From Oscillospiraceae bacterium (GTDB taxonomy: Bacteria; Bacillota; Clostridia; Oscillospirales; Oscillospiraceae), in the NCBI GenBank assembly GCA_017448455.1, contig JAFSLL010000175.1:1-55990 (forward strand): a DNA stretch of 55,990 nucleotides, written 5' to 3'. The notes below the pieces were generated by a model. That model was given only the letters and a program-made list of their open reading frames with translations, ran no database searches and was not told the DNA's origin. The position numbers and the translations under genes were made by a program. Positions 1 to 55,990 of this stretch are shown here, in pieces; within the stretch, counting starts at the first letter, position 1; the number at the start of each line of letters is the position of its first letter.

Positions 1-33
1 ATGTCACTGCGCTGCCCTTTGCAGCATCAGAAA

Positions 34-60
34 CAGATCCCGGCAGGGCGCCGGGATCTG
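34..60 (-). terminator. Hairpin after the BMP lipoprotein gene
   Basis: An 11-bp perfect inverted repeat (34-44 with 50-60, 5-base loop) lies 13 bases beyond the stop codon of the minus-strand lipoprotein gene. On the minus strand it is followed by TGTTT, only a weak U-tract. It is best read as an intrinsic terminator that makes the lipoprotein gene monocistronic, or as a partial terminator before transporter genes beyond the window edge. Confidence 0.65.
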
Positions 61-73
61 TCTGAACACTTAA

Positions 74-1327
74 TTACTCATCAACATTGACGATGCCGTC
101 GATGTCAATATCAAAATACGGAGCGGAGCGGAACTCGGACTCGTGGAAGTAGCCGTCGGAAATGACGTTGGTCTCGGGAACAAAGTCGCCCATGTCGTCA
201 ACGTCGGCAAGGTACTCGTCCAGTGCTGCGCCGTCCTTGGTCCAGGTCGTGGTGTCATAGACATGCAGCGTGCCGGCCAGGAACTGGGCTTCGGCTTCGG
301 CAATGGCCTCAACCGTGCCGGGGGCGGCAACAGCCTCGTTGACGTCGGTCAGCTCAACGGAACCGGTGGCAATCGTGCCGGTCCAGTCAGTGGCAATGGC
401 CTCACCGTTCATTACGCAGTTGATCATGTACTCCATGTAGGGAACCCAGTTGATGCGGCTGGAAACGATGAAGGTGTTGGGGCCGGCATCAATGGTGCTG
501 CCGTTGTAGGAGACGTTCGGAACACCGGCGTTCTCGCAGGCGGTCGGAGCGCCAAGGGAATCGGCGTGCTGGCTGATCAGCTTGCAGCCGTTGTTGATGA
601 GCTTCTGGGCGCCTTCCTGCTCAAGAGCGGGATCATACCAGGAGTTGGTGAAGGTGACTTCCATGGTAACAGTCGGGCAGACAGAACGGACACCGAGGAA
701 GAAAGAGGTGTAGCCGGACTTCACTTCGGCATAGGGATAAGCGCCGACGTAGCCGATCTTGGCTTCTTCAGCGGAGAACTCACCATTCTCAATCATCTGG
801 TTGAGCTTCATACCGGCAGCGATACCGGCGAGGTAACGGCCTTCATAGATGGAGGCAAAAGCGTTGTGGTAGTTGGCAAGGCCTTCGGTGTGGGCCTTGG
901 TGCCGGTGGCATGGCAGAACTGGACATCCGGATTGTCCTTCGCGACCTGGATCATGAAAGACTCGTGGCCAAAGGAATCGGCAAAGATGATGTTGCAGCC
1001 TTCGTCAATGAGCTCTTCAGCAGCATCGGCGCATTCCTGACCCTCGGGAATATTGGTCTTGAGAATGTATTCAACACCGGTATTCTCGCAGGCTTCCTTC
1101 GCTGCGTTCAGGAAGTTGAGGTCGTAGGTGGAGTTCTCGTCATGCAGGAAGATGAAACCGACTTTGACAGCGGAAGCTTCTTCAGCGGGGGCAGCCTCTT
1201 CAGCAGGAGCAGCAGCTTCTTCAGCAGGAGCGGCTTCGGTGCTGGAGGAAGCGGGCGCGGAAGAACCACAGGCAGCCAGAGCAAGTACCATGACCATAGC
1301 CATCAGCAGTGCGATGATCTTTTTCAT
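74..1327 (-). CDS. BMP-family purine nucleoside ABC transporter lipoprotein
   Basis: Substrate-binding lipoprotein of the BmpA/Med family, which binds nucleosides for import by an ABC transporter. The 417-residue product opens with a lysine-rich, hydrophobic signal peptide ending in a lipobox (LAAC, Cys20). A low-complexity Ala/Glu/Pro linker (about 25-52) follows and tethers the binding domain to the membrane. The domain starts at KVGFIFLHDEN and keeps family features such as IIFADSFGHE and the YAEVKSGYTSFFLG stretch. The start is supported by GAGGAGAAG eight bases upstream. No permease or ATPase subunit is in the window; they may lie to the left beyond the hairpin at 34-60, or elsewhere. 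A guanine riboswitch (1558-1628) precedes it, which supports guanine, hypoxanthine or their nucleosides as ligand. Confidence 0.9.
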   Translation of the reverse strand: MKKIIALLMAMVMVLALAACGSSAPASSSTEAAPAEEAAAPAEEAAPAEEASAVKVGFIFLHDENSTYDLNFLNAAKEACENTGVEYILKTNIPEGQECADAAEELIDEGCNIIFADSFGHESFMIQVAKDNPDVQFCHATGTKAHTEGLANYHNAFASIYEGRYLAGIAAGMKLNQMIENGEFSAEEAKIGYVGAYPYAEVKSGYTSFFLGVRSVCPTVTMEVTFTNSWYDPALEQEGAQKLINNGCKLISQHADSLGAPTACENAGVPNVSYNGSTIDAGPNTFIVSSRINWVPYMEYMINCVMNGEAIATDWTGTIATGSVELTDVNEAVAAPGTVEAIAEAEAQFLAGTLHVYDTTTWTKDGAALDEYLADVDDMGDFVPETNVISDGYFHESEFRSAPYFDIDIDGIVNVDE

Positions 1328-1359
1328 TTGTTCTTCTCCTCAATAAAAAGATTTTTTGG

Positions 1360-1388
1360 GAAGTGCCGATTGTGGGAACGGCACTTCC
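1360..1388 (-). other. Hairpin just upstream of the BMP gene SD
   Basis: A 10-bp perfect inverted repeat (about 1360-1369 with 1379-1388) sits between the riboswitch terminator and the ribosome binding site of the lipoprotein gene. On the minus strand it is followed by an A-run, not a U-run, so it is not an intrinsic terminator. It could stabilise the 5' end of the mRNA. Confidence 0.5.
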
Positions 1389-1457
1389 ATTTATCTGTAG
1401 GCACACAGGCGCCCGAGATACAGAAAAAACAGACGGGAGGTAGCGCCTCCGGGTTTC

Positions 1458-1501
1458 GAAAAACAAAAAACACCGTGGAACATCACCATAAGTTCCCGGT
1501 G
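1458..1501 (-). terminator. Riboswitch expression-platform terminator
   Basis: On the minus strand a stem (1492-1501 with 1471-1481, one bulged A) is followed by TTTTTTGTTTTT (1459-1470). This is a strong intrinsic terminator about 57 bases downstream of the purine aptamer and upstream of the lipoprotein gene. Known guanine riboswitches in Firmicutes use this layout: ligand-bound aptamer favours termination, so expression should fall when guanine or hypoxanthine is plentiful. Confidence 0.85.
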
Positions 1502-1557
1502 GAGAAAAGAAGTACTTCGGAAGGGAAAGCGCACACTGCTGCTTCTCTTCCTGAGCA

Positions 1558-1628
1558 TTTCGATAGTCCGGTCATTTACGGCGCCCGGGTAGAAACTTCA
1601 AATCCATATCATTTGCTATATATCGAAA
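1558..1628 (-). promoter_or_regulatory. Guanine-class purine riboswitch aptamer
   Basis: The minus strand matches the purine aptamer in order. P1 is an 8-bp perfect helix (TTTCGATA at 1621-1628 with TATCGAAA at 1558-1565). J1/2 is TATAGC, P2 is CAAAT/ATTTG with the conserved loop GATATGG, and J2/3 is the invariant AAGTTTCTACC. P3 carries loop CCGTAAAT, and J3/1 is GACTAT. The C in GACTAT is the specificity base (C74 in the xpt numbering), predicting guanine/hypoxanthine rather than adenine. P3 has one G-A mismatch. It controls the BMP lipoprotein gene through the terminator at 1458-1501. Confidence 0.95.
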
Positions 1629-1683
1629 CCGTCTATATGAAACCGATCCGGCCGGCGTGTGCCGGCCCGCTCGGGATGCCCGT

Positions 1684-1712
1684 ACTATATCAGCTAAAAA
1701 GGTAAAAGTCAA
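1684..1712 (-). promoter_or_regulatory. Sigma-A promoter for riboswitch and BMP gene
   Basis: On the minus strand, TTGACT (1707-1712) and TATAGT (1684-1689) are separated by exactly 17 bases. Transcription would start near 1677, about 50 bases before the aptamer; a GC-rich hairpin (GGCCGGC/GCCGGCC) lies in between. Confidence 0.85.
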
Positions 1713-1792
1713 GCCAAAAATTCTCTGTTTTGAACATTTTTTAATACAAATTTTTGTACATTTTTCACAGAAATGAAATTACGGCAAACTTC

Positions 1793-1821
1793 TTGACAAT
1801 TATCTTTTCGTGCGGTAAACT
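1793..1821 (+). promoter_or_regulatory. Sigma-A promoter of the nadE-purB-purA operon
   Basis: TTGACA (1793-1798) and TAAACT (1816-1821) are separated by 17 bases. The predicted start near 1828 gives a leader of about 125 bases before nadE that contains the terminator at 1856-1909. The promoter is divergent from the BMP promoter 80 bases away. Confidence 0.8.
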
Positions 1822-1855
1822 TTCAGCGTCTTTTGAATTCGAGTTTGTTGTTCGG

Positions 1856-1909
1856 CGTTCGCTGATGTCTGGGACCACGTGCCCTGGAAGGCATCGGAGG
1901 GCGTTTTTT
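1856..1909 (+). terminator. Leader terminator (attenuator) before nadE
   Basis: A 14-bp stem (1856-1869 with 1890-1903; several G-U pairs and one G-A mismatch) is followed directly by TTTTTT (1904-1909). It lies inside the leader of nadE, between promoter and start codon, and there is no upstream plus-strand gene to terminate. It should therefore act as an attenuator. The inner loop contains GGG/CCC around the palindrome CCACGTG. Only about 28 bases of leader precede the stem, which is short for a known aptamer class; I recognise none. Confidence 0.7.
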
Positions 1910-1953
1910 CATTTTGATTGGAACGGGAAAAAGAATCCGGGAGGAAAGAAAGA

Positions 1954-2682
1954 ATGGACAGAAACTGGCAGGAAGAGTACGAGGGCAGGGTTGCCTATAT
2001 CCGGGATCTGGTCAACGGCAGCGGCGCAGCCGGCATCGTGTTCGGCAACTCCGGCGGAAAGGACAGCGCGCTGGTCGGGATCCTCTGCAAAGCCGCCTGC
2101 GCGAATACGGTCGGGCTGATCATGCCATGCGCGTCCAAACGCAACTTCGGCATGGATGCGGAAGACGGCAGGGAACTTGCGGAACAGTTTGACATTGAAA
2201 CCCGCGTGATAGACCTGACAGCGGTACGGGAAGCGGAGCTCAGTGCCCTTCGCAGCATCGCGGATCTCAACGATGCGGCTGTGACCAATATTGCGCCCCG
2301 GCTTCGCATGACGACACTCTATGCGGTTGCCGCGGCGGAAAACCGCCTTGTTGCCGGTACCGGGAACCGCAGTGAAATCCATATGGGCTATTTTACCAAA
2401 TGGGGAGACGGAGCAAGCGATTTTAACCCTATTTCCGATTTGACCGCGACCGAGGTGTTTGCTTTCCTTGCGTACCTGCAGGCGCCTCGCAGCATCATTG
2501 ACAAGGCCCCCTCTGCCGGCCTCTTTGACGGCCAGACGGACGAGGAAGAGATGGGGGTCCGTTACAGCGCCATCGATGCCTGGCTGCTCGAAGGCGTCGC
2601 GTCAGATGCAGACCTCGCTGTCATTAACCGCTACCACAGGCGCAGCGAACACAAACGCTGCCCAATATCCACCTACCGATAA
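1954..2682 (+). CDS. nadE: NH3-dependent NAD(+) synthetase
   Basis: Catalyses the last step of NAD synthesis: deamido-NAD plus ammonia plus ATP gives NAD, AMP and PPi. The 242-residue product carries the N-type ATP pyrophosphatase P-loop (SGGKDSALV, about residues 34-42), the central GTGNRSE motif and the KWGDGASDFNPISDLTATEV segment that shapes the deamido-NAD site. There is no glutaminase domain, so free ammonia is the nitrogen source. ATG at 1954 is chosen because GGGAGG (1939-1944) sits at proper spacing; an ATG at 1918 in frame has no comparable site. It is first in an operon with purB (23 bases downstream) and purA. A terminator in the leader suggests attenuation control. Confidence 0.93.
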   Translation: MDRNWQEEYEGRVAYIRDLVNGSGAAGIVFGNSGGKDSALVGILCKAACANTVGLIMPCASKRNFGMDAEDGRELAEQFDIETRVIDLTAVREAELSALRSIADLNDAAVTNIAPRLRMTTLYAVAAAENRLVAGTGNRSEIHMGYFTKWGDGASDFNPISDLTATEVFAFLAYLQAPRSIIDKAPSAGLFDGQTDEEEMGVRYSAIDAWLLEGVASDADLAVINRYHRRSEHKRCPISTYR

Positions 2683-2705
2683 CAAGATGAAGAGGAGAGC
2701 ACGCC

Positions 2706-4139
2706 ATGCACGACCGTTATGAAAATCCGCTGTGCGCCCGTTACGCCGGCAGAGAAATGCAGGAGATCTTTTCCGACGACCGCAAGTTTTCGACCTGGCG
2801 CAGGCTTTGGCTCGCGCTTGCCGAGACTGAGCAGGAACTCGGCATTCCCATTACCGATGCGCAGCTGGAGGAAATGCGCGCGCATCTGACCGACATCGAC
2901 TACGCGCTGGCGGCGAAGGAGGAAAAAGCCCTGCGCCATGACGTGATGGCGCATGTGCACACATTTGCGGCATGCTGCCCGCAGGCCGCTCCGATTATCC
3001 ATCTGGGGGCCACCTCCTGCTATGTGGGGGATAACACGGACGTGATCAACATGCGTGACGCGCTCCTCCTGATCCGCCGCAAGCTCCTGGGGGTGATGGC
3101 GGCGCTGGCGGACCTCGCAGAGAAGAACAAAGACCTGCCCACGCTGGCGTTTACGCACTTCCAGGCGGCACAGCCGACTACGGTCGGAAAACGCGCCTGC
3201 CTCTGGCTGCAGGATCTGGAAATGGATCTGCGCCAGCTGAACTTCCAGCTGGAAGAGCTGAAGCTGCTCGGCTGCAAGGGGACAACTGGCACAGCGGCAA
3301 GTTTCCTGACCCTGTTTGAGGGGGATGAGGAGAAAGTGCGGAAGCTGGAGCGCGGCATTGCCGAGAGAATGGGCTTCCCGCATTGCCAGAGCGTCAGCGG
3401 ACAGACCTATTCCCGCAAGCAGGACTTTGCCGTCCTCCAGGTGCTCAGCGGCATTGCGCAGAGTGCCTCCAAGTTTGCCGGTGACTTCCGTCTGCTCAGC
3501 CATCTGAAGGAAGCGGAAGAACCCTTTGAATCCGGCCAGATCGGCTCATCCGCTATGGCCTACAAGAGGAATCCCATGCGCTCCGAGCGCATTGCCTCTC
3601 TCGGCCGCTATGTGATCTGTGACCTGCAGAACGCGGCGCTCACCGCTTCCACCCAGTGGCTGGAGCGTACACTGGACGACTCCGCCAATCGCAGAATTGC
3701 GATCCCGGAGGCCTTTCTTGCCTGTGACGGCATCCTGAATCTGTACGCGAATATCGCCGGCGGCCTGCGGCTTTTCCCTGCGGTAATGGAGAAGCATCTG
3801 CGGGAGGAGCTCCCGTTCCTTGCTACGGAGAATATCCTCATGTACTGTGTGAAGGAAAAAGGGGGGGACCGTCAGGATCTGCACGAGCACATCCGCCGGC
3901 ACTCCGTTGCCGCTGCGGAACAGGTTAAGCTGTACGGGAAAGAAAATGACCTTCTGCAGCGCATTGAGGCAGACCCCGCGTTCGGCCTGACCGCGGAGGA
4001 GCTGAACCGGATCGCGGACCCCGCGAGCTTTACGGGAATGGCGGCGCGGCAGTGCGAAGACTTTATTATGAAAGAAATCCGCCCCCTGCTGCGGCAGTAC
4101 GAGGGCGAGATTAAGCAGGCGGACGAGATCTCCGTCTGA
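2706..4139 (+). CDS. purB: Adenylosuccinate lyase
   Basis: Cleaves adenylosuccinate to AMP and fumarate, and SAICAR to AICAR, in purine synthesis. The 477-residue product has the fumarase/aspartase fold: the HLGATSCYVGDNTD region, the THFQAAQPTTVGKR segment with the catalytic His, and the superfamily signature SSAMAYKRNPMRSER on the flexible loop. AGAGGAG lies about ten bases upstream of ATG 2706. It follows nadE and precedes purA with a 50-base gap, so the two steps from IMP to AMP are adjacent. The length and AMAYKRNP variant match the longer vertebrate-like PurB group found in many Clostridia. Confidence 0.95.
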   Translation: MHDRYENPLCARYAGREMQEIFSDDRKFSTWRRLWLALAETEQELGIPITDAQLEEMRAHLTDIDYALAAKEEKALRHDVMAHVHTFAACCPQAAPIIHLGATSCYVGDNTDVINMRDALLLIRRKLLGVMAALADLAEKNKDLPTLAFTHFQAAQPTTVGKRACLWLQDLEMDLRQLNFQLEELKLLGCKGTTGTAASFLTLFEGDEEKVRKLERGIAERMGFPHCQSVSGQTYSRKQDFAVLQVLSGIAQSASKFAGDFRLLSHLKEAEEPFESGQIGSSAMAYKRNPMRSERIASLGRYVICDLQNAALTASTQWLERTLDDSANRRIAIPEAFLACDGILNLYANIAGGLRLFPAVMEKHLREELPFLATENILMYCVKEKGGDRQDLHEHIRRHSVAAAEQVKLYGKENDLLQRIEADPAFGLTAEELNRIADPASFTGMAARQCEDFIMKEIRPLLRQYEGEIKQADEISV

Positions 4140-4189
4140 AGACACCCAATATACCTGCGGGAGCGTACTCCCGGAAAGAAGGAATACAT

Positions 4190-5467
4190 ATGTTAACATC
4201 CATTGTGGGAACCAACTGGGGCGATGAAGGCAAGGGTCGTATGGTCGACCTGCTCAGCCGGGATTATGATGTGGTGGTCCGTTATCAGGGCGGAAACAAT
4301 GCCGGACACACGGTGGTGAATGAAAGAGGCCGGTTCATTTTAAATCTGCTTCCCTCGGGAATCCTGCGGGATGAGACAGCCAATGTCCTCGGTCCGGGGA
4401 TGGTGGTTGACCTGGAGCATCTTACAAAAGAAACAACTGCGCTGCGTGACGGCGGCATTTCGGTCAGCCCGAAACACCTGATTCTCAGCAGCCGGGCGGT
4501 CATCTGCCTGCCGTATCACCGGCTGCTGGATCAGCTGGAAGAGGACCGGCTCGGTGACAAAAAGTTCGGCTCCACCCGCCGCGGCATTTCGCCCGTCTAT
4601 GCCGACAAGTATATGAAGAAAGCCCTGCGAATGGGCGATCTTCTGCATCCGGACTCCCTGCAGGAAAAGGTTCGGGAGATCGTCGAATGGAAGAATCTGA
4701 CCGTGGAAAAGGGTTATGGCCACACGCCTGTAGACGCGGAGGAGATCCTCGCCTGGCTGGACACTTACGGCAGGCCCTTTGTACCGTATATCCGGGACAC
4801 TGCGGTCTTCCTGAAGCAGGCGATGAATACGGGGAAGTCCGTCCTGTTTGAGGCGCAGCTTGGCGCCCTGCGCGATGTGGACTTTGGGATTGTACCCTAT
4901 ACCTCCGCGTCTACCACGCTGGCGTCTTATGCCCCGATCGGCGCAGGTGTCCCGTACGCGAAGCTTGACCAGGTCATCGGGATCATGAAGGCGTATTCCA
5001 GCTGTGTCGGTGAGGGACCTTTCACCTGTGAACTGTTTGGGGAGGAGGGCGACGCCCTTCGGGAAGCAGGCGGAGAATACGGCGCCGCAACCGGACGTCC
5101 GCGTCGGGTCGGCGGCTTTGATGTGGTTGCTTCCCGGTACGGCGTTCAGATGCAGGGCTGCACCAGTCTTGCCGTCACGAAGCTTGACGTTCTCTCCTAC
5201 ATGAAAAAGATACCGGTCTGTGTGGCTTACGAGCTCAACGGACAGCGGATTGAGGATTTCCCGGTTTCCATCGATGACCTCAATGCCGCAAAACCGATCT
5301 ATGAATACCTGCCGGGCTTCTGCTGTGATATCAGCGATGCCCGCAGCATGGAAGACCTGCCGCGCGAAGCGGTGGATTATATCCGTTTTCTGGAACAGGC
5401 GGTCGGCTGCCCGGTGCAGTATGTCTCGGTCGGCGCCGAGCGCGAAGCGTATATCAAACTGTTTTAA
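4190..5467 (+). CDS. purA: Adenylosuccinate synthetase
   Basis: Joins IMP and aspartate using GTP, giving adenylosuccinate, the substrate of the adjacent purB product. The 425-residue protein shows the N-terminal GTP-binding loop (TNWGDEGKGR, with catalytic Asp and Lys), then QGGNNAGHTVV with the catalytic His, the FGSTRRGISPVYADK IMP-binding region and the C-terminal ATGRPRRVGGFDVVA guanine/aspartate loop. AAGAAGGA precedes ATG 4190. It is last in the nadE-purB-purA operon; no convincing terminator follows its stop codon, only weak dyads. Confidence 0.96.
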   Translation: MLTSIVGTNWGDEGKGRMVDLLSRDYDVVVRYQGGNNAGHTVVNERGRFILNLLPSGILRDETANVLGPGMVVDLEHLTKETTALRDGGISVSPKHLILSSRAVICLPYHRLLDQLEEDRLGDKKFGSTRRGISPVYADKYMKKALRMGDLLHPDSLQEKVREIVEWKNLTVEKGYGHTPVDAEEILAWLDTYGRPFVPYIRDTAVFLKQAMNTGKSVLFEAQLGALRDVDFGIVPYTSASTTLASYAPIGAGVPYAKLDQVIGIMKAYSSCVGEGPFTCELFGEEGDALREAGGEYGAATGRPRRVGGFDVVASRYGVQMQGCTSLAVTKLDVLSYMKKIPVCVAYELNGQRIEDFPVSIDDLNAAKPIYEYLPGFCCDISDARSMEDLPREAVDYIRFLEQAVGCPVQYVSVGAEREAYIKLF

Positions 5468-5860
5468 GACCTGAATCCGTGAAATTCAGCTTCAAAATAT
5501 AAGGATCTACTCACTGAGGGCATTTTTCCAACACTCCAATACAGTGATGATCCCTGTTAACGAGTTGCTGACTATTGAACAGCCGCTTAACCATGGCGAT
5601 CCTATGAAAAAGGGCACAGTTAGAGACAATCCCAAAATTTGTGTAAACTCGGGTTATATCACATAACACAGAGCCCGGCAAATCTATAGCCCTAAGACAG
5701 GGGACTCCTGCATAACCTGCCACCATTGGAACCCTTCCACGTGCTTAACGTCCCCTGTACCATCTGAATTTTACGGCAGAAAACCAGTCATCTGCGGCAA
5801 ATGTGTCCGGAAAGCCGAGCTCCCGTGTAATTGTAATCGTGCGAAACCCACAACAGTATA
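5468..5860. other. Gene-poor stretch after purA with a possible IS scar
   Basis: I see no credible gene. The sequence changes character: it is less GC-rich than its neighbours and reads as scrambled non-coding DNA. The minus strand at about 5626-5655 holds GTTTACACAAATTTTGGGATTG followed by a TCTC end, and a hairpin (GGGTTAT/ATAAC with flanking GCTCTG) follows. A TTTACACAAA tract next to GGGA..TCTC resembles the terminal repeats of IS256-type elements, but there is no transposase and no matching second end. A minus-strand ORF at 5511-5726 has no recognisable domain or RBS. Confidence 0.35.
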
Positions 5861-5896
5861 AAAGAACGGGAGGAAAGAATGAAAAAGCATCGCAGG

Positions 5897-5936
5897 ATGA
5901 CGGCAGTCGGTTTCCCCTCTGCCGTCATTGCTTTTT
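5897..5936 (+). terminator. Intrinsic terminator-like hairpin
   Basis: A 10-bp perfect stem (ATGACGGCAG 5897-5906 with CTGCCGTCAT 5919-5928) is followed by TGCTTTTT. It could end transcripts reading from purA. It lies inside a 37-codon ORF (5879-5992) that has GGGAGG upstream but no recognisable product. Confidence 0.6.
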
Positions 5937-5975
5937 GCAAAAATTATTATGATAGAATAAGAAAGGCGGCAGTGA

Positions 5976-6185
5976 GACCTATCCCGCAATGATGACGCGC
6001 GTCAAGGAATTACAGCAAAATGGGGGATTGGACTGCTGAATCTGTGGGACGATGATGAATTTAACACGATCACCGCCGCACAGCGCAAACTCTGGATGGC
6101 AGACGCAGTGCATCCAACCAAGGCGGGATACCGTGACTGGTGGTGCCCGGACCTGGAGTGCCAGCTTCTGATGGAATTACAATAA
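5976..6185 (+). pseudogene. 3' remnant of an SGNH/GDSL hydrolase gene
   Basis: The frame ending with TAA at 6183-6185 encodes a C-terminal piece with the typical SGNH esterase ending: GLLNLWDDDEFNTITAA, then DAVHPTKAGYRDWW, where the D..HPT block holds the catalytic Asp and His. The frame is closed by TGA at 5973-5975, and no catalytic GDS block is found upstream, so about two thirds of the gene is missing. Its stop is 13 bases before the GH5 start, so it once formed an operon with the glycosidases, probably as a carbohydrate esterase. The upstream breakpoint lies near the possible IS scar. Confidence 0.65.
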
Positions 6186-6198
6186 AGGAGGAACCGAT

Positions 6199-7332
6199 GT
6201 GAAACCGATTCGCGGAACCAACCTCGGTAATTGACTTGTTCTGGAAAAATGGATGAAGCCCGATCTCTTTGCTTCTACGGAGACAGAGGATGAGACCTGG
6301 CTTTCCCGCAAAATGCCGCCGGAAGAGTTTGCCGCGCTGATCAGAGAACATCGCGACAGCTACCTTACGGAAGAGGACTTCCGCTTTATCGCGGAGCAGG
6401 GCCTCAACACCGTGCGTCTGCCTGTGCCGTATTTCACCTTTGGGGATCGGCCGCCTTTTGTAGGCTGCATCGAATGGATCGACAAAGCCTTTGACTGGGC
6501 GGAGAAGTACGGCCTGCAGATTCTGCTGGACCTGCACACGGTTCCTTACAGCCAGAACGGATATGATAACGGCGGTCTTACCGGTGTCTGCCACTGGTAC
6601 AAACATCCGGATGAGGTGGAATTTGCCCTGACGGTTCTGGAACGGCTGGCCGAGCGATATGGCAGAAGGGCGGGCCTTTTCGGAATCGAGGTGCTGAACG
6701 AACCCATCAGCTGGATCGTCTATCTCACCGCGCCGAGTACAGGCAAGGCCGTTGACAAGGAAGAAGCCAGGGGTTCCGGCTATGTGCCGCTGAGTTTTCT
6801 GAAGCCCTTCTACCGCGAGGCATATCAACGCATCCGGAAACACATGGGTGAAGAAAAAACCGTCGTTTTCCACGACGGCTTTCGTCTGACGAGCTGGAAC
6901 CGCTTCTTTGATGAGGCGGGCTTCACCAATGTCGCTTTGGATACGCACATCTATATCTTCGCGATGGAGAGCTTTGTCCCGCTGCATAAGCCCTGGGTGT
7001 ACAAGTTCTATATCGACATCAACCGCCGCCAGATTGCCGCTGTCAGCCGGCATGTTCCGGTGATCGTCGGGGAATGGTGTATCTGTAACCGTTACGCGGA
7101 GAAGACGATAAAAGCCGTGGCCTCTGGGGAACGGGATGCGGAGAAGCGCCGGAAATATCAGGAAATCGCCGGACTGGAGCTTGATGCCTGGAATACTGCG
7201 GCGGGCTGGTTTTACTGGAACTATCAGCTCCTGCGCGATCGTGAGACACCGACAGATGAGTCGTGGAAGGAAAGCTGGGACCTTGCCCGCTGTCTGAAAA
7301 ACGGCTGGCTGACAAAGGAAATGTTGAAATGA
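6199..7332 (+). pseudogene. GH5 glycoside hydrolase with in-frame TGA at codon 12
   Basis: A cellulase-superfamily glycosidase (GH5, most like the exo-beta-1,3-glucanase group), cytoplasmic as no signal peptide is seen. The natural start is GTG 6199, behind AAAGGAGG (6184-6190), giving KPIRGTNLGN, then TGA at 6232-6234, then LVLEKWM. The family motif is NLGNWL, so TGG became TGA. Translation from ATG 6253 gives 359 residues but has no SD and loses the first strand of the barrel. The rest is intact: EVLNEPISW with the acid/base Glu, DTHIY, and VGEWC with the nucleophile Glu. The intact remainder suggests a recent mutation or stop read-through. Its end overlaps the GH30 start (ATGA). Confidence 0.75.
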
Positions 7333-8654
7333 ATATGAAAATTACAAGCTGTGCAGTTTTCGGCGCGCAGGACGAAGCATCCCAGCAAACACTGGAATTC
7401 ACGGTCGGGGAAACGGAAAAGAACGTTGTAAACCTTTACCCGGAGATTCGCGGTCAGCGCTTTGACGGCTTTGGCGGTGCAATCACGGAGGCTGCAGCCT
7501 ATGTCTATTCACAGATGAGTGAGACGCAGAAAAAAGAACTGCTGACGGCCTGCTTCTCCGCTGAGCGCATGAATTATCAGTTTGTGCGTATTCCCATTGA
7601 CAGCTGCGACTTTTCTCTTGAGCAGTACGACAGCTATACGGAAAGCGGCGCGCCGGACTTTACACGCATGGAACGCTGGATTCTGCCGATGCTGCGCGAC
7701 GCTGAAAAGGCAGCGGGACGCAGGCTTCCGATCATGCTCTCTCCGTGGTCACCACCCGCGTTTATGAAAACGAATGGAAAACGCGAACAGGGCGGCAGAC
7801 TCAAACCGGAATACTATGCCGCTTATGCCGATTATCTCTGCCGTTGGGCGCTGCAAATGCGCGAGCTTGGTTTTGCCGTAGAGTGCATGAGCCTGCAGAA
7901 TGAGCCCAAGGCAGTTCAGACATGGGACAGCTGTATTTTCACCGCCGGGGAGGAAAAGCGCTTTCTGCGTGACTATTTCCGTCCAGCGCAGGAGAAATAC
8001 GGGCTCACCGACATTCAAATCTATCTCTGGGATCATAATAAGGAACGCGTGTTTGAGTGGATGCGGGATATTCTCGACGAATCCACCGCTCCGCTGGTAG
8101 CTGGAGCCTGTTTCCACTGGTACTCGGGCGATCACTTCGAAGCATTGGATTTCTGTCACCGGCTGTTTCCGGATAAGAAGCTGATGCTCTCGGAGAGCTG
8201 CATTGAGTTCCGCTTCTATGACAAAGCGGATGAGGTCGGCGCGGCCCAGATGCTCTGCCATGAGATCCTTGGCGATCTGAATCACGGCATTTCGGCTTTC
8301 TGCGACTGGAATCTGCTGCTGGATGAGACCGGAGGGCCGAATTACGTCGGGAATCTCTGCATGGCGCCATTCCATTATGACCGGCGCAACGGCACACTCC
8401 GCGCAGGTCTGCTGCAGCGCCGATATGAGACGATTTCGCGCGCGGTAATGCCGGGCTCTGTCCTCATCGGGACAACACGCTTTGCCGACTCGCTGGATGC
8501 GAGCGCATGGCAGCGTCCTGACGGGAAAATCGCTCTGCTTCTGCTGAATCGAAAAGATCAGCTTCAGGACGTGACCGTACGCATCCATGATCGGGAGGCG
8601 ACGCTCCCGCTTCCGGCCTTCGCGCTGGAGGCATTCCTGATCGAGCTTTTTTAG
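7329..8654 (+). CDS. GH30-family glycoside hydrolase
   Basis: A glucosylceramidase-like retaining glycosidase (beta-glucosidase, beta-1,6-glucanase or related), 441 residues, without a signal peptide. Seen motifs: FDGFGGAITEAAAY at the N-terminus, RIPIDSCDFS, LSPWSPPAFMKTNG, SLQNEP with the acid/base Glu, CFHWYSGDHF, and LSESC with the nucleophile Glu. A C-terminal beta domain ends with LLLLNRKDQ and FALEAFLIEL. ATG 7329 overlaps the GH5 stop codon as ATGA, so the two are translationally coupled; the nonsense codon in GH5 may thus lower its translation. The strong bidirectional terminator at 8666-8716 ends this operon. Confidence 0.88.
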   Translation: MNMKITSCAVFGAQDEASQQTLEFTVGETEKNVVNLYPEIRGQRFDGFGGAITEAAAYVYSQMSETQKKELLTACFSAERMNYQFVRIPIDSCDFSLEQYDSYTESGAPDFTRMERWILPMLRDAEKAAGRRLPIMLSPWSPPAFMKTNGKREQGGRLKPEYYAAYADYLCRWALQMRELGFAVECMSLQNEPKAVQTWDSCIFTAGEEKRFLRDYFRPAQEKYGLTDIQIYLWDHNKERVFEWMRDILDESTAPLVAGACFHWYSGDHFEALDFCHRLFPDKKLMLSESCIEFRFYDKADEVGAAQMLCHEILGDLNHGISAFCDWNLLLDETGGPNYVGNLCMAPFHYDRRNGTLRAGLLQRRYETISRAVMPGSVLIGTTRFADSLDASAWQRPDGKIALLLLNRKDQLQDVTVRIHDREATLPLPAFALEAFLIELF

Positions 8655-8665
8655 GAAATACCGGA

Positions 8666-8716
8666 CAAAAAAGAATCAGGGGCTGTCTCATTGAGACAGC
8701 CCCTCTATTCTTTTTT
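8666..8716. terminator. Bidirectional intrinsic terminator
   Basis: GGGGCTGTCTCA / TGAGACAGCCCC (8679-8690 with 8692-8703) is flanked by A-run 8666-8672 and T-run 8711-8716, so it works on both strands. It separates the convergent GH30 gene and the LysM gene, whose stop codon is seven bases beyond. Confidence 0.92.
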
Positions 8717-8722
8717 GTGCGA

Positions 8723-8998
8723 TTAGCGATAGATACGGGGATAGATAACGATCTGGGAACCGGCGTAGATCAGGTTGATGTCCTTGATGGTGTTGGGGTT
8801 CCAGTTCTTGATCTCCTGGGTGGTTACGCCAAAGCGGATGGCAATGCCGGAAAGAGCATCGCCCGGTGCGATGGTGTAGGTGATGAAGTTGCCGGTCTGG
8901 ACATAGGTGCCCTTCGCGAACTGCCACCAGGGGCCGTAGCCGCCCTGTGCGTCTTCTACCATTTCATCGGTAATCGGGGTTTTCACTTCGTCTGCCAT
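8723..8998 (-). CDS. Double-glycine-leader protein with LysM domain
   Basis: A 91-residue product. ATG 8998 is chosen for its GGAGG at proper distance; the frame opens further upstream without an SD. Residues 1-20 are an acidic leader ending in EMVEDAQGG, a double-glycine processing site. The cargo (71 residues) starts YGPWWQF and contains a LysM domain at about 40-86 (YTIAPGDALSGIAIRFGVT, IYAGSQIVIYP), a fold that binds N-acetylglucosamine-containing glycans such as peptidoglycan. No Sec signal is present. It is the distal gene of the minus-strand run with a C39-peptidase exporter, so export with leader removal is likely (inferred). No catalytic domain is attached. Confidence 0.8.
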   Translation of the reverse strand: MADEVKTPITDEMVEDAQGGYGPWWQFAKGTYVQTGNFITYTIAPGDALSGIAIRFGVTTQEIKNWNPNTIKDINLIYAGSQIVIYPRIYR

Positions 8999-9130
8999 TT
9001 TTTGTTCCTCCATTTTTTTATATTCACAAAAGATCGCCTTAGTCTGGAGATTTCCCGACAAAAGCGGATCTCTTTATGCCGGCAATCTTGTTGTGTTCCA
9101 TTTTGGGGCTTCCCTTGGAAGCAGGTGGTT

Positions 9131-9421
9131 TCAGCGTTCTTTTTTGTCCTGGATCAGGCGTCGAAACAGGGTTACAAACCAGGAGTATGGGTTAACATCC
9201 AGGGCAGCCGGTTCGAAGCCGCCGGCGACACTTGCCAGCGCGTCATCGGGGAGTGCTTCCAGCGGTACCGGGGTCTCGTCCAGCTCATAGCCCTGTGCTT
9301 CGGCAAGGCGGTTCATTTCTGCCAGGGCTGTCTCCGCATCGGGACAGCTCCGAAGCTGCTGGCGGAGATCGTCATTCTGTTCAAGCAGTTCCGCGAATTC
9401 TTTCAGGCGGATCTTCTCCAT
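9131..9421 (-). CDS. Nif11-like leader peptide precursor
   Basis: A 96-residue precursor. Residues 1-68 form a helical, acidic leader of Nif11/nitrile-hydratase-leader character (FAELLEQNDDLRQQLRS, then EAQGYELDETP) ending LPDDALASVAGG. The 28-residue core after GG is aromatic and cationic (NPYSWFVTLFRRLIQDKKER) and could form an amphipathic helix, as in bacteriocins. There are no Cys, Ser or Thr arrays typical of lanthipeptides, and no modifying enzyme nearby, so the core may be exported unmodified. It follows the sigma factor by 25 bases and precedes the LysM gene. The SD is weak (AAGGAA about 16 bases upstream). Confidence 0.75.
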   Translation of the reverse strand: MEKIRLKEFAELLEQNDDLRQQLRSCPDAETALAEMNRLAEAQGYELDETPVPLEALPDDALASVAGGFEPAALDVNPYSWFVTLFRRLIQDKKER

Positions 9422-9446
9422 AGCTGCGGCTCGCTTTCCTTGCTCA

Positions 9447-9926
9447 TCAGGCCTCCAGCAGAACGCGCAGCTTCTTCAGCAGAGCCTGGTGTCTGCGTTT
9501 GGTCACGCTGTAGGGGAGATGCATTTTATCTGAAATCTCATGCAGAGAGTTGTTAGCGTAGTAATGCAGGACCAGAATGTCCCGATCCTGTTCGGGAAGC
9601 TGTTTCAGCACGCCGGCGAGCCGCTCCAGCATATCGCTGTTGACAAGAGACTCTTCCAGGCTTCCCTGTGCGGGCATATCTTCGGTGAGAGGGGCACTGA
9701 TCCGGTGTGTCCGGTAATAATCAACGACGGTGTTATGCGTGATCGTATAGATGTAGGAGGATACGCCGGACCCGTTTTGCGGGTTCAGATTTTCCAAAAC
9801 TTTCCGAAATACCTCGCTGCACAGGTCCTCGACATCCTCGGGGTTCCCCACACGGCTTCGGATATAGTCGCGAACCTTATACCGGTATTCGCGGTAGATC
9901 TCATCAAACCGTTCCGTATCCGTCAT
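9447..9926 (-). CDS. ECF-type RNA polymerase sigma factor
   Basis: A 159-residue sigma-70 family factor with region 2 (YREYRYKVRDYIRSRVGNPEDVEDLCSEVF block, about 10-41) and region 4 (LPEQDRDILVLHYY, then SLHEISDKMHLPYSVTKRRHQALLKKL helix-turn-helix, about 111-155); no region 3. ATG 9926 overlaps the stop of the small GG-motif ORF upstream (ATGA), so it is translationally coupled to it. No recognisable anti-sigma gene is adjacent; the 65-residue upstream product could have that role, but nothing in its sequence shows it. A candidate target promoter lies at 11570-11600 before the CW_7 gene. Confidence 0.9.
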   Translation of the reverse strand: MTDTERFDEIYREYRYKVRDYIRSRVGNPEDVEDLCSEVFRKVLENLNPQNGSGVSSYIYTITHNTVVDYYRTHRISAPLTEDMPAQGSLEESLVNSDMLERLAGVLKQLPEQDRDILVLHYYANNSLHEISDKMHLPYSVTKRRHQALLKKLRVLLEA

Positions 9927-10120
9927 GGCTGGGGCTCCCGTGTCTCGTCTGGCATCTCCCTGCTGACCCCGCCGGCGGCGAGCGCGACTTGGTCATCGGA
10001 GAGGATGAACAGCTCTTTTTGGGCGTACCGATCCAACACTTCGTCAATCACAGACTGAAGGGCTGTGTTCTGATCAAAGCGCTGATAATCAAAAAGTGTT
10101 CTTAGCGTTGTTTCCAGCAC
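9923..10120 (-). CDS. Small ORF with double-glycine motif
   Basis: A 65-residue product from GTG 10120, with GGAGGAG ten bases upstream. It overlaps the metallopeptidase-like gene by 19 bases and the sigma factor by four, so all three are translationally coupled. The N-terminal 35 residues look helical (TLFDYQRFDQNTALQSVIDEV). The sequence FILSDDQVALAAGG then matches the leader consensus of the other small genes here, followed by only 14 hydrophilic residues (VSREMPDETREPQP). It may be a minimal export substrate, a peptide signal, or a regulator of the adjacent sigma factor; I cannot tell which. Confidence 0.7.
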   Translation of the reverse strand: MLETTLRTLFDYQRFDQNTALQSVIDEVLDRYAQKELFILSDDQVALAAGGVSREMPDETREPQP

Positions 10121-11004
10121 CCGATCTCCTCCTCAAGACGGATTGCCAGTTCGTAAGGCTCGACAGGACCCCAGGCTGAGAAAAGCTCCTCAAAGTGGCA
10201 CAGCGTCTTGTGGACTTTGGCCGCAAGTTCGTTCAGACGCTCCTGCCGATCGTTGGTTCCATCCAGGTAGTTTTCCAGTCTGCCGCCGACATACCGTTCC
10301 CCGTCAATACCGAGGAAGCGTTCTGCGAGCTGCCGGTCGAAAGTTCCGAACGCGGCGGTGAGGCCCGCGGCATCGGCTACCAGTTCATCCCAGACAGCGT
10401 CCTTCTTTTCCGGGAAGAACCTGCGGCAGATAAAGTGTGTGCATTCGTGCGTTTTGCGGATTGCATGCGAGGCTTTCAGCCACTCCTGCGGAGACAGCCC
10501 GACCTCTTCCGCTGGGACCGCGCTGTATGGCCCTGCTGAGAGGATGACCAGCGCATCCCGGTAGTTGCTTCTGACCGCCGTGAAGCGTTCAAATTCATCG
10601 CTCCAGGCATCCGGATCTCCGCCCGTACGGAGGTATTCCTCTTTGTGGGCTCGGATCTTTGTCCAGTTGATCACGCCGTCCAGCATGGAGGCGCCCTGCG
10701 TTGGCGGGATAGCGTCCGGCATGCAGCGGTGCGCTATGATCTGGAGGAAGAGCTCGAAGTCCGCACGCTCCTGCAGCGTGATGACCGGAACCGTTCCTGC
10801 CGGGGTTCCCTCGTACACACAGGAGTCCCCGTCATGACCGAGGAAGTGCGCGAGGGAGTGGGTCGGGGCATCCTGACCGCGCTGGACGATGGCTTTGTAA
10901 TCCTCCGCGCTCTCCGGACCCGGCCGCAGATAGAGCTGCGGATAGATCTTTGCCAGCGCTGGCAGTACTTCTCTGCCTGAGAGGTTTCGTTCTTCGGCTG
11001 TCAT
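10102..11004 (-). CDS. HECTH-motif metallopeptidase-like protein
   Basis: A 300-residue protein without signal peptide or membrane segments. Residues 186-190 are HECTH, a zincin-type HExxH site, and the third ligand is plausibly Glu207 in WDELVADAAG, about 17 residues further. The rest is not a family I recognise by name. It sits between the CW_7 export substrate and the sigma/leader genes, in one operon by overlap with the next gene. A role in processing or degrading the exported proteins or leaders is inference from position only; it could also be a structural zincin relative. AAGGGCGG lies upstream of ATG 11004. Confidence 0.6.
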   Translation of the reverse strand: MTAEERNLSGREVLPALAKIYPQLYLRPGPESAEDYKAIVQRGQDAPTHSLAHFLGHDGDSCVYEGTPAGTVPVITLQERADFELFLQIIAHRCMPDAIPPTQGASMLDGVINWTKIRAHKEEYLRTGGDPDAWSDEFERFTAVRSNYRDALVILSAGPYSAVPAEEVGLSPQEWLKASHAIRKTHECTHFICRRFFPEKKDAVWDELVADAAGLTAAFGTFDRQLAERFLGIDGERYVGGRLENYLDGTNDRQERLNELAAKVHKTLCHFEELFSAWGPVEPYELAIRLEEEIGCWKQR

Positions 11005-11034
11005 CGGTGCCCGCCCTTCGTGTTTCGCTCTTTA

Positions 11035-11080
11035 ACGGAACCCCTCCGGATAATCCCGGATGGGAGAGGAGGGGTCCCGT
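11035..11080 (-). other. mRNA hairpin between CW_7 gene and metallopeptidase gene
   Basis: A 13-bp stem (11068-11080 with 11035-11047, one G-U pair) occupies the 104-base gap after the CW_7 gene. There is no U-run after it on the minus strand. It may protect the upstream CW_7 message from 3' decay or partly end transcription, so that the cargo gene is expressed more than the downstream genes. Confidence 0.55.
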
Positions 11081-11108
11081 GGAGGACTTGCTTAGCAGCA
11101 GTCGGGGA

Positions 11109-11438
11109 TCAATCCAGGACCATATGGTTGACCAGGTTCTGGACAACCTCGGCAGGATAGCCGGCTGCGCGGAGTCTTGCCATGCGGATGTCGCCGTTGC
11201 CGTACTTGCCGGCGATTACATCCTGGGCAACATTCTCGTACTTCAGAACCGCGTTTACAAGGCCCTGTACCACATCGGGATCATAACCGGCATTCGCGAG
11301 CGCCCATCTGCGATCCTGTCCGTTGCCGTAGTCACCGCGGATGCAGGCATAGGCAGCTCTCAGGTCACGGGTCATGCCGCCGGAGACGGCTTCGAGATCG
11401 GCATCTGCAAGCTGGTCGAGTTTCTTTTCTTCGCTCAT
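11109..11438 (-). CDS. Double-glycine-leader protein with two CW_7 repeats
   Basis: A 109-residue product. ATG 11438 has AAAGGAG at good spacing; an upstream in-frame ATG at 11468 lacks one and overlaps a promoter. Residues 1-21 form a leader ending LADADLEAVSGG. The cargo is two repeats: 27-66 (IRGDYGNGQDRR, ANAGYDPDVVQGLVN) and 68-107 (VAQDVIAGKYGNGDIRM, RAAGYPAEVVQNLVN). The G-x-YGNG...R...L..AGY...VQ..VN pattern is that of the CW_7 (Cpl-7) cell-wall-binding repeat, known from phage lysozymes, where it binds muropeptides. No hydrolase domain is attached. It lies next to the C39/ABC exporter, so it is probably a leader-dependent secreted wall-binding protein. Confidence 0.82.
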   Translation of the reverse strand: MSEEKKLDQLADADLEAVSGGMTRDLRAAYACIRGDYGNGQDRRWALANAGYDPDVVQGLVNAVLKYENVAQDVIAGKYGNGDIRMARLRAAGYPAEVVQNLVNHMVLD

Positions 11439-11456
11439 GATTCTGAACTCCTTTAT

Positions 11457-11486
11457 ATTATATTTCATTTACCCATTGTTCTGCAA
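11457..11486 (-). promoter_or_regulatory. Possible sigma-A promoter of the CW_7 gene
   Basis: Minus-strand TTGCAG (11481-11486) and TATAAT (11457-11462) with an 18-base spacer. The start would lie about 15 bases before the SD, giving a very short leader. It may act alongside the ECF-like site at 11570-11600. Confidence 0.5.
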
Positions 11487-11569
11487 GTGTTTTCTTGCAA
11501 AATCCGGAGCGGGAAGCTCTGCGGTGAGAACTGCGCGGTGATTTTTGCCGTGTTTTTTGTTCTCTGTCT

Positions 11570-11600
11570 CTTTATACGAACGATTTTGCGGGCGGGACAC
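11570..11600 (-). promoter_or_regulatory. Candidate ECF-sigma promoter
   Basis: Minus-strand GTGTCCCG (11593-11600), a 14-base spacer, then CGTATAAAG (11570-11578). A GTCC-type -35 with a CGT-type -10 is the general pattern of ECF promoters. It lies in the 180-base gap between the exporter gene and the CW_7 gene, upstream of the operon that includes the ECF factor itself, so autoregulation is plausible. One site only; assignment is inference. Confidence 0.45.
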
Positions 11601-11618
11601 TTTTTTTCAAAAAATTTT

Positions 11619-13820
11619 TTATTCCGCGTCTTTCGCGGTGTCGGTGTCCAGCCGCTGCCGCGCCACCAGTTCCGCGAAGAAGCCGTTTTTGGCGATCAGG
11701 TCTTCATACTTGCCGTCCTCAATGATGTGGCCCTTGTCGAGCACGAGGATTCGGTCACAGTTCCGGATGGTGGACAGGCGGTGCGCGATGACAATGCGTG
11801 TGCATTTCAGGCTGTCCAGGGCGTCGGACACCTGCTTCTGCGTGCGGTTGTCCAGCGCGGAGGTCGCTTCGTCAAACATCAGGATCTTTGGCTTCGGCGC
11901 GATGGCGCGCGCAATCATCAGTCGCTGCTTCTGACCGCCGGAGATGCCGCCCTGTCCTTCGGAGATAATCGTCTGCATCCCCATGGGCATTGCACGGATA
12001 TCATCCGCAATACCCGCCATTTCAGCGGCCTCCCAGGCTTCGTCCAGGGTCAGTGCCGGTGCAGAAATGACGATGTTCGAATAGATGTCTCCCTGGAAAA
12101 GGCTGCCGTCCTGCGTAACTACGCCGATCTTCCGGCGCAGAGACCGCATGTCAAGCTTGGAAATATCTTTGCCGTCGTAGTAGATCGCGCCTTTGTCCGG
12201 TGTTTCAAAACCGAGAAGAAGCCGTACCAGTGTAGATTTGCCGCAGCCGGTGGTTCCGACAATTGCGATATACTCGCCGGCTTTGATTTTCAGACTCATG
12301 CCGTCCACGACATAGGGCATGCTGTCCGTATAGCGGAAATACACATTCGAGAGCTCAATGCTGCCGCGAATGGAAGTCACCATGGCTTTGCTTTCTGACA
12401 TCTCCGGTTCCGTCTTCAGGAAGGGCTCTGCCATGTCCAGAATCGGCTTGATGCGCGCCACCGAGAGCGCGACGCCGGTAAGGGAGGCAAAGGCGCCGGT
12501 CACCATGCCGTATGCGACATTGAAGGTGATGTATTCGGAAGGGCTGATCCGGGTCTGGACAGCGAGAAAGTATAGCAGAATCGTTCCGGCGAGATTGATC
12601 GCCGTCATGATCGCGGAGTTTGCTTTCAGAAATACGGGCGGGTTATAGTTCAGCTCGGCAGCTTCGGAATATGCCTTTGCCCAACGGGCAAAGGCGCGCT
12701 TTTCGGCGCCGGCCAGTTTGATTTTCTGTACACCGGTGATGAGAGCATAGCTGATACCGGCTTCCTTGGCGCTTTTTTCCATCATTTCTTTGCTGATTTT
12801 TGTCTGTAGGACGGTGGAGAGAAAGCTGAAGCCGAGCGTGCAGAGGATGATGGCGAGCGCGGGCAGAACCAGCGCCGGTGCGTAATGGAAAATGCGCGGG
12901 AGATACAGCAGAGAGGACAGAGAAGTCAGACCCATAGAGAAGACACTGCCCAGAAGCAGGTCACACAGCAGCCCGACAGACTGGAAGCGGTTGGAGAGTT
13001 CACCGGAGGAATACTTTCGGAAGAAGTTTGCCGGCAGATTCATCATGCGCATCATCATGGCCGCGTCCACGGAAAGGGAAGTCTTGGTCTTGATGCGGTT
13101 CATCATGAGCTCGCGAACCGTGCCGATAAGCTGCGCGGAGATGACGGCACAGAACATGAATACGGCGGTTCCGATGAGAAGCGCGGTGCTGCCGCTGTCC
13201 AGCACATAGCTGGTGAGCACACGGGTGATGTTCAGCATTGGCATGCCCGCCAGCGTCACCAGAAGGGTGAGCGCGATCAGCAGAACAAAGTCGCCGGTGG
13301 AGAGACAGTTTTTCAGATAGAGAAGCAAGTCAGGAATACCCAGTTTCTTCTGCGGGAGCGGGCGATAGAAACAGAGCGCGTCCGACGTGAAGCGTTCTGC
13401 GTTCTGCCGGTTCAGAGAGGTTTTCTGCCCGGTTGCGGGGTCTGTAAACCAGTAGCCTGTAAAGGGCTTGGGGAGAAGGGCAACAGGGGTGTTGTCCGCC
13501 TTGAGATAAGCTAGGATCGGGCCATAGGCGTCTTTATACCAGCCCTTTTCCAGCTTGACATTCCTTCGCATCAGACCGTGCGGACGCAGACAGAATTCCA
13601 GCTGCTCGTCCGGATCGGTAACGCTTTCGGGAATCTCGGGGCTTTTAATATGATAATATTTCAGAATTTCGTCCAGAGCAGCTTTGGTGATGATGCGCTC
13701 ATCCATGATTCCGGTGCCCTGTTTGCCCAACACGACCGAGGCCATGCGTAAGATGGAGTCCTCAAAGATCTCCTGATCGCTCAGCTTGCGCTGACGGATC
13801 TGTTCGTCAAACCAACCCAT
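11619..13820 (-). CDS. NHLM-type export ABC transporter, permease/ATPase
   Basis: The second of two fused permease-ATPase proteins of the NHLM (nitrile-hydratase-leader microcin) export type, 733 residues from ATG 13820 (AAGGGGG seven bases upstream; a GTG two codons earlier is possible). The N-terminal 150 residues are a cytosolic extension without a C39 protease site, as usual for this subunit. The exporter membrane domain (about 165-455) follows, then the ATPase: VGTTGCGKST (Walker A), ISGGQKQRLMIARA (signature), ILMFDEATSALDN (Walker B), VIAHRLSTIRN (H-loop). It lies 12 bases after the C39 transporter gene and probably pairs with it at the membrane. Confidence 0.9.
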   Translation of the reverse strand: MGWFDEQIRQRKLSDQEIFEDSILRMASVVLGKQGTGIMDERIITKAALDEILKYYHIKSPEIPESVTDPDEQLEFCLRPHGLMRRNVKLEKGWYKDAYGPILAYLKADNTPVALLPKPFTGYWFTDPATGQKTSLNRQNAERFTSDALCFYRPLPQKKLGIPDLLLYLKNCLSTGDFVLLIALTLLVTLAGMPMLNITRVLTSYVLDSGSTALLIGTAVFMFCAVISAQLIGTVRELMMNRIKTKTSLSVDAAMMMRMMNLPANFFRKYSSGELSNRFQSVGLLCDLLLGSVFSMGLTSLSSLLYLPRIFHYAPALVLPALAIILCTLGFSFLSTVLQTKISKEMMEKSAKEAGISYALITGVQKIKLAGAEKRAFARWAKAYSEAAELNYNPPVFLKANSAIMTAINLAGTILLYFLAVQTRISPSEYITFNVAYGMVTGAFASLTGVALSVARIKPILDMAEPFLKTEPEMSESKAMVTSIRGSIELSNVYFRYTDSMPYVVDGMSLKIKAGEYIAIVGTTGCGKSTLVRLLLGFETPDKGAIYYDGKDISKLDMRSLRRKIGVVTQDGSLFQGDIYSNIVISAPALTLDEAWEAAEMAGIADDIRAMPMGMQTIISEGQGGISGGQKQRLMIARAIAPKPKILMFDEATSALDNRTQKQVSDALDSLKCTRIVIAHRLSTIRNCDRILVLDKGHIIEDGKYEDLIAKNGFFAELVARQRLDTDTAKDAE

Positions 13821-13832
13821 TACCACACCCCC

Positions 13833-16016
13833 TTAATCGCTGGAGATGAGCTCTGTATAAAAGCCGCCTTTGGCGTAGAGCTCATCGTGCGTGCCGCGTT
13901 CGACCACAACGCCCTTGTCCAGGACGATGATCTCATCGCAGTCGCGGATGGTGGAGAGCCTGTGGGCGATCACAATGCAGGTGATGCCGCGGTCTTTGAC
14001 CGCTTTCACAAGTTCGTACTCGGTCTTGGCATCCAGCGCGGAGGTGGCCTCATCCATAATGATAATGGACGGATCCTGCGCCAGAACACGCGCGATTTCA
14101 ATACGCTGGCGCTGGCCGCCGGAGAGGTCTTTGCCGCCTTCGGTCAGTTTCCCGTAGAAGCCGCCTTCTCTGGCCATGATATCGTCGTAGATCTGGGCAT
14201 CACGGGCAGCGAGGATCATTTCGAAATCCTCTATCGATTCATCCCACATCTTAATGTTGTTGGCAATGGTGTCTTCAAACAGGATAATGTCCTGATCAAC
14301 CACGGCAACCGATCCGGTGAAGACGCTGCGGTCGATGTCCTTGATGGGCTTCCCGTCAAAGAGTATTTCACCGCTCCAAGGCTGATAGAGTCCGGAAATC
14401 AGTTTGCTGAGCGTGGATTTTCCGCAGCCGGATGTGCCGACGAAAGCAACCCGGCTGCCCGGCTTCATGCTCATGGAGAAATCCTGGATCAGCGGTTTTC
14501 CAAGCGGAGAGTAGCCGAACGTGATGTTCTTCAGCTCGACCTGTCCGGAGAGTTTGGAATAATCGGCGTTCTCATCCAGCGGCATGTCGGAAAAGGCGGA
14601 GTCGGAGGGATACTCCATGACGTCGTCGACACGCTCCATCTCGGTGCGCATCTCCTGGATCATCTGGCCGGCGGAGACAAGCGTTGTGGCAGGCGTCATG
14701 AAACAGCTCAGAAATCCCTGGAACAGCATGATCTGGCCGAGAGAGAACCTGCCCTGCATGGTCAGCCAGACACCGATAATCATGACGGTGGAATCCGCCA
14801 GCATGGTCAGAAGATTCGGAATCAGACCGAGATACTGGTTGAGCTTTGCAAATTTGACATTCTGGGCGTTGACGGAAGCCTGGTAGCCCGCCCATTTCTG
14901 AAAGTATCCGTTCTCTGCCCCGCTGGACTTGATGGTCTCCACCATCTGGATTCCCGAAACGGTGGCGGAACTCAGTTTGCCGCTGTCTCGCATCTGCACG
15001 CGGGTGATGTTGACGCGCTTGGCGGAGATGATCTGGGAAACCAGCAGGTTCAGGATGATGGTCACGATGCCTACGATGGTCAGGATCACGCTGTAGCGCA
15101 GCATCACGACCAGGTAGAAGATCATCATGAACGTGTTCAGAAGCAGTGGGGCGAAGGTGTTGACCAGCGTTGACGCGATGGTGGCATTGGTGCCCTGCCG
15201 CATCAGAATATCGCCAGACATGCGCTGTGAGAAGAAGGCCATCGGCATCCGCAGAATCTTCCACATAAAGGTGCTGCTGCCGACCAGAGCCATTTTTCCG
15301 TTGATTTTCAGCGAGTAAACAGACTGCACCCAGGAAATGACCACCTGCGCGATGCCCATGACAGCCATCAGTGTCAGGAAAGGCATCAGCAGCTCGCGGT
15401 TCTCACCGGTGAGCAGACGGTCCATGAAGAAACGGGAGAAGATCGGGTTGATGATCCCGAAGAGGTAGCCGATTACCGAGGAAAGCATTACAAAGATGAC
15501 AGCTGCTCCGGCGCCTGTCAGCCGTTTGCGGGCAAAGGCGATGGTGCTCTTCGGCTTTCCGCCGGGCACAAAGTTCGGCCCCGGAGTAATCTGCAGGGCA
15601 ATGCCGGTAAAGGACTGGCTGAACTCCTCCATCGGAACCTTGACTTCGCCGCGGGCGGGGTCATTCAGATAGGCATAGTCACCCTTGAAGCCATCCAGAA
15701 CGACAAAGTGATTGAAGTTCCAGTGGATGATGCAGGGGTAGGTCATGTCGTTTTTGAGCGCGCCGACTTCGCAGCGGAAACCCTGCGCGTCAAAGCCGTA
15801 ACTCCGCGCCGCGATCAGAACATTCTTGGCGTTGGAACCGTCACGCGAGACACCGCAGTCAAGCCGAACCTGTTCAAGCGGAACCCATTTGTCATAATAA
15901 GCCATTACCATGGCCAGCGAGGCGGCACCGCATTCAAGCGCCTCCATCTGCATGACCACCGGTACCTTGGCTCTGCCGCCGGCGGTAACCGGCGATTTTA
16001 CCGTCTTGTTTCCCAT
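13833..16016 (-). CDS. C39-peptidase ABC transporter (NHLM/PCAT exporter)
   Basis: A 727-residue peptidase-containing ABC transporter that cuts leader peptides after double glycine and exports the cargo. The C39 domain has Gln23, catalytic Cys29 (MEALECGAASLAMV), His103 (HWNFNHFVVLDG) and Asp119 (LNDPARG), so it should be active. The membrane domain covers about 165-450. The ATPase has VGTSGCGKST, DLSGGQRQRIEIARV and IIIMDEATSALD. The gene is between the HlyD-like and second ABC genes, spaced by 11 and 12 bases. Candidate substrates are the GG-leader proteins encoded just downstream (CW_7, Nif11-like, LysM and the 65-residue ORF). No modifying enzyme is linked. Confidence 0.94.
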   Translation of the reverse strand: MGNKTVKSPVTAGGRAKVPVVMQMEALECGAASLAMVMAYYDKWVPLEQVRLDCGVSRDGSNAKNVLIAARSYGFDAQGFRCEVGALKNDMTYPCIIHWNFNHFVVLDGFKGDYAYLNDPARGEVKVPMEEFSQSFTGIALQITPGPNFVPGGKPKSTIAFARKRLTGAGAAVIFVMLSSVIGYLFGIINPIFSRFFMDRLLTGENRELLMPFLTLMAVMGIAQVVISWVQSVYSLKINGKMALVGSSTFMWKILRMPMAFFSQRMSGDILMRQGTNATIASTLVNTFAPLLLNTFMMIFYLVVMLRYSVILTIVGIVTIILNLLVSQIISAKRVNITRVQMRDSGKLSSATVSGIQMVETIKSSGAENGYFQKWAGYQASVNAQNVKFAKLNQYLGLIPNLLTMLADSTVMIIGVWLTMQGRFSLGQIMLFQGFLSCFMTPATTLVSAGQMIQEMRTEMERVDDVMEYPSDSAFSDMPLDENADYSKLSGQVELKNITFGYSPLGKPLIQDFSMSMKPGSRVAFVGTSGCGKSTLSKLISGLYQPWSGEILFDGKPIKDIDRSVFTGSVAVVDQDIILFEDTIANNIKMWDESIEDFEMILAARDAQIYDDIMAREGGFYGKLTEGGKDLSGGQRQRIEIARVLAQDPSIIIMDEATSALDAKTEYELVKAVKDRGITCIVIAHRLSTIRDCDEIIVLDKGVVVERGTHDELYAKGGFYTELISSD

Positions 16017-16027
16017 TCGACAGACCC

Positions 16028-16447
16028 TCAGTTAAACAAAAGGCTCAAAACCTGAGTCTGGCGAAACACGACACGGGCAGGATAACTGCCGTCGGCAAGG
16101 TTTGTAGCCGCTATGGCAAAGAGACTGCCGTCCTCTGCGCGGCCTACGCTGCTGATAACGGAAGAGGTTTCCCCAACGGTGATCGTCATGCCGGATTTCA
16201 CGCTTTCCGCTTTCTGAGCATCGTCAAAAACCAGTTTCATCTCGCCGTTCTGAACCTGAGCGGTTCCGGCGGCGAAGCTGTCAATTTGCGCTGTGGCACT
16301 CCAGATCAGCATCCCGACGAGCAGCAGAATGATGGCGGCAAGCACAACCCAGACCGAGGGATTGGTCACGCGCAGATAATCGTTGAGCTGCTCAGGAGAC
16401 TGAATGCGCTCCATGCTTTCTTTGCGGAACAGGCTTGATTCTTCCAT
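16028..16447 (-). CDS. Short HlyD-like NHLM secretion protein
   Basis: A 139-residue membrane adaptor. ATG 16447 is chosen for AGAGGAG upstream; a further 15 codons open upstream without support. It starts with the characteristic FRKESMERIQSPEQLNDYLRVTNPSVW segment, then one membrane helix (VVLAAIILLLVGMLIW, about 33-50) and a beta-rich extracytoplasmic part. The long coiled coil of classical HlyD is missing, which is usual for Firmicute versions since there is no outer membrane. It is first in the exporter operon, 11 bases before the C39 transporter, behind a sigma-A promoter at 16552-16579. Confidence 0.85.
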   Translation of the reverse strand: MEESSLFRKESMERIQSPEQLNDYLRVTNPSVWVVLAAIILLLVGMLIWSATAQIDSFAAGTAQVQNGEMKLVFDDAQKAESVKSGMTITVGETSSVISSVGRAEDGSLFAIAATNLADGSYPARVVFRQTQVLSLLFN

Positions 16448-16551
16448 TTCGGTTTCTCCTCTCAGGTCAGATTCGCAGGCAGGTTTTCCCAAACAAGTGA
16501 ATCAGAATTATCATTAACGGGTATCGTTTTTTCTGTAAAAAAGCTCATGTT

Positions 16552-16579
16552 ATTATACCATATCATCGCCAGAATTCAA
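16552..16579 (-). promoter_or_regulatory. Sigma-A promoter of the exporter operon
   Basis: Minus-strand TTGAAT (16574-16579), 16-base spacer, TATAAT (16552-16557). The start near 16545 leaves a leader of about 100 bases before the HlyD-like gene. The 180 bases between this promoter and the next terminator hold nothing I recognise. Confidence 0.7.
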
Positions 16580-16763
16580 CAAAAAGGCCAGCCGGAGAAT
16601 CTTATTTTTTATGAGGCAGAAACAGGAGGGCGGTTCTTTGCCAACCCGAAAGAGGAATCGATCCGCCTTGCTGATGCGCCGAACGTCCGCGGCAACGCAG
16701 AATATCACCGTGCGCAGCAGGTCCGACTTCCGAGGTAAACGGGTACTTTCCTTATCCTTATGA

Positions 16764-16806
16764 ACAAAAAACGCAAAACTCCGCCGTTTCGGGAGTTTTG
16801 CGTTTT
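16764..16806. terminator. Terminator after the DUF6773-like gene
   Basis: ACGCAAAACTCC (16771-16782) pairs with GGAGTTTTGCGT (16792-16803), flanked by an A-run (16764-16771) and a T-run (16803-16807). It can act on both strands; on the minus strand it ends the XRE/membrane-protein operon. Confidence 0.88.
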
Positions 16807-16835
16807 TCAGCTGTCGTTTCCTGCAGAAGCGTCCG

Positions 16836-17309
16836 CTATATACTGTCCGCGTTTTCGGGCTCTTCTTCGAGCTGCTCTTTCCGCTTCGCCGTCTTCTTCA
16901 TGAAGATGTTCAGTGTGATGAAGCAGAGAACAAATACGACCGCGGCCGAGATGAGGGCCCCGATAACTATCACGGAGGGTCTGTCAGATCTGCCCGAAAT
17001 CGCAGCTGCCGTGAACAGACCGAAAGCTGCCGCCGCAACGGCCGAGACAAGCGCGTTGCTCTTCGCGTTCATTGGAATTCTCCTGTCCCAGATGCCGCGG
17101 CGCATGCAGGCGACTGAGAGATAGACCGACAGCACTATGAGCAAAACCCATTCACCGGCGACTGCCTTGAAGCCCAGATCTCTGCATATAATGCCCTGTA
17201 CCGCGATCGCGGCCAGCAGGCCCCAGTAAGCGATCCAGCATCCGTTGTGCTCTACCTTCAGAAGCTCCTGCTCCTGCATTTCGTCCAGATTACTCTTCTT
17301 CGTCTTCAT
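16836..17309 (-). CDS. DUF6773-like small membrane protein
   Basis: A 157-residue protein with four predicted membrane helices (about 27-45, 50-68, 85-105, 115-135) between charged ends: an N-terminal KTKKSNLDEMQEQE and a C-terminal KKTAKRKEQLEEEPEN. It overlaps the XRE regulator gene by 20 bases, the regular arrangement of this protein family with small XRE repressors in Firmicutes. Function is unknown; a stress or envelope sensor is sometimes guessed but nothing here shows it. Confidence 0.7.
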   Translation of the reverse strand: MKTKKSNLDEMQEQELLKVEHNGCWIAYWGLLAAIAVQGIICRDLGFKAVAGEWVLLIVLSVYLSVACMRRGIWDRRIPMNAKSNALVSAVAAAAFGLFTAAAISGRSDRPSVIVIGALISAAVVFVLCFITLNIFMKKTAKRKEQLEEEPENADSI

Positions 17310-17508
17310 TTTCTTCTTCCTCCCAAAAAATATCGTTCAGTGTTACGCCGAGTGCCCGGCAGATTCTGTTGCACAGTTTTATCGAAGGATTGAATTCTCC
17401 GGCCTCAATGAGGCCAATTGTCTGCCTTGTCACACCGGCCTTTTTTGCCAGCTCGGTCTGAGACATGTTAATCTCTATCCTTCGGAATTTCAGTTTCAGA
17501 TTCCTCAT
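17290..17508 (-). CDS. XRE-family helix-turn-helix regulator
   Basis: A 72-residue DNA-binding protein of the small YozG-like kind: one helix-turn-helix (MSQTELAKKAGVTRQTIGLIEAGEFNPSIKLCNRIC, about 14-49) and an acidic tail. ATG 17508 has GGAGGTGAT upstream; the frame extends further upstream without an SD, across the promoter. The palindrome TGACATTT-GCCA-AAATGTCA (17557-17576) fills its promoter spacer and is the likely site of autorepression. It is cotranscribed with the overlapping membrane-protein gene. Confidence 0.9.
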   Translation of the reverse strand: MRNLKLKFRRIEINMSQTELAKKAGVTRQTIGLIEAGEFNPSIKLCNRICRALGVTLNDIFWEEEENEDEEE

Positions 17509-17548
17509 CTGATCACCTCCGTCCTGGGTGTGTCCCGTTCTGATGTTA

Positions 17549-17577
17549 AGTATATATGACATTTGCCAAAATGTCAA
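17549..17577 (-). promoter_or_regulatory. Sigma-A promoter with embedded palindromic operator
   Basis: Minus-strand TTGACA (17572-17577) and TATACT (17549-17554), 17-base spacer. The 20-base perfect palindrome TGACATTT-GCCA-AAATGTCA (17557-17576) covers the spacer and most of the -35 box, so a bound repressor would exclude RNA polymerase. The XRE protein encoded just downstream is the obvious candidate. Confidence 0.85.
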
Positions 17578-17706
17578 GTATATTTTGCATAAAAAATATT
17601 TATACGTCATTTGCAATGTCGCCGTGCTGAGGTTGCCCAATTGCAATTCAACTAGTGCCGGGGTTCAATTGCACGGCTGAAAAGGGGCAGGACAAGGGGA
17701 GGCCGC

Positions 17707-17740
17707 AATAAAAAATCACCTGCTGCAGATAGAGCAGGTG
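17707..17740 (-). terminator. Terminator of the CmpB-like gene
   Basis: Minus-strand CACCTGCT (17733-17740) pairs with AGCAGGTG (17717-17724), followed by ATTTTTTATT. It lies about 75 bases beyond the stop codon of the membrane-protein gene at 17814. Confidence 0.85.
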
Positions 17741-17813
17741 AATATGAGCGGACTTTTCAGTCCGAGAATGCCAGGTTCATGTTCGACTCATTTTTCTCGG
17801 TTCCCTTGGCGCT

Positions 17814-18560
17814 TTACTTATCCCTTTTCAGGCGGAAGGCACCGGTTTCAATTGCCTCATGGGCGTCTTTCAAGTAATCGGTGAATTTTCTTTCGGTTTG
17901 AAACTGGAAGAAGAAATGGATACGCATGGAGGCAAGCTCGCGTTTTCTGCGAATATGCAGACGAAGCTCCTCCACCCGTACGATGACCTGATGCTCATCC
18001 GCATAGGCTTTCATCCTGGAAACCAGACTGCCTGAGTAAGCGACATCGATGGTGAATACCCCAAAGAAGAATCCGATTACAAAGGAAAAGGCCAGATTGT
18101 TGGCAAGCCAGAGCAGGGCTTCCAGAATAGCGGGATGCACAAGGAAGTAATAAATCGCTCCCAATACTGCCCAGAAAAATGAGAAGAGCGGGCAGATCAG
18201 ACCCTGAATGTTCCCCCACAGCATGCTGTAGTCCCAGAGTCGAAGTTTGAAGAGGCGCAGGAGCATGATTCCTGCAATATACTCGATCAGTGTCATGCTG
18301 ACTGCCATACCCAGAAACAGGAGGGCGCGTCCGGACGCTGTGCTGTCCAGCCCGAACCGGTCACCGGCAGATGCCAGCAGATAGAGTATACACAGTCCAC
18401 ATCCGTACAGAGGGATATACGGACCCACACAGAAACCGGGATTGATCCAACGGTGCTCCGGGTTAGAGGACGAGAAAAACTTACGAAACAGCACTTCAAG
18501 CACCCAGCCGAGCAGAGAGCCGATAAAAAACAGATAGGCCAGGATCAGAAAAGCACTCAT
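17814..18560 (-). CDS. CmpB-like multipass membrane protein (PF06541 type)
   Basis: A 248-residue membrane protein of the putative ABC-transporter-permease family often labelled CmpB. Several helices are visible (FLILAYLFFIGSLLGWVLEV near the start, then others to about residue 185), with the family pattern GWVLEVLFRKFF...RWINPGFCVGPYIPLYGCG. It ends in a charged cytoplasmic tail rich in Arg/Lys. ATG 18560 has GGTGGAG; the frame opens 40 codons upstream without an SD. No ATPase gene is adjacent, so the permease label is doubtful; the function is not established. Confidence 0.75.
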   Translation of the reverse strand: MSAFLILAYLFFIGSLLGWVLEVLFRKFFSSSNPEHRWINPGFCVGPYIPLYGCGLCILYLLASAGDRFGLDSTASGRALLFLGMAVSMTLIEYIAGIMLLRLFKLRLWDYSMLWGNIQGLICPLFSFFWAVLGAIYYFLVHPAILEALLWLANNLAFSFVIGFFFGVFTIDVAYSGSLVSRMKAYADEHQVIVRVEELRLHIRRKRELASMRIHFFFQFQTERKFTDYLKDAHEAIETGAFRLKRDK

Positions 18561-18760
18561 TACCACTCCACCTTCACAGTTGTTTGAGCCGATTATAGCA
18601 GATTGCAGCTGCCCGGGCAATGGGAGCGCTTTAAAAAGAATTCGGCGGAATGCAGTTGGACGGCAGAAATACGCAAACAATAGTCATAGCGAAGGAATCC
18701 TGCGGGAAAAACAAGGGGCCGGCAGGAGCGCATATTGGTGCAAAAAGTATCCGATCTTCC

Positions 18761-18789
18761 TTGACTTTTCCTGTGAATTTTCATAGAAT
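18761..18789 (+). promoter_or_regulatory. Sigma-A promoter of the signalling gene cluster
   Basis: TTGACT (18761-18766) and TAGAAT (18784-18789), 17-base spacer. The leader to the STAS gene is about 105 bases. The 200 bases between this and the divergent membrane-protein gene hold nothing else I can identify. Confidence 0.75.
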
Positions 18790-18903
18790 ACAAGGTGAAC
18801 GTTCTTGCGGAACCGGATATTTTTCTATCTGACCCGGTTCACACTACAATTAATCATTGGACTTTTGTAATCCATTTCTTTACACATGAAAGGGGAAACG
18901 ATC

Positions 18904-19203
18904 ATGCTGAACATCATCAAGAACGCGGAAGACAGCGCGCTTCAGGTCACGCTGGAAGGCCGCCTGGATACGACGACGGCGCCTCAGCTGGAAAGCCAGC
19001 TCATGGGGTCGCTGAATGGCGTAACCAATCTGAATATGGATTTTGAAAAGCTGGAGTATATTTCTTCTGCCGGTCTGCGTGTACTGCTCGCCGCTCAGAA
19101 AGTGATGAACAAGCAGGGCCAGATGACGATTACGCATGTGAACGATGTCATCATGGAGATTTTTGAGGTTACCGGCTTTACTGATATTTTAACCATTCAG
19201 TAA
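18904..19203 (+). CDS. STAS-domain anti-sigma-factor antagonist-like protein
   Basis: A 99-residue STAS protein of the SpoIIAA/RsbV type, the switch that is phosphorylated by an RsbW-like kinase and dephosphorylated by a SpoIIE/RsbU phosphatase. The phosphosite region is EYISSAGLRVLL; by alignment with SpoIIAA (DSSG) the accepting residue is Ser55. ATG 18904 has AAGGGGA upstream; an ATG six codons earlier is less well placed. Its stop is 15 bases before the phosphatase-kinase gene, so both partner enzymes are encoded next to it. No sigma factor gene is in the run, so the downstream target is unknown. Confidence 0.92.
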   Translation: MLNIIKNAEDSALQVTLEGRLDTTTAPQLESQLMGSLNGVTNLNMDFEKLEYISSAGLRVLLAAQKVMNKQGQMTITHVNDVIMEIFEVTGFTDILTIQ

Positions 19204-19218
19204 GCGGGAGGACGCCCC

Positions 19219-21369
19219 ATGGCGGAAAAAAGTGTACGGGAGATGACGGAGCGGGAGAGACGACGCTTCTCTCTCTCAGCAAAAGTGTTCCGCGCAACTC
19301 TGATGGGGTCTCTTGTTCTCGGGCTGGTGGCAATTGTCATTGGACTCGGCCTCTATCTTTACGCGCTTGTCGGTCAGTATGTAGGGGAGGCCTTCGGCCT
19401 TTCCCGGAGTACGTCTATTGTTGTAGCGCAGGTTGTCGATACCGAGCCTCTGGCAGATGAGGTTATGCGGATCTACCGCAGCCTGACTCCTGAAGAGCTG
19501 GCGATGACCGGTACGCCGGATTACCGCGAAAAGTTTGCGCATGTGACAGAAACACCGGAATACCGGCGGCTGAACAGCATTCTTCGCGAATTCGGCAGTT
19601 CCAGTGAAGTACAGGATGTCTACTTTGCGGTTTATGATCAGGCCACCTCCGCGATTGTCTATGTCTGCGATCCGGAGGATCAGGAGGATCTGATCTGCGC
19701 TCCCAGCGACTGGGAGCCGCTCGAACCGCGGGAACTGAACAAGTTCCTGAACTGGGACGGAACAGGCCAGCTGTATGATATCGGAAATACAGAGAAATAC
19801 GGACTTGTCTGTACAGCCGGTGTTCCGCTGAGAAATACCGCGGGAGAGCTTCTGGGATTTATACTGGCGGATATCACGCTGGGCAATATCGCGGACGGGC
19901 TTGAGACATTTGCGGTTCCTTATATCCTGATTCTGGCGATTGTTGTGGATTGCCTCGGCCTAGCATTGACGAAGCATATGCGCAAAACATTGGTCAAACC
20001 GATCAACGACATTGCGGAAGCAGCGCAGGACTATGTCAACGACAAACGGGAAGGCGTTCCGACAGCGGATCATTTTGCCATGCTGAATATTCGCAGCGGG
20101 GATGAGATTGAGAATCTGAGCCTCGTGATGGCAGATATGGAACGCGGGCTCTCCGAATATGAAGATCATCTTGCTGCCATTACCTCAGAGAAAGAGCGCC
20201 TGAATACAGAGCTCTATCTTGCCAACCGGATTCAGGCGGAGATGCTGCCGAACATATTCCCGCCGTTTCCGGACCGAGAAGAGTTTGATATTTATGCTGC
20301 CATGAATCCGGCCAAGGAAGTCGGCGGCGATTTTTATGATTTCTTCCTGATTGATGACAATCATCTCGGCCTCGTGATAGCGGATATTTCCGGCAAGGGG
20401 ATTCCGGCGGCACTCTTCATGATGGCAGCGAAGATTCTGGTAAAAACCCATATCATGACGGGACTGAGCCCGCATGAGGTGCTGGAAAAGCTGAACGAAC
20501 AGATTTGCGCCAACAACAGGGAAGAGATGTTCATCACGCTGTGGCTGGGAGTCCTGGATCTGTCCACCGGGCGTCTGACGGCTTCCAATGCTGGGCATGA
20601 ATATCCAATCCTGAAGAAGCCGGGAGGCAGCTTTGAAGTAATCAAAGATCAGCACGGCTTTGTGGTTGGCGGGATGGAAGAGATGCGTTACCGGGATTAT
20701 GAGCTTCAGCTGGAGCCCGGGTCGAAGCTTTTTCTCTATACGGACGGTCTGCCGGAGGCAGCAAACGCAGGCGATGAGCTTTTCGGTCTTGAGAGAACGC
20801 TGCACGCGCTGAACGCGGTTTCTGATGAAAAACCGAAGGCAATCCTCGAGAAAACCAAGGAAGATGTGGACCGCTTTACCGGGACAGCTCCACAATTTGA
20901 CGACCTGACTATGATGTGTCTGCAGTACAGTGGTTACACGGCAGAGGAGGGACCCCAGATGAAGAGACTGGAAGTAGAAGCAATACAAACGAATCTTGAA
21001 AAAGTTACCGATTTTATCAATGCTGAGCTGGAGGCGCTTGATTGCCCGCTGAAAACCCAGACACAGATTGATGTTGCCGTTGACGAACTTTTCAGTAATA
21101 TTGTGCACTATGCCTATGTTCCGAACACCGGCATGGCAACGATCTTCTTTGATACCGAGGACGATCAGAATACGGTGGTAATCAGTTTTCTCGATCAGGG
21201 CATACCCTTTAACCCGGTGGAGAATAAAGACCCGGATGTCACATTAAACGCGACAGACCGGCCAATCGGAGGATTGGGGATTTTCCTGGTCAAGAAAACG
21301 ATGGATTCCGTCTGTTATGAGCGTCGGGAAGGACAGAATTTTACGCAGATCAGAAAGCGGATCAGATAA
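19219..21369 (+). CDS. Membrane SpoIIE phosphatase fused to RsbW-like kinase
   Basis: A 716-residue fusion holding both opposing enzymes of a partner switch. Layout: helix 29-52, extracytoplasmic sensor about 53-232, helix 233-251, HAMP 252-313, short coiled coil, SpoIIE/PP2C domain 350-569 (EVGGDFYDFF, IADISGKGIPAALF, FDDLTMM metal-binding motifs), then a GHKL ATPase 585-714 (N-box DVAVDELFSNIVHY, G1 FLDQGIPFNP, G2 GGLGIFLVKK). The phosphatase would dephosphorylate and the ATPase phosphorylate STAS proteins; both STAS genes lie next to it. GGAGG precedes ATG 19219. The sensor part suggests control by an external signal. Confidence 0.92.
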   Translation: MAEKSVREMTERERRRFSLSAKVFRATLMGSLVLGLVAIVIGLGLYLYALVGQYVGEAFGLSRSTSIVVAQVVDTEPLADEVMRIYRSLTPEELAMTGTPDYREKFAHVTETPEYRRLNSILREFGSSSEVQDVYFAVYDQATSAIVYVCDPEDQEDLICAPSDWEPLEPRELNKFLNWDGTGQLYDIGNTEKYGLVCTAGVPLRNTAGELLGFILADITLGNIADGLETFAVPYILILAIVVDCLGLALTKHMRKTLVKPINDIAEAAQDYVNDKREGVPTADHFAMLNIRSGDEIENLSLVMADMERGLSEYEDHLAAITSEKERLNTELYLANRIQAEMLPNIFPPFPDREEFDIYAAMNPAKEVGGDFYDFFLIDDNHLGLVIADISGKGIPAALFMMAAKILVKTHIMTGLSPHEVLEKLNEQICANNREEMFITLWLGVLDLSTGRLTASNAGHEYPILKKPGGSFEVIKDQHGFVVGGMEEMRYRDYELQLEPGSKLFLYTDGLPEAANAGDELFGLERTLHALNAVSDEKPKAILEKTKEDVDRFTGTAPQFDDLTMMCLQYSGYTAEEGPQMKRLEVEAIQTNLEKVTDFINAELEALDCPLKTQTQIDVAVDELFSNIVHYAYVPNTGMATIFFDTEDDQNTVVISFLDQGIPFNPVENKDPDVTLNATDRPIGGLGIFLVKKTMDSVCYERREGQNFTQIRKRIR

Positions 21370-21370
21370 G

Positions 21371-21937
21371 ATGACTATTTTTGATGAGGCAATTCGCTTC
21401 GCCGTTGAAGCCCACGGCGACACGACCCGGAGACGTACAAGCGCCCCCTATATTCTTCATCCCCTGGAGGCCGCGGTGATTGTCGGGACGATGACGAGTG
21501 ACGAAGAGGTTCTCGCGGCAGCGGTTCTGCACGATACGGTGGAGGATACCGAGGCGACAATTGAGGAAATCCGGGAACGTTTTGGAGATCGGGTTGCGGA
21601 CCTGGTTCTTTCGGAAACAGAAAACAAATATCCCGGAATTCCAAAACTGGAGAGCTGGCGCAGAAGAAAGGAAGAATCACTGGCAAAGCTGAAATCTGCG
21701 GACGATGCTGATGTCAAGATGCTCTGGCTGGGCGACAAGCTGTCCAACATGCGGTCGTTTTTCCGCGCGTGGAGAATTTCCGGGAATGCGATTTGGGAGA
21801 GTTTCAACCAGAAAGATCCTGCCCAGCAGGCCTGGTACTACCGTACCATTGTGGAGCTGCTGAGCGAGCTGAAGAACTACGAGGCCTGGCAGGAACTGAA
21901 ATATCTGGTAGATGCCGTATTCGAAGGGGTGGAGTAA
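21371..21937 (+). CDS. HD-domain (p)ppGpp hydrolase-like protein
   Basis: A 188-residue stand-alone HD domain of the RelA/SpoT hydrolase kind, similar in build to small alarmone hydrolases. Metal-binding residues are visible: His30 (ILHPLEAA), His54-Asp55 (LHDTVEDT) with the ED pair at 58-59, and Asp122 (LGDKLSNMR). There is no synthetase domain. ATG 21371 starts one base after the previous stop, so it is translationally coupled to the phosphatase-kinase gene. It links a possible alarmone signal to the partner-switch genes; the substrate is inferred from the family and could be another pyrophosphorylated nucleotide. Confidence 0.85.
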   Translation: MTIFDEAIRFAVEAHGDTTRRRTSAPYILHPLEAAVIVGTMTSDEEVLAAAVLHDTVEDTEATIEEIRERFGDRVADLVLSETENKYPGIPKLESWRRRKEESLAKLKSADDADVKMLWLGDKLSNMRSFFRAWRISGNAIWESFNQKDPAQQAWYYRTIVELLSELKNYEAWQELKYLVDAVFEGVE

Positions 21938-21938
21938 G

Positions 21939-23123
21939 ATGGATAATCTCAGTTTCAATAAGACTGACGAGGGTCTTGTACTGAATTTCATTGGACATAT
22001 TGATTCCGCCAACGCGCCGGCGATTGAGGAAGAATGCAGAAGGATCTGCAGTGAGTGCGCGGCGGAGTCTGTTACCATTGACTGTGAAAAACTGGAATAC
22101 ATTTCGAGCGCGGGGCTTCGTATTCTGCTTCGTATGAAGAAGACAGTTCCCAAACTGAATGTTGTCAATGTCTCCTCACAGGTCTATGAAGTTTTCGAGA
22201 TGACCGGGTTTACGGAGATGATGGACATCCAGAAGGCTTACCGTGTTCTCTCGGTGGAAGGCTGTGAGGTGATCGGGCGCGGAGCGAACGGTGTTGTTTA
22301 CCGCATCGACCCGGATACCATCGTCAAAGTGTATCTGAACCCGGACGCTCTGCCGGAGATTCAGCGGGAGCGGGAGCTTGCCAGAACGGCTTTTGTACTG
22401 GGAATTCCGACCGCCATTCCCTATGATGTTGTTCGGGTGGAAGGTGGCGGCTACGGATCCGTTTTTGAACTCCTCAACGCCAAAGGCTTTGCCGACATTC
22501 TTTCAAAAGGAGAGAAGCCGGTTGAAGAGGTGGCAGCCATGAGCATTGATCTGCTCAGGCAGATTCATTCTACGCTTGTCAAACCCGGCAGCATGCCGGA
22601 TATGAAAGCGGTTGCGCTCGACTGGGCGGATTTTCTGAAGGATTATCTTCCCACGGAACTTTATCAGAAGCTTCACGATCTGATTGCCGCTGTCCCGGAG
22701 GACAGCCACATGCTTCATGGGGACTACCACATCAAAAATGTGATGCTGCAGGATGGAGAGGCGCTTCTGATTGACATGGATACGCTCTGCTACGGCCATC
22801 CCATTTTCGAGCTTGCCAGTATGTATAATGCCTATTGCGGGTTCAGTGAGCTGGATCATTCCATTTCACAGTCTTTCCTGGGCATTCCGCATGAGCTTGC
22901 GGTAGAATTTTGGAAAGACTCCCTGCACCTGTATCTGGACAACGCCGACGAGGAAACCTGCCAGTCTGTTGAAGACAAGGCAAAAGTGATCGGTTATACC
23001 CGCATCATGCGGCGCCGGATCCGGCGCAAGGGTTTTGACTCGGAAGAGGGCAGGGCGGAGATTGAAAACTGCAAAGCGCATCTGACGGAACTGCTTCCAA
23101 AAACAGAGACGCTGCTGTTCTGA
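21939..23123 (+). CDS. STAS domain fused to phosphotransferase-like kinase
   Basis: A 394-residue fusion. Residues 1-100 are a STAS domain with phosphosite region EYISSAGLRILL (Ser57), closely like the free STAS protein at 18904. Residues 105-394 are a protein-kinase-like/aminoglycoside-phosphotransferase fold (TIGR02172 type): glycine loop GRGANGVVYRI (113-123), Lys130, catalytic loop HGDYHIKNVML (260-270) and IDMDT (278-282). The kinase target is unknown. ATG 21939 follows the previous stop by one base. A kinase activity switched by phosphorylation of its own STAS domain is a plausible output of the circuit. Confidence 0.85.
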   Translation: MDNLSFNKTDEGLVLNFIGHIDSANAPAIEEECRRICSECAAESVTIDCEKLEYISSAGLRILLRMKKTVPKLNVVNVSSQVYEVFEMTGFTEMMDIQKAYRVLSVEGCEVIGRGANGVVYRIDPDTIVKVYLNPDALPEIQRERELARTAFVLGIPTAIPYDVVRVEGGGYGSVFELLNAKGFADILSKGEKPVEEVAAMSIDLLRQIHSTLVKPGSMPDMKAVALDWADFLKDYLPTELYQKLHDLIAAVPEDSHMLHGDYHIKNVMLQDGEALLIDMDTLCYGHPIFELASMYNAYCGFSELDHSISQSFLGIPHELAVEFWKDSLHLYLDNADEETCQSVEDKAKVIGYTRIMRRRIRRKGFDSEEGRAEIENCKAHLTELLPKTETLLF

Positions 23124-23146
23124 CCCGTCAGCGCATCCTTTCAAGA

Positions 23147-23170
23147 ACCCGGCCGCGGATGCGGCCGGGT
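23147..23170 (+). other. Strong intercistronic hairpin
   Basis: ACCCGGCCGC (23147-23156) and GCGGCCGGGT (23161-23170) form a 10-bp perfect GC-rich stem with a GGAT loop in the 89-base gap between the STAS-kinase and DUF218 genes. No immediate U-run follows (CTGCGCACATTTTC), so it is at most a weak terminator or an mRNA processing/stability element within the gene run. Confidence 0.6.
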
Positions 23171-23212
23171 CTGCGCACATTTTCTTCTTTTTCTTCCGGG
23201 AGGCCTCGGTTC

Positions 23213-24421
23213 ATGAAGTTTGACACGCGGAACAAAAAGCCGAAAATCTACAATATCGCTGTCCTGTCCGCAGGGGCAATCCTTGCAATGGCACTGATCC
23301 TGCGTCGCGAAACGGAGAATCCGCTCGCCTGGGGCAATCTTCTCCTTTCCTGCTATTTCGGTGCCGTTGTTTTCTGCCTGCTGGACGCGTTTCGGAAACA
23401 GCTGCAGTATAACCCCTATTCCTATAATACCATCCTGTATACCGGCTTTGCGCTGTTTGTGTTCTCCCTTTTTGCTACGACGGTTTTTGGTGCTGTGCAG
23501 GCCTTCCGGAATCCGGAAAGCTTTCGTTCGCTGCAGATGCTCTATACCCTCCTGCACTCCGCCAAGAACTATATGTTTCTGTCCGCACCCTTTCTGATCC
23601 TGTTTTCCGGCGCGCTCTTCATCTCCAATGTTTCGCTGATCCGCCACGAAGGCAGACGATTTGTGAATATTCTCGGAATCATTCTGGCGTTCTGCCTCGT
23701 TTTGGGAGAGATCCTGATCGCCTTCCAGGATCTGCAGAGCTCGTTTGCAACGCAGGGAATTCTTGTGCGGAACCTGACAGTCAACCTGATGGCGGCGCTT
23801 TATCTGTATTTTGAATGCATGATCATCGGTGCGATCATTGCCGATGTTCTGGCGGCGCGCCATGTGCCGGAGAAAGACAAGGATTTTCTGATTATCCTCG
23901 GCTGTGGCCTGAAGAAGGACGGCACGCCGACGCCGCTCCTGAAGGGACGCATTGATCTGGCGCTCCGTTTTTTCCGGGAGCAGCTGCAGGAAACCGGAAA
24001 GCAGGCCCTTTTTGTTGTTTCCGGAGGCCAGGGACCGGACGAGATCCAGCCGGAAGCGCTGTCCATGCGTGATTATCTACTGGAGCAGGGGATCCCGGAG
24101 GAACAGATCATTTTGGAGGATCAGTCCTCTGATACCGCGGAGAATATGCGTTTCTCCAAAGAGAAAATTGTGGCTGTGAAAACAGATGCGAAAGTCGCGT
24201 TTTTCACGACCAATTACCATGTGTTTCGTGCCGGCCTGAAAGCACGACAGGTTAAAATGCGCGCTGTCGGCATGGGCGCGCCGACCAGATGGTATTTCTG
24301 GCCCAACGCTGCCGTGCGGGAGTTCGTCGGCCTGCTGACGGAGCACCGCGGGAAACAGGCGCTGGTGCTGCTGACGCTGGCAGCGGTCTACACAGCGCTG
24401 ACAATCGCTGCCTATGGCTGA
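23213..24421 (+). CDS. DUF218 (YdcF/ElyC-like) membrane protein
   Basis: A 402-residue protein with several N-terminal membrane helices (about residues 12-220) and a C-terminal DUF218 domain (about 225-370): IILGCGLKKDGTPTPLLKGR, VVSGGQGPDE, SMRDYLLEQGIPEEQIILED, SSDTAENM. In E. coli the family includes SanA and ElyC, which affect envelope integrity and peptidoglycan/lipid carrier metabolism; the biochemical activity is unsettled. ATG 23213 has GGGAGG upstream. It lies within the partner-switch gene run, suggesting an envelope-related role. Confidence 0.85.
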   Translation: MKFDTRNKKPKIYNIAVLSAGAILAMALILRRETENPLAWGNLLLSCYFGAVVFCLLDAFRKQLQYNPYSYNTILYTGFALFVFSLFATTVFGAVQAFRNPESFRSLQMLYTLLHSAKNYMFLSAPFLILFSGALFISNVSLIRHEGRRFVNILGIILAFCLVLGEILIAFQDLQSSFATQGILVRNLTVNLMAALYLYFECMIIGAIIADVLAARHVPEKDKDFLIILGCGLKKDGTPTPLLKGRIDLALRFFREQLQETGKQALFVVSGGQGPDEIQPEALSMRDYLLEQGIPEEQIILEDQSSDTAENMRFSKEKIVAVKTDAKVAFFTTNYHVFRAGLKARQVKMRAVGMGAPTRWYFWPNAAVREFVGLLTEHRGKQALVLLTLAAVYTALTIAAYG

Positions 24422-24461
24422 TCGGGCATGTCATTCCGACTGAAAAACAGGAGTTCTGTCT

Positions 24462-26234
24462 ATGAATCAACAGCAAGCCAACAAACAGATGGTTTCCAGA
24501 CTTCTTTTTCGTCTGCTGCCTGTTCAGATCTGCCTTGCCGCGGTTGGCGCCGTGAACGGTACCGTCTCCGGACTTTTTGCCAGCAACTTTGTCGGCATGG
24601 AGGCGATGAGCGCGATCGGCCTGTACGCTCCGTTCGGGATGCTGATCGGCGCGTTTTACACCATGCTGGCAGGCGGCTCCGTTATTCTGTGCGGCAAGTA
24701 TCTGGGGCGGAATGAGCGGCTGAAGATACAGCATGTCTTTTCTCTGAATCTGCTGCTCTCCGCTCTCATATCCGCGCTGTTTATCCTTGTTTTTTTTCTG
24801 CTGCTCCTTTTTGGCGCTGCCCGCACGCTGACAGAGGACGCGGCGGTCAGGACGGTTTTTAACCGTTACCTTCTGGGTCAGATCATCGGTGTGTTTCCGA
24901 CGATCCTCGGTAACCAACTCCCGGCTTTCCTCTCCCTGGAAAACAAAGGAAAGCGCGCGCTGCAGGCCAGTCTGGTGTTTATCGGCGTCAATATTCTGCT
25001 GAACGCGTTCTTCGTCGGACTGCTGCGGATGGACGCTTTCGGCCTTTCGCTTGCCGGCTCTCTGGGAATGTGGGTTTTCCTGCTTGTAGAGGCATGGCCC
25101 TTCATCAATGGGAAAGCCGGCCTGAGAGTTGCGTTTCAGGCGCTTGACTGGAAAGAGAGCGGAGAGATCCTCAAGATTGGATTTCCCGGCGCGGTCGGCA
25201 GCGGTTATCAGACGCTCCGCGGCCTGATCGTAAACCGGCTGATTACGCTCTTTGTGGGAAGCGTCGGAATCTCTGCCTTTACGGCGTCCGATTCCATCCT
25301 CCGTCTGTTCTGGGCAATTCCGGGCGGTATGCTCGCGGTCTCCCGGCTGCTGATCTCCGTCAGTGTCGGGGAGGAGGACCGCCAGACTCTGACCGATGTC
25401 ATGCGCAATATGTTCACGCGGTTTATTCCGCTGATGTGTGCGGTCTCTGCCGTGCTTATTCTTCTGGCCGATCCGTTTACCCGATTGTTCTACCGCGATC
25501 CGGCAAGTCCGGTCTTTCAGATGACCGTGATGGGCTTTCGCATTCTTCCGCTCTGTATGCCGCTTTCGGTGATCTGCATGCACTTTGTCTGCTATGCGCA
25601 GGTATCCAACAAGCAGTTCCTGGTTCATCTGCTGTCCGCGGCGGACGGTGTGGTATTTGTCGCCAGCTTTACGGCGCTTTTGATCCGCGCTCTCGGAATG
25701 AACAGCGTTTATATCGCCAATGTTCTCAATGGCCTCATGGTGCTGCTGGTTATTCTGGCGTATGCAATCATAAAAAAGAGGCGTTTCCCCCGAAATATGG
25801 AAGACCTTATGGTGATCCCGGAGGTTTTTGGTGTTTCGGAGACCGAGCGACTTGATCTGACGCTGAAGACCATGGACGACGTGATCGAAGTCTCCCAGCG
25901 TGTACAGATGTTCTGCCTGGAGAGAGGGATCGATGAGCGACGGGCCTATCTGTCCGGGCTGGCGTTGGAGGAAATGGCAGGCAATGTGATTGCGCATGGC
26001 TTCAGCAAGGATAAGAAGAAACATACGGTCGACGTACGGGTGGTTCACAAGGGGAACGACGTGATCCTGCGGATCAAGGATGACTGCGTCACTTTCGATC
26101 CTGCGGAGCGTCAGAGAACCGCGGACCCGAATGACATCTCAAAAAATGTCGGCATACGGATGATATATAAGATCGCAACCGAGGTTCAGCATCAGAATCT
26201 GCTCGGCCTGAATGTACTGACGATTCGAATCTGA
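24462..26234 (+). CDS. MATE transporter fused to RsbW-like ATPase domain
   Basis: A 590-residue protein. Residues 1 to about 445 form a 12-helix MATE-family exporter. The C-terminal part, from about 455, is a GHKL anti-sigma-factor-kinase-like domain: N-box GLALEEMAGNVIAHGF (Glu503/504, Asn508), G1 RIKDDCVTFDP (Asp540/541), G2 KNVGIRMIYKI (about 561-571). An RsbW-like domain on a transporter suggests that STAS proteins encoded upstream bind or are phosphorylated at the transporter and control transport. ACAGGAG lies upstream of ATG 24462. The transported substrate cannot be told from sequence. Confidence 0.88.
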   Translation: MNQQQANKQMVSRLLFRLLPVQICLAAVGAVNGTVSGLFASNFVGMEAMSAIGLYAPFGMLIGAFYTMLAGGSVILCGKYLGRNERLKIQHVFSLNLLLSALISALFILVFFLLLLFGAARTLTEDAAVRTVFNRYLLGQIIGVFPTILGNQLPAFLSLENKGKRALQASLVFIGVNILLNAFFVGLLRMDAFGLSLAGSLGMWVFLLVEAWPFINGKAGLRVAFQALDWKESGEILKIGFPGAVGSGYQTLRGLIVNRLITLFVGSVGISAFTASDSILRLFWAIPGGMLAVSRLLISVSVGEEDRQTLTDVMRNMFTRFIPLMCAVSAVLILLADPFTRLFYRDPASPVFQMTVMGFRILPLCMPLSVICMHFVCYAQVSNKQFLVHLLSAADGVVFVASFTALLIRALGMNSVYIANVLNGLMVLLVILAYAIIKKRRFPRNMEDLMVIPEVFGVSETERLDLTLKTMDDVIEVSQRVQMFCLERGIDERRAYLSGLALEEMAGNVIAHGFSKDKKKHTVDVRVVHKGNDVILRIKDDCVTFDPAERQRTADPNDISKNVGIRMIYKIATEVQHQNLLGLNVLTIRI

Positions 26235-26259
26235 GTGCGGAAACAGGGGAGGGAAGCAA

Positions 26260-27624
26260 GTGTTTTCCATTGTTCTTGAAATGACACCGGCAACGCAGCA
26301 ATTGATTTCTGTCGTTTCTATCCTGATCATGTCCTTCGTGCTGTGGAAGCTGCTTAAAAAACTGGGATGGAGAAAGCCCTGGATGGGCTGGATTCCGGGT
26401 CTTCGCATGTTTGCTTACGGCAGCGCCATCGACATGGACCGGGAAGGCATCCTTTGCGGGATCCTGGAAATCATCCTGTTATTTGACAGTTTCTGGGTGT
26501 CCTCTGATCCGGAGAGCAGCAGCGCGATCATTGTAGCACTCCTTTACCTGGTCCTTGCCGTGCTGGCTCTGATTTACCGGATCCGTCTCTTTATGCGTCT
26601 TGCGACCATTCTCGGCGCGAAAAAGCGATGGATTCTGACCTGTTTCATTGCGGAATGGTTCCCTTTTGCGGTTTTCGCCTTCAGCAAGCGCTTTCAGCCG
26701 CAGGATATCTCTTTCACGGAAGAATGGAAGGCGGGCACAAAGCCTGCGGCGCTTTTGTCTGTGTCAGGCGGACACCCGGCGATGGAATCCGGACTCAGCG
26801 TGGACCTGCAGGAGCGTTCCGTGCGGGACTTTACCACAAAACGTTATCTGCTGAAGGATATTTCTCTTGATATTCCCAACGGGTCTCTGGTTCTGCTGCT
26901 GGGTGGCTCCGGGTCCGGAAAAACAACCCTTGTCAACGCAATTATCGGCTATGAAAAGGCAGATGCCAGCGTGGTGCTGAACGGCGGTGACGTATACCGG
27001 GATTATGACCGAATGAAGTACCGGATCGGATATGTTCCGCAAAAGAATCTGATCCGTGGAAACGACACCGTCATCCGCACGGTGGATGACGCGGCGGAGC
27101 TCAGACTTCCCGCCAAGATGTCTTCTGCAGACCGCAGTAAGCAGGTTGCGGAAGTGATGGATCTGCTGGGGCTCACAGCCGGGCAGGAAGGTTTGGTTGC
27201 CAAGAAATCCGGCGGCCAGCTTCGCCGGATCTCCATTGCCCAGGAACTGGTCATGAATCCGGAGCTTTTTGTACTGGATGAACCGGATTCCGGTCTGGAC
27301 GGTGTGATTGCCAGAGAGATTTTCTCCAAGCTCCGCGCCGTCGCGGACGAGGGGAAAATCGTGATTGTGATTACCCACACTCCCGACCGCGTAATCGATC
27401 TGTTCGACAAAGTTATTGTACTGGCAAGGGATTCCGGCAGAGTCGGCAGACTGGCTTTTTACGGAACTCCTCAGGAAGCGAGAGAGTTCTTCGGCAAAAA
27501 CACGATGGAAGAGATCGTCATGAGTGTGAATCGCAAGGAAGAAGGCGGCGAGGGACTTGCGGATACATTTATCGAGAAATATGCCAGAATGACGGCGGAG
27601 AAGGAGGCGGGTGAGGCAAAATGA
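26260..27624 (+). CDS. ABC transporter ATPase with N-terminal membrane domain
   Basis: A 454-residue protein. The first 145 residues contain about four membrane helices (SVVSILIMSFVLWKLLKKLG, then to FIAEWFPFAVFAFSKRF), similar to small four-helix domains found on signal peptidase-like proteins. An ABCG-like ATPase follows from about 190: LLGGSGSGKTTLVNAII (Walker A), KKSGGQLRRISIAQEL (signature), LFVLDEPDSGLDG (Walker B), ITHTPDR (H-loop). GTG 26260 is chosen for GGGGAGGG seven bases upstream. It overlaps the permease gene by four bases; both form one exporter of unknown substrate. Confidence 0.85.
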   Translation: MFSIVLEMTPATQQLISVVSILIMSFVLWKLLKKLGWRKPWMGWIPGLRMFAYGSAIDMDREGILCGILEIILLFDSFWVSSDPESSSAIIVALLYLVLAVLALIYRIRLFMRLATILGAKKRWILTCFIAEWFPFAVFAFSKRFQPQDISFTEEWKAGTKPAALLSVSGGHPAMESGLSVDLQERSVRDFTTKRYLLKDISLDIPNGSLVLLLGGSGSGKTTLVNAIIGYEKADASVVLNGGDVYRDYDRMKYRIGYVPQKNLIRGNDTVIRTVDDAAELRLPAKMSSADRSKQVAEVMDLLGLTAGQEGLVAKKSGGQLRRISIAQELVMNPELFVLDEPDSGLDGVIAREIFSKLRAVADEGKIVIVITHTPDRVIDLFDKVIVLARDSGRVGRLAFYGTPQEAREFFGKNTMEEIVMSVNRKEEGGEGLADTFIEKYARMTAEKEAGEAK

Positions 27625-28562
27625 GGGAGCATATTCGGCACAAGGGCCGCCTTGCCCAGACCTCAATCTATCTCGGCAAGTTTCTGCGCATGTTCGTTTA
27701 TCAGAACGACTGGAAGGTTTTGCCGATGGGTGCGGCGATTGCGGCCGTCGTAACCTTTGTCGTCGGCAAGAACCTGTTTGTGTATCAGGAAGGAACTCTG
27801 ACCGGGACCTTCGCGCTGGTCTGTGTGTGCATCTGGAACGGTTTCTTCAACTCGATTCAGGTAGTTTGCCGGGAGCGCGATATTGTAAAGCGGGAACACA
27901 GGGCAGGCTTATATATGTCCGCCTATATCGGCGCTCATATGATTTATCAGCTGCTGCTCTGCGCCGCGCAGACCGCGGTAACATTGCTGATCTGCCGCAT
28001 TTCCGGCGTGATGATTCCGGAAACGGGAATTATTACCTCTTCGGGTATGATTGACATTGCCATTACGCTGTTCCTGATTACCTATACCTCCGATATGATG
28101 GCGCTGATGGTATCCTGCATCGTGCGTACGACGACAACAGCGATGACGGTGATGCCGTTCCTGCTGATCTTCCAGCTCGTCTTTTCCGGCGGATTCTTTG
28201 GACTGACCGGTTTTGCGAAAAAGATCAGTGTCCTGACCATCTCCCGCTGGGGGCTGAACAGTCTCTGCGCGATCGGACGCTATAATGAGCAGCCGATGGT
28301 AACACTCTGGAATACCCTCTTCAAGTTTCGGTATGTGGAAATGATAGGTGAAACGCCGCTCCTGGATCTTATTCAGCAGATGGAGCGGGATGGCACCAGA
28401 GATGAATTTCTGCAGTGGGCAGGAACCTATAATCAGGACCCGGCATATGCCAGTACCGTGGAGAATGTTCTCCTGAACTGGGGCGGACTGCTGCTGATCC
28501 TGATCGTCTGCGTGATTGCGGCGATCATTGCCCTGCAGTTCATCGACAGAGATAAGCGATAA
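27621..28562 (+). CDS. ABC-2 type permease
   Basis: A 313-residue membrane protein with about six helices, the partner of the upstream ABCG-like ATPase with which it overlaps by ATGA (27621-27624). The core has the ABC-2 look: FNSIQVVCRERDIVKREHRAGLY before the second helix group, then SCIVRTTTTAMTVMPFLLIFQLVFSGGFF. A C-terminal helix (LLLILIVCVIAAIIALQFI) ends with DRDKR. Substrate unknown; the location suggests export connected with the signalling genes upstream. Confidence 0.85.
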   Translation: MREHIRHKGRLAQTSIYLGKFLRMFVYQNDWKVLPMGAAIAAVVTFVVGKNLFVYQEGTLTGTFALVCVCIWNGFFNSIQVVCRERDIVKREHRAGLYMSAYIGAHMIYQLLLCAAQTAVTLLICRISGVMIPETGIITSSGMIDIAITLFLITYTSDMMALMVSCIVRTTTTAMTVMPFLLIFQLVFSGGFFGLTGFAKKISVLTISRWGLNSLCAIGRYNEQPMVTLWNTLFKFRYVEMIGETPLLDLIQQMERDGTRDEFLQWAGTYNQDPAYASTVENVLLNWGGLLLILIVCVIAAIIALQFIDRDKR

Positions 28563-28628
28563 GACAGAAGCAATGATGGATATCAGAAGCAACCAGGAAT
28601 ATATAATTGTAATAGTGAAGGTGCATCG

Positions 28629-30902
28629 ATGATCAAACTGTATGAACGCGGCGTTTATCTGGTAAACGGCACGGAAATCATCCCGGAAGCCGAGACGGAA
28701 AAGCTGAAAGCCATGACCGGAAAAGCGGCCGATCCGACGGAAGCGAAAAAGGGAAGTATGGCCTATGCAATCATGAAGGCACACAACCAGTCGGGGGATA
28801 TGGAACAGCTTCGACTTCGGTTCGATTCCATGACCAGCCATGACATCACCTATGTCGGCATCATTCAGACTGCCCGCGCATCGGGCATGAAGGAATTTCC
28901 GCTGCCATATGTGCTTACCAACTGTCACAATTCCCTCTGCGCCGTCGGCGGCACCATCAATGAGGACGATCACAAGTTTGCCCTCTCCGCCGCCCATAAA
29001 TACGGCGGCATCTATGTTCCCACCAATATGGCGAACATCCATTCCTATAACCGGGAGGCCATGGCCGGATGCGGACGAATGATCCTCGGTTCGGATTCTC
29101 ACACCCGTTACGGTGCTCTCGGCACCATGGCAGTCGGAGAAGGCGGCGGCGAGCTTGCCAAGCAGCTCCTCGGCCGCACCTATGACTTTGCCTGTCCCGG
29201 TGTAATTGCCGTTTACCTGGATGGGACACCCAGGCCGGGTGTCGGCCCGCATGATGTTGCGCTCTCCATTATTGGAGCGGTGTATCAGAACGGCTATGTA
29301 AAGAACAAAGTCATGGAATTCGTCGGACCCGGCATCGCCGGTCTCCCGATCGAGTACCGCAACGCCATTGATGTCATGACGACCGAGACCACCTGCTGGA
29401 GCTCCATTTGGGTCACCGATGAAGAGGCCAAACGGTACTTTAGCGTCCACGGCAGGCCGGAAGCCTACCAAAGGCTCAACCCGGCAGAGCTTGCTTACTA
29501 TGACGGCTGTGTCTATGTGGATCTTTCCGCGGTGGAATGCACGATTGCCATGCCGATGCATCCCTCCAACACGTTTACCATCCATGAGCTGCAGGAGAAT
29601 GCCGAAGACATTCTGCGTCTCGTTCAGGAGAATGCCAACAAGCAGCTGAAAGGCGTAAAGATGGATCTGCTTTCCAAGTATCACGATGGTGGGATCTGGG
29701 TGGAACAGGGTGAAATCGCCGGCTGCTCCGGCGGCACCTTCGACAATATCTGCGCGGCAGCGGACATTCTGCGCGGCAGAAGCTGCGGCAACGGCGCTTT
29801 CTCGCTGAGCGTTTACCCGGGCTCCATGCCGGCGCTGTCTGCCCTCATAAGGAATGGCCGGGCATATGACCTCATCAGTGCCGGCGTAATCCTGCGGGAG
29901 TGCTTCTGCGGCCCGTGCTTTGGGTCGGGCGATACCCCGGCGAACGGAGAATTCTCCATCCGCCACACCACGCGCAACTTCCCGAACCGGGAAGGTTCCA
30001 AACCGGGAGAAGGACAGCTCAGCGCGGTAGCGCTCATGGATGCGCGCTCCATTGCCGCTACGGCTGCCAACGGCGGCAAGCTGACAGCGGCGACCGATCT
30101 TGATGTCGACTATACCAATCCCGCCTATGAGTATGATGCCGGAATCTATGAAAAGCGTGTTTACAGCGGCTGGGGCAGACCGGAACCGGAGCATCAACTG
30201 AAGTTCGGCCCCAATATCAAGGATTGGCCGGAGATGCCCGCCCTGACTGAGGACCTGTTGGTAAAGGTCTGTTCCTACATTACAGATCCTGTTACCACCA
30301 CGGACGAGCTGATCCCCTCCGGCGAGACCAGTTCTTATCGGTCCAATCCGGAGCGGCTGAGTGAGTTTGCGCTCTCCCGCCGCGATCCGCAGTATGTCTC
30401 GCGCAGCAAGGTACTGCGCCAGGCGGATCGGGATCGACGCGCCGGAAACGGGCTGAGTGACGAGATTGCAGCTGTCTATGCCGCTTTGGAGAAGGCCGGC
30501 CTCAAGGTGGATCCCGACGGCACGAATATCGGTTCCACCATTTTTGCCAATATGCCCGGTGACGGCTCCGCCCGCGAACAGGCAGCCTCCTGCCAGCGCG
30601 TCATGGGAGCGTCAGCCAACTTTGCCAGAGCATATGCCACGAAACGCTATCGCTCCAACTGCATCAACTGGGGGATGACGCCGTTTCTGGTGCAGAATCC
30701 CGAGGTCTTTGAATTGGGCGACTATCTCTTTATCCCCGGACTGCGGAAATCCATTCTGGAGAAGAATGACGAGCTGACCGCGTACGCCGTCAAGCCTGAC
30801 GGAACGGTAACGGCCTTCCCGTGCTCTATCGGCGCGCTGACCGATCCGGAACGGCAGATCATTGTGGACGGCTGTCTGATCAACTATTACCGCAACAACT
30901 GA
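28629..30902 (+). CDS. Aconitase-family hydratase (YbhJ-like)
   Basis: A 757-residue protein of the aconitase superfamily, like E. coli YbhJ, whose substrate is unknown. Seen features: YVLTNCHNSLCAVGGTINEDDH, LGSDSHTRYGALGTMAVGEGGGE, ECFCGPCFGSGDTPANGEFSIRHTTRNFPNR and the swivel-domain motif SNCINWGMTPFLV. The CHNSLC and CFCGPC cysteines could hold a 4Fe-4S cluster, and the SDSHTRYG motif is the aconitase substrate loop. AGGTG lies shortly before ATG 28629, 66 bases after the ABC permease. It may be an independent transcription unit; it ends at the terminator 30966-31013. Confidence 0.85.
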   Translation: MIKLYERGVYLVNGTEIIPEAETEKLKAMTGKAADPTEAKKGSMAYAIMKAHNQSGDMEQLRLRFDSMTSHDITYVGIIQTARASGMKEFPLPYVLTNCHNSLCAVGGTINEDDHKFALSAAHKYGGIYVPTNMANIHSYNREAMAGCGRMILGSDSHTRYGALGTMAVGEGGGELAKQLLGRTYDFACPGVIAVYLDGTPRPGVGPHDVALSIIGAVYQNGYVKNKVMEFVGPGIAGLPIEYRNAIDVMTTETTCWSSIWVTDEEAKRYFSVHGRPEAYQRLNPAELAYYDGCVYVDLSAVECTIAMPMHPSNTFTIHELQENAEDILRLVQENANKQLKGVKMDLLSKYHDGGIWVEQGEIAGCSGGTFDNICAAADILRGRSCGNGAFSLSVYPGSMPALSALIRNGRAYDLISAGVILRECFCGPCFGSGDTPANGEFSIRHTTRNFPNREGSKPGEGQLSAVALMDARSIAATAANGGKLTAATDLDVDYTNPAYEYDAGIYEKRVYSGWGRPEPEHQLKFGPNIKDWPEMPALTEDLLVKVCSYITDPVTTTDELIPSGETSSYRSNPERLSEFALSRRDPQYVSRSKVLRQADRDRRAGNGLSDEIAAVYAALEKAGLKVDPDGTNIGSTIFANMPGDGSAREQAASCQRVMGASANFARAYATKRYRSNCINWGMTPFLVQNPEVFELGDYLFIPGLRKSILEKNDELTAYAVKPDGTVTAFPCSIGALTDPERQIIVDGCLINYYRNN

Positions 30903-30965
30903 TTTGGGTATGGAGAGCAGCCTCCGTCTGCCCTGAGGACAGAAAACAGCGAACATAAAGGGAAT

Positions 30966-31013
30966 AAAACACAGCAGGAACTCAACCGATCCGTTGGGTT
31001 CCTGCTGTGTTTT
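30966..31013. terminator. Bidirectional intrinsic terminator
   Basis: AAAACACAGCAGGAAC (30966-30981) and GTTCCTGCTGTGTTTT (30998-31013) form a 16-bp stem with A/T-rich ends on both sides. It separates the convergent hydratase gene and the folate operon, whose last stop codon begins at 31013. Confidence 0.92.
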
Positions 31014-31546
31014 CAATTCTTCTCTCCTGCCGGTTCCGCAATCACAGACCAGGCTTCAATCAACCGTTCGAGAGACCAGGCTGCGTTGGCCGGACTGGTG
31101 GAAGGAAGACACACCGCATCCCGGCCGGTCAGGGGGAGAAGATATTTCTCATAAAGACGGAATGCGGTTTTTCCGTTTACGTAAATCTGTCGGATCTCCG
31201 CTCCGTCCAGAATCGGACGGATGTCATTGGCAACAGCGTCCCGGATGCTGCTGTCGGACGAACCGACGATGCTGCAGGAGGCGATGACATCCCATGCGGC
31301 AATTCGGTGACGCAGCAGGAAGGCGCGCCTCTCCTCGACTGTTTTTGGAAACGCGTCCGAAAAAACAGCGGAAACGACATGCCAGAAACGGTTCTGAGGG
31401 TGGCCGTAAAAGAAGGCCATTTCCCGTGACTTGACCGACGGAAAACTGCCCAGAATCAGAATTCTGGACTGTCCGTTCCAGGTCGGCGGAAAAGGATGAA
31501 CAAGCCGCTCGCGGGCAGCTTGTTCAGAGAAACGGTTTGTATCCAT
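31013..31546 (-). CDS. DNA-deoxyinosine/uracil glycosylase family protein
   Basis: A 177-residue member of the uracil-DNA glycosylase superfamily, of the DNA-deoxyinosine glycosylase kind: RILILGSFPSVKSREMAFFYGHPQNRFWHVVSAVF fits the motif I block (GSFPS..S), and CLPSTSPANAAWS fits the motif II block. It would remove deaminated bases from DNA for base-excision repair. It starts at a TAATG overlap with the stop of the formate-channel gene, so it is translationally coupled as the last gene of the THF-riboswitch operon. The link with folate is not obvious; thymidylate and purine supply affect uracil/hypoxanthine in DNA, but this is only a thought. Confidence 0.85.
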   Translation of the reverse strand: MDTNRFSEQAARERLVHPFPPTWNGQSRILILGSFPSVKSREMAFFYGHPQNRFWHVVSAVFSDAFPKTVEERRAFLLRHRIAAWDVIASCSIVGSSDSSIRDAVANDIRPILDGAEIRQIYVNGKTAFRLYEKYLLPLTGRDAVCLPSTSPANAAWSLERLIEAWSVIAEPAGEKN

Positions 31547-32181
31547 TATTTGTCCGTCTTCAAACGGATCAGCCGGTGGAGGTTGGCAAAGAGAAGCCCT
31601 CCAACGGCATTTCCGAGGCTGATGACCAGCACGCAGATGACAGCCCTGCCTGACCAGGCGCCGGCCATCCAGAAATAGAACATGTCCGCCACACAGTGTT
31701 CCGTACCGGCAAGGATAAAAACCATTACGCCGAAGAAAAGAGAGAGGTATTTCCCCAGCTCATGCGGATTGTTCTTAAATCCTTCTACGGCGATATAGAT
31801 GAAAATATTACAGAGCACGCCAAGGAAAAACAGACTTATAAGACTGTCATTGAGTTTGATCTGACAGAGGGCCATCGCCTTTTCCTGCAGCGCCGGACCA
31901 TTGCGGGTCAGAGACGCGCAGCCTGCGGTAAGACCGGTTCCGATCAGATTTCCCAGCCAGATAATCGGCAGCATGAGCGCATAGGCGCGGTCATTCTGCA
32001 GCGCATAGCACACCTTGCCGGTAAAAAGATGAAAACCGAAGCTGCAGACACAGAAAAGACCGATCGTAAAGAGCGCCGAACCGACAATGCGGTTATCCGT
32101 GGGGAGAAAGACCAGACCGCCGAAACCGATGCAGAGTCCGGCCAGAACTGAAGAGATGAATACTTGAAAAGACGGCTTCAT
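31546..32181 (-). CDS. Formate/nitrite transporter family channel
   Basis: A 211-residue, roughly six-helix FNT-family channel (FocA/NirC relatives), which conducts formate or similar small anions. Visible family features are the first-helix GLCIGFGGLVFL, the FHLFTGKVCYAL segment, LFFLGVLCNIFIYIAVEG and the GTEHCVADMFYFWMAG block. It overlaps both neighbours: ATGA with the cyclodeaminase-like gene upstream, and one base with the glycosylase. Position in a folate operon supports formate, the carbon source for 10-formyl-THF, as substrate (inference). Confidence 0.88.
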   Translation of the reverse strand: MKPSFQVFISSVLAGLCIGFGGLVFLPTDNRIVGSALFTIGLFCVCSFGFHLFTGKVCYALQNDRAYALMLPIIWLGNLIGTGLTAGCASLTRNGPALQEKAMALCQIKLNDSLISLFFLGVLCNIFIYIAVEGFKNNPHELGKYLSLFFGVMVFILAGTEHCVADMFYFWMAGAWSGRAVICVLVISLGNAVGGLLFANLHRLIRLKTDK

Positions 32182-32810
32182 TTTTGTGACCTCAAATGAC
32201 TCATGACGGCATCCGAAACAGCCTGAGAACGGGGAAGAAAATCCCGCAGCATCTCAGAAGCCGCACGCGAAAAATCTTCACTTTCCGGATCTTTGGGGAG
32301 AAGACGCGTGTTGACAAAGACGTTCATCGCTGCCGCTTCCATCGCGCAGCGGGCGGCAAGCGCGGCGCAGCCCACATCGGAGAGCAGAAGCACGCTGCAT
32401 TTATCATAGAGCTCTTCCAGCAGCAGGACCACATCGCAGCATCGCTGCATCATTTCAAACGGCGCTCTGCACGCGTCCAGTGTTGCGGCCCGCAGCCTCT
32501 CTTCATAGTTGGGGCTGTCTTTCCCCAGCGAGTAGACACGGGAGAGCGGTTCGAAAGCAGCCGCATCCTCATCAATCAGCTCCAGAAAACGCAGTCGCAG
32601 CACATTCATCTCCGCGATAACAAACAGATGCGTCTTTTCGTAAGAAAGATACTTCTTTTTGCCGAGGGTCAGATTTGCTGCCATTGCGCCAAGGGCGGCA
32701 GCCAGGGATCCGATCAGCGCGGCAGCGCCGCCTCCGCCTGGAACGGGGGCCTTGGACATGAGTTCTTCGGTAAAGCGAAATGCGTCAAGCGCCGACAGAC
32801 GGTCTGACAT
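32178..32810 (-). CDS. Cyclodeaminase/cyclohydrolase family protein (FchA-like)
   Basis: A 210-residue all-helical protein of the formiminotransferase-cyclodeaminase/FchA family, which acts on formimino- or methenyl-tetrahydrofolate. The N-terminal APVPGGGGAAALIGSLAAALGAMAANLT motif is the folate-binding signature. ATG 32810 (after AAAGGA) is chosen; it lies inside the 3' end of the folC-fau gene (26-base overlap), so the two are coupled. Together with Fau it supplies the 5-formyl/5,10-methenyl/10-formyl-THF interconversions. Confidence 0.88.
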   Translation of the reverse strand: MSDRLSALDAFRFTEELMSKAPVPGGGGAAALIGSLAAALGAMAANLTLGKKKYLSYEKTHLFVIAEMNVLRLRFLELIDEDAAAFEPLSRVYSLGKDSPNYEERLRAATLDACRAPFEMMQRCCDVVLLLEELYDKCSVLLLSDVGCAALAARCAMEAAAMNVFVNTRLLPKDPESEDFSRAASEMLRDFLPRSQAVSDAVMSHLRSQK

Positions 32811-34611
32811 GGCACGAAGTCCTTTCTTCTGTGATGACGGCATCAATCGGAACATCATATTCATCCGTACAGACTTTCTTGAGGTGCTGCGCCTCAAAAG
32901 CGGTCAGGATCTTACAGGCGTGGGTGCATTGCGGGAGATAACGGTCATAATATCCCGCACCCATGCCGAGCCGGTTCCCGTCTCCGTCAAAGCCGGCACA
33001 GGGACAGAGAACCAGATCAATGCTGTCAGGCGGGAAAACGACAGCCTGTTCCCTGACGGGGACGGTAATTCCGAAGCGGTCTGTTTCCCAGGCACCGCCG
33101 GGCTTCAGCGCAAGCATGTGATCCCGGTCTTCACAGTAGGGATAGAGCAGAGTTTTGCCGTCCAGCTCCGCCTGAGCGGCAAAAGCCGAGAGGTCCGGCT
33201 CGCTTCCGAAAGCACGGAAAAGGAAGATGTTCCGGGCGTTCCGGTAAGCCTCTGTGGATAACAGTTTCTGACAGATTCGGAGCGAAGCATCCGTGCGCTC
33301 CTCAACCGGGATCCTGTCGCGAATCCGCAAAACGCTTTTGCGCTGCTTTTTTTTCAGGAGTTTCGGAAAAACAGTACGGACATGTCCCGCGAGATAGAGG
33401 GAACCGAAGGCGATCACTGTCTCTTCGGTCTGGAGTGCGTAACGGACACCGTCGTCAATGCTTTCAAAAGCGGAGGCTGCATAACCCATATCGCGGATGG
33501 TCTCCGCAAGCTCAGCTGCCTGCAGCGCACGGGTACTGTCCGGGGTGACACAGAGAAAAGCTTTTGCATACGGGCTGATCAGACGCAGAATCTGACGGTA
33601 ATCTTTGTCGGCCAGAACGCCGATCAGAAATGTGATTTTTTCACCCGGGAGATAATCTTCCAGATTCCGGGCCAGCGCTTCCGCGCATTGCGGGTTATGT
33701 CCGCCGTCCAGAATAAAGAGCGGCTTTCGCCAGAGAATTTCAAAGCGTGCCGGCCATTGGACCGATCGGAGACCTTCTGTGACTGCGGCTTCCGGAATAT
33801 CCCAGCCACGGTCGCGCAGCGCGTGAATCGTCTCCAGAACCACCCCGGCGTTTCGAAGCTGATGTGCCCCGAGAAGGGAGACCTCATACTCCCTGTCGTT
33901 CCACCGAAAACGCTGTCCGTTCAGATCGTGGAAAAGAGACAGCAGCTCACGCTCCGAGGATACCCGAAACGGCACCTGCTTCTCTTCACAGATCCGTTCC
34001 AGAGTCCCTATGACTTCAGGGGCTGAATCGTAAAGCACCGCGGTACAGCCGGGCTTGATAATGCCGCCTTTGGTGGAGGCAATTTCTTCAAGTGTGCTTC
34101 CCAGGTATTCCGTGTGCTCCAGACCGATATTCGTGATCACCGCCGTTTCGGGGCAGTCAATGACATTGGTGGAATCGAGCTCGCCGCCCATTCCGACCTC
34201 CAGCACCACCAGATCACAGTGCTGCTCGGCATAATAGAGCATGGCGATGGCGGTGACGAGCTCAAACTGACTGGGGTGATCCGCCATGGCATCCGCGCAG
34301 ATACGAACCCTCTCGGTGATCCGAGCCAGATCCTCACCAGGGATGTTCATGCCGTTGATTTGTATGCGCTCACAGAAATCCTGAATATAGGGGGAAATGT
34401 ACAGCCCGGTCCGGTATCCTGCCGCGCGCAGAATGGCATCCAGCATGGCACAGGTGGAACCTTTGCCGTTGCTTCCGGCAACGTGGACAAACTTCAAATC
34501 CCTTTGCGGATCACCCAGAGCGTGTAGAAGCTCCCTTGTACGGCCGAGGCCGAGCCGGGTGGTGCTCCAGGTGTAGTTTTCTATATAGGCGATCGCTTCC
34601 GGTGCTGTCAT
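32785..34611 (-). CDS. Fused folylpolyglutamate synthase and 5-formyl-THF cyclo-ligase
   Basis: A 608-residue fusion. The N-terminal part (to about 415) is FolC: VAGSNGKGSTCAMLD (ATP loop), SPYIQDFCERIQING, LEVGMGGELDSTNV, and DGGHNPQC, adding glutamates to folates. The C-terminal 190 residues are 5-formyltetrahydrofolate cyclo-ligase: KKKQRKSVLRIRD start, SEPDLSAFAAQA, and the family signature GMGAGYYDRYL, forming 5,10-methenyl-THF from 5-formyl-THF. Both are ATP-dependent folate enzymes; the fusion ties folate retention to salvage. ATG 34611 overlaps the folT stop (ATGA). Symbols of the separate enzymes are folC and fau (ygfA). Confidence 0.93.
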   Translation of the reverse strand: MTAPEAIAYIENYTWSTTRLGLGRTRELLHALGDPQRDLKFVHVAGSNGKGSTCAMLDAILRAAGYRTGLYISPYIQDFCERIQINGMNIPGEDLARITERVRICADAMADHPSQFELVTAIAMLYYAEQHCDLVVLEVGMGGELDSTNVIDCPETAVITNIGLEHTEYLGSTLEEIASTKGGIIKPGCTAVLYDSAPEVIGTLERICEEKQVPFRVSSERELLSLFHDLNGQRFRWNDREYEVSLLGAHQLRNAGVVLETIHALRDRGWDIPEAAVTEGLRSVQWPARFEILWRKPLFILDGGHNPQCAEALARNLEDYLPGEKITFLIGVLADKDYRQILRLISPYAKAFLCVTPDSTRALQAAELAETIRDMGYAASAFESIDDGVRYALQTEETVIAFGSLYLAGHVRTVFPKLLKKKQRKSVLRIRDRIPVEERTDASLRICQKLLSTEAYRNARNIFLFRAFGSEPDLSAFAAQAELDGKTLLYPYCEDRDHMLALKPGGAWETDRFGITVPVREQAVVFPPDSIDLVLCPCAGFDGDGNRLGMGAGYYDRYLPQCTHACKILTAFEAQHLKKVCTDEYDVPIDAVITEERTSCHVRPSVGA

Positions 34612-35120
34612 GCGGAGACCTTCTTTCCGTAGCGTGCAGTCACTTTTGCTACTGCCTGAATGCAGACCAGCTGCACGACGGTCAGAATCAGGCACTGAAC
34701 GATTCTGGTAGCCAGCAGCGGCACATAGGGAGAGCCGTATAGGATGGAGATCCAGAGTGTGTTCAGGAAAAGGCTTAGAATAAACTGATTAATGCCGACG
34801 GCAGCGATACTGTGCCACCAGTTCTGGTTTTTGTGCAGGAAAAAGCCGAATACAAGGCCGGTAAGAAAAGCGGTCAGGGTAAAACCGGGGAAATACGCGC
34901 CGATGGGGAAGAGAAGTGCGCCGATAAAATCTCCCAGCGCGGCGACCGTACCGGCCTCCAGCGGCCCGAACAGAATGGCCGCGACAAGCACCGGGACAAA
35001 ACTGAAGCCGATCTTAATGTTCCAGGCGCTGATGGAGAGAAAGCGGGAGAGAACAATTTCCAATGCAATCAGCAGCGCAAGGATTGTGAGTGTTCTGGTG
35101 GAAAACCTGGTTTTTGACAT
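34608..35120 (-). CDS. folT: ECF transporter folate-binding subunit
   Basis: A 170-residue S component of an energy-coupling-factor transporter, about six helices: LTILALLIALEIVLSRFLSI, VPVLVAAILFGPLEAG, DFIGALLFPIGAYFPGFTLTAFLTG. The FPIGAYFPGFT stretch is typical of FolT. It needs the shared EcfA/EcfT module, which is not in the window. ATG 35120 is preceded by AAGGGGTG, which sits in the 13-bp hairpin 35127-35161, so the THF riboswitch upstream should control its translation. It is first of five overlapping genes of folate and one-carbon metabolism. Confidence 0.93.
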   Translation of the reverse strand: MSKTRFSTRTLTILALLIALEIVLSRFLSISAWNIKIGFSFVPVLVAAILFGPLEAGTVAALGDFIGALLFPIGAYFPGFTLTAFLTGLVFGFFLHKNQNWWHSIAAVGINQFILSLFLNTLWISILYGSPYVPLLATRIVQCLILTVVQLVCIQAVAKVTARYGKKVSA

Positions 35121-35126
35121 AAACAG

Positions 35127-35161
35127 CACCCCTTTCGTGACGGGATGCCACGAAAGGGGTG
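35127..35161 (-). promoter_or_regulatory. SD-sequestering hairpin of the THF riboswitch
   Basis: Minus-strand CACCCCTTTCGTG (35149-35161) pairs perfectly over 13 bp with CACGAAAGGGGTG (35127-35139). The latter contains the folT Shine-Dalgarno sequence (AAGGGG). No U-run follows. This is a translational expression platform: forming the hairpin hides the ribosome binding site. Confidence 0.85.
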
Positions 35162-35180
35162 ACGGACACACCTCTTGTGG

Positions 35181-35274
35181 CAGCGGATGCGGACAAGCAC
35201 CGCGTACAAAACTGTACTTCGTCCGGCGGCGACCTCCCATCCGCCGGCACTTGACGCGCTTGTCCTACTCTGAC
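35181..35274 (-). promoter_or_regulatory. THF-I riboswitch aptamer
   Basis: The minus strand matches the tetrahydrofolate riboswitch: GAGTAG, then an 8-bp helix GGACAAGC / GCTTGTCC, GCGTCAAGTG, a hairpin CCGGCGG / CCGCCGG enclosing ATGGGAGGTCG, then ACGAAGTAC, GCGGTG and the closing GCATCCGCTG. These conserved blocks occur in the right order and spacing. THF riboswitches are known before folT, folC and fchA-type genes in Firmicutes, exactly the genes downstream. Confidence 0.94.
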
Positions 35275-35280
35275 GGGGAC

Positions 35281-35309
35281 AGTATATACGATTGTTTGCG
35301 GTTTTTCAA
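35281..35309 (-). promoter_or_regulatory. Sigma-A promoter of the folate operon
   Basis: Minus-strand TTGAAA (35304-35309) and TATACT (35281-35286), 17-base spacer, placing the start right at the 5' edge of the THF aptamer. Confidence 0.85.
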
Positions 35310-35436
35310 TGATTTCTCTGCTTGGGAGAAGCACTATTTCTGTAAAAAAACTGTGACTTGCCCAAACACGTCCGAGACGATATAATAAGGATCCGGGAAC
35401 GCAAAAAGCATTTCCGGACCGAACAGGAGTGATCAG

Positions 35437-36282
35437 ATGAAAAAAGGGCTGATTATGGAAGGTGGCGCCATGCGGGGCATGTTTACCTGCGGCGTTCTGG
35501 ACGTGATGATGGAAAATGACGTCCGTTTTGACGGCGCGGCAGGGATTTCTGCCGGCGCGGTCTTTGGCTGCAACTTCAAATCCGGTCAGATCGGACGCGC
35601 GCTCCGCTACAACAAACAATACGGCAGAGATCCGCGTTACTGCAGCATATGGTCTCTTCTGACAACCGGAGATCTGTACGGAGCGGATTTCTGTTACCGG
35701 GAATTGCCGGATGTTCTAGATCCTTTTGACCGCGTCGCTTTTCAGGAAAATCCACTGGAGTTCTATATCGGCGCCGCTGATATCGATACCGCAGAACCGG
35801 TCTATCACCTTTGTACGGATGGCGGGAAAACCGATATGGACTGGATGCGGGCATCCGCATCGCTTCCCATGGTTTCCCGTCCGGTGGAGGTGGACGGATA
35901 CCGTCTTCTGGACGGAGGAATTGTAGACCCTGTACCGTATCGCTTTATGGAGAAACAGGGGTATGACCGAAACGTCCTCATTTTGACCCAGCCGAGAGGC
36001 TATCGGAAAAAGAAAGCTGCGATGATTCCACTGATGAGGATTGTCCTGCGGAAGCTTCCAAAAGTCTTGGAGGCGATGGAAGTACGGCACAGTTGCTACA
36101 ACCGTCAGATGGATGAAATTGATGAGATAGAGGATTCGGGCAGGAGTTTGGTAATTCGCCCGCCGGCGGCGCTTGGCATCCGGAGAACAGAGGGGGATCC
36201 GCAGGAACTGGAACGGGTTTACCAGATTGGAAGGCGGGAGGCCGAAAAGCGCCTTTCAGAGATCCTTGCTTTTCTGGGCTGA
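35437..36282 (+). CDS. Patatin-like phospholipase
   Basis: A 281-residue cytosolic patatin-family lipid acyl hydrolase. Visible: the oxyanion loop EGGAMRGMFTCGVLD, the nucleophile elbow GISAGA with Ser38, and the catalytic Asp159 in LLDGGIVDPVP, making the Ser-Asp dyad. It resembles the YjjU-like group common in Firmicutes. AACAGGAG precedes ATG 35437. It stands alone, convergent with the prolyl-tRNA editing gene. Confidence 0.9.
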   Translation: MKKGLIMEGGAMRGMFTCGVLDVMMENDVRFDGAAGISAGAVFGCNFKSGQIGRALRYNKQYGRDPRYCSIWSLLTTGDLYGADFCYRELPDVLDPFDRVAFQENPLEFYIGAADIDTAEPVYHLCTDGGKTDMDWMRASASLPMVSRPVEVDGYRLLDGGIVDPVPYRFMEKQGYDRNVLILTQPRGYRKKKAAMIPLMRIVLRKLPKVLEAMEVRHSCYNRQMDEIDEIEDSGRSLVIRPPAALGIRRTEGDPQELERVYQIGRREAEKRLSEILAFLG

Positions 36283-36303
36283 AGCCGCATCGAAGAAACC
36301 GGA

Positions 36304-36858
36304 TCAGTCAACTTCCCAGGGGAGATCGACAAAAAGCGGCTCATGGCCGAGCGCGGGCAGAATCTTCTCCATCAGATCCGCCGTGCGGAAGCGGAGACTG
36401 CTGGTGTTCAGACAGGGATGACAGCCGAAGTACTCATCCTTCAGCAGATCCCGGTCAACCAGCAGGCGGACGCACCGGTTCCGATCATTTATCAGACCGA
36501 GGACGCTGACCGATCCCGGTTCCAGGCCCAGGTATTCTTCCATATGTCCGGCATCGGCAAAGCTCAGACGGGCGCTCCCGATCTGTTTGGAAAGCAGCTT
36601 CGTCTTGAAGGGTTTCTGCCCCGGCATGATCAGCAGATAGAAATTCGTCTGCTGTCGGTTGCAGAGGAACAGGTTTTTGCAGATTTTACAGCCGAGAAGG
36701 CCTTCAACCTGCTCGCAGTCCTCAATGGAGTCCGCGTGTTCGTGGTCAACCCGGAAAAACGCAACATTCAGTTTCTCCAGCAGATCATAACAACGTTCTT
36801 CCCGCGGGCTGCGCGCCTCAGCGGGACGTCCGGTATACAGATGATGATCGTAATTCAT
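36304..36858 (-). CDS. Prolyl-tRNA editing protein (PrdX/YbaK-like)
   Basis: A 184-residue free-standing editing domain that deacylates mischarged tRNA(Pro) (Ala- or Cys-tRNA). The fold is recognised from FFRVDHEHADSIEDCEQVEGLLG, CKICKNLFLCNRQQTNFYLLIMPGQKPFKTKLLSKQIG and the GLEPGSVSVLGLINDRN block characteristic of the ProXp/PrdX group. Divergent from the DUF364 gene by only 42 bases, so promoters overlap. No proline reductase genes are near, so the prdX name is not justified by context. Confidence 0.88.
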   Translation of the reverse strand: MNYDHHLYTGRPAEARSPREERCYDLLEKLNVAFFRVDHEHADSIEDCEQVEGLLGCKICKNLFLCNRQQTNFYLLIMPGQKPFKTKLLSKQIGSARLSFADAGHMEEYLGLEPGSVSVLGLINDRNRCVRLLVDRDLLKDEYFGCHPCLNTSSLRFRTADLMEKILPALGHEPLFVDLPWEVD

Positions 36859-36900
36859 AAAATGCTCCTATCCCTGTAGAGATGAAAGAGAGGCCAAAAC

Positions 36901-37626
36901 GTGGCAGATATGCAGTATTATGAAATCCTGACAGCGGGACTTCCGGATAAGCTAAGCATTGCGCGGCTGGTATACGGTGTTTCCTGGACAGCTGCCGTCC
37001 TCAGCGACGGGCGCACCGGTGTCGCCATGCATACCATTGGGGAAAGCCGGCCGCGGTTATTCACAACACTGATCGGCCTTCCGCTCTGTGAAGCGGGCAA
37101 AGCGGTGTTTTCCTGGAACATGGAAGAAGCCGGAGAGGCGCTTGCGGCGATCAATGCTTATTACAACCATCCGGGCTGCGGTTTTGTCCGTCAGGAGGTC
37201 AAAACGCTTGACGGCATTGATCTGGCAGGAAGAACCGTCGGGATGATCGGCCACATGATCGGCCACAGCAACATTACCGAAGAGCTGCTGCGCCCCGCGA
37301 AGAATGTGTATATTATGGACAGAGAACCGAAACCCGGTGATTATCCGGACAGCGCCTGTGAATACTTTTTGCCGAGCTGCGATCTGGTCATCATCACCGG
37401 CAGCGCTGCCATCAACAAGACCCTGCCCCGCCTGCTGGAGCTCAGCCGAAATGCGGAAGTGGTTCTTGCCGGGCCAAGCGTGACCTGCAAGCCCTCTTTA
37501 CTGGAGCTCGGAATCCGGCGGCTGAACGCGAGAGTAATCACAGACCCGGAGCCGATGCTCCTGGCCATTCCGGAAAAAAGGATGTCGATCAACGCCTGGT
37601 CGGTTCCGGCTCAGATCGGAGAATAA
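36901..37626 (+). CDS. DUF364 (DUF4213-type) protein
   Basis: A 241-residue protein of the DUF364/DUF4213 family. The N-terminal part has YGVSWTAAVLSDGRTGVAMHT; the C-terminal Rossmann-like domain has TVGMIGHMIGHSN and LVIITGSAAINKTLPRLLELS. Family members are linked to heavy-metal or molybdenum-related chelation by structure, but function is unproven. Start: GTG 36901 after GAGAGG, or the ATG at 36910; both are possible. Confidence 0.75.
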   Translation: MADMQYYEILTAGLPDKLSIARLVYGVSWTAAVLSDGRTGVAMHTIGESRPRLFTTLIGLPLCEAGKAVFSWNMEEAGEALAAINAYYNHPGCGFVRQEVKTLDGIDLAGRTVGMIGHMIGHSNITEELLRPAKNVYIMDREPKPGDYPDSACEYFLPSCDLVIITGSAAINKTLPRLLELSRNAEVVLAGPSVTCKPSLLELGIRRLNARVITDPEPMLLAIPEKRMSINAWSVPAQIGE

Positions 37627-37635
37627 ACCGGCGGG

Positions 37636-38673
37636 TTACAGGAGAGCCAGCAGCTTCTCAACGTCTTCGTCGGTAGTTGCCCAGCTGGTGGCGATACGCA
37701 TCACCGTGTGGGAGTCGTCCGTTTTCTCGAAAAACGCCAGCTCGGCCTTCTCCGTGAGTCGGTTCAGCTGCGAGGGACTGAGCGTAATGAAGATCTGGTT
37801 GGTCGGCGTGTCATATGTCAGACAGTAACCCTGCTCACGCAGGCGCGCGCGGATGCGGTCTGCCGCCGCTATCGCGGTTCTGCCCAGCTCCCTGTACAGT
37901 CCGTCGGTAAACAGCGTCTCGAACTGAATCCCGGTGATATGGCCTTTTGCCAGCAGAGCGCCATGCTGTTTGACCATGGTAAAGAAATGCGGAACCGTTC
38001 CCGGAGTCGGGAACACAACGGCCTCGCCGAAAAGCGCGCCGCATTTGGTTCCGCCGATGTAAAACACATCACAGAGCCGTGCCAGATCCGAGAGGGAAAC
38101 GTCATTTTCCGGGCAGGCGAGCGCATAGGCAAGCCGCGCGCCGTCAACATGCAGAAAGATCCGGTAAGAACGGCAGACTGCGCTGATGGCTTCCAGTTCC
38201 GAGAGCGAGTAGAGCGTGCCGTATTCCGTCGGCTGGGAGAGATAGACGCCCCCGGGCATCACCATATGTTCGTGGTTTCCGTCCTGCCAGTAGGCTTCCA
38301 GACAGCTGCGGATGGCATCCGCGCTGATTTTCCCGTTTTGGTGAAGAATGGTAAGGACCTTGTGCCCGCCGTGCTCAATGGCCCCGGCTTCGTGCACGCT
38401 GACGTGCCCGGTATCCGCTGCGATCACACCCTGGTAAGGCTTCAGCATGGTGTCCAGAATAACGGCATTCGCCTGTGTTCCGCCGACAAGAAAATGGATT
38501 TCCGCTTCCGGCGCCAGACATGCCTGCCGAATCAGCCTCCTCGCGTTCTCGGAGAAGCGGTCAGTTCCGTATCCGGGGGATTTCGTCAGGTTGTTTTCCA
38601 GCAGCCTGCGAAGAATAGCAGGGTGAGCGCCTTCCTGATAGTCTGAAGCAAAATACAGTTTATCATCAACCAC
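37636..38673 (-). CDS. ltaE: Low-specificity threonine aldolase family protein
   Basis: A 345-residue PLP enzyme of the beta-eliminating lyase/threonine aldolase group, splitting L-threonine (and allo-threonine) to glycine and acetaldehyde. Motifs: SDYQEGAHPAILRRLLE, GGTQANAVILDTMLK, HVSVHEAGAIEHGGHK, HVDGARLAYAL with the PLP Asp, and the PLP lysine in YIGGTKCGALFGE. The start region has an extended -10 promoter (TGCTATAAT, 38707-38712 on the complement). Convergent with DUF364, nine bases apart. Confidence 0.9.
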   Translation of the reverse strand: MVDDKLYFASDYQEGAHPAILRRLLENNLTKSPGYGTDRFSENARRLIRQACLAPEAEIHFLVGGTQANAVILDTMLKPYQGVIAADTGHVSVHEAGAIEHGGHKVLTILHQNGKISADAIRSCLEAYWQDGNHEHMVMPGGVYLSQPTEYGTLYSLSELEAISAVCRSYRIFLHVDGARLAYALACPENDVSLSDLARLCDVFYIGGTKCGALFGEAVVFPTPGTVPHFFTMVKQHGALLAKGHITGIQFETLFTDGLYRELGRTAIAAADRIRARLREQGYCLTYDTPTNQIFITLSPSQLNRLTEKAELAFFEKTDDSHTVMRIATSWATTDEDVEKLLALL

Positions 38674-38706
38674 GTGGCATCCTTCTTTCCGAAATAGAGT
38701 GAAGGT

Positions 38707-38715
38707 ATTATAGCA
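38707..38715 (-). promoter_or_regulatory. Extended -10 promoter of the threonine aldolase gene
   Basis: The minus strand reads TGCTATAAT, an extended -10 element with TATAAT at 38707-38712; the -35 region is weak. The start would be about 25 bases before the aldolase start codon. Confidence 0.55.
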
Positions 38716-38780
38716 TAGGTCTCATGAAAAAAGAAAGAGCCCGTTTTCGGGCTGAGATATAATAGAAGGAGAAAAAAACC

Positions 38781-40088
38781 ATGGCGAGAAACACCGACAT
38801 CAATCTGCAGAAACAGGTGATCTATTCTGTCTATGTGCGCGCGCATACGGAGGAAGGAACCTTTCTTTCCCTGATTTCCGATCTGGATCGGATCCGGGCA
38901 TTGGGAACCGATATCATATGGCTGATGCCCATCCATCCCATCGGCGTCAAGAACCGCAAAGGCAGCCTCGGATGTCCGTACGCCAACCGGGATTACCGGT
39001 CGGTAAATCCGGAATACGGCACATTGGAGGATTTCCGTAAGCTGGTCGATGCGATTCATCAGCGGGGAATGAAGTGTATGATCGACGTGGTCTATAACCA
39101 TACCTCTCCCGATGCGGTGCTGCTGAAAGAGCATCCGGAGTTCTATTATCACGACGAGCAGGGAAATACCGGCAATAAAATCGGTGACTGGTCGGATGTC
39201 ATTGATCTGGATTACGGCGAACCCGGGCTTTGGGACTACCAGATTCAGACTCTTTGCCAGTGGGCCGGAATTGTCGACGGTTTCCGCTGTGATGTGGCAT
39301 CCTTTGTTCCGGTGCCGTTCTGGAATATGGCACGCAGCTTTGTGGAGCGTGTTCATCCGGGCTTTATCTGGCTGGCGGAGACCGTTCACCTGAGCTTTGG
39401 AAACTTTGCCCGGCGCGAGGGCTTTTTCTCGGCGCGCGATACGGAGGTATATGAAGCTTTCGATCTGGAATATGAGTATGATGTTCGCGAGAACTTTGAC
39501 CGCTATCTGAAAGGGGAGATCGTCCTCAGTCAGTATCTGGATCTGCTGAACTTCCAGGAGGCGGTGTACCCGGTGAATTACAACAAGATGCGTTTCCTGG
39601 AAAACCACGACCAGCCGCGGATCTGTGCCAATGTCCGGGAGGAGAGCGATCTGGACAATTATACCGCAATGCTTTTCTTCCTCAAGGGCACGACCCTGCT
39701 CTACGCGGGACAGGAATTCTCCTGCACTCACACACCGAGTCTGTTTGAGAAGGAAGTCTTTGAACGAAGCGGTCGGGATATCAGCGGGTATCTCCGGAAG
39801 CTGAGCGACCTGAAACACAGTGCGCTCGATGCCGATGACGGATTCTGTGCGGCGGCAGATGACAAAAATGATATCGCGCTTCTCCAGCGGCAGAACGAGA
39901 CAAGCAGGAAGATCGGCGTTTTCAGTCTGAAGTCAAAGAGTGCCGAGGTGGAAGTGGAGGCGCCGGACGGCATCTATGAAAACCTGATCGATTGCGGAAG
40001 CGTAAGGGTAAAAGATGGAAAGCTTCACTGTGACGGGAAACCGATTGTTTTTCGGTTTGAGAGGACAAACACACAGAAAAACTCTTGA
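38781..40088 (+). CDS. GH13 alpha-amylase-family glycosidase
   Basis: A 435-residue intracellular GH13 enzyme (no signal peptide), acting on alpha-glucans or oligosaccharides. The four conserved regions are present: DVVYNHTS (102-109), GFRCDVAS with nucleophile Asp171, WLAETVH with acid/base Glu200, and FLENHDQPR with Asp277. A small C-terminal beta domain ends the protein; it is shorter than typical amylases (usually 480 or more). GAAGGAG precedes ATG 38781. It is monocistronic between the aldolase and GntR genes. Confidence 0.88.
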   Translation: MARNTDINLQKQVIYSVYVRAHTEEGTFLSLISDLDRIRALGTDIIWLMPIHPIGVKNRKGSLGCPYANRDYRSVNPEYGTLEDFRKLVDAIHQRGMKCMIDVVYNHTSPDAVLLKEHPEFYYHDEQGNTGNKIGDWSDVIDLDYGEPGLWDYQIQTLCQWAGIVDGFRCDVASFVPVPFWNMARSFVERVHPGFIWLAETVHLSFGNFARREGFFSARDTEVYEAFDLEYEYDVRENFDRYLKGEIVLSQYLDLLNFQEAVYPVNYNKMRFLENHDQPRICANVREESDLDNYTAMLFFLKGTTLLYAGQEFSCTHTPSLFEKEVFERSGRDISGYLRKLSDLKHSALDADDGFCAAADDKNDIALLQRQNETSRKIGVFSLKSKSAEVEVEAPDGIYENLIDCGSVRVKDGKLHCDGKPIVFRFERTNTQKNS

Positions 40089-40139
40089 AACAACTGCCAG
40101 AATATGATAAAAATAATAAGGCATGTCTTACACTATGCG

Positions 40140-40162
40140 TATTCTGTCTTAACGACGGAATA
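40140..40162 (+). promoter_or_regulatory. Palindrome upstream of the GntR gene
   Basis: TATTCTGTC-TTAAC-GACGGAATA (40140-40148 and 40154-40162; one mismatch per arm) lies just before a TATAGT hexamer (40167-40172) and 35 bases upstream of the GntR start codon. This is the usual place and size of an FCD-GntR operator, suggesting autoregulation. Confidence 0.55.
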
Positions 40163-40196
40163 CGATTATAGTCTATGATCTTTTCGAGGTGTTGCA

Positions 40197-40982
40197 ATGG
40201 CTGAAAAATCACCCAGGACCAATCCTTTTTCCTGTCTTTCGTCTACCGTCGTTGAGGAGACACTGGTTCGCAATCCGTTTGAAAAAATCAGCGGAATTGT
40301 TGCAACGGAATTGGAAAGTGCTATCATTGCCGCAAAATTTCAACCAGGACAGCGGCTGAACATCTCACAGATTGCCGATGCCATGTGTGTCAGTCCCACA
40401 CCGGTATGGGAAGCAATTGAACGTCTGCAGGAGATCGGTCTGGTAGTTGCGGAACCGATTCCGAACAGCCGCAGAAATGTGTACCGAGTCTTTGAGATGA
40501 CCCCGGCTGAGATAGAGGATTTTTTCCTTACCAGGGCTGCCTTGGAAAGCCTGGCGGCACAGATTTGTGCGACAAAGACATGGAATGTGGATATGCCAAG
40601 ATTGAAGGAGTATGCGGTAAAGTTTCGGGAAGGACTATATGTTTTCGCAACAGATGAAAATGCGAAAAGCGATCCGGTGAATTTTTCTGAAGTAGACCGT
40701 ACCTTCCATACAATGCTGATCAAAGCGACACGAAACCACTTTCTGATAGAAAGCTATAACGCACTGGACAGAATCAGTTCATTCCTCTCCATTAAAACCT
40801 CATATTATATGGGTCTGCAACTGAACCGGGATGACGCGCTCACACTTGGAAATCAACATATGACGATCTACAATGCGATTGAAAACGGGTATGCGGAGCT
40901 GGCGAGGAATCTCATGATCTCTCATATAAAGTTTTGCGCGGAACATACCCTGCGAAATCTCAGTCTTGACTCTCGCGATTGA
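40197..40982 (+). CDS. GntR-family regulator (FCD type)
   Basis: A 261-residue transcription factor: winged helix-turn-helix (about 30-95, with GQRLNISQIADAMCVSPTPVWEAIERLQEIGLV) and a helical FCD ligand domain (about 105-250, with FFLTRAALESLAAQI, DRTFHTMLIKATRNHFL and LMISHIKFCAEHTL). FCD regulators usually sense organic acids. It is the first gene of the hydroxy/oxo-acid island but is followed by its own terminator, so it is a separate transcript that probably controls the genes after it. GAGGTG precedes ATG 40197. Confidence 0.92.
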   Translation: MAEKSPRTNPFSCLSSTVVEETLVRNPFEKISGIVATELESAIIAAKFQPGQRLNISQIADAMCVSPTPVWEAIERLQEIGLVVAEPIPNSRRNVYRVFEMTPAEIEDFFLTRAALESLAAQICATKTWNVDMPRLKEYAVKFREGLYVFATDENAKSDPVNFSEVDRTFHTMLIKATRNHFLIESYNALDRISSFLSIKTSYYMGLQLNRDDALTLGNQHMTIYNAIENGYAELARNLMISHIKFCAEHTLRNLSLDSRD

Positions 40983-40999
40983 ACGAGATTCATCTTTTT

Positions 41000-41042
41000 C
41001 TCCTGCTGAAGGGCGATGCTTTCAGCAGGAGCTTTTTATTTT
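41000..41042 (+). terminator. Terminator after the GntR gene
   Basis: CTCCTGCTGAA (41000-41010) and TTCAGCAGGAG (41021-41031) form an 11-bp stem followed by CTTTTTATTTT. Confidence 0.93.
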
Positions 41043-41311
41043 CCCACATGTTTTTGTGCATTTTTTACGAAAATGGTCAAAAAAATCTTTTAATATCCAA
41101 GCTTTTGGCAAAAAAATAACCGACAAAGAATCGTTAAGTATTTTTAAGCATGAGCATTCAAAGTGTAAAGAATTGTTTTTCAATCCTTATTATCACCGTA
41201 AGATAATTTTAAGTCATTTTTCGATTATTTGGTTTTGTCCTGATATATTTTAACAGTACAGAAGTTGTGGAAAAGCAACTCAAAAATCTATTTGATGAAG
41301 GGGGAATATTA
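41043..41311 (+). other. AT-rich intergenic region before the catabolic genes
   Basis: About 270 bases, clearly more AT-rich than the flanking genes, with many A/T runs and no credible gene. A TATATT hexamer (near 41241) about 70 bases before the reductase start is a possible -10 box, without a good -35. The region is where a GntR operator for the downstream operon would be expected, but I see no copy of the 40140-40162 palindrome. Confidence 0.4.
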
Positions 41312-42280
41312 TTGAAAATCGCAATGATTGGTTCAGGCGCTGCAGGAAGTGTTTTCGCATCTTATCTCCGCTTGGGAGGCGCAGACATGACCCTTGTGGA
41401 TCTCTACAAAGAACACATGGATAAAGTTGCAGCAGACGGCATGGATTTCACCATTGCCCCGGATCGGCATTTTCATGTAGACGGATTTAAAACAGCCTAC
41501 AACGCCGACAATATCGGCATTATGGATGCCGTTATCTTTATGACGAAAGTCACTCAGGTGGAGAGTGCGCTGGAGACAGCCAAACCATGCATTGGTCCCA
41601 ACACAGTTCTGGTGTCATTGATGAACGGTGTCGGCAATGAGGATTATCTGCTCAAGCATGCCGATGGAAAGCATGTGATTTACGGTTCCGGAACCTTGGG
41701 CACTTTTCTTCCCGAGCCGGGCAAATGCATCAGCTCTCCCGGTGTGGACGAAATCCAGATGAACTTCGGCCCCGTTGAGCATAGTGAATGGACCGATGCT
41801 GTCGGCGAACATATGCAAAAGTGCTTTACCGATGGCGGCTGCCCGGCTAAATACTGGGATGATGTGCGGCCGCCTGTATGGATCAAGGCTACTGTCAACT
41901 GCACTTTCAACCCGTTGTGCGCAATGATGCGTATGAAGACCAATGTTCTGGAAAACAGCGAATACGGTTGGGCGCTCATTGAGCAGATGACACGCGAGTG
42001 TGTAGCTGTTGCCAATGCGAAGGGTGTTCCTCTGGATGCAGATTGGCTGATCGGCGCCTACCATGCCAGCGAAGGCTCCGCGATCAACAACTATTACCCC
42101 TCTATGGCGCAGGATATGCTGTTCCACGAGCGTCAGACAGAGATTACCACGCTCAACGGAGTCATCTCTCGTTATGGCAAGGAGCTTGGAATCCCGACCC
42201 CGCTCAACGACATTATCTTCAACATGGTAAGTGCTACACAGCTTAACTATGGGAAGATGTACCCGGATGTAAAGGAATAA
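41312..42280 (+). CDS. Ketopantoate-reductase-family (ApbA/PanE-like) dehydrogenase
   Basis: A 322-residue NAD(P)-dependent 2-hydroxyacid dehydrogenase of the PanE superfamily. The Rossmann start is KIAMIGSGAAGSVFASYLRLGGADMTLVD; further motifs are TVLVSLMNGVGNEDYL, VWIKATVNCTFNPLCAM with the catalytic Lys, and EGSAINNYYPSMAQDMLFHERQTEI. TTG 41312 (GGGGGA upstream) is chosen since the paralogue at 50010-50960 begins with ATG at the same place. Its location with CoA-transferase and 2-oxoacid oxidoreductase genes suggests a catabolic hydroxy/oxo-acid substrate rather than pantothenate synthesis. Confidence 0.85.
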   Translation: MKIAMIGSGAAGSVFASYLRLGGADMTLVDLYKEHMDKVAADGMDFTIAPDRHFHVDGFKTAYNADNIGIMDAVIFMTKVTQVESALETAKPCIGPNTVLVSLMNGVGNEDYLLKHADGKHVIYGSGTLGTFLPEPGKCISSPGVDEIQMNFGPVEHSEWTDAVGEHMQKCFTDGGCPAKYWDDVRPPVWIKATVNCTFNPLCAMMRMKTNVLENSEYGWALIEQMTRECVAVANAKGVPLDADWLIGAYHASEGSAINNYYPSMAQDMLFHERQTEITTLNGVISRYGKELGIPTPLNDIIFNMVSATQLNYGKMYPDVKE

Positions 42281-42310
42281 TAGTAAAAAATCTCACCTGG
42301 GGGAGTTTTC

Positions 42311-43381
42311 ATGATCCTATCCTATGAACAGGAAATACGTCTTCTGACCTCACTGTTTCGTGCCGCCGGCTTATCCGCTGAAGACGCTGCATTGCTTGCA
42401 GAAGTTCCGACGCTCTCTGATTTTCTCGGAGTAGAATCACATGGGCTGTCCCGCGGAATTATGTATGTTGTAGGTCTTGCGAAGGGCTTTGCAAACGCAA
42501 AAGCGGAGTTCAAAATTCTTTCTGAAACAGACGCAACAATGAAGGTTGATGCCGATGATGGTGTCGGTGTCCTCTCAATGATCAAAACCTATGGTAAGCT
42601 GAGTGAGAAGGCAAAGAAGCAGGGGATTGCCATCGCGGAAGGTATTAACAGCTCCAACATTGGCTGTGGCTACTATTATGCGAAGAAGGCTGCGGAAGAC
42701 AATCTGATTCTTCTGGCTTGCGCAAACACAACACCTCTTCAGGCTCCCTTCGGTGGCGCGGATCCGATGATCGGCTCGAACCCGATCATCGCAGGTGTTC
42801 CTTCCGCCGGAGATTTCCCGGTTGTTCTTGACATGGCGACAACCCTCGTTGCTTTTGGAAAAATCCAGGCTGCCCAACGCAAGGGAACACCGATCCCAGA
42901 CTCCTGGTGCCTGGATAAGGAAGGCAGACCGACCACGGATCCGAATGCATATTATACAAATGTCCCATTCGGTTCATACAAAGGTTATGGGCTGGCGGTC
43001 TTTGTCGATATGTTTGCGGCTGTGCTCTCAGGTGCTGCTTATGGTACAAAGATTGGTTTTGCAACCCGAGGCGAGCTGGAAAAATCCGGATGGTCGATGA
43101 TTCTGGTGGATCCCTCGTTCTTCATGCCGATCGACGAGTTCAAAGAGCGAGTGAATGATTATGTCGGCATGATGAAGAACGCGCGCAAGGCAGAGGGGGT
43201 TGCAGAGATCTTTGTCCCCGGAGAAAAGGAATATCTCACATATTGCAAACGGATGGAAGAAGGCTTCTATGTAGAACCGACACTGGAAGCCACAGTCCTG
43301 GCCGTCGGCAAGAGCATCGGCCTGTTTAAAGAAGACCAGAGTCTGGAAGACTTTCTGAAGGAACAATCTACTGAAATCTGA
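42311..43381 (+). CDS. Ldh2/malate dehydrogenase-family oxidoreductase
   Basis: A 356-residue NAD(P)-dependent dehydrogenase of the LDH2/MDH2 family (malate, lactate, ureidoglycolate, sulfolactate dehydrogenases). Visible: LGVESHGLSRG at the N-terminus with the catalytic His, SSNIGCGYYYAKKAAE, GGADPMIGSNPIIAGVPS for cofactor binding, and PFGSYKGYGLAVFVDMFAAVLSGAAYG. It oxidises a 2-hydroxy acid to a 2-oxo acid. TGGGGGAG precedes ATG 42311, 30 bases after the PanE-like gene. Which acid is used is not readable. Confidence 0.88.
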   Translation: MILSYEQEIRLLTSLFRAAGLSAEDAALLAEVPTLSDFLGVESHGLSRGIMYVVGLAKGFANAKAEFKILSETDATMKVDADDGVGVLSMIKTYGKLSEKAKKQGIAIAEGINSSNIGCGYYYAKKAAEDNLILLACANTTPLQAPFGGADPMIGSNPIIAGVPSAGDFPVVLDMATTLVAFGKIQAAQRKGTPIPDSWCLDKEGRPTTDPNAYYTNVPFGSYKGYGLAVFVDMFAAVLSGAAYGTKIGFATRGELEKSGWSMILVDPSFFMPIDEFKERVNDYVGMMKNARKAEGVAEIFVPGEKEYLTYCKRMEEGFYVEPTLEATVLAVGKSIGLFKEDQSLEDFLKEQSTEI

Positions 43382-43408
43382 AACACAGTCAGACGGGAGA
43401 AATCAAAC

Positions 43409-44716
43409 ATGAATTGGCGTGAACAATACAAAGACCGGCTTCTCAGTCCGGCTGAAGCTGCGGCATACATTCGTTCCGGAGACGTGATCTGCTCATCTAT
43501 GGGATGTGGTATCCCTTATCTGTTCCTGGATGCTCTGGCGGACCGGATGAAAGAACTGGATCATGTGACGCTTCATGAGCTCACCATGTCAAAGCAGTCC
43601 AAACTCTTTCACCCCAAATACAACGGGCGCTTCCGCACGATTTCCGGGTTCTTCAATGCCTATGAACGCGGATATAAAAACGCAGGGATCGACATCAGCT
43701 TTCAGCCACTGCATCTCCACACCTTCCCGGATCTGCAGGCTGTATCGCCAAAGCCGACCGTGGTAGCGGTTGCCGGAACTCCGCCCGATGAAAATGGCAT
43801 GATCAGCTTCGGGCCCAATCCGATCCGCGCGGATATGGCCGACCGCGTCGACCGTTTCATTGTCCAGATCAACGAGAACCTCCCTTATATCAAAGGTGAT
43901 CAGGGCGTGATCCATGTCGACAAAGTGGACCTGTTGGTTGACGGTACAGAGGACGTGTTCTATCAGCCTGCTGTTCCGGTTACGGAAGTTGAGGAACAGA
44001 TCGGATCCCATATTGTGGATCTGGTGCCGGACGGCGCCTGCATCCAGCTGGGGATCGGCAGCGTAGGGGCTGCTGTGGGCAGCATGCTCAGAGACAAAAA
44101 GGATCTGGGCATTCACACGGAAATGTTTGTGGAGCCCATGATGGACCTGATCCGCTGTGGCGCGGTGAACAACTCCAGGAAGCCGATCTGCCCAGGTATT
44201 TCGATTTTCGGTTTTGCAGGCGGAAGCAAGGAGCTGTATGATTTTCTGGATCACAACGACGCGCTGGAAAGCCGCCCCTTTGATTTTGTGAATAACCCGA
44301 GGGTTGTTGCGCAGATCCCCAACTTTGTGTCCATCAATTCCGCGCTTCAGGTGGATCTGATGGGGCAGGTGTGCGCTGAGACGATGGGATTTTTGCAGTA
44401 CAGCGGAACAGGCGGTCAGGTGGACTTCGTACGTGGTGCCAACGCAAGCCCGGGCGGTAAATCCTTTATTGCGCTTTCATCCAGCCGCATTGACAAGAAG
44501 GGACAACGCCAGTCCAAGATTACGCTCTCTCTCCCGGTGGGCAGTGCGGTCACAACACCCCGTACAGATGTACACTATATCGTGACAGAGTACGGCGCAG
44601 TCAACCTGCGCGGTGCCTCGCTGGAGGAGCGGGCAAAAGGGCTGATTTCCATCGCACATCCGGATTTCCGGGACGAGCTGTCATTCCAGGCGAAACAGGC
44701 AGGCCTTATACTGTAA
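43409..44716 (+). CDS. Acetyl-CoA hydrolase/CoA-transferase family protein
   Basis: A 435-residue family I CoA-transferase of the 4-hydroxybutyrate/acetate CoA-transferase kind. Motifs: YLFLDALADR, VVAVAGTPPDENGMISFGPN, IQLGIGSVGAAVG, IHTEMFVEPMMDLI with the catalytic Glu expected in this segment, and SGTGGQVDFVRGANASPGGKSFIAL. It moves CoA between an acyl-CoA and a free acid. In this operon it could release the acyl-CoA made by the Kor complex, or activate the substrate. GACGGGAG precedes ATG 43409. Confidence 0.9.
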   Translation: MNWREQYKDRLLSPAEAAAYIRSGDVICSSMGCGIPYLFLDALADRMKELDHVTLHELTMSKQSKLFHPKYNGRFRTISGFFNAYERGYKNAGIDISFQPLHLHTFPDLQAVSPKPTVVAVAGTPPDENGMISFGPNPIRADMADRVDRFIVQINENLPYIKGDQGVIHVDKVDLLVDGTEDVFYQPAVPVTEVEEQIGSHIVDLVPDGACIQLGIGSVGAAVGSMLRDKKDLGIHTEMFVEPMMDLIRCGAVNNSRKPICPGISIFGFAGGSKELYDFLDHNDALESRPFDFVNNPRVVAQIPNFVSINSALQVDLMGQVCAETMGFLQYSGTGGQVDFVRGANASPGGKSFIALSSSRIDKKGQRQSKITLSLPVGSAVTTPRTDVHYIVTEYGAVNLRGASLEERAKGLISIAHPDFRDELSFQAKQAGLIL

Positions 44717-44742
44717 GATAAATAAAAAAGGAGGAGATTACT

Positions 44743-44961
44743 ATGGCATTAAAAGCGAAGGTGCTGAGTCAGTACTGCAAGAGCTGTGGCTACTGTGTCA
44801 ACTTCTGTCCAAAGAAAGCGCTGTCGTTCGGTAAGGAACGCAACGCGATCGGCGCTTTCTTCCCAGTGGTTGATCTGGAAAAATGCATCGGCTGCGGCAT
44901 ATGCGCGACCATGTGTCCGGATGCAGCTCTTGAATTGAGAGAGGAGGTAAACAATGGCTAA
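44743..44961 (+). CDS. korD: 2-oxoacid:ferredoxin oxidoreductase, ferredoxin subunit
   Basis: A 72-residue protein with two 4Fe-4S motifs: CKSCGYCVNFCP (12-23) and CIGCGICATMCP (about 48-59). It is the delta subunit that carries electrons from the thiamine subunits to free ferredoxin. AAGGAGGAG precedes ATG 44743; its end overlaps the alpha-subunit start by eight bases. Confidence 0.92.
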   Translation: MALKAKVLSQYCKSCGYCVNFCPKKALSFGKERNAIGAFFPVVDLEKCIGCGICATMCPDAALELREEVNNG

Positions 44962-46027
44962 ACAGTTGCTGAAGGGAAACTACGCCATCGCTGAGGCGGC
45001 GCTTCGTGCAGGCGTGCGTTTCTATGCCGGCTACCCCATTACCCCACAGAGTGAGATTCCCGAATACATAGCAGCTCATATTTGGGATCTTGGCGGTGCT
45101 TTTGTCCAGGGCGAAAGTGAAGTTGCCTCAATCAATATGGTTTACGGTGCAGCCTGCTCAGGCGTGCGTGCAATGACATCTTCATCCGGCCTGGGCATGA
45201 GTCTGAAGGCAGAGGGTATCTCTTACATTGCTGGTGCCATGCTGCCTGCACTCATTATGAATGTCAGCCGCGGCGGCCCAGGTCTGGGCTCCATCCAGCC
45301 GGCTCAGCAGGACTATCTGCAGGCTACCAAAGCGATGGGCCACGGCGGCTTCCGGAATATTGTTCTGGCACCGTACACGGTACAGGAAGCGGTGGACCTG
45401 ATTTACAACTATGCTTTCCAGCTGGCCGAACGCGACCGGAACCCGGTTGTGATGCTGCTTGACGGCTGCCTGGGTGTGGGCATGGAGGAAGTGGAGCTGC
45501 CCCCGTATAAAGAACTGCCCGAAAAGCGTCCCGACTGGGCGCTGGGCAATTTCGGCGAGAGTGGACCGCACAAGACCCGCATTATCTCCTCGATTTTCTC
45601 CGAGGATCTCAACGAAATGCTCAATAAGCGCGCCGCTGGCATCTACAAGTCCTGGGAGGCCAACGACGTTCAGGTTGAGGAGTATATGGTCGAAGATGCA
45701 GAATATGTGATCGTAGCTTATGGCATGACGGCGCGTATCGCGAAGTATTGCATCGGTGTCCTGCGCTCAGAGGGCGTGAAGATCGGTCTGATTCGTCCGA
45801 TTACGCTGTTCCCGTTCCCGAAGGCATCCTTCAACAAGCTGGATTACAACCAGGTGAAAGCCATCATCGATCTCGAGATGGCAATCCCGGCACAGATGGT
45901 TGACGACATCCAGCTGCAGGTAAAAGAGCGCGTGCCCATCCTGACCTTCGGACGTTCCGGCGGTAACACCATGAAGAACGAAGAGACGCTGGATGCGGTG
46001 AGAAAACTCATAGGAGGTGTCAAGTAA
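44954..46027 (+). CDS. korA: 2-oxoacid:ferredoxin oxidoreductase, alpha subunit (KorA/VorB-like)
   Basis: A 357-residue subunit with the pyrimidine-binding and transketolase C-terminal-like domains: GNYAIAEAALRAGVRFYAGYPITPQSEIPEY, QGESEVASINMVYGAACSGVRAMTSSSGLGMSLKAEG, NVSRGGPGLGSIQPAQQDYLQATKAMGHGG. Oxidises a 2-oxo acid with CoA to an acyl-CoA and CO2, reducing ferredoxin. It resembles VorB (branched-chain 2-oxoacid) as well as KorA, so the substrate is undecided. It overlaps both neighbours (korD by 8 bases, korB by one). Confidence 0.92.
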   Translation: MAKQLLKGNYAIAEAALRAGVRFYAGYPITPQSEIPEYIAAHIWDLGGAFVQGESEVASINMVYGAACSGVRAMTSSSGLGMSLKAEGISYIAGAMLPALIMNVSRGGPGLGSIQPAQQDYLQATKAMGHGGFRNIVLAPYTVQEAVDLIYNYAFQLAERDRNPVVMLLDGCLGVGMEEVELPPYKELPEKRPDWALGNFGESGPHKTRIISSIFSEDLNEMLNKRAAGIYKSWEANDVQVEEYMVEDAEYVIVAYGMTARIAKYCIGVLRSEGVKIGLIRPITLFPFPKASFNKLDYNQVKAIIDLEMAIPAQMVDDIQLQVKERVPILTFGRSGGNTMKNEETLDAVRKLIGGVK

Positions 46028-46773
46028 TGGCTAAGGAAATTATCCGTCCGACCTGCCTTCAGGCCAGACCCAATACCTTCTGCCCCGGCTGCATGCATTC
46101 CATGGCCATTAAGTTGGTTGCACAGTGTCTGGAGGAGCTGGAGATTGCCGACAAGAGCATTTTGGTATGCGCTGTCGGATGCGGCACCATGGCGATGAAT
46201 GCCTTTGATGTGGATATGGTCAGCGCGGCTCATGGGCGCGCCCCGGCTGTCGCCACCGGCATTAAACGCACACAGCCCGATACCTTCGTGTTCACCTATC
46301 AGGGTGACGGTGACCTGGCAGCTATCGGTCTGAGCGAGATTATGTACGCTGCCAACCGTGGCGAGAAGATTTCGACCGTGTTTGTCAACAACTCGACTTA
46401 CGGTATGACTGGCGGTCAGTTGGCTCCGACAACCCTGGTCGGACAGAAATCCACCACTACACCTTTGGGACGCGATCCCGAGCGTGATGGCTATCCCGTC
46501 GACATGTGCAAACTGCTCAGCCAGCTGCAGGCTCCGTCCTACATTGCCCGCTGTGCGCTGAACAGTCCGGCCAACATCCGCAAGGCCAAGGAAGCGATCA
46601 AAAAGGCATTCCAGTATCAGCTTGAGGGCAAGCCCTTCGCCTTTGTAGAGCTGCTGTCCAACTGTGTAACCAACTGGAACATGGCACCGATGGATTCGCT
46701 CAAGCATATCGAGACCGTGACCAGCCAGGTCTTCCCACTCGGTGTGTTCCGCGACGTCAATGAGGGGGTATGA
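46027..46773 (+). CDS. korB: 2-oxoacid:ferredoxin oxidoreductase, beta subunit
   Basis: A 248-residue thiamine-pyrophosphate-binding subunit: NTFCPGCMHSMAIK near the start, GCGTMAMNAFDVD, the TPP motif YQGDGDLAAIGLSEIMYAANRGE ending in VFVNNSTYGMTGGQLAPTT. It supplies the catalytic cofactor site of the Kor complex. Starts with a one-base TAATG overlap with the alpha subunit gene and ends five bases before the gamma subunit. Confidence 0.93.
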   Translation: MAKEIIRPTCLQARPNTFCPGCMHSMAIKLVAQCLEELEIADKSILVCAVGCGTMAMNAFDVDMVSAAHGRAPAVATGIKRTQPDTFVFTYQGDGDLAAIGLSEIMYAANRGEKISTVFVNNSTYGMTGGQLAPTTLVGQKSTTTPLGRDPERDGYPVDMCKLLSQLQAPSYIARCALNSPANIRKAKEAIKKAFQYQLEGKPFAFVELLSNCVTNWNMAPMDSLKHIETVTSQVFPLGVFRDVNEGV

Positions 46774-46777
46774 GACG

Positions 46778-47323
46778 ATGAGTAAAACCTTTGTATTCAC
46801 CGGTTCCGGCGGTCAGGGCATCATGAGTATGGGCACCATGCTCGCGCAGGCGGCCTTTGAGAGCGGACGGCATGCGATTTACATGCCCAGCTATGGCGCC
46901 GAGCAGCGAGGCGGCAGCGCCAAGTGCATCGTGATCATTGATGAGAACGAAATGCCCTGCCCCATGTTTGAATACTGCGAAACCATGGTGGCGATGAGCA
47001 ACCTGGGTTACAACAAGTTCCAGTACCAGCTCAAGCCCGGCGGCGTTCTTCTTTATGACAACACGGTCATCACCCAGGAGATTGAACGCGATGACGTCAT
47101 CAAGGTTCCGGTTCCCGCAGGCGACCTGGCTTTGGAAATTGGCTCGCCCAGAGTGGCAAACGTCATTGCGGACGGCGTGCTCGTCGGCATGACGGGTATC
47201 GTGACGCCTGAAGAGTTTATTGCCAGCCTAGACAAGAAGTTCGCCTCCAAAGGTCAGAATGTTCGCGACCTCAACCGCAAGGCGTTTGAGCGCGGTCTGA
47301 AACTCGCGGAACAGTACAAATAA
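46778..47323 (+). CDS. korC: 2-oxoacid:ferredoxin oxidoreductase, gamma subunit
   Basis: A 181-residue gamma subunit: FVFTGSGGQGIMSMGTMLAQAAFESG at the start, YMPSYGAEQRGGSAKCIVIIDENEMPCP, then VANVIADGVLVGMTGIVTPEEF. ATG 46778 is preceded by GAGGGGG; the in-frame ATG at 46742 lies inside korB and lacks support. The four subunit genes are in the order delta-alpha-beta-gamma. Confidence 0.92.
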   Translation: MSKTFVFTGSGGQGIMSMGTMLAQAAFESGRHAIYMPSYGAEQRGGSAKCIVIIDENEMPCPMFEYCETMVAMSNLGYNKFQYQLKPGGVLLYDNTVITQEIERDDVIKVPVPAGDLALEIGSPRVANVIADGVLVGMTGIVTPEEFIASLDKKFASKGQNVRDLNRKAFERGLKLAEQYK

Positions 47324-47356
47324 AAAAGAAGACAAAGAGAAAAGGAGTTTAAAAGT

Positions 47357-48610
47357 ATGAAAAAAAGCACTTACCATTGGGTCATAGTAGGCGCTGTTTT
47401 CATTCTGATGGCCATGACAATAGGCTATCCGGTGAACTGCTTCAGCGTCTTCGCCCCTGCCTGGGTTGCCAGCTACGGAGTCAACACATCGACTGTCCAG
47501 CTCGTTAACCTGATTACTACGGTTGTCAATGCCTGCAGCTGTCTGATCCTGGCAAAGATTATGGGTAAGCTTGGCTTCCGCAAGTCCATCATCATGTATT
47601 CCATTATCGCATTTATCGGTCTGTTCGGACGTTCCTTTGCTCCCAACATCCCCACACTGATCGTATTCAGCGTTATTTCTGCTTTCGGTCTGTCAGGATG
47701 CTCTACAATTCCGTGCAGTCTTCTGATCAACAACTGGTTTGTTGCTGACCGTGGCACTGCGACCGGTATTGCCTTCACTGGCTCCGTGGCTGGCGGCCTG
47801 ATCCTGGTCCAGCTGACCAAGAACTGGGTTGCAGCAGCTGGCTGGCAGCGTGCCAACATCTACCTGGGCATCATCTTTGCCGTCTGCATGCTGCCTATTG
47901 TGTGCTGGCTTGCCGTTGAGAAGCCTGCCGACAAAGGCATGTACCCCCACGGCGTGGACGAAGAGACTCTGAAAGCCGGAAAGAATACCCCGACACTCAC
48001 CGGTATTGCCAAGGGTGCCTTCATGAAGACCCCTGTGTTCTGGCTAGCTGCGGTTTACTTCTTCATTCTGGGCTTCTGCAACATGGGCTTCCAGAACAAT
48101 ATGACACTCGCCCTTGTCTATCAGCATGGTTTCAGTGCTGAACAGGCTGCGAACATTTTCTCCGTGAACATGTTTATCCAGATCTTCGGTAAGATCCTGC
48201 TCGGCAAGATCTACGACAAAGCGGGCATTAAGGTGGCTACTCTTTATACACTGGTTCTGTTCATCCTGTCTTCTGTTACGATGATCATCTGCACGGGCAG
48301 CATCGCACTTGGCATGGTCTTTGGCGGCCTGTTCGGCCTCATGTCCGCGTCAACCACGGTCGCGCCTCCTTACGTGCTCGGGTCCATGATCGGCCGCAAA
48401 CACTATGCTGATATCTACGGTGTGCTGAACCTCGTCTGTGTCGCTGGTATGGCATTTGGCCCGATCATCGCCTCTGGCGTGTTTGACAAGACCGGCTCCT
48501 TCAATATTGTCTGGATTGCGTTCTCTGCACTCTATGTCATTTCTACCATCTGCGCCATCGCTGGTGCAAAGAAAGCTGCCGACGGCGGCTTCCCGGCCAT
48601 GACCGACTGA
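47357..48610 (+). CDS. MFS transporter (oxalate/formate antiporter-like)
   Basis: A 417-residue, 12-helix major facilitator. The N-terminal helix reads HWVIVGAVFILMAMTIGYPVNCFSVFAPAW and a central loop DKGMYPHGVDEETLKAGK divides the halves, as in the oxalate:formate antiporter (OFA) and monocarboxylate group. AAAGGAG precedes ATG 47357, 33 bases after korC. It is likely the importer of the organic acid that the island degrades (inference from context). Confidence 0.85.
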   Translation: MKKSTYHWVIVGAVFILMAMTIGYPVNCFSVFAPAWVASYGVNTSTVQLVNLITTVVNACSCLILAKIMGKLGFRKSIIMYSIIAFIGLFGRSFAPNIPTLIVFSVISAFGLSGCSTIPCSLLINNWFVADRGTATGIAFTGSVAGGLILVQLTKNWVAAAGWQRANIYLGIIFAVCMLPIVCWLAVEKPADKGMYPHGVDEETLKAGKNTPTLTGIAKGAFMKTPVFWLAAVYFFILGFCNMGFQNNMTLALVYQHGFSAEQAANIFSVNMFIQIFGKILLGKIYDKAGIKVATLYTLVLFILSSVTMIICTGSIALGMVFGGLFGLMSASTTVAPPYVLGSMIGRKHYADIYGVLNLVCVAGMAFGPIIASGVFDKTGSFNIVWIAFSALYVISTICAIAGAKKAADGGFPAMTD

Positions 48611-48664
48611 TCATAAGCCGACAAAGCTTACTCCTCTTATCGTGTAAACAATTTTCTTCCGGAG

Positions 48665-48700
48665 GAAGGGACTGTCGCCTTGGCTGGCAGTCCCTTCTTT
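48665..48700 (+). terminator. Weak terminator after the MFS gene
   Basis: GAAGGGACTG (48665-48674) and CAGTCCCTTC (48688-48697) form a 10-bp stem followed by only TTTCTG. It probably stops part of the transcripts, lowering expression of the FMN dehydrogenase gene beyond it. Confidence 0.6.
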
Positions 48701-48746
48701 CTGAATTGAACGTTCTGCGTCCTTTGAAGAGAGAGGAGGACAACAG

Positions 48747-48776
48747 ATGAAAAGAGAATTCGAAGGAGTGGTTTGA
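48747..48776 (+). CDS. Nine-codon ORF coupled to the FMN dehydrogenase gene
   Basis: ATG 48747 has a strong AGGAGG (48735-48740). It encodes MKREFEGVV and stops at TGA 48774-48776, which overlaps the next ATG (TGATG). It could be a leader peptide that couples translation to the downstream gene, or the scar of a deleted gene. Nothing in the nine residues hints at a specific sensor. Confidence 0.4.
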   Translation: MKREFEGVV

Positions 48777-49786
48777 TGCAGTACAAAGAAGTTTTAGACA
48801 ACGCCCGCAACAAAATCCTGAACTGCAAGGTCTGTCCGGAATGCAACGGACTTGCCTGTGGCAACACGCTGCCCGGTCCGGGTTCCAAAGCGCCAGGGAA
48901 CGGCGCTAACGATAACTGGAAAGCATGGAAGTCTATCAGACTGAACATGAACACCTTCGCAACGGATGGAGAGGTTGACACGTCGTTCTGTCTTTTCGAC
49001 AAGACCTTCAGCCTGCCTGTAATGACCGGGCCTGTTGGATCCATGATCCAGTACAGCAAGGAGGACATCACCGTTCCTTTTAATGACGGAATCATACAGG
49101 CATGTGCCGAGGAGAAAATTATTGCCTGCTTTGGCGACGGAGCACTTGGAAACACAATTACCGGCGCGTACGACTCTATGGAACGTTATGACTATTCCGG
49201 TGTCATTCCAGTGCTCAACCCGCTCCCCAACCCGATTCTTCAGCAGAATATTGAATTTTTTGAAAGAAGCAAAGCATTTGCAATTTGTGTTGTTGTTGAC
49301 AGCTACGGACTCCCACACTGGAAATTCAGCAAAGTCAAAGCCACCTCAAAAACAGTGGAAGAATTGAGATACTTGAAATCCTGTACAAAGAAGCCGTTTT
49401 TAGTAAAGGGCATCATGACAGCCAAAGCGGCAGAGCAGGCGGTTGAAGCCGGTGCTGATGCGATTATTGTTTCCAATCACGGCGGCCGCGTTCTGCCGGA
49501 AACGCCTGCCACAGCAGAGGTCCTGCCCGAAGTTGTCAATGCCGTAAAGGGACAGACGAAAATTATCGTTGACGGCGGAATCCGCCATGGCTCCGATCTG
49601 GTTAAAGCGCTGGCACTCGGCGCGGACGCTGTTCTGATCTGCCGACCGTTTGTAGTTGCCTGGTTCGGGGGTGGCGCGGAAGGAGTTCGTGTTTATACAG
49701 ATAAACTTCGTTCAGAGTTTGTCGATGCTATGTATATGGTCGGTGCCCGAAAGCTCAGTGATCTCTGCACCGAGATGGTTCGGTAG
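48776..49786 (+). CDS. FMN-dependent alpha-hydroxy-acid dehydrogenase
   Basis: A 336-residue (beta/alpha)8 FMN enzyme of the lactate/glycolate oxidase family. C-terminal FMN/substrate motifs are clear: IIVSNHGGRVLPETPATAEVLPEVV with the catalytic His, and IIVDGGIRHGSDLVKALALGADAVLICRPFV. The N-terminal NCKVCPECNGLACGN is the cysteine-rich start common in anaerobic Firmicute members, which probably do not use oxygen. ATG 48776 has AAGGAG seven bases upstream. It oxidises a 2-hydroxy acid to a 2-oxo acid, feeding the Kor complex in the suggested pathway. Confidence 0.88.
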   Translation: MQYKEVLDNARNKILNCKVCPECNGLACGNTLPGPGSKAPGNGANDNWKAWKSIRLNMNTFATDGEVDTSFCLFDKTFSLPVMTGPVGSMIQYSKEDITVPFNDGIIQACAEEKIIACFGDGALGNTITGAYDSMERYDYSGVIPVLNPLPNPILQQNIEFFERSKAFAICVVVDSYGLPHWKFSKVKATSKTVEELRYLKSCTKKPFLVKGIMTAKAAEQAVEAGADAIIVSNHGGRVLPETPATAEVLPEVVNAVKGQTKIIVDGGIRHGSDLVKALALGADAVLICRPFVVAWFGGGAEGVRVYTDKLRSEFVDAMYMVGARKLSDLCTEMVR

Positions 49787-49818
49787 TATTGTTCGTTCAT
49801 TATATATGAATATATAAA

Positions 49819-49868
49819 AATAAAAACAAGGCCATGGACTTTCAAACTCCATGGCCTTGTTTATAAAA
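49819..49868. terminator. Bidirectional terminator after the FMN dehydrogenase gene
   Basis: ACAAGGCCATGGA (49826-49838) and TCCATGGCCTTGT (49848-49860) make a 13-bp perfect stem, with an A-rich run before and TTTAT after. It closes the catabolic island on the plus strand. Confidence 0.9.
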
Positions 49869-50009
49869 TGTGGTCTATATAACATTTGAAAAAGACGAAC
49901 AAATATGGGGAAATATGTAACAAACCGGAGTGAATAAGAAAGATGTCAGTAAACAGATTCAGCAGTACTCACGATGTGTCAGAGAACCGGCCAATGGCAC
50001 ATCGGCTGG

Positions 50010-50960
50010 TTATGCACCGTACTGCTTTTCATAATTGTTATGAATACAGGATATCAATTCACATAAGGTGGCATTTACAGGTGTCGGGACTCCATGGAGA
50101 GCGCCTAAACGAACGATTGCACCATTCAAAACCGAGATTTCCGTTTTCCGATGGCTGCGGAGTACATCCTGCGCCATGGAAGGATAATAATTGGCAAAGC
50201 CTTCCTGCAACCGGGGAAGCTCAGCTTTCAGTTCCGGACGGAGATCAATTCCCGTTACTGCCTGGCAGACAGCGCATCCTTCTTCCCAGACGCTTTGAAT
50301 CAGGCTAAGCCCGTTCTCATCTGACAGCATATCACCGACTTTTAATCGAACCAGCGCAGAGAGGGTATTATACCCGCTGTTTGAAATAGCCTTTTTCCAG
50401 ACAAATGGACGAATATCCTTCTCAAAGACAGTTTTACATCCTCCGCAATTAAAGCAGGTTTCCAGATACTCTCCAGCCTTCCGACTGACAGGGCCATCTG
50501 CGACAGCGCCAAAACGCATAATAACACCGCTTTCTGGCTTGCTGACACATTTGCCGGGTTCGGGTAATTCTGTTCCGATCGTACCAAAGCCGTATAGAAT
50601 GTTTTCCGCAGGGAAATAGCGAGAAAGGAGTTCATCGTTCCCAAGCCCATTCTGGAGAGAGACAATCGCGGTATCTGGACGCACACAAGCCTGCAGCTCA
50701 GGAATCAGCGTTTCTGTTTGTGTTGCTTTTACCATCAATATGACAATATCGATGGGGGCTACTTCTCCGATGGAAGGAGCTGTTTGAAAACCCTGAATCA
50801 GCTCTTCCCCTTCGGGGGTTACAAACCGCATCCCATCTGAAGCGCATTTTTCCATGTGTGCTTGATAACGGTCAACCAGCGCGACTTCAGCTCCGCCTTT
50901 TCTCAAATAGCAGGCAAAGACACTTCCCGCTGCACCGGATCCGACCATGGCAATTTTCAT
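50010..50960 (-). CDS. Second ketopantoate-reductase-family dehydrogenase
   Basis: A 316-residue paralogue of the protein at 41312-42280: KIAMVGSGAAGSVFACYLRKGGAEVALVD, TAIVSLQNGLGNDELL, RPFVWKKAISNSGYNTLSAL with the catalytic Lys, and EGFANYYPSMAQDVLRSHRKTEISVLNG. The shared GCK/GGC segment and YYPSMAQD block show that they are close relatives within the superfamily. AAGGAGG precedes ATG 50960. It is on the opposite strand to the island, so it is regulated separately, or the pair has a divided anabolic and catabolic role. Confidence 0.88.
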   Translation of the reverse strand: MKIAMVGSGAAGSVFACYLRKGGAEVALVDRYQAHMEKCASDGMRFVTPEGEELIQGFQTAPSIGEVAPIDIVILMVKATQTETLIPELQACVRPDTAIVSLQNGLGNDELLSRYFPAENILYGFGTIGTELPEPGKCVSKPESGVIMRFGAVADGPVSRKAGEYLETCFNCGGCKTVFEKDIRPFVWKKAISNSGYNTLSALVRLKVGDMLSDENGLSLIQSVWEEGCAVCQAVTGIDLRPELKAELPRLQEGFANYYPSMAQDVLRSHRKTEISVLNGAIVRLGALHGVPTPVNATLCELISCIHNNYEKQYGA

Positions 50961-51012
50961 AACAATACCTCCTTGTTAATATATCGATCAGGGTAACAGG
51001 CTGTCTAATAAT

Positions 51013-51261
51013 TTGAATACAACAAATGATACCATTTTTCCGAAAAAAAAGCCAGTAAAAATCAGAAAAACTGACGAACGAATGAAAAGCTCTTTATTGT
51101 GCGACGGCTGCTCTTCAGAGACAGGCCATCCTTTTGATCAGGTACATATTATACTAACTTGGTTCACTGCCAATCTTGTGATCATTACCGTGCTGACGTT
51201 GGTGATTTGCCTACTCATCTTTAGATTGATTCGTGAGAAGAAAGTAGGATACTCTTCCTAG
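51013..51261 (+). CDS. Doubtful small membrane ORF
   Basis: An 82-codon ORF ending with one hydrophobic segment (ILTWFTANLVIITVLTLVICLLIFRLI) and a basic tail. No ribosome binding site stands before either ATG (51013 or 51082), and I recognise no family. The helix could be a fragment of a decayed transporter. It lies in the AT-rich gap between two minus-strand genes. Confidence 0.25.
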   Translation: MNTTNDTIFPKKKPVKIRKTDERMKSSLLCDGCSSETGHPFDQVHIILTWFTANLVIITVLTLVICLLIFRLIREKKVGYSS

Positions 51262-51408
51262 CACGGCAGGAGAGCAGGCTGTAGAGCCTGCTCGCCTGCT
51301 GCGGATACCCAAAACACCTGCAGCTGGAAAGAGCGGCCGTGATACACAACGGCTGCTGATGTATTCCGAACAGTATGGGGAAAAAGGAACTTGGAGTTCC
51401 TATAACGG

Positions 51409-51466
51409 AACAGATGAAAAGACAGAGAATCCATTGAAAAGCGGATGCTCTGTCTTTTCATCTGTT
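51409..51466. repeat. 19-bp perfect inverted repeat
   Basis: AACAGATGAAAAGACAGAG (51409-51427) and its exact complement (51448-51466) enclose a 20-base loop. It lies 60 bases beyond the stop of the aldo/keto reductase gene (minus strand). There is no U-run directly after the stem on either strand. A second small dyad (GGAACT-TGG-AGTTCC, 51387-51401) is next to it. It may be a terminator of atypical form or the remains of a small mobile repeat. Confidence 0.7.
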
Positions 51467-51524
51467 GTAGCTTTAATTTTGAGTATGAAATATCAATCAG
51501 CGGAGAAAACAATTGAGATGGAGA

Positions 51525-52649
51525 CTATCTGTCAAAATGTGCTGAGACCTCTTTCATCAGGGAGATAATCGGCAAATGCTGTGGACAGACGCTTTCGCAC
51601 TGTCCGCAAGCAAGGCAAGAGGAGGCACGTCCATGATGGAGTGTCAGTTTATCATAATTTGAATAATTGGCAGTCCAGCCTTTCTCTTTCAGGTTTTCGC
51701 GCATATCTTCGTTGTAAAGAGAGAAATATTTGGGAATGGCAATATGCATCGGACAGCCGTCAGTACAATAAGAACAGCCGGTGCAGGCTACGGCTACCTG
51801 TCGGTTGATAATTTCTGCCGCCTTGCGTGTCAGTGCAATCTCATCAGCTGTCATTGGCTGGAACTCTTCCATATAGCTCAGATTATCCTGCATTTGCGCA
51901 AGCGTGCTCATACCCGACAAAACCATCCACACATTCTCCTGGCTTGCCGCAAAGCGAATTCCCCAGGAAGGAATTGAAAGCTCCGGATTTGCCGCTTTCA
52001 AAAGCGTCTCCGCTTCCTCAGGCAGCTTTGCCAGCGTCCCACCTTTGACCGGCTCCATGACAACGACCGGTTTTCCATGTTTTACCGCCGTTTCGTAAAC
52101 AGCTCGAGACTGTATCCAGTCACTCTCCCAGTCCAGATAATTGAGCTGCATTTGCACGAATTCCATTTCCGGGTGTTCTGCCAGAATCTGGTCCAGCAGG
52201 TCAGGAGTATCGTGGAAAGAAAAACCGATATGCCGAACGAGACCGCTGCGCTTTTTTTCCGCCAGCCAGTTGAAACAGTCAAATTGCTCGTATTGTGGGT
52301 AACTTGAAGCCTTAATACCATGAAGCAGATAGTAATCAAAGTATCCCGCACCGGTTTGTTCCAGCTGTTCATTGAAAATCCGATCACGATCCTCAAAGGA
52401 ATGACAGAAGTTGCTGTGCAGCTTGGTGGCCAGCGTAAAGCTTTCGCGCGGGTAGCGGTCCACTAAAGCTTCCTTCGCTGCACGCTGACTGGCGAAGCCG
52501 CAGTACATGATTGCCGTGTCAAAATACGTAAAGCCTTTGCTCATGAAAAGATCAACCATCTGCTTAACCTGCTCGAGGTCAATGCTGGCGTCATCCTCCG
52601 GATTAATTAAAGGCAGCCGCATCAAGCCGAATCCCAGTTTTTTTGTCAT
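51525..52649 (-). CDS. Aldo/keto reductase with C-terminal 4Fe-4S domain
   Basis: A 374-residue protein: an aldo/keto reductase barrel (GFGLMRLPLINPEDDASIDLEQ, FTYFDTAIMYCG with catalytic Asp and Tyr, LATKLH with Lys) followed by a ferredoxin-like tail with CTGCSYCTDGCP (about 290-301) and CLACGQCESVCP (about 346-357). Fused Fe-S reductases of this kind are common in anaerobes. AAGGAGG precedes ATG 52649. It is last of the minus-strand run with HAD, FGGY kinase and BtpA genes, hence likely involved in sugar or polyol metabolism. Confidence 0.9.
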   Translation of the reverse strand: MTKKLGFGLMRLPLINPEDDASIDLEQVKQMVDLFMSKGFTYFDTAIMYCGFASQRAAKEALVDRYPRESFTLATKLHSNFCHSFEDRDRIFNEQLEQTGAGYFDYYLLHGIKASSYPQYEQFDCFNWLAEKKRSGLVRHIGFSFHDTPDLLDQILAEHPEMEFVQMQLNYLDWESDWIQSRAVYETAVKHGKPVVVMEPVKGGTLAKLPEEAETLLKAANPELSIPSWGIRFAASQENVWMVLSGMSTLAQMQDNLSYMEEFQPMTADEIALTRKAAEIINRQVAVACTGCSYCTDGCPMHIAIPKYFSLYNEDMRENLKEKGWTANYSNYDKLTLHHGRASSCLACGQCESVCPQHLPIISLMKEVSAHFDR

Positions 52650-52693
52650 GGTAATTCCTCCTTAATTGTTTTCTGTGTTTCGTCGACGGATAT

Positions 52694-53353
52694 TCATCGG
52701 AAAAACAGGAGATCAAGGCACTCTTCAAAACTTGCGATCCGTGTGTGCGCCAGAGAGGTGTCCTGCTGGATCTCTCCGCCCTCATACGCGATAACATAAG
52801 CGCCAGCAGCCAGTCCCGCCAGAATCCCCACGGGCGAGTCTTCAATTATGACGCAGTTTTCCGGTTTTGTATGGAGTAGTTTTAATGCAGTCTGATAGCC
52901 TTCGGGATCGGGCTTCTTTTTTTTCACCATATCCCCACAGAGAATCACATCAAATTGTCCGGCCAGCGAGAGGCGGTTTAACGCGGCGAGAATCAGACGA
53001 GAACTGGTGGATGTAACCAATCCGGTTTTTATGCCCCGCTGACGCAGCGCAAGCAAAAGGTTATGAACTCCCGGTTGTGCCTTCAGATTGGGACTGTTTT
53101 CATAGGTGTTGCCCTGATGAAGACGGACTTCTGCCAATTGCTCCGGGGTCACGGGTGGCTCTGCACTGTCTAATAGAGGCCGGATAACATCCAGGCTGTT
53201 AACGCCGATAAGAGCATCTTTCAGTTCATCCTTCAGACTGATGCCAAATACCGCCAGCGCTTTTTCAAGATAAGCTGCGTTGGATCGCTCCGTATCGGCA
53301 ATTACACCGTCAAAATCAAAGAGAACACATCGGGCATCTGCTTGTTGTTTCAT
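52694..53353 (-). CDS. HAD-family phosphatase (beta-phosphoglucomutase-like)
   Basis: A 219-residue HAD hydrolase, subfamily IA with an alpha-helical cap: LFDFDGVIADTERSNAAYLEK (motif I with two Asp), VTSTSSR (motif II), KKKKPDPEGY (motif III Lys) and IIEDSPVGILAG (motif IV). It would dephosphorylate a sugar or polyol phosphate, or be a mutase. It starts three bases after the stop of the FGGY kinase gene, so the two probably act on the same compound. Confidence 0.88.
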   Translation of the reverse strand: MKQQADARCVLFDFDGVIADTERSNAAYLEKALAVFGISLKDELKDALIGVNSLDVIRPLLDSAEPPVTPEQLAEVRLHQGNTYENSPNLKAQPGVHNLLLALRQRGIKTGLVTSTSSRLILAALNRLSLAGQFDVILCGDMVKKKKPDPEGYQTALKLLHTKPENCVIIEDSPVGILAGLAAGAYVIAYEGGEIQQDTSLAHTRIASFEECLDLLFFR

Positions 53354-53356
53354 CTG

Positions 53357-54922
53357 TCATTCAGCCTGCGCCGCCAGAGCGTGCATTTTATCCGTGTTAT
53401 CCAGATAGAGAGAACAAAACAGGGGATAGCGGGAGAAATAGAGATTGTGTGCCTGCATGTTCGGCGTGAGCAGCATGCCTGCCGGTAGAGCTTCGCGAAG
53501 GGCGGTGAAATCCTTCAACGCCCCTGCGCCAAGAGCGGCAAGCATGGCATCTCCAAAGGCGGAGCATTGCCAGTTTTCCGGGATCTGGATCGGCATGCCG
53601 CAGATATCGCAGATAATTTGCATCCAGGTGCGGTTTTTTGTTCCTCCGCCTGCCGTAATAATCCGCTTCGGAGGGAGTCCCAGTTCCCGAAACAGCATCA
53701 GATGCTGCAGGGTGGAATAGCCAACGGCTTCCAGCGCTGCCCGATTAATATGAGCACGACCGTGGCTGCCTCGCAGTCCAAAAAGCATGCCGCTAGCCTG
53801 TGGATCCTGCAGGGGGCTGCGCTCACCGTAAATATACGGCAGCATCATCAACCCATCGGAGCCACAGGGCACCTGAGCTGCCTCCCTTGCCATAATGGAA
53901 TAGGCATTCTCGCCTCCCTCGGCTTCCGCTGCAAGTTCCGGTGCATAGAACAGATCCCGGACCCAGCGAGTTAAAGTACCTGCGGCATTTGTTCCGTCTC
54001 CCAGACAATGCGTGCCCGGAACAGTAAACACCTTGCTGCCGTTAAGTCTCCCATTCCCGTTTGGTGACACATGGCTGCTTACTGCCCGGTCTATACAGTA
54101 ATAATAATACATAGAAGAACCATATTGGAAGAAAGCAGTCCCAGGCTCTACCAGGCCGACGCTGATAGCTTCTGCGGTTGAATCGCCGGTGCCGACAATG
54201 ACTGGCGTTCCTATGGAAAGTCCGGTTTCAGAAGCTGCTTTTTCCGTGACGGTGCCGATTATTTCATTGACCGGAAGGGCTTCGGCGATCTGATCCGGTC
54301 GGCAGAAGATTGCGCACTCCTCTTCGTTGATGCTTCCGTCTTCACGATAAAGCGGCCGAAACGAGCCCTTTGCCAGAAATTGATCGATCACATATCTCCC
54401 GGTGAGCCGAGCTGCCAGAAAGGAGCTTCCTGTCAGAAACTTATATGTCCGAGCAAAAATCTCAGGCTCATGGTTACGGATCCAGAGTATTTTGGTTGCG
54501 GTATCTCCAGAACAGATCGGGTGGCCGAACAGCTTCCGTACTCGTTCTGAACCATAGTGTTCAGTCAACCATTCCGCTTCCTGGGAGGCTCGCGAGTCTA
54601 TGCCATATAGAATCGCCGGACGCAAGGGTTCGCAGTTTTCGTCTACCGGCAGACAGTCCGTTCCCAGGGCACTGGCACCGACACAGGCTATTTCCGATGG
54701 ATCCACGCCGCTCTGCGCCAGAAGAGAACGGCTGAGCGTACAAAAATCCGACCACCAAACCAAGAGAGCGTCATGTTCGAAATAACCAGGCTTTGGATTG
54801 TCCATGGAATGGGGGACAGAGGTATCGGCAACAAGATGATATTGTTGATCCAGCAAAATGCCGCGGGAACTGAAGGTGCCAATATCAATTCCAAGATAAT
54901 AATTCTTTTTCACTTGTTCCAC
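53357..54922 (-). CDS. FGGY-family carbohydrate kinase
   Basis: A 521-residue sugar/polyol kinase similar to xylulokinases and gluconokinases: LGIDIGTFSSRGILLDQ (phosphate 1 loop), GTGDSTAEAISVGLVEPGTAFFQYG in the middle, and the FGGY C-terminal domain with ITAGGGTKNRTWMQIICDICGMPI and CSAFGDAMLAALGAGA. GTG 54922 or the GTG three codons later (54913, AAGGTGG upstream) is the start. It lies six bases after BtpA and three before the HAD gene. Confidence 0.9.
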   Translation of the reverse strand: MEQVKKNYYLGIDIGTFSSRGILLDQQYHLVADTSVPHSMDNPKPGYFEHDALLVWWSDFCTLSRSLLAQSGVDPSEIACVGASALGTDCLPVDENCEPLRPAILYGIDSRASQEAEWLTEHYGSERVRKLFGHPICSGDTATKILWIRNHEPEIFARTYKFLTGSSFLAARLTGRYVIDQFLAKGSFRPLYREDGSINEEECAIFCRPDQIAEALPVNEIIGTVTEKAASETGLSIGTPVIVGTGDSTAEAISVGLVEPGTAFFQYGSSMYYYYCIDRAVSSHVSPNGNGRLNGSKVFTVPGTHCLGDGTNAAGTLTRWVRDLFYAPELAAEAEGGENAYSIMAREAAQVPCGSDGLMMLPYIYGERSPLQDPQASGMLFGLRGSHGRAHINRAALEAVGYSTLQHLMLFRELGLPPKRIITAGGGTKNRTWMQIICDICGMPIQIPENWQCSAFGDAMLAALGAGALKDFTALREALPAGMLLTPNMQAHNLYFSRYPLFCSLYLDNTDKMHALAAQAE

Positions 54923-54928
54923 CTTCGT

Positions 54929-55729
54929 TCAGAGTTCAGCGCGGATTTCCCTTACAGTTTGCATGAAACTCACTACCTTTTCCTTTTCAACACGACCGTC
55001 AGGGCCTTTGAAAGCGGTTCCCATGCACACGGCGTCGCAGCGCTTCAACTTTTTATAAACGTTTTGATGATTACATCCGGTGTTGCAGAAAACGGGAACT
55101 CCGCTCCCGCGTGCAATTTCGTGAATCGAAGCAAGAAGATCATCGTCCGGTTCGCTGCCGGCTGCCGATCCGGAGACACAAAGCCCATCGGCAAATCCGC
55201 CATACAGTATGGATTTGGCAACGATTCGCAGATCTCGCTGTGCAAGATAGGCGTCCGCTTCCGGATTGACTTTATAAAGCAGTTTCATGTCTGGGATTCC
55301 CAGAGCCTGACGATGCCGTGCGGCCTCACCGCTGCTTGCGGAGAACAGGCCGTATTCCCCGGTATAAGCACCTGAAAAACTGTTTCGTGCAAAACTCGCT
55401 CCGGTTGCAGCAGCCAGATCTATGGTTGCGATAGGGTTCTTCACTACGTTTACGCCAAATGGGCGGTCGATCATCGGCCGAAGATTTCCAATAATGTACG
55501 CCATAGCGGAAATCATAGCGATGTCAGGTACGCACTGATAAGGTCTGCTGAACTCATTGGCAAAAAGAATGCCGTCGGCGCCACCCGCCTGCAGGGCTTC
55601 CAGATCTGCGCGAGCGTGTGCCAGCACTGTCTCCAGGCTGCCGCAGAAACCGGGGTCGCCCGGCATGGCGTCAAGATGAAGCAATGCGATAATAGGCTTT
55701 TCAACCCTGAACAATTGCTGTGTCCACAT
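54929..55729 (-). CDS. BtpA/SgcQ family protein
   Basis: A 266-residue TIM-barrel protein of the BtpA family: IALLHLDAMPGDPGF at the start, GGADGILFANEFSRPY, FGVNVVKNPIATIDLAAATGASFARNSFSGAYTGEYG, and GVPVFCNTGCNHQNVYKKLKRCDAVCMGTAFK. SgcQ in E. coli is linked to a sugar PTS cluster; others were tied to photosystem assembly. The reaction is unknown; aldolase-like chemistry on a phosphorylated sugar is possible. GGGAGGA precedes ATG 55729, the first gene of the run BtpA-FGGY-HAD-AKR. Confidence 0.88.
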   Translation of the reverse strand: MWTQQLFRVEKPIIALLHLDAMPGDPGFCGSLETVLAHARADLEALQAGGADGILFANEFSRPYQCVPDIAMISAMAYIIGNLRPMIDRPFGVNVVKNPIATIDLAAATGASFARNSFSGAYTGEYGLFSASSGEAARHRQALGIPDMKLLYKVNPEADAYLAQRDLRIVAKSILYGGFADGLCVSGSAAGSEPDDDLLASIHEIARGSGVPVFCNTGCNHQNVYKKLKRCDAVCMGTAFKGPDGRVEKEKVVSFMQTVREIRAEL

Positions 55730-55770
55730 GATAAATTCCTCCCGCTCAACAATAGCCTTCTATTGTATCT

Positions 55771-55816
55771 ATTTGTATTACGTCAAAAAGATACTATAGA
55801 ACAATACAAATGTCAA
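55771..55816 (-). promoter_or_regulatory. Sigma-A promoter with flanking inverted repeat
   Basis: Minus-strand TTGACA (55811-55816) and TATCTT (55788-55793), 17-base spacer. A perfect inverted repeat ATTTGTATT (55771-55779) and AATACAAAT (55803-55811) brackets the -10 region; a further TTGTAT copy is at 55763-55768. This is a likely operator for a sugar-responsive repressor. Confidence 0.75.
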
Positions 55817-55830
55817 TACTTATATGATAC

Positions 55831-55876
55831 AAAACCTCCCGGCTTTGAATAAAATCTTCAGAGCCGGGAGGTTTTT
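55831..55876. terminator. Terminator upstream of the sugar operon promoter
   Basis: AAAACCTCCCGGCT (55831-55844) and AGCCGGGAGGTTTT (55862-55875) form a 14-bp stem with A/T ends in both directions. It terminates the minus-strand gene entering from the right edge before the next promoter. Confidence 0.9.
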
Positions 55877-55896
55877 AATGGAAATATACGGGGAGA

Positions 55897-55990
55897 TCAG
55901 ATGATGATTTCAAATTTGTCCGCAACACAGCGCTGGATACTGATATAGCGGCAAGTATTGGCGGCGTCCTGCACAACGCTGCTGATTTTC
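55897..55990 (-). CDS. C-terminal end of an unidentified gene (partial)
   Basis: The minus strand enters the window in an open frame and stops with TGA at 55897-55899. The 30 visible residues (ISSVVQDAANTCRYISIQ, then RCVADKFEIII) are too few for identification. Its terminator follows at 55831-55876. A regulator of the sugar operon would fit the position but this is a guess. Confidence 0.45.
   Translation of the reverse strand, partial: KISSVVQDAANTCRYISIQRCVADKFEIII

What the first reader, a model, noticed from the sequence alone, without database searches (positions are those of the whole stretch)
8723..16579. Leader-peptide export system whose cargo is cell-wall-binding modules
A complete NHLM exporter (HlyD-like, C39-peptidase ABC, second ABC) sits with four small genes that each carry an L-x-D-D/A-x-L/V...A/S/Q-GG leader end. 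Two of the cargos are not bacteriocin cores but peptidoglycan-binding domains: two CW_7 repeats (11109-11438) and a LysM domain (8723-8998), both without Sec signals or enzyme domains. No RiPP-modifying enzyme is present, while an ECF sigma factor and an HECTH metallopeptidase-like protein are. Known: C39 domains cut GG leaders; CW_7 and LysM bind muropeptides or glycans. Inference: the cell places small wall-binding proteins outside by leader-dependent export, perhaps as wall decorations, hydrolase inhibitors, or targeting parts for a toxic peptide (the 28-residue Nif11-like core). I know of no described system of this kind.
Basis: partly seen in the sequence, partly recalled or inferred. Interest (0 to 1): 0.85.

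Follow-up and report, generated by a model that had tools for sequence, protein, structure and literature searches.

The report
Exported wall-binding proteins using bacteriocin leaders
A group of gut bacteria, many of them from ruminants, carries small proteins that are each a bare cell-wall-binding module behind a bacteriocin-type leader, along with the machine that cuts such leaders, so a toxin-export route probably serves to place wall proteins outside the cell.

Summary
The window has an NHLM exporter (C39-ABC and second ABC over their NCBIfam cut-offs) followed by CW_7x2, SP65, Nif11 and LysM genes, each with a Gly-Gly leader end; its HlyD-like protein is short and far below its model's cut-off. 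In 61 exporter loci read, 35 of 36 CW_7 frames and 54 of 57 LysM frames carry the leader; 38 of the 61 hold such a cargo, 23 none in the stretch read. In 91 same-genus genomes, cargo-type matches go with the exporter (52 both, 4 cargo only, 5 exporter only, 30 neither). Two genomes have eight dispersed leader-LysM genes each, and a genome of a second genus has the locus. The C39 domain is 75% identical to LahT150, whose tested leader positions (-12, -7, -4) fit. Mature domains are under purifying selection. Best reading: leader-dependent export of small wall-binding proteins that stay on the wall; cleavage, export and binding are inferred. Nearest precedent: MAM of Faecalibacterium. New variant of a known kind, interest 0.72.

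The parts
16028..16492 (-). short HlyD-like membrane protein (154 aa from TTG; homologues suggest the ATG near 16447)
   Evidence: TIGR03794 28.3 bits, positions 1-53 of 421 only; its sequence cluster is present in 55 of 61 exporter loci, median 141 aa
13833..16016 (-). NHLM ABC1: C39 peptidase + permease + ATPase
   Evidence: TIGR03796 926.6 bits, PF03412; C39 domain identical to LahT150 (PDB 6mpz) at 104 of 139 aligned residues; the only C39 match in the own genome, which is 92% complete
11619..13826 (-). NHLM ABC2: permease + ATPase without peptidase
   Evidence: TIGR03797 722.5 bits
11109..11438 (-). cargo: 21-aa GG leader + two CW_7 repeats, 88-aa mature part
   Evidence: PF08230 95.9 bits; leader -12 L, -7 L, -4 V; PDB sequence match 5i8l, 4cvd
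11020..11108 (-). strong RNA hairpin between the CW_7 gene and DUF7005
   Evidence: -38.3 kcal/mol, z -5.0
10102..11004 (-). DUF7005 protein with HECTH motif, putative metallopeptidase
   Evidence: PF22541 188 bits; H186, E187, H190, E207, D211 invariant in 7 of 7 aligned
9923..10120 (-). SP65: 65-aa protein, conserved part before GG, 14-residue tail; overlaps the ECF start
   Evidence: sequence; an ECF with a GG-ended small protein also in distant NHLM loci L345, L346, L349
9447..9926 (-). ECF sigma factor
   Evidence: TIGR02937 87.7 bits, cut-off 42.9
9131..9421 (-). cargo: Nif11-type leader, GG, 28-residue core
   Evidence: PF07862 over cut-off
8723..8998 (-). cargo: 20-aa leader ending QGG + LysM domain, 71-aa mature part
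   Evidence: PF01476 43.5 bits; family alignment A2
8678..8704 (-). terminator-like hairpin (matched on both strands) right after the LysM gene
   Evidence: 12-pair stem with T tail; fold z -8.6

Best explanation
An NHLM/PCAT exporter of the bacteriocin and RiPP kind exports small proteins made of a bare peptidoglycan-binding module. The C39 domain recognises the last 12-13 leader residues (hydrophobic at -12, -7 and -4, then GG), cuts after GG, and the ABC unit moves the mature domain (about 45-105 residues) out unfolded. Outside it folds and binds muropeptides (CW_7) or glycan (LysM). Most likely it stays on the producer's own wall as a coat, spacer or hydrolase-site blocker. Shown here: gene anatomy, leader conservation, co-occurrence with the exporter, conserved binding residues, purifying selection. 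Inferred: cleavage, export, wall binding and the self-wall role.
For: Leader: 35 of 36 CW_7 and 54 of 57 LysM frames in 61 exporter loci; positions -12/-7/-4 fit in 32 of 32 CW_7 and 48 of 55 LysM rows (rows preselected by a loose motif and by length). Enzyme: 75% identity to LahT150, for which the last 13 leader residues suffice and -12, -7, -4 matter (PMC6363468 section 8). Co-occurrence: 52/4/5/30 in 91 genomes, Fisher 1e-14 (genomes are related, so not independent events); of the 4 exceptions one is a 301-aa lysozyme-like frame, the other three hold leader proteins in MAGs of 65, 80 and 93% completeness. Binding: the Arg and Gln implicated in GMDP binding in Cpl-7 (PMC5705596, passages) are kept in 59 of 59 motif-matched repeats. 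Self-wall role: pooled dN/dS of the mature part 0.19 (CW_7, 22 pairs) and 0.25 (LysM, 58 pairs) against 0.40 in the leader; eight dispersed leader-LysM genes in each of two genomes; a DUF218 protein cluster in 26 of 61 loci (one member scanned). A genome of a second genus has HlyD-like, ABC1, ABC2 and GG-CW_7, GG-LysM and GG-beta cargos together. Precedent: MAM.
Against: No cleavage, export or binding has been measured. 23 of 61 exporter loci have neither cargo in the stretch read, several of them long stretches, so linkage is loose. Five genomes have the exporter without CW_7 or LysM match, and some loci carry quite different GG cargos (zinc-ribbon-like, amphipathic): the exporter is not dedicated to wall proteins. 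The window's LysM leader has V-7 and A-4, weaker than the family. The short HlyD-like partner leaves the route past the membrane undefined. The dN/dS pairs were chosen at 72% identity or more and are not independent. Own or foreign wall is not decided by sequence.
Confidence: 0.65

Rival explanations
1. Wall-targeted antagonism: the exported modules bind the walls of competitors and inhibit growth or carry toxic partners there, as non-enzymatic bacteriocins.
For: The exporter family and leaders are those of bacteriocins; mature parts are mostly cationic (median pI 8.8 and 9.5); a Nif11-like core with an amphipathic look is in the same operon.
Against: Mature domains are more conserved than leaders, the reverse of an arms race; no small immunity-like partner stood out beside the scattered LysM copies (only gene lengths inspected); CW_7 and LysM ligands are also expected in the producer's wall (recalled).
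Confidence: 0.17
2. Muropeptide or glycan scavenging or cloaking: the proteins cover or soak up wall fragments so that host lysozyme, phage endolysins or immune sensors meet fewer free sites, like fungal LysM effectors (recalled comparison).
For: LysM-only and CW_7-only proteins without enzyme domain; CW_7 of Cpl-7 binds GMDP (PMC5705596, passages); PDB sequence hits of the window LysM include the fungal effector Ecp6, 4b8v (weak, E 2e-4).
Against: No test of ligand preference; overlaps with the wall-coat reading.
Confidence: 0.13
3. The GG stretch is not a processing site: the proteins stay inside or leave by another route.
For: No mass spectrometry; the window's LysM leader is weak; 23 of 61 exporter loci lack these cargos in the stretch read.
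Against: Leader motif far above the control, co-occurrence with the exporter, no hydrophobic Sec-like stretch (highest 15-residue mean hydropathy near the N-terminus: median 0.6, maximum 1.7).
Confidence: 0.05

Closest known systems
MAM of Faecalibacterium (PMC12184118, outline and passages; PMC8836110, passages)
   Same: GG-leader protein beside a PCAT, reported as the most abundant envelope protein; proposed surface lattice
   Different: MAM is reported to have no known domain and has its own leader motif; here the cargos are recognised wall-binding modules (CW_7, LysM), in several paralogues, with an NHLM two-ABC exporter
LahT/PCAT of Lachnospiraceae C6A11 (PMC6363468, passages and section 8)
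   Same: C39 domain 75% identical; same leader positions matter
   Different: its substrates there are Nif11-type RiPP precursors, not wall-binding domains
NHLP/Nif11 RiPP export clusters (PMC2887384, passages)
   Same: TIGR03796/TIGR03797 exporter; Nif11-type leader in one cargo
   Different: no RiPP-modifying enzyme among the ten proteins scanned; CW_7 and LysM cargos are folded domains behind short leaders
CW_7 and LysM endolysins (Cpl-7; PMC5705596, passages)
   Same: same binding modules; CW_7 binding residues kept
   Different: no catalytic domain, leader instead; about 65-115 aa instead of several hundred
Fungal LysM effectors (recalled; only PDB hit 4b8v seen)
   Same: secreted LysM without enzyme
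   Different: eukaryotic, Sec-dependent, aimed at chitin (recalled)

Membership tests
NHLM exporter (PCAT type) | C39-ABC protein over TIGR03796 cut-off | tested here: met
   926.6 bits against 853.3
NHLM exporter (PCAT type) | second ABC over TIGR03797 cut-off | tested here: met
   722.5 against 709.4
NHLM exporter (PCAT type) | HlyD-like protein over TIGR03794 cut-off | tested here: not met
   28.3 against 156.2; N-terminal 53 of 421 positions only
NHLM exporter (PCAT type) | catalytic Cys, His, Asp of C39 (motifs recalled) | tested here: met
   aligned with 6mpz in the window; strict motif in 51 of 61 loci, 7 more by eye, 3 not found by the pattern and not looked at further
Nif11/NHLP RiPP cluster | precursor over TIGR03798 cut-off | tested here: not met
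   26.6 against 32.3; Pfam Nif11 is met
Nif11/NHLP RiPP cluster | modification enzyme in the cluster | tested here: not met
   none among the 10 proteins scanned between 8723 and 17309; rest of window not scanned
MAM | leader MMMPANx(8,11)VxGG (motif from PMC12184118) | tested here: not met
   window leaders read directly
MAM | envelope localisation | not testable with these tools
   needs proteomics
Class II bacteriocin | GG leader plus C39 transporter | tested here: met
Class II bacteriocin | adjacent immunity gene | tested here: inconclusive
   no small partner stood out beside dispersed copies (gene lengths only); not searched by family
Class II bacteriocin | antimicrobial activity | not testable with these tools
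   needs an assay
CW_7 wall-binding repeat | PF08230 over cut-off and GMDP-contact Arg/Gln | tested here: met
   95.9 bits against 25; R43, Q58, R85, Q100 invariant in 15 of 15 aligned
Endolysin/autolysin | catalytic domain | tested here: not met
   only CW_7 or LysM over cut-off in the two window cargos

The most novel reading that the evidence does not exclude
A toxin- and RiPP-export machine has become a general secretion route for surface proteins: a lineage of gut bacteria took wall-binding modules of the endolysin kind, put a minimal GG leader before each, multiplied them over the genome, and exports them through a C39 transporter to build or cloak its wall. In part of the loci the regulator is read by the same machine: SP65, a small protein with a GG end paired with an ECF sigma factor, would be an anti-sigma that the transporter cuts or exports, as FlgM is exported by the flagellum (recalled analogy).
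Probability: 0.25. Interest if true: 0.88.

Novelty: new variant of a known kind. Interest (0 to 1): 0.72.

Why it matters
C39/PCAT exporters are normally read as marks of bacteriocins, pheromones and RiPPs. If this holds, genome miners should stop calling every such locus a bacteriocin cluster, and a Sec-independent route for small surface proteins becomes testable with a leader grammar already known from LahT150. It would also explain wall-binding modules with neither enzyme nor signal peptide, and together with MAM it suggests that several gut Clostridia build surface layers this way. CW_7 modules bind GMDP in Cpl-7, so the proteins may also affect how hosts, lysozyme and phages see these bacteria.

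Tried and rejected
Chance GG: rejected by the control counts. Phage or plasmid source of the leader form: the best 80 of 396 related viral loci (85 CW_7 frames, + strand only) hold none with the strict motif in the first 60 residues; the LysM protein matched 3 phage records and the CW_7 protein 3 plasmid records, none over the leader (each protein was sent to one collection only). PADLOC defence families: no hit for six proteins. DUF7005: no relative among PDB sequences, so 'metallopeptidase' rests on the HECTH pattern alone. The beta cargo: no credible PDB relative. SP65 and its look-alikes as a known anti-sigma: no Pfam or NCBIfam support. Fold prediction for DUF7005 and the beta cargo could not be run. 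Genus name: not obtained. Papers: nine searches (two of them returned none, the others capped lists of 10-20) showed no title or abstract start that describes CW_7 or LysM cargos behind GG leaders; the library is open-licence PMC only.

Full report
OBSERVATION. The - strand of window 16492-8723 reads, in order of transcription: short HlyD-like protein, NHLM ABC1 with C39 peptidase, NHLM ABC2, a two-CW_7 protein, a DUF7005 protein with HECTH, a 65-residue protein (SP65) overlapping an ECF sigma factor, a Nif11-leader peptide, and a LysM protein. A terminator-like hairpin follows the LysM gene and another strong hairpin lies between the CW_7 gene and DUF7005 (z -5.0). Four small genes (CW_7, SP65, Nif11, LysM) carry a Gly-Gly at the end of their leader-like part. 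The two ABC genes pass their curated cut-offs; the HlyD-like one does not (28.3 against 156.2 bits). ABC1 holds the only C39 match in the own genome, which is 92% complete.

IS IT MORE THAN CHANCE. I read 60 further loci around ABC1 matches in related genomes plus the window. L068 and L124 lie outside the genus, and two genomes give two loci each (L069 and L122; L111 and L125). Several stretches are short because the contig ends. Profile searches found 36 CW_7 frames, 35 with a leader (the other is cut by the contig end), and 57 LysM frames, 54 with a leader; of the other three, one is contig-cut at the GG itself, one has a hydrophobic N-terminus like a Sec signal, one is cut by the edge of the stretch read. 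With a stricter motif the counts are 35 of 36 and 48 of 57, against 28 of 2519 other short frames and 1 of 803 long frames; 27 of those 28 look by eye like leader peptides of other cargo families. Of the 61 loci, 38 hold a leader CW_7 or LysM gene and 23 do not, within the stretch read; the 23 include loci of genomes such as G084 and G073, whose leader-LysM genes lie on other contigs.

CO-OCCURRENCE. In 91 genomes of the genus, 50 have CW_7 matches (in G020 and G072 these are in long frames), 49 have LysM matches to the leader-LysM profile at E 1e-8 (mostly short frames, in G070 the only one is in a 426-aa frame) and 57 have ABC1 over the cut-off. Either cargo-type match and ABC1: 52 both, 4 cargo only, 5 ABC1 only, 30 neither; Fisher p 1e-14. 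The genomes are related, so this p is not that of independent events. Of the four exceptions, one (G072) is a 301-aa lysozyme-like frame without leader; the other three carry leader proteins and are MAGs of 65, 80 and 93% completeness.

HOW WIDE. A scan of genome contigs gave 79 loci. In loci L126-L167, 45 of 48 CW_7 frames and 44 of 44 LysM frames have the leader by the pattern; of the other three CW_7 frames one is contig-cut, one has the leader behind a spurious extension, one looks frameshifted. In L168-L204, 5 of 37 CW_7 frames have it, all five short proteins of the same kind; of the other 32, one is a contig-cut frame beside leader-LysM genes (L184) and 31 are other frames of 107 to 735 aa, mostly lysozyme- or amidase-like by eye. 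Of 398 genomes of the phylum, 7 have CW_7 matches and only the own one covers the leader. For LysM, 340 of 398 have some match, but among the listed rows only the own one covers the whole precursor; that list was cut. Of 170 genomes of the family (106 genera), the leader forms appear in the genus and in one genome of another genus, G623, whose locus has HlyD-like (65%), ABC1 (82%), ABC2 (78%) and GG-CW_7, GG-LysM and GG-beta cargos. Record titles name MAGs of Clostridia, several from goat, sheep or yak gut ('RUG' as rumen genomes is recalled). The genus name was not obtained.

COPIES. Genomes G084 and G073 each hold eight leader-LysM genes in dispersed places; all 16 that I looked at have GG. 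Several LysM types exist, some with the domain starting right after GG. A further cargo, a ~125-residue beta-rich protein, resembles at about 30% identity a part of large lipoprotein-like proteins (about 700-830 aa; one frame 938 with a likely spurious start) encoded next to CW_7 genes in six named loci.

MECHANISM. The window's C39 domain is identical to LahT150 (PDB 6mpz) at 104 of 139 aligned residues. For LahT150 the last 13 leader residues suffice, and changes at -12, -7 and -4 impair cleavage while -3, -5 and -8 are tolerant (PMC6363468, section 8). The CW_7 leaders fit these three positions in 32 of 32 rows and the LysM leaders in 48 of 55 (rows were preselected by a loose motif and a length of 60 or more; one of the 55 is the contig-cut L076 frame, misplaced by the pattern). 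In the window CW_7 and Nif11 fit well, LysM and SP65 less well. No Sec-like stretch is present. In Cpl-7 each CW_7 repeat is reported to bind GMDP, with Arg271 and Gln286 supported by mutants (PMC5705596, passages); both are kept in 59 of 59 motif-matched repeats. So cut, export and wall binding are all expected, none measured.

ROLE. Four things favour a role on the producer's own wall. Mature domains are under purifying selection (pooled dN/dS 0.19 and 0.25 against 0.40 in the leader; 22 and 58 pairs chosen at 72% identity or more, not independent). Paralogues are many and dispersed, and no immunity-like partner stood out (neighbours seen as gene lengths only). A DUF218 protein cluster is in 26 of 61 loci (one member scanned; the link of DUF218 to envelope synthesis is recalled). 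MAM is a precedent for a GG-leader envelope protein (PMC12184118, outline and passages). Antagonism and muropeptide cloaking remain open.

AGAINST MY READING. Linkage is loose: 23 of 61 exporter loci lack both cargos in the stretch read. Five exporter-bearing genomes lack both kinds of match. Some loci carry zinc-ribbon-like or amphipathic cargos instead, so the exporter itself is general. The window's LysM leader is weak. The HlyD-like protein is too short for the known model. No structure could be predicted.

NOVELTY. The parts are known. What I could not find described, within the searches named, is their combination into a multi-copy family of wall-binding modules exported by leader. MAM is the nearest, so I call it a new variant of a known kind. 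On rechecking, I lowered the main confidence from 0.66 to 0.65 and raised the 'not a processing site' rival from 0.04 to 0.05 because of the loose linkage.

Noticed in passing
window 9447-10120; L345, L346, L349: An ECF sigma factor is paired with a small protein whose conserved-looking part lies before a GG and whose short tail varies. The pair recurs in NHLM loci of other families of the phylum, with DUF7005 detected near it in L345 and L349. It could be an anti-sigma that the C39 transporter cuts.
   Followed up: partly
window 10102-11004: DUF7005 (PF22541) accompanies NHLM loci with very different cargos and has invariant HECTH and WDExxAD in 7 of 7 aligned members; 6 of 398 phylum genomes have it, own included. 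Possibly a second leader or cargo peptidase.
   Followed up: partly
L166:3534-3971, L153:10050-10478 (-), L157:10799-11227 (-): GG-leader beta-rich cargo resembling part of ~700-830 aa lipoprotein-like proteins encoded beside CW_7 genes.
   Followed up: partly
L119, L123, L125: Another kind of NHLM locus in the same genus with many short GG proteins, a number of them with CxxC zinc-ribbon-like motifs (by eye).
   Followed up: no
window 9131-9421; L076, L079, L085, L091, L092, L104, L112, L116: GG peptides with a shared SWFV-type helix (for example RDSWFV; PYSWFV in the window's Nif11 core), several of them first after ABC2.
   Followed up: no
window 18886-19203 and 19219-21369: A STAS-type protein and a SpoIIE-like protein near the locus; the STAS cluster is in 28 of 61 exporter loci (Pfam run on one member; the SpoIIE label is by eye).
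   Followed up: no
window 11020-11108: Strong hairpin just after the CW_7 gene, not listed as a terminator; could raise CW_7 mRNA over the genes downstream.
   Followed up: no
L146 near 10468: A CW_7 copy that looks frameshifted beside an intact one.
   Followed up: no
window 35179-35274 and 1544-1645: THF and purine riboswitches on the - strand.
   Followed up: no
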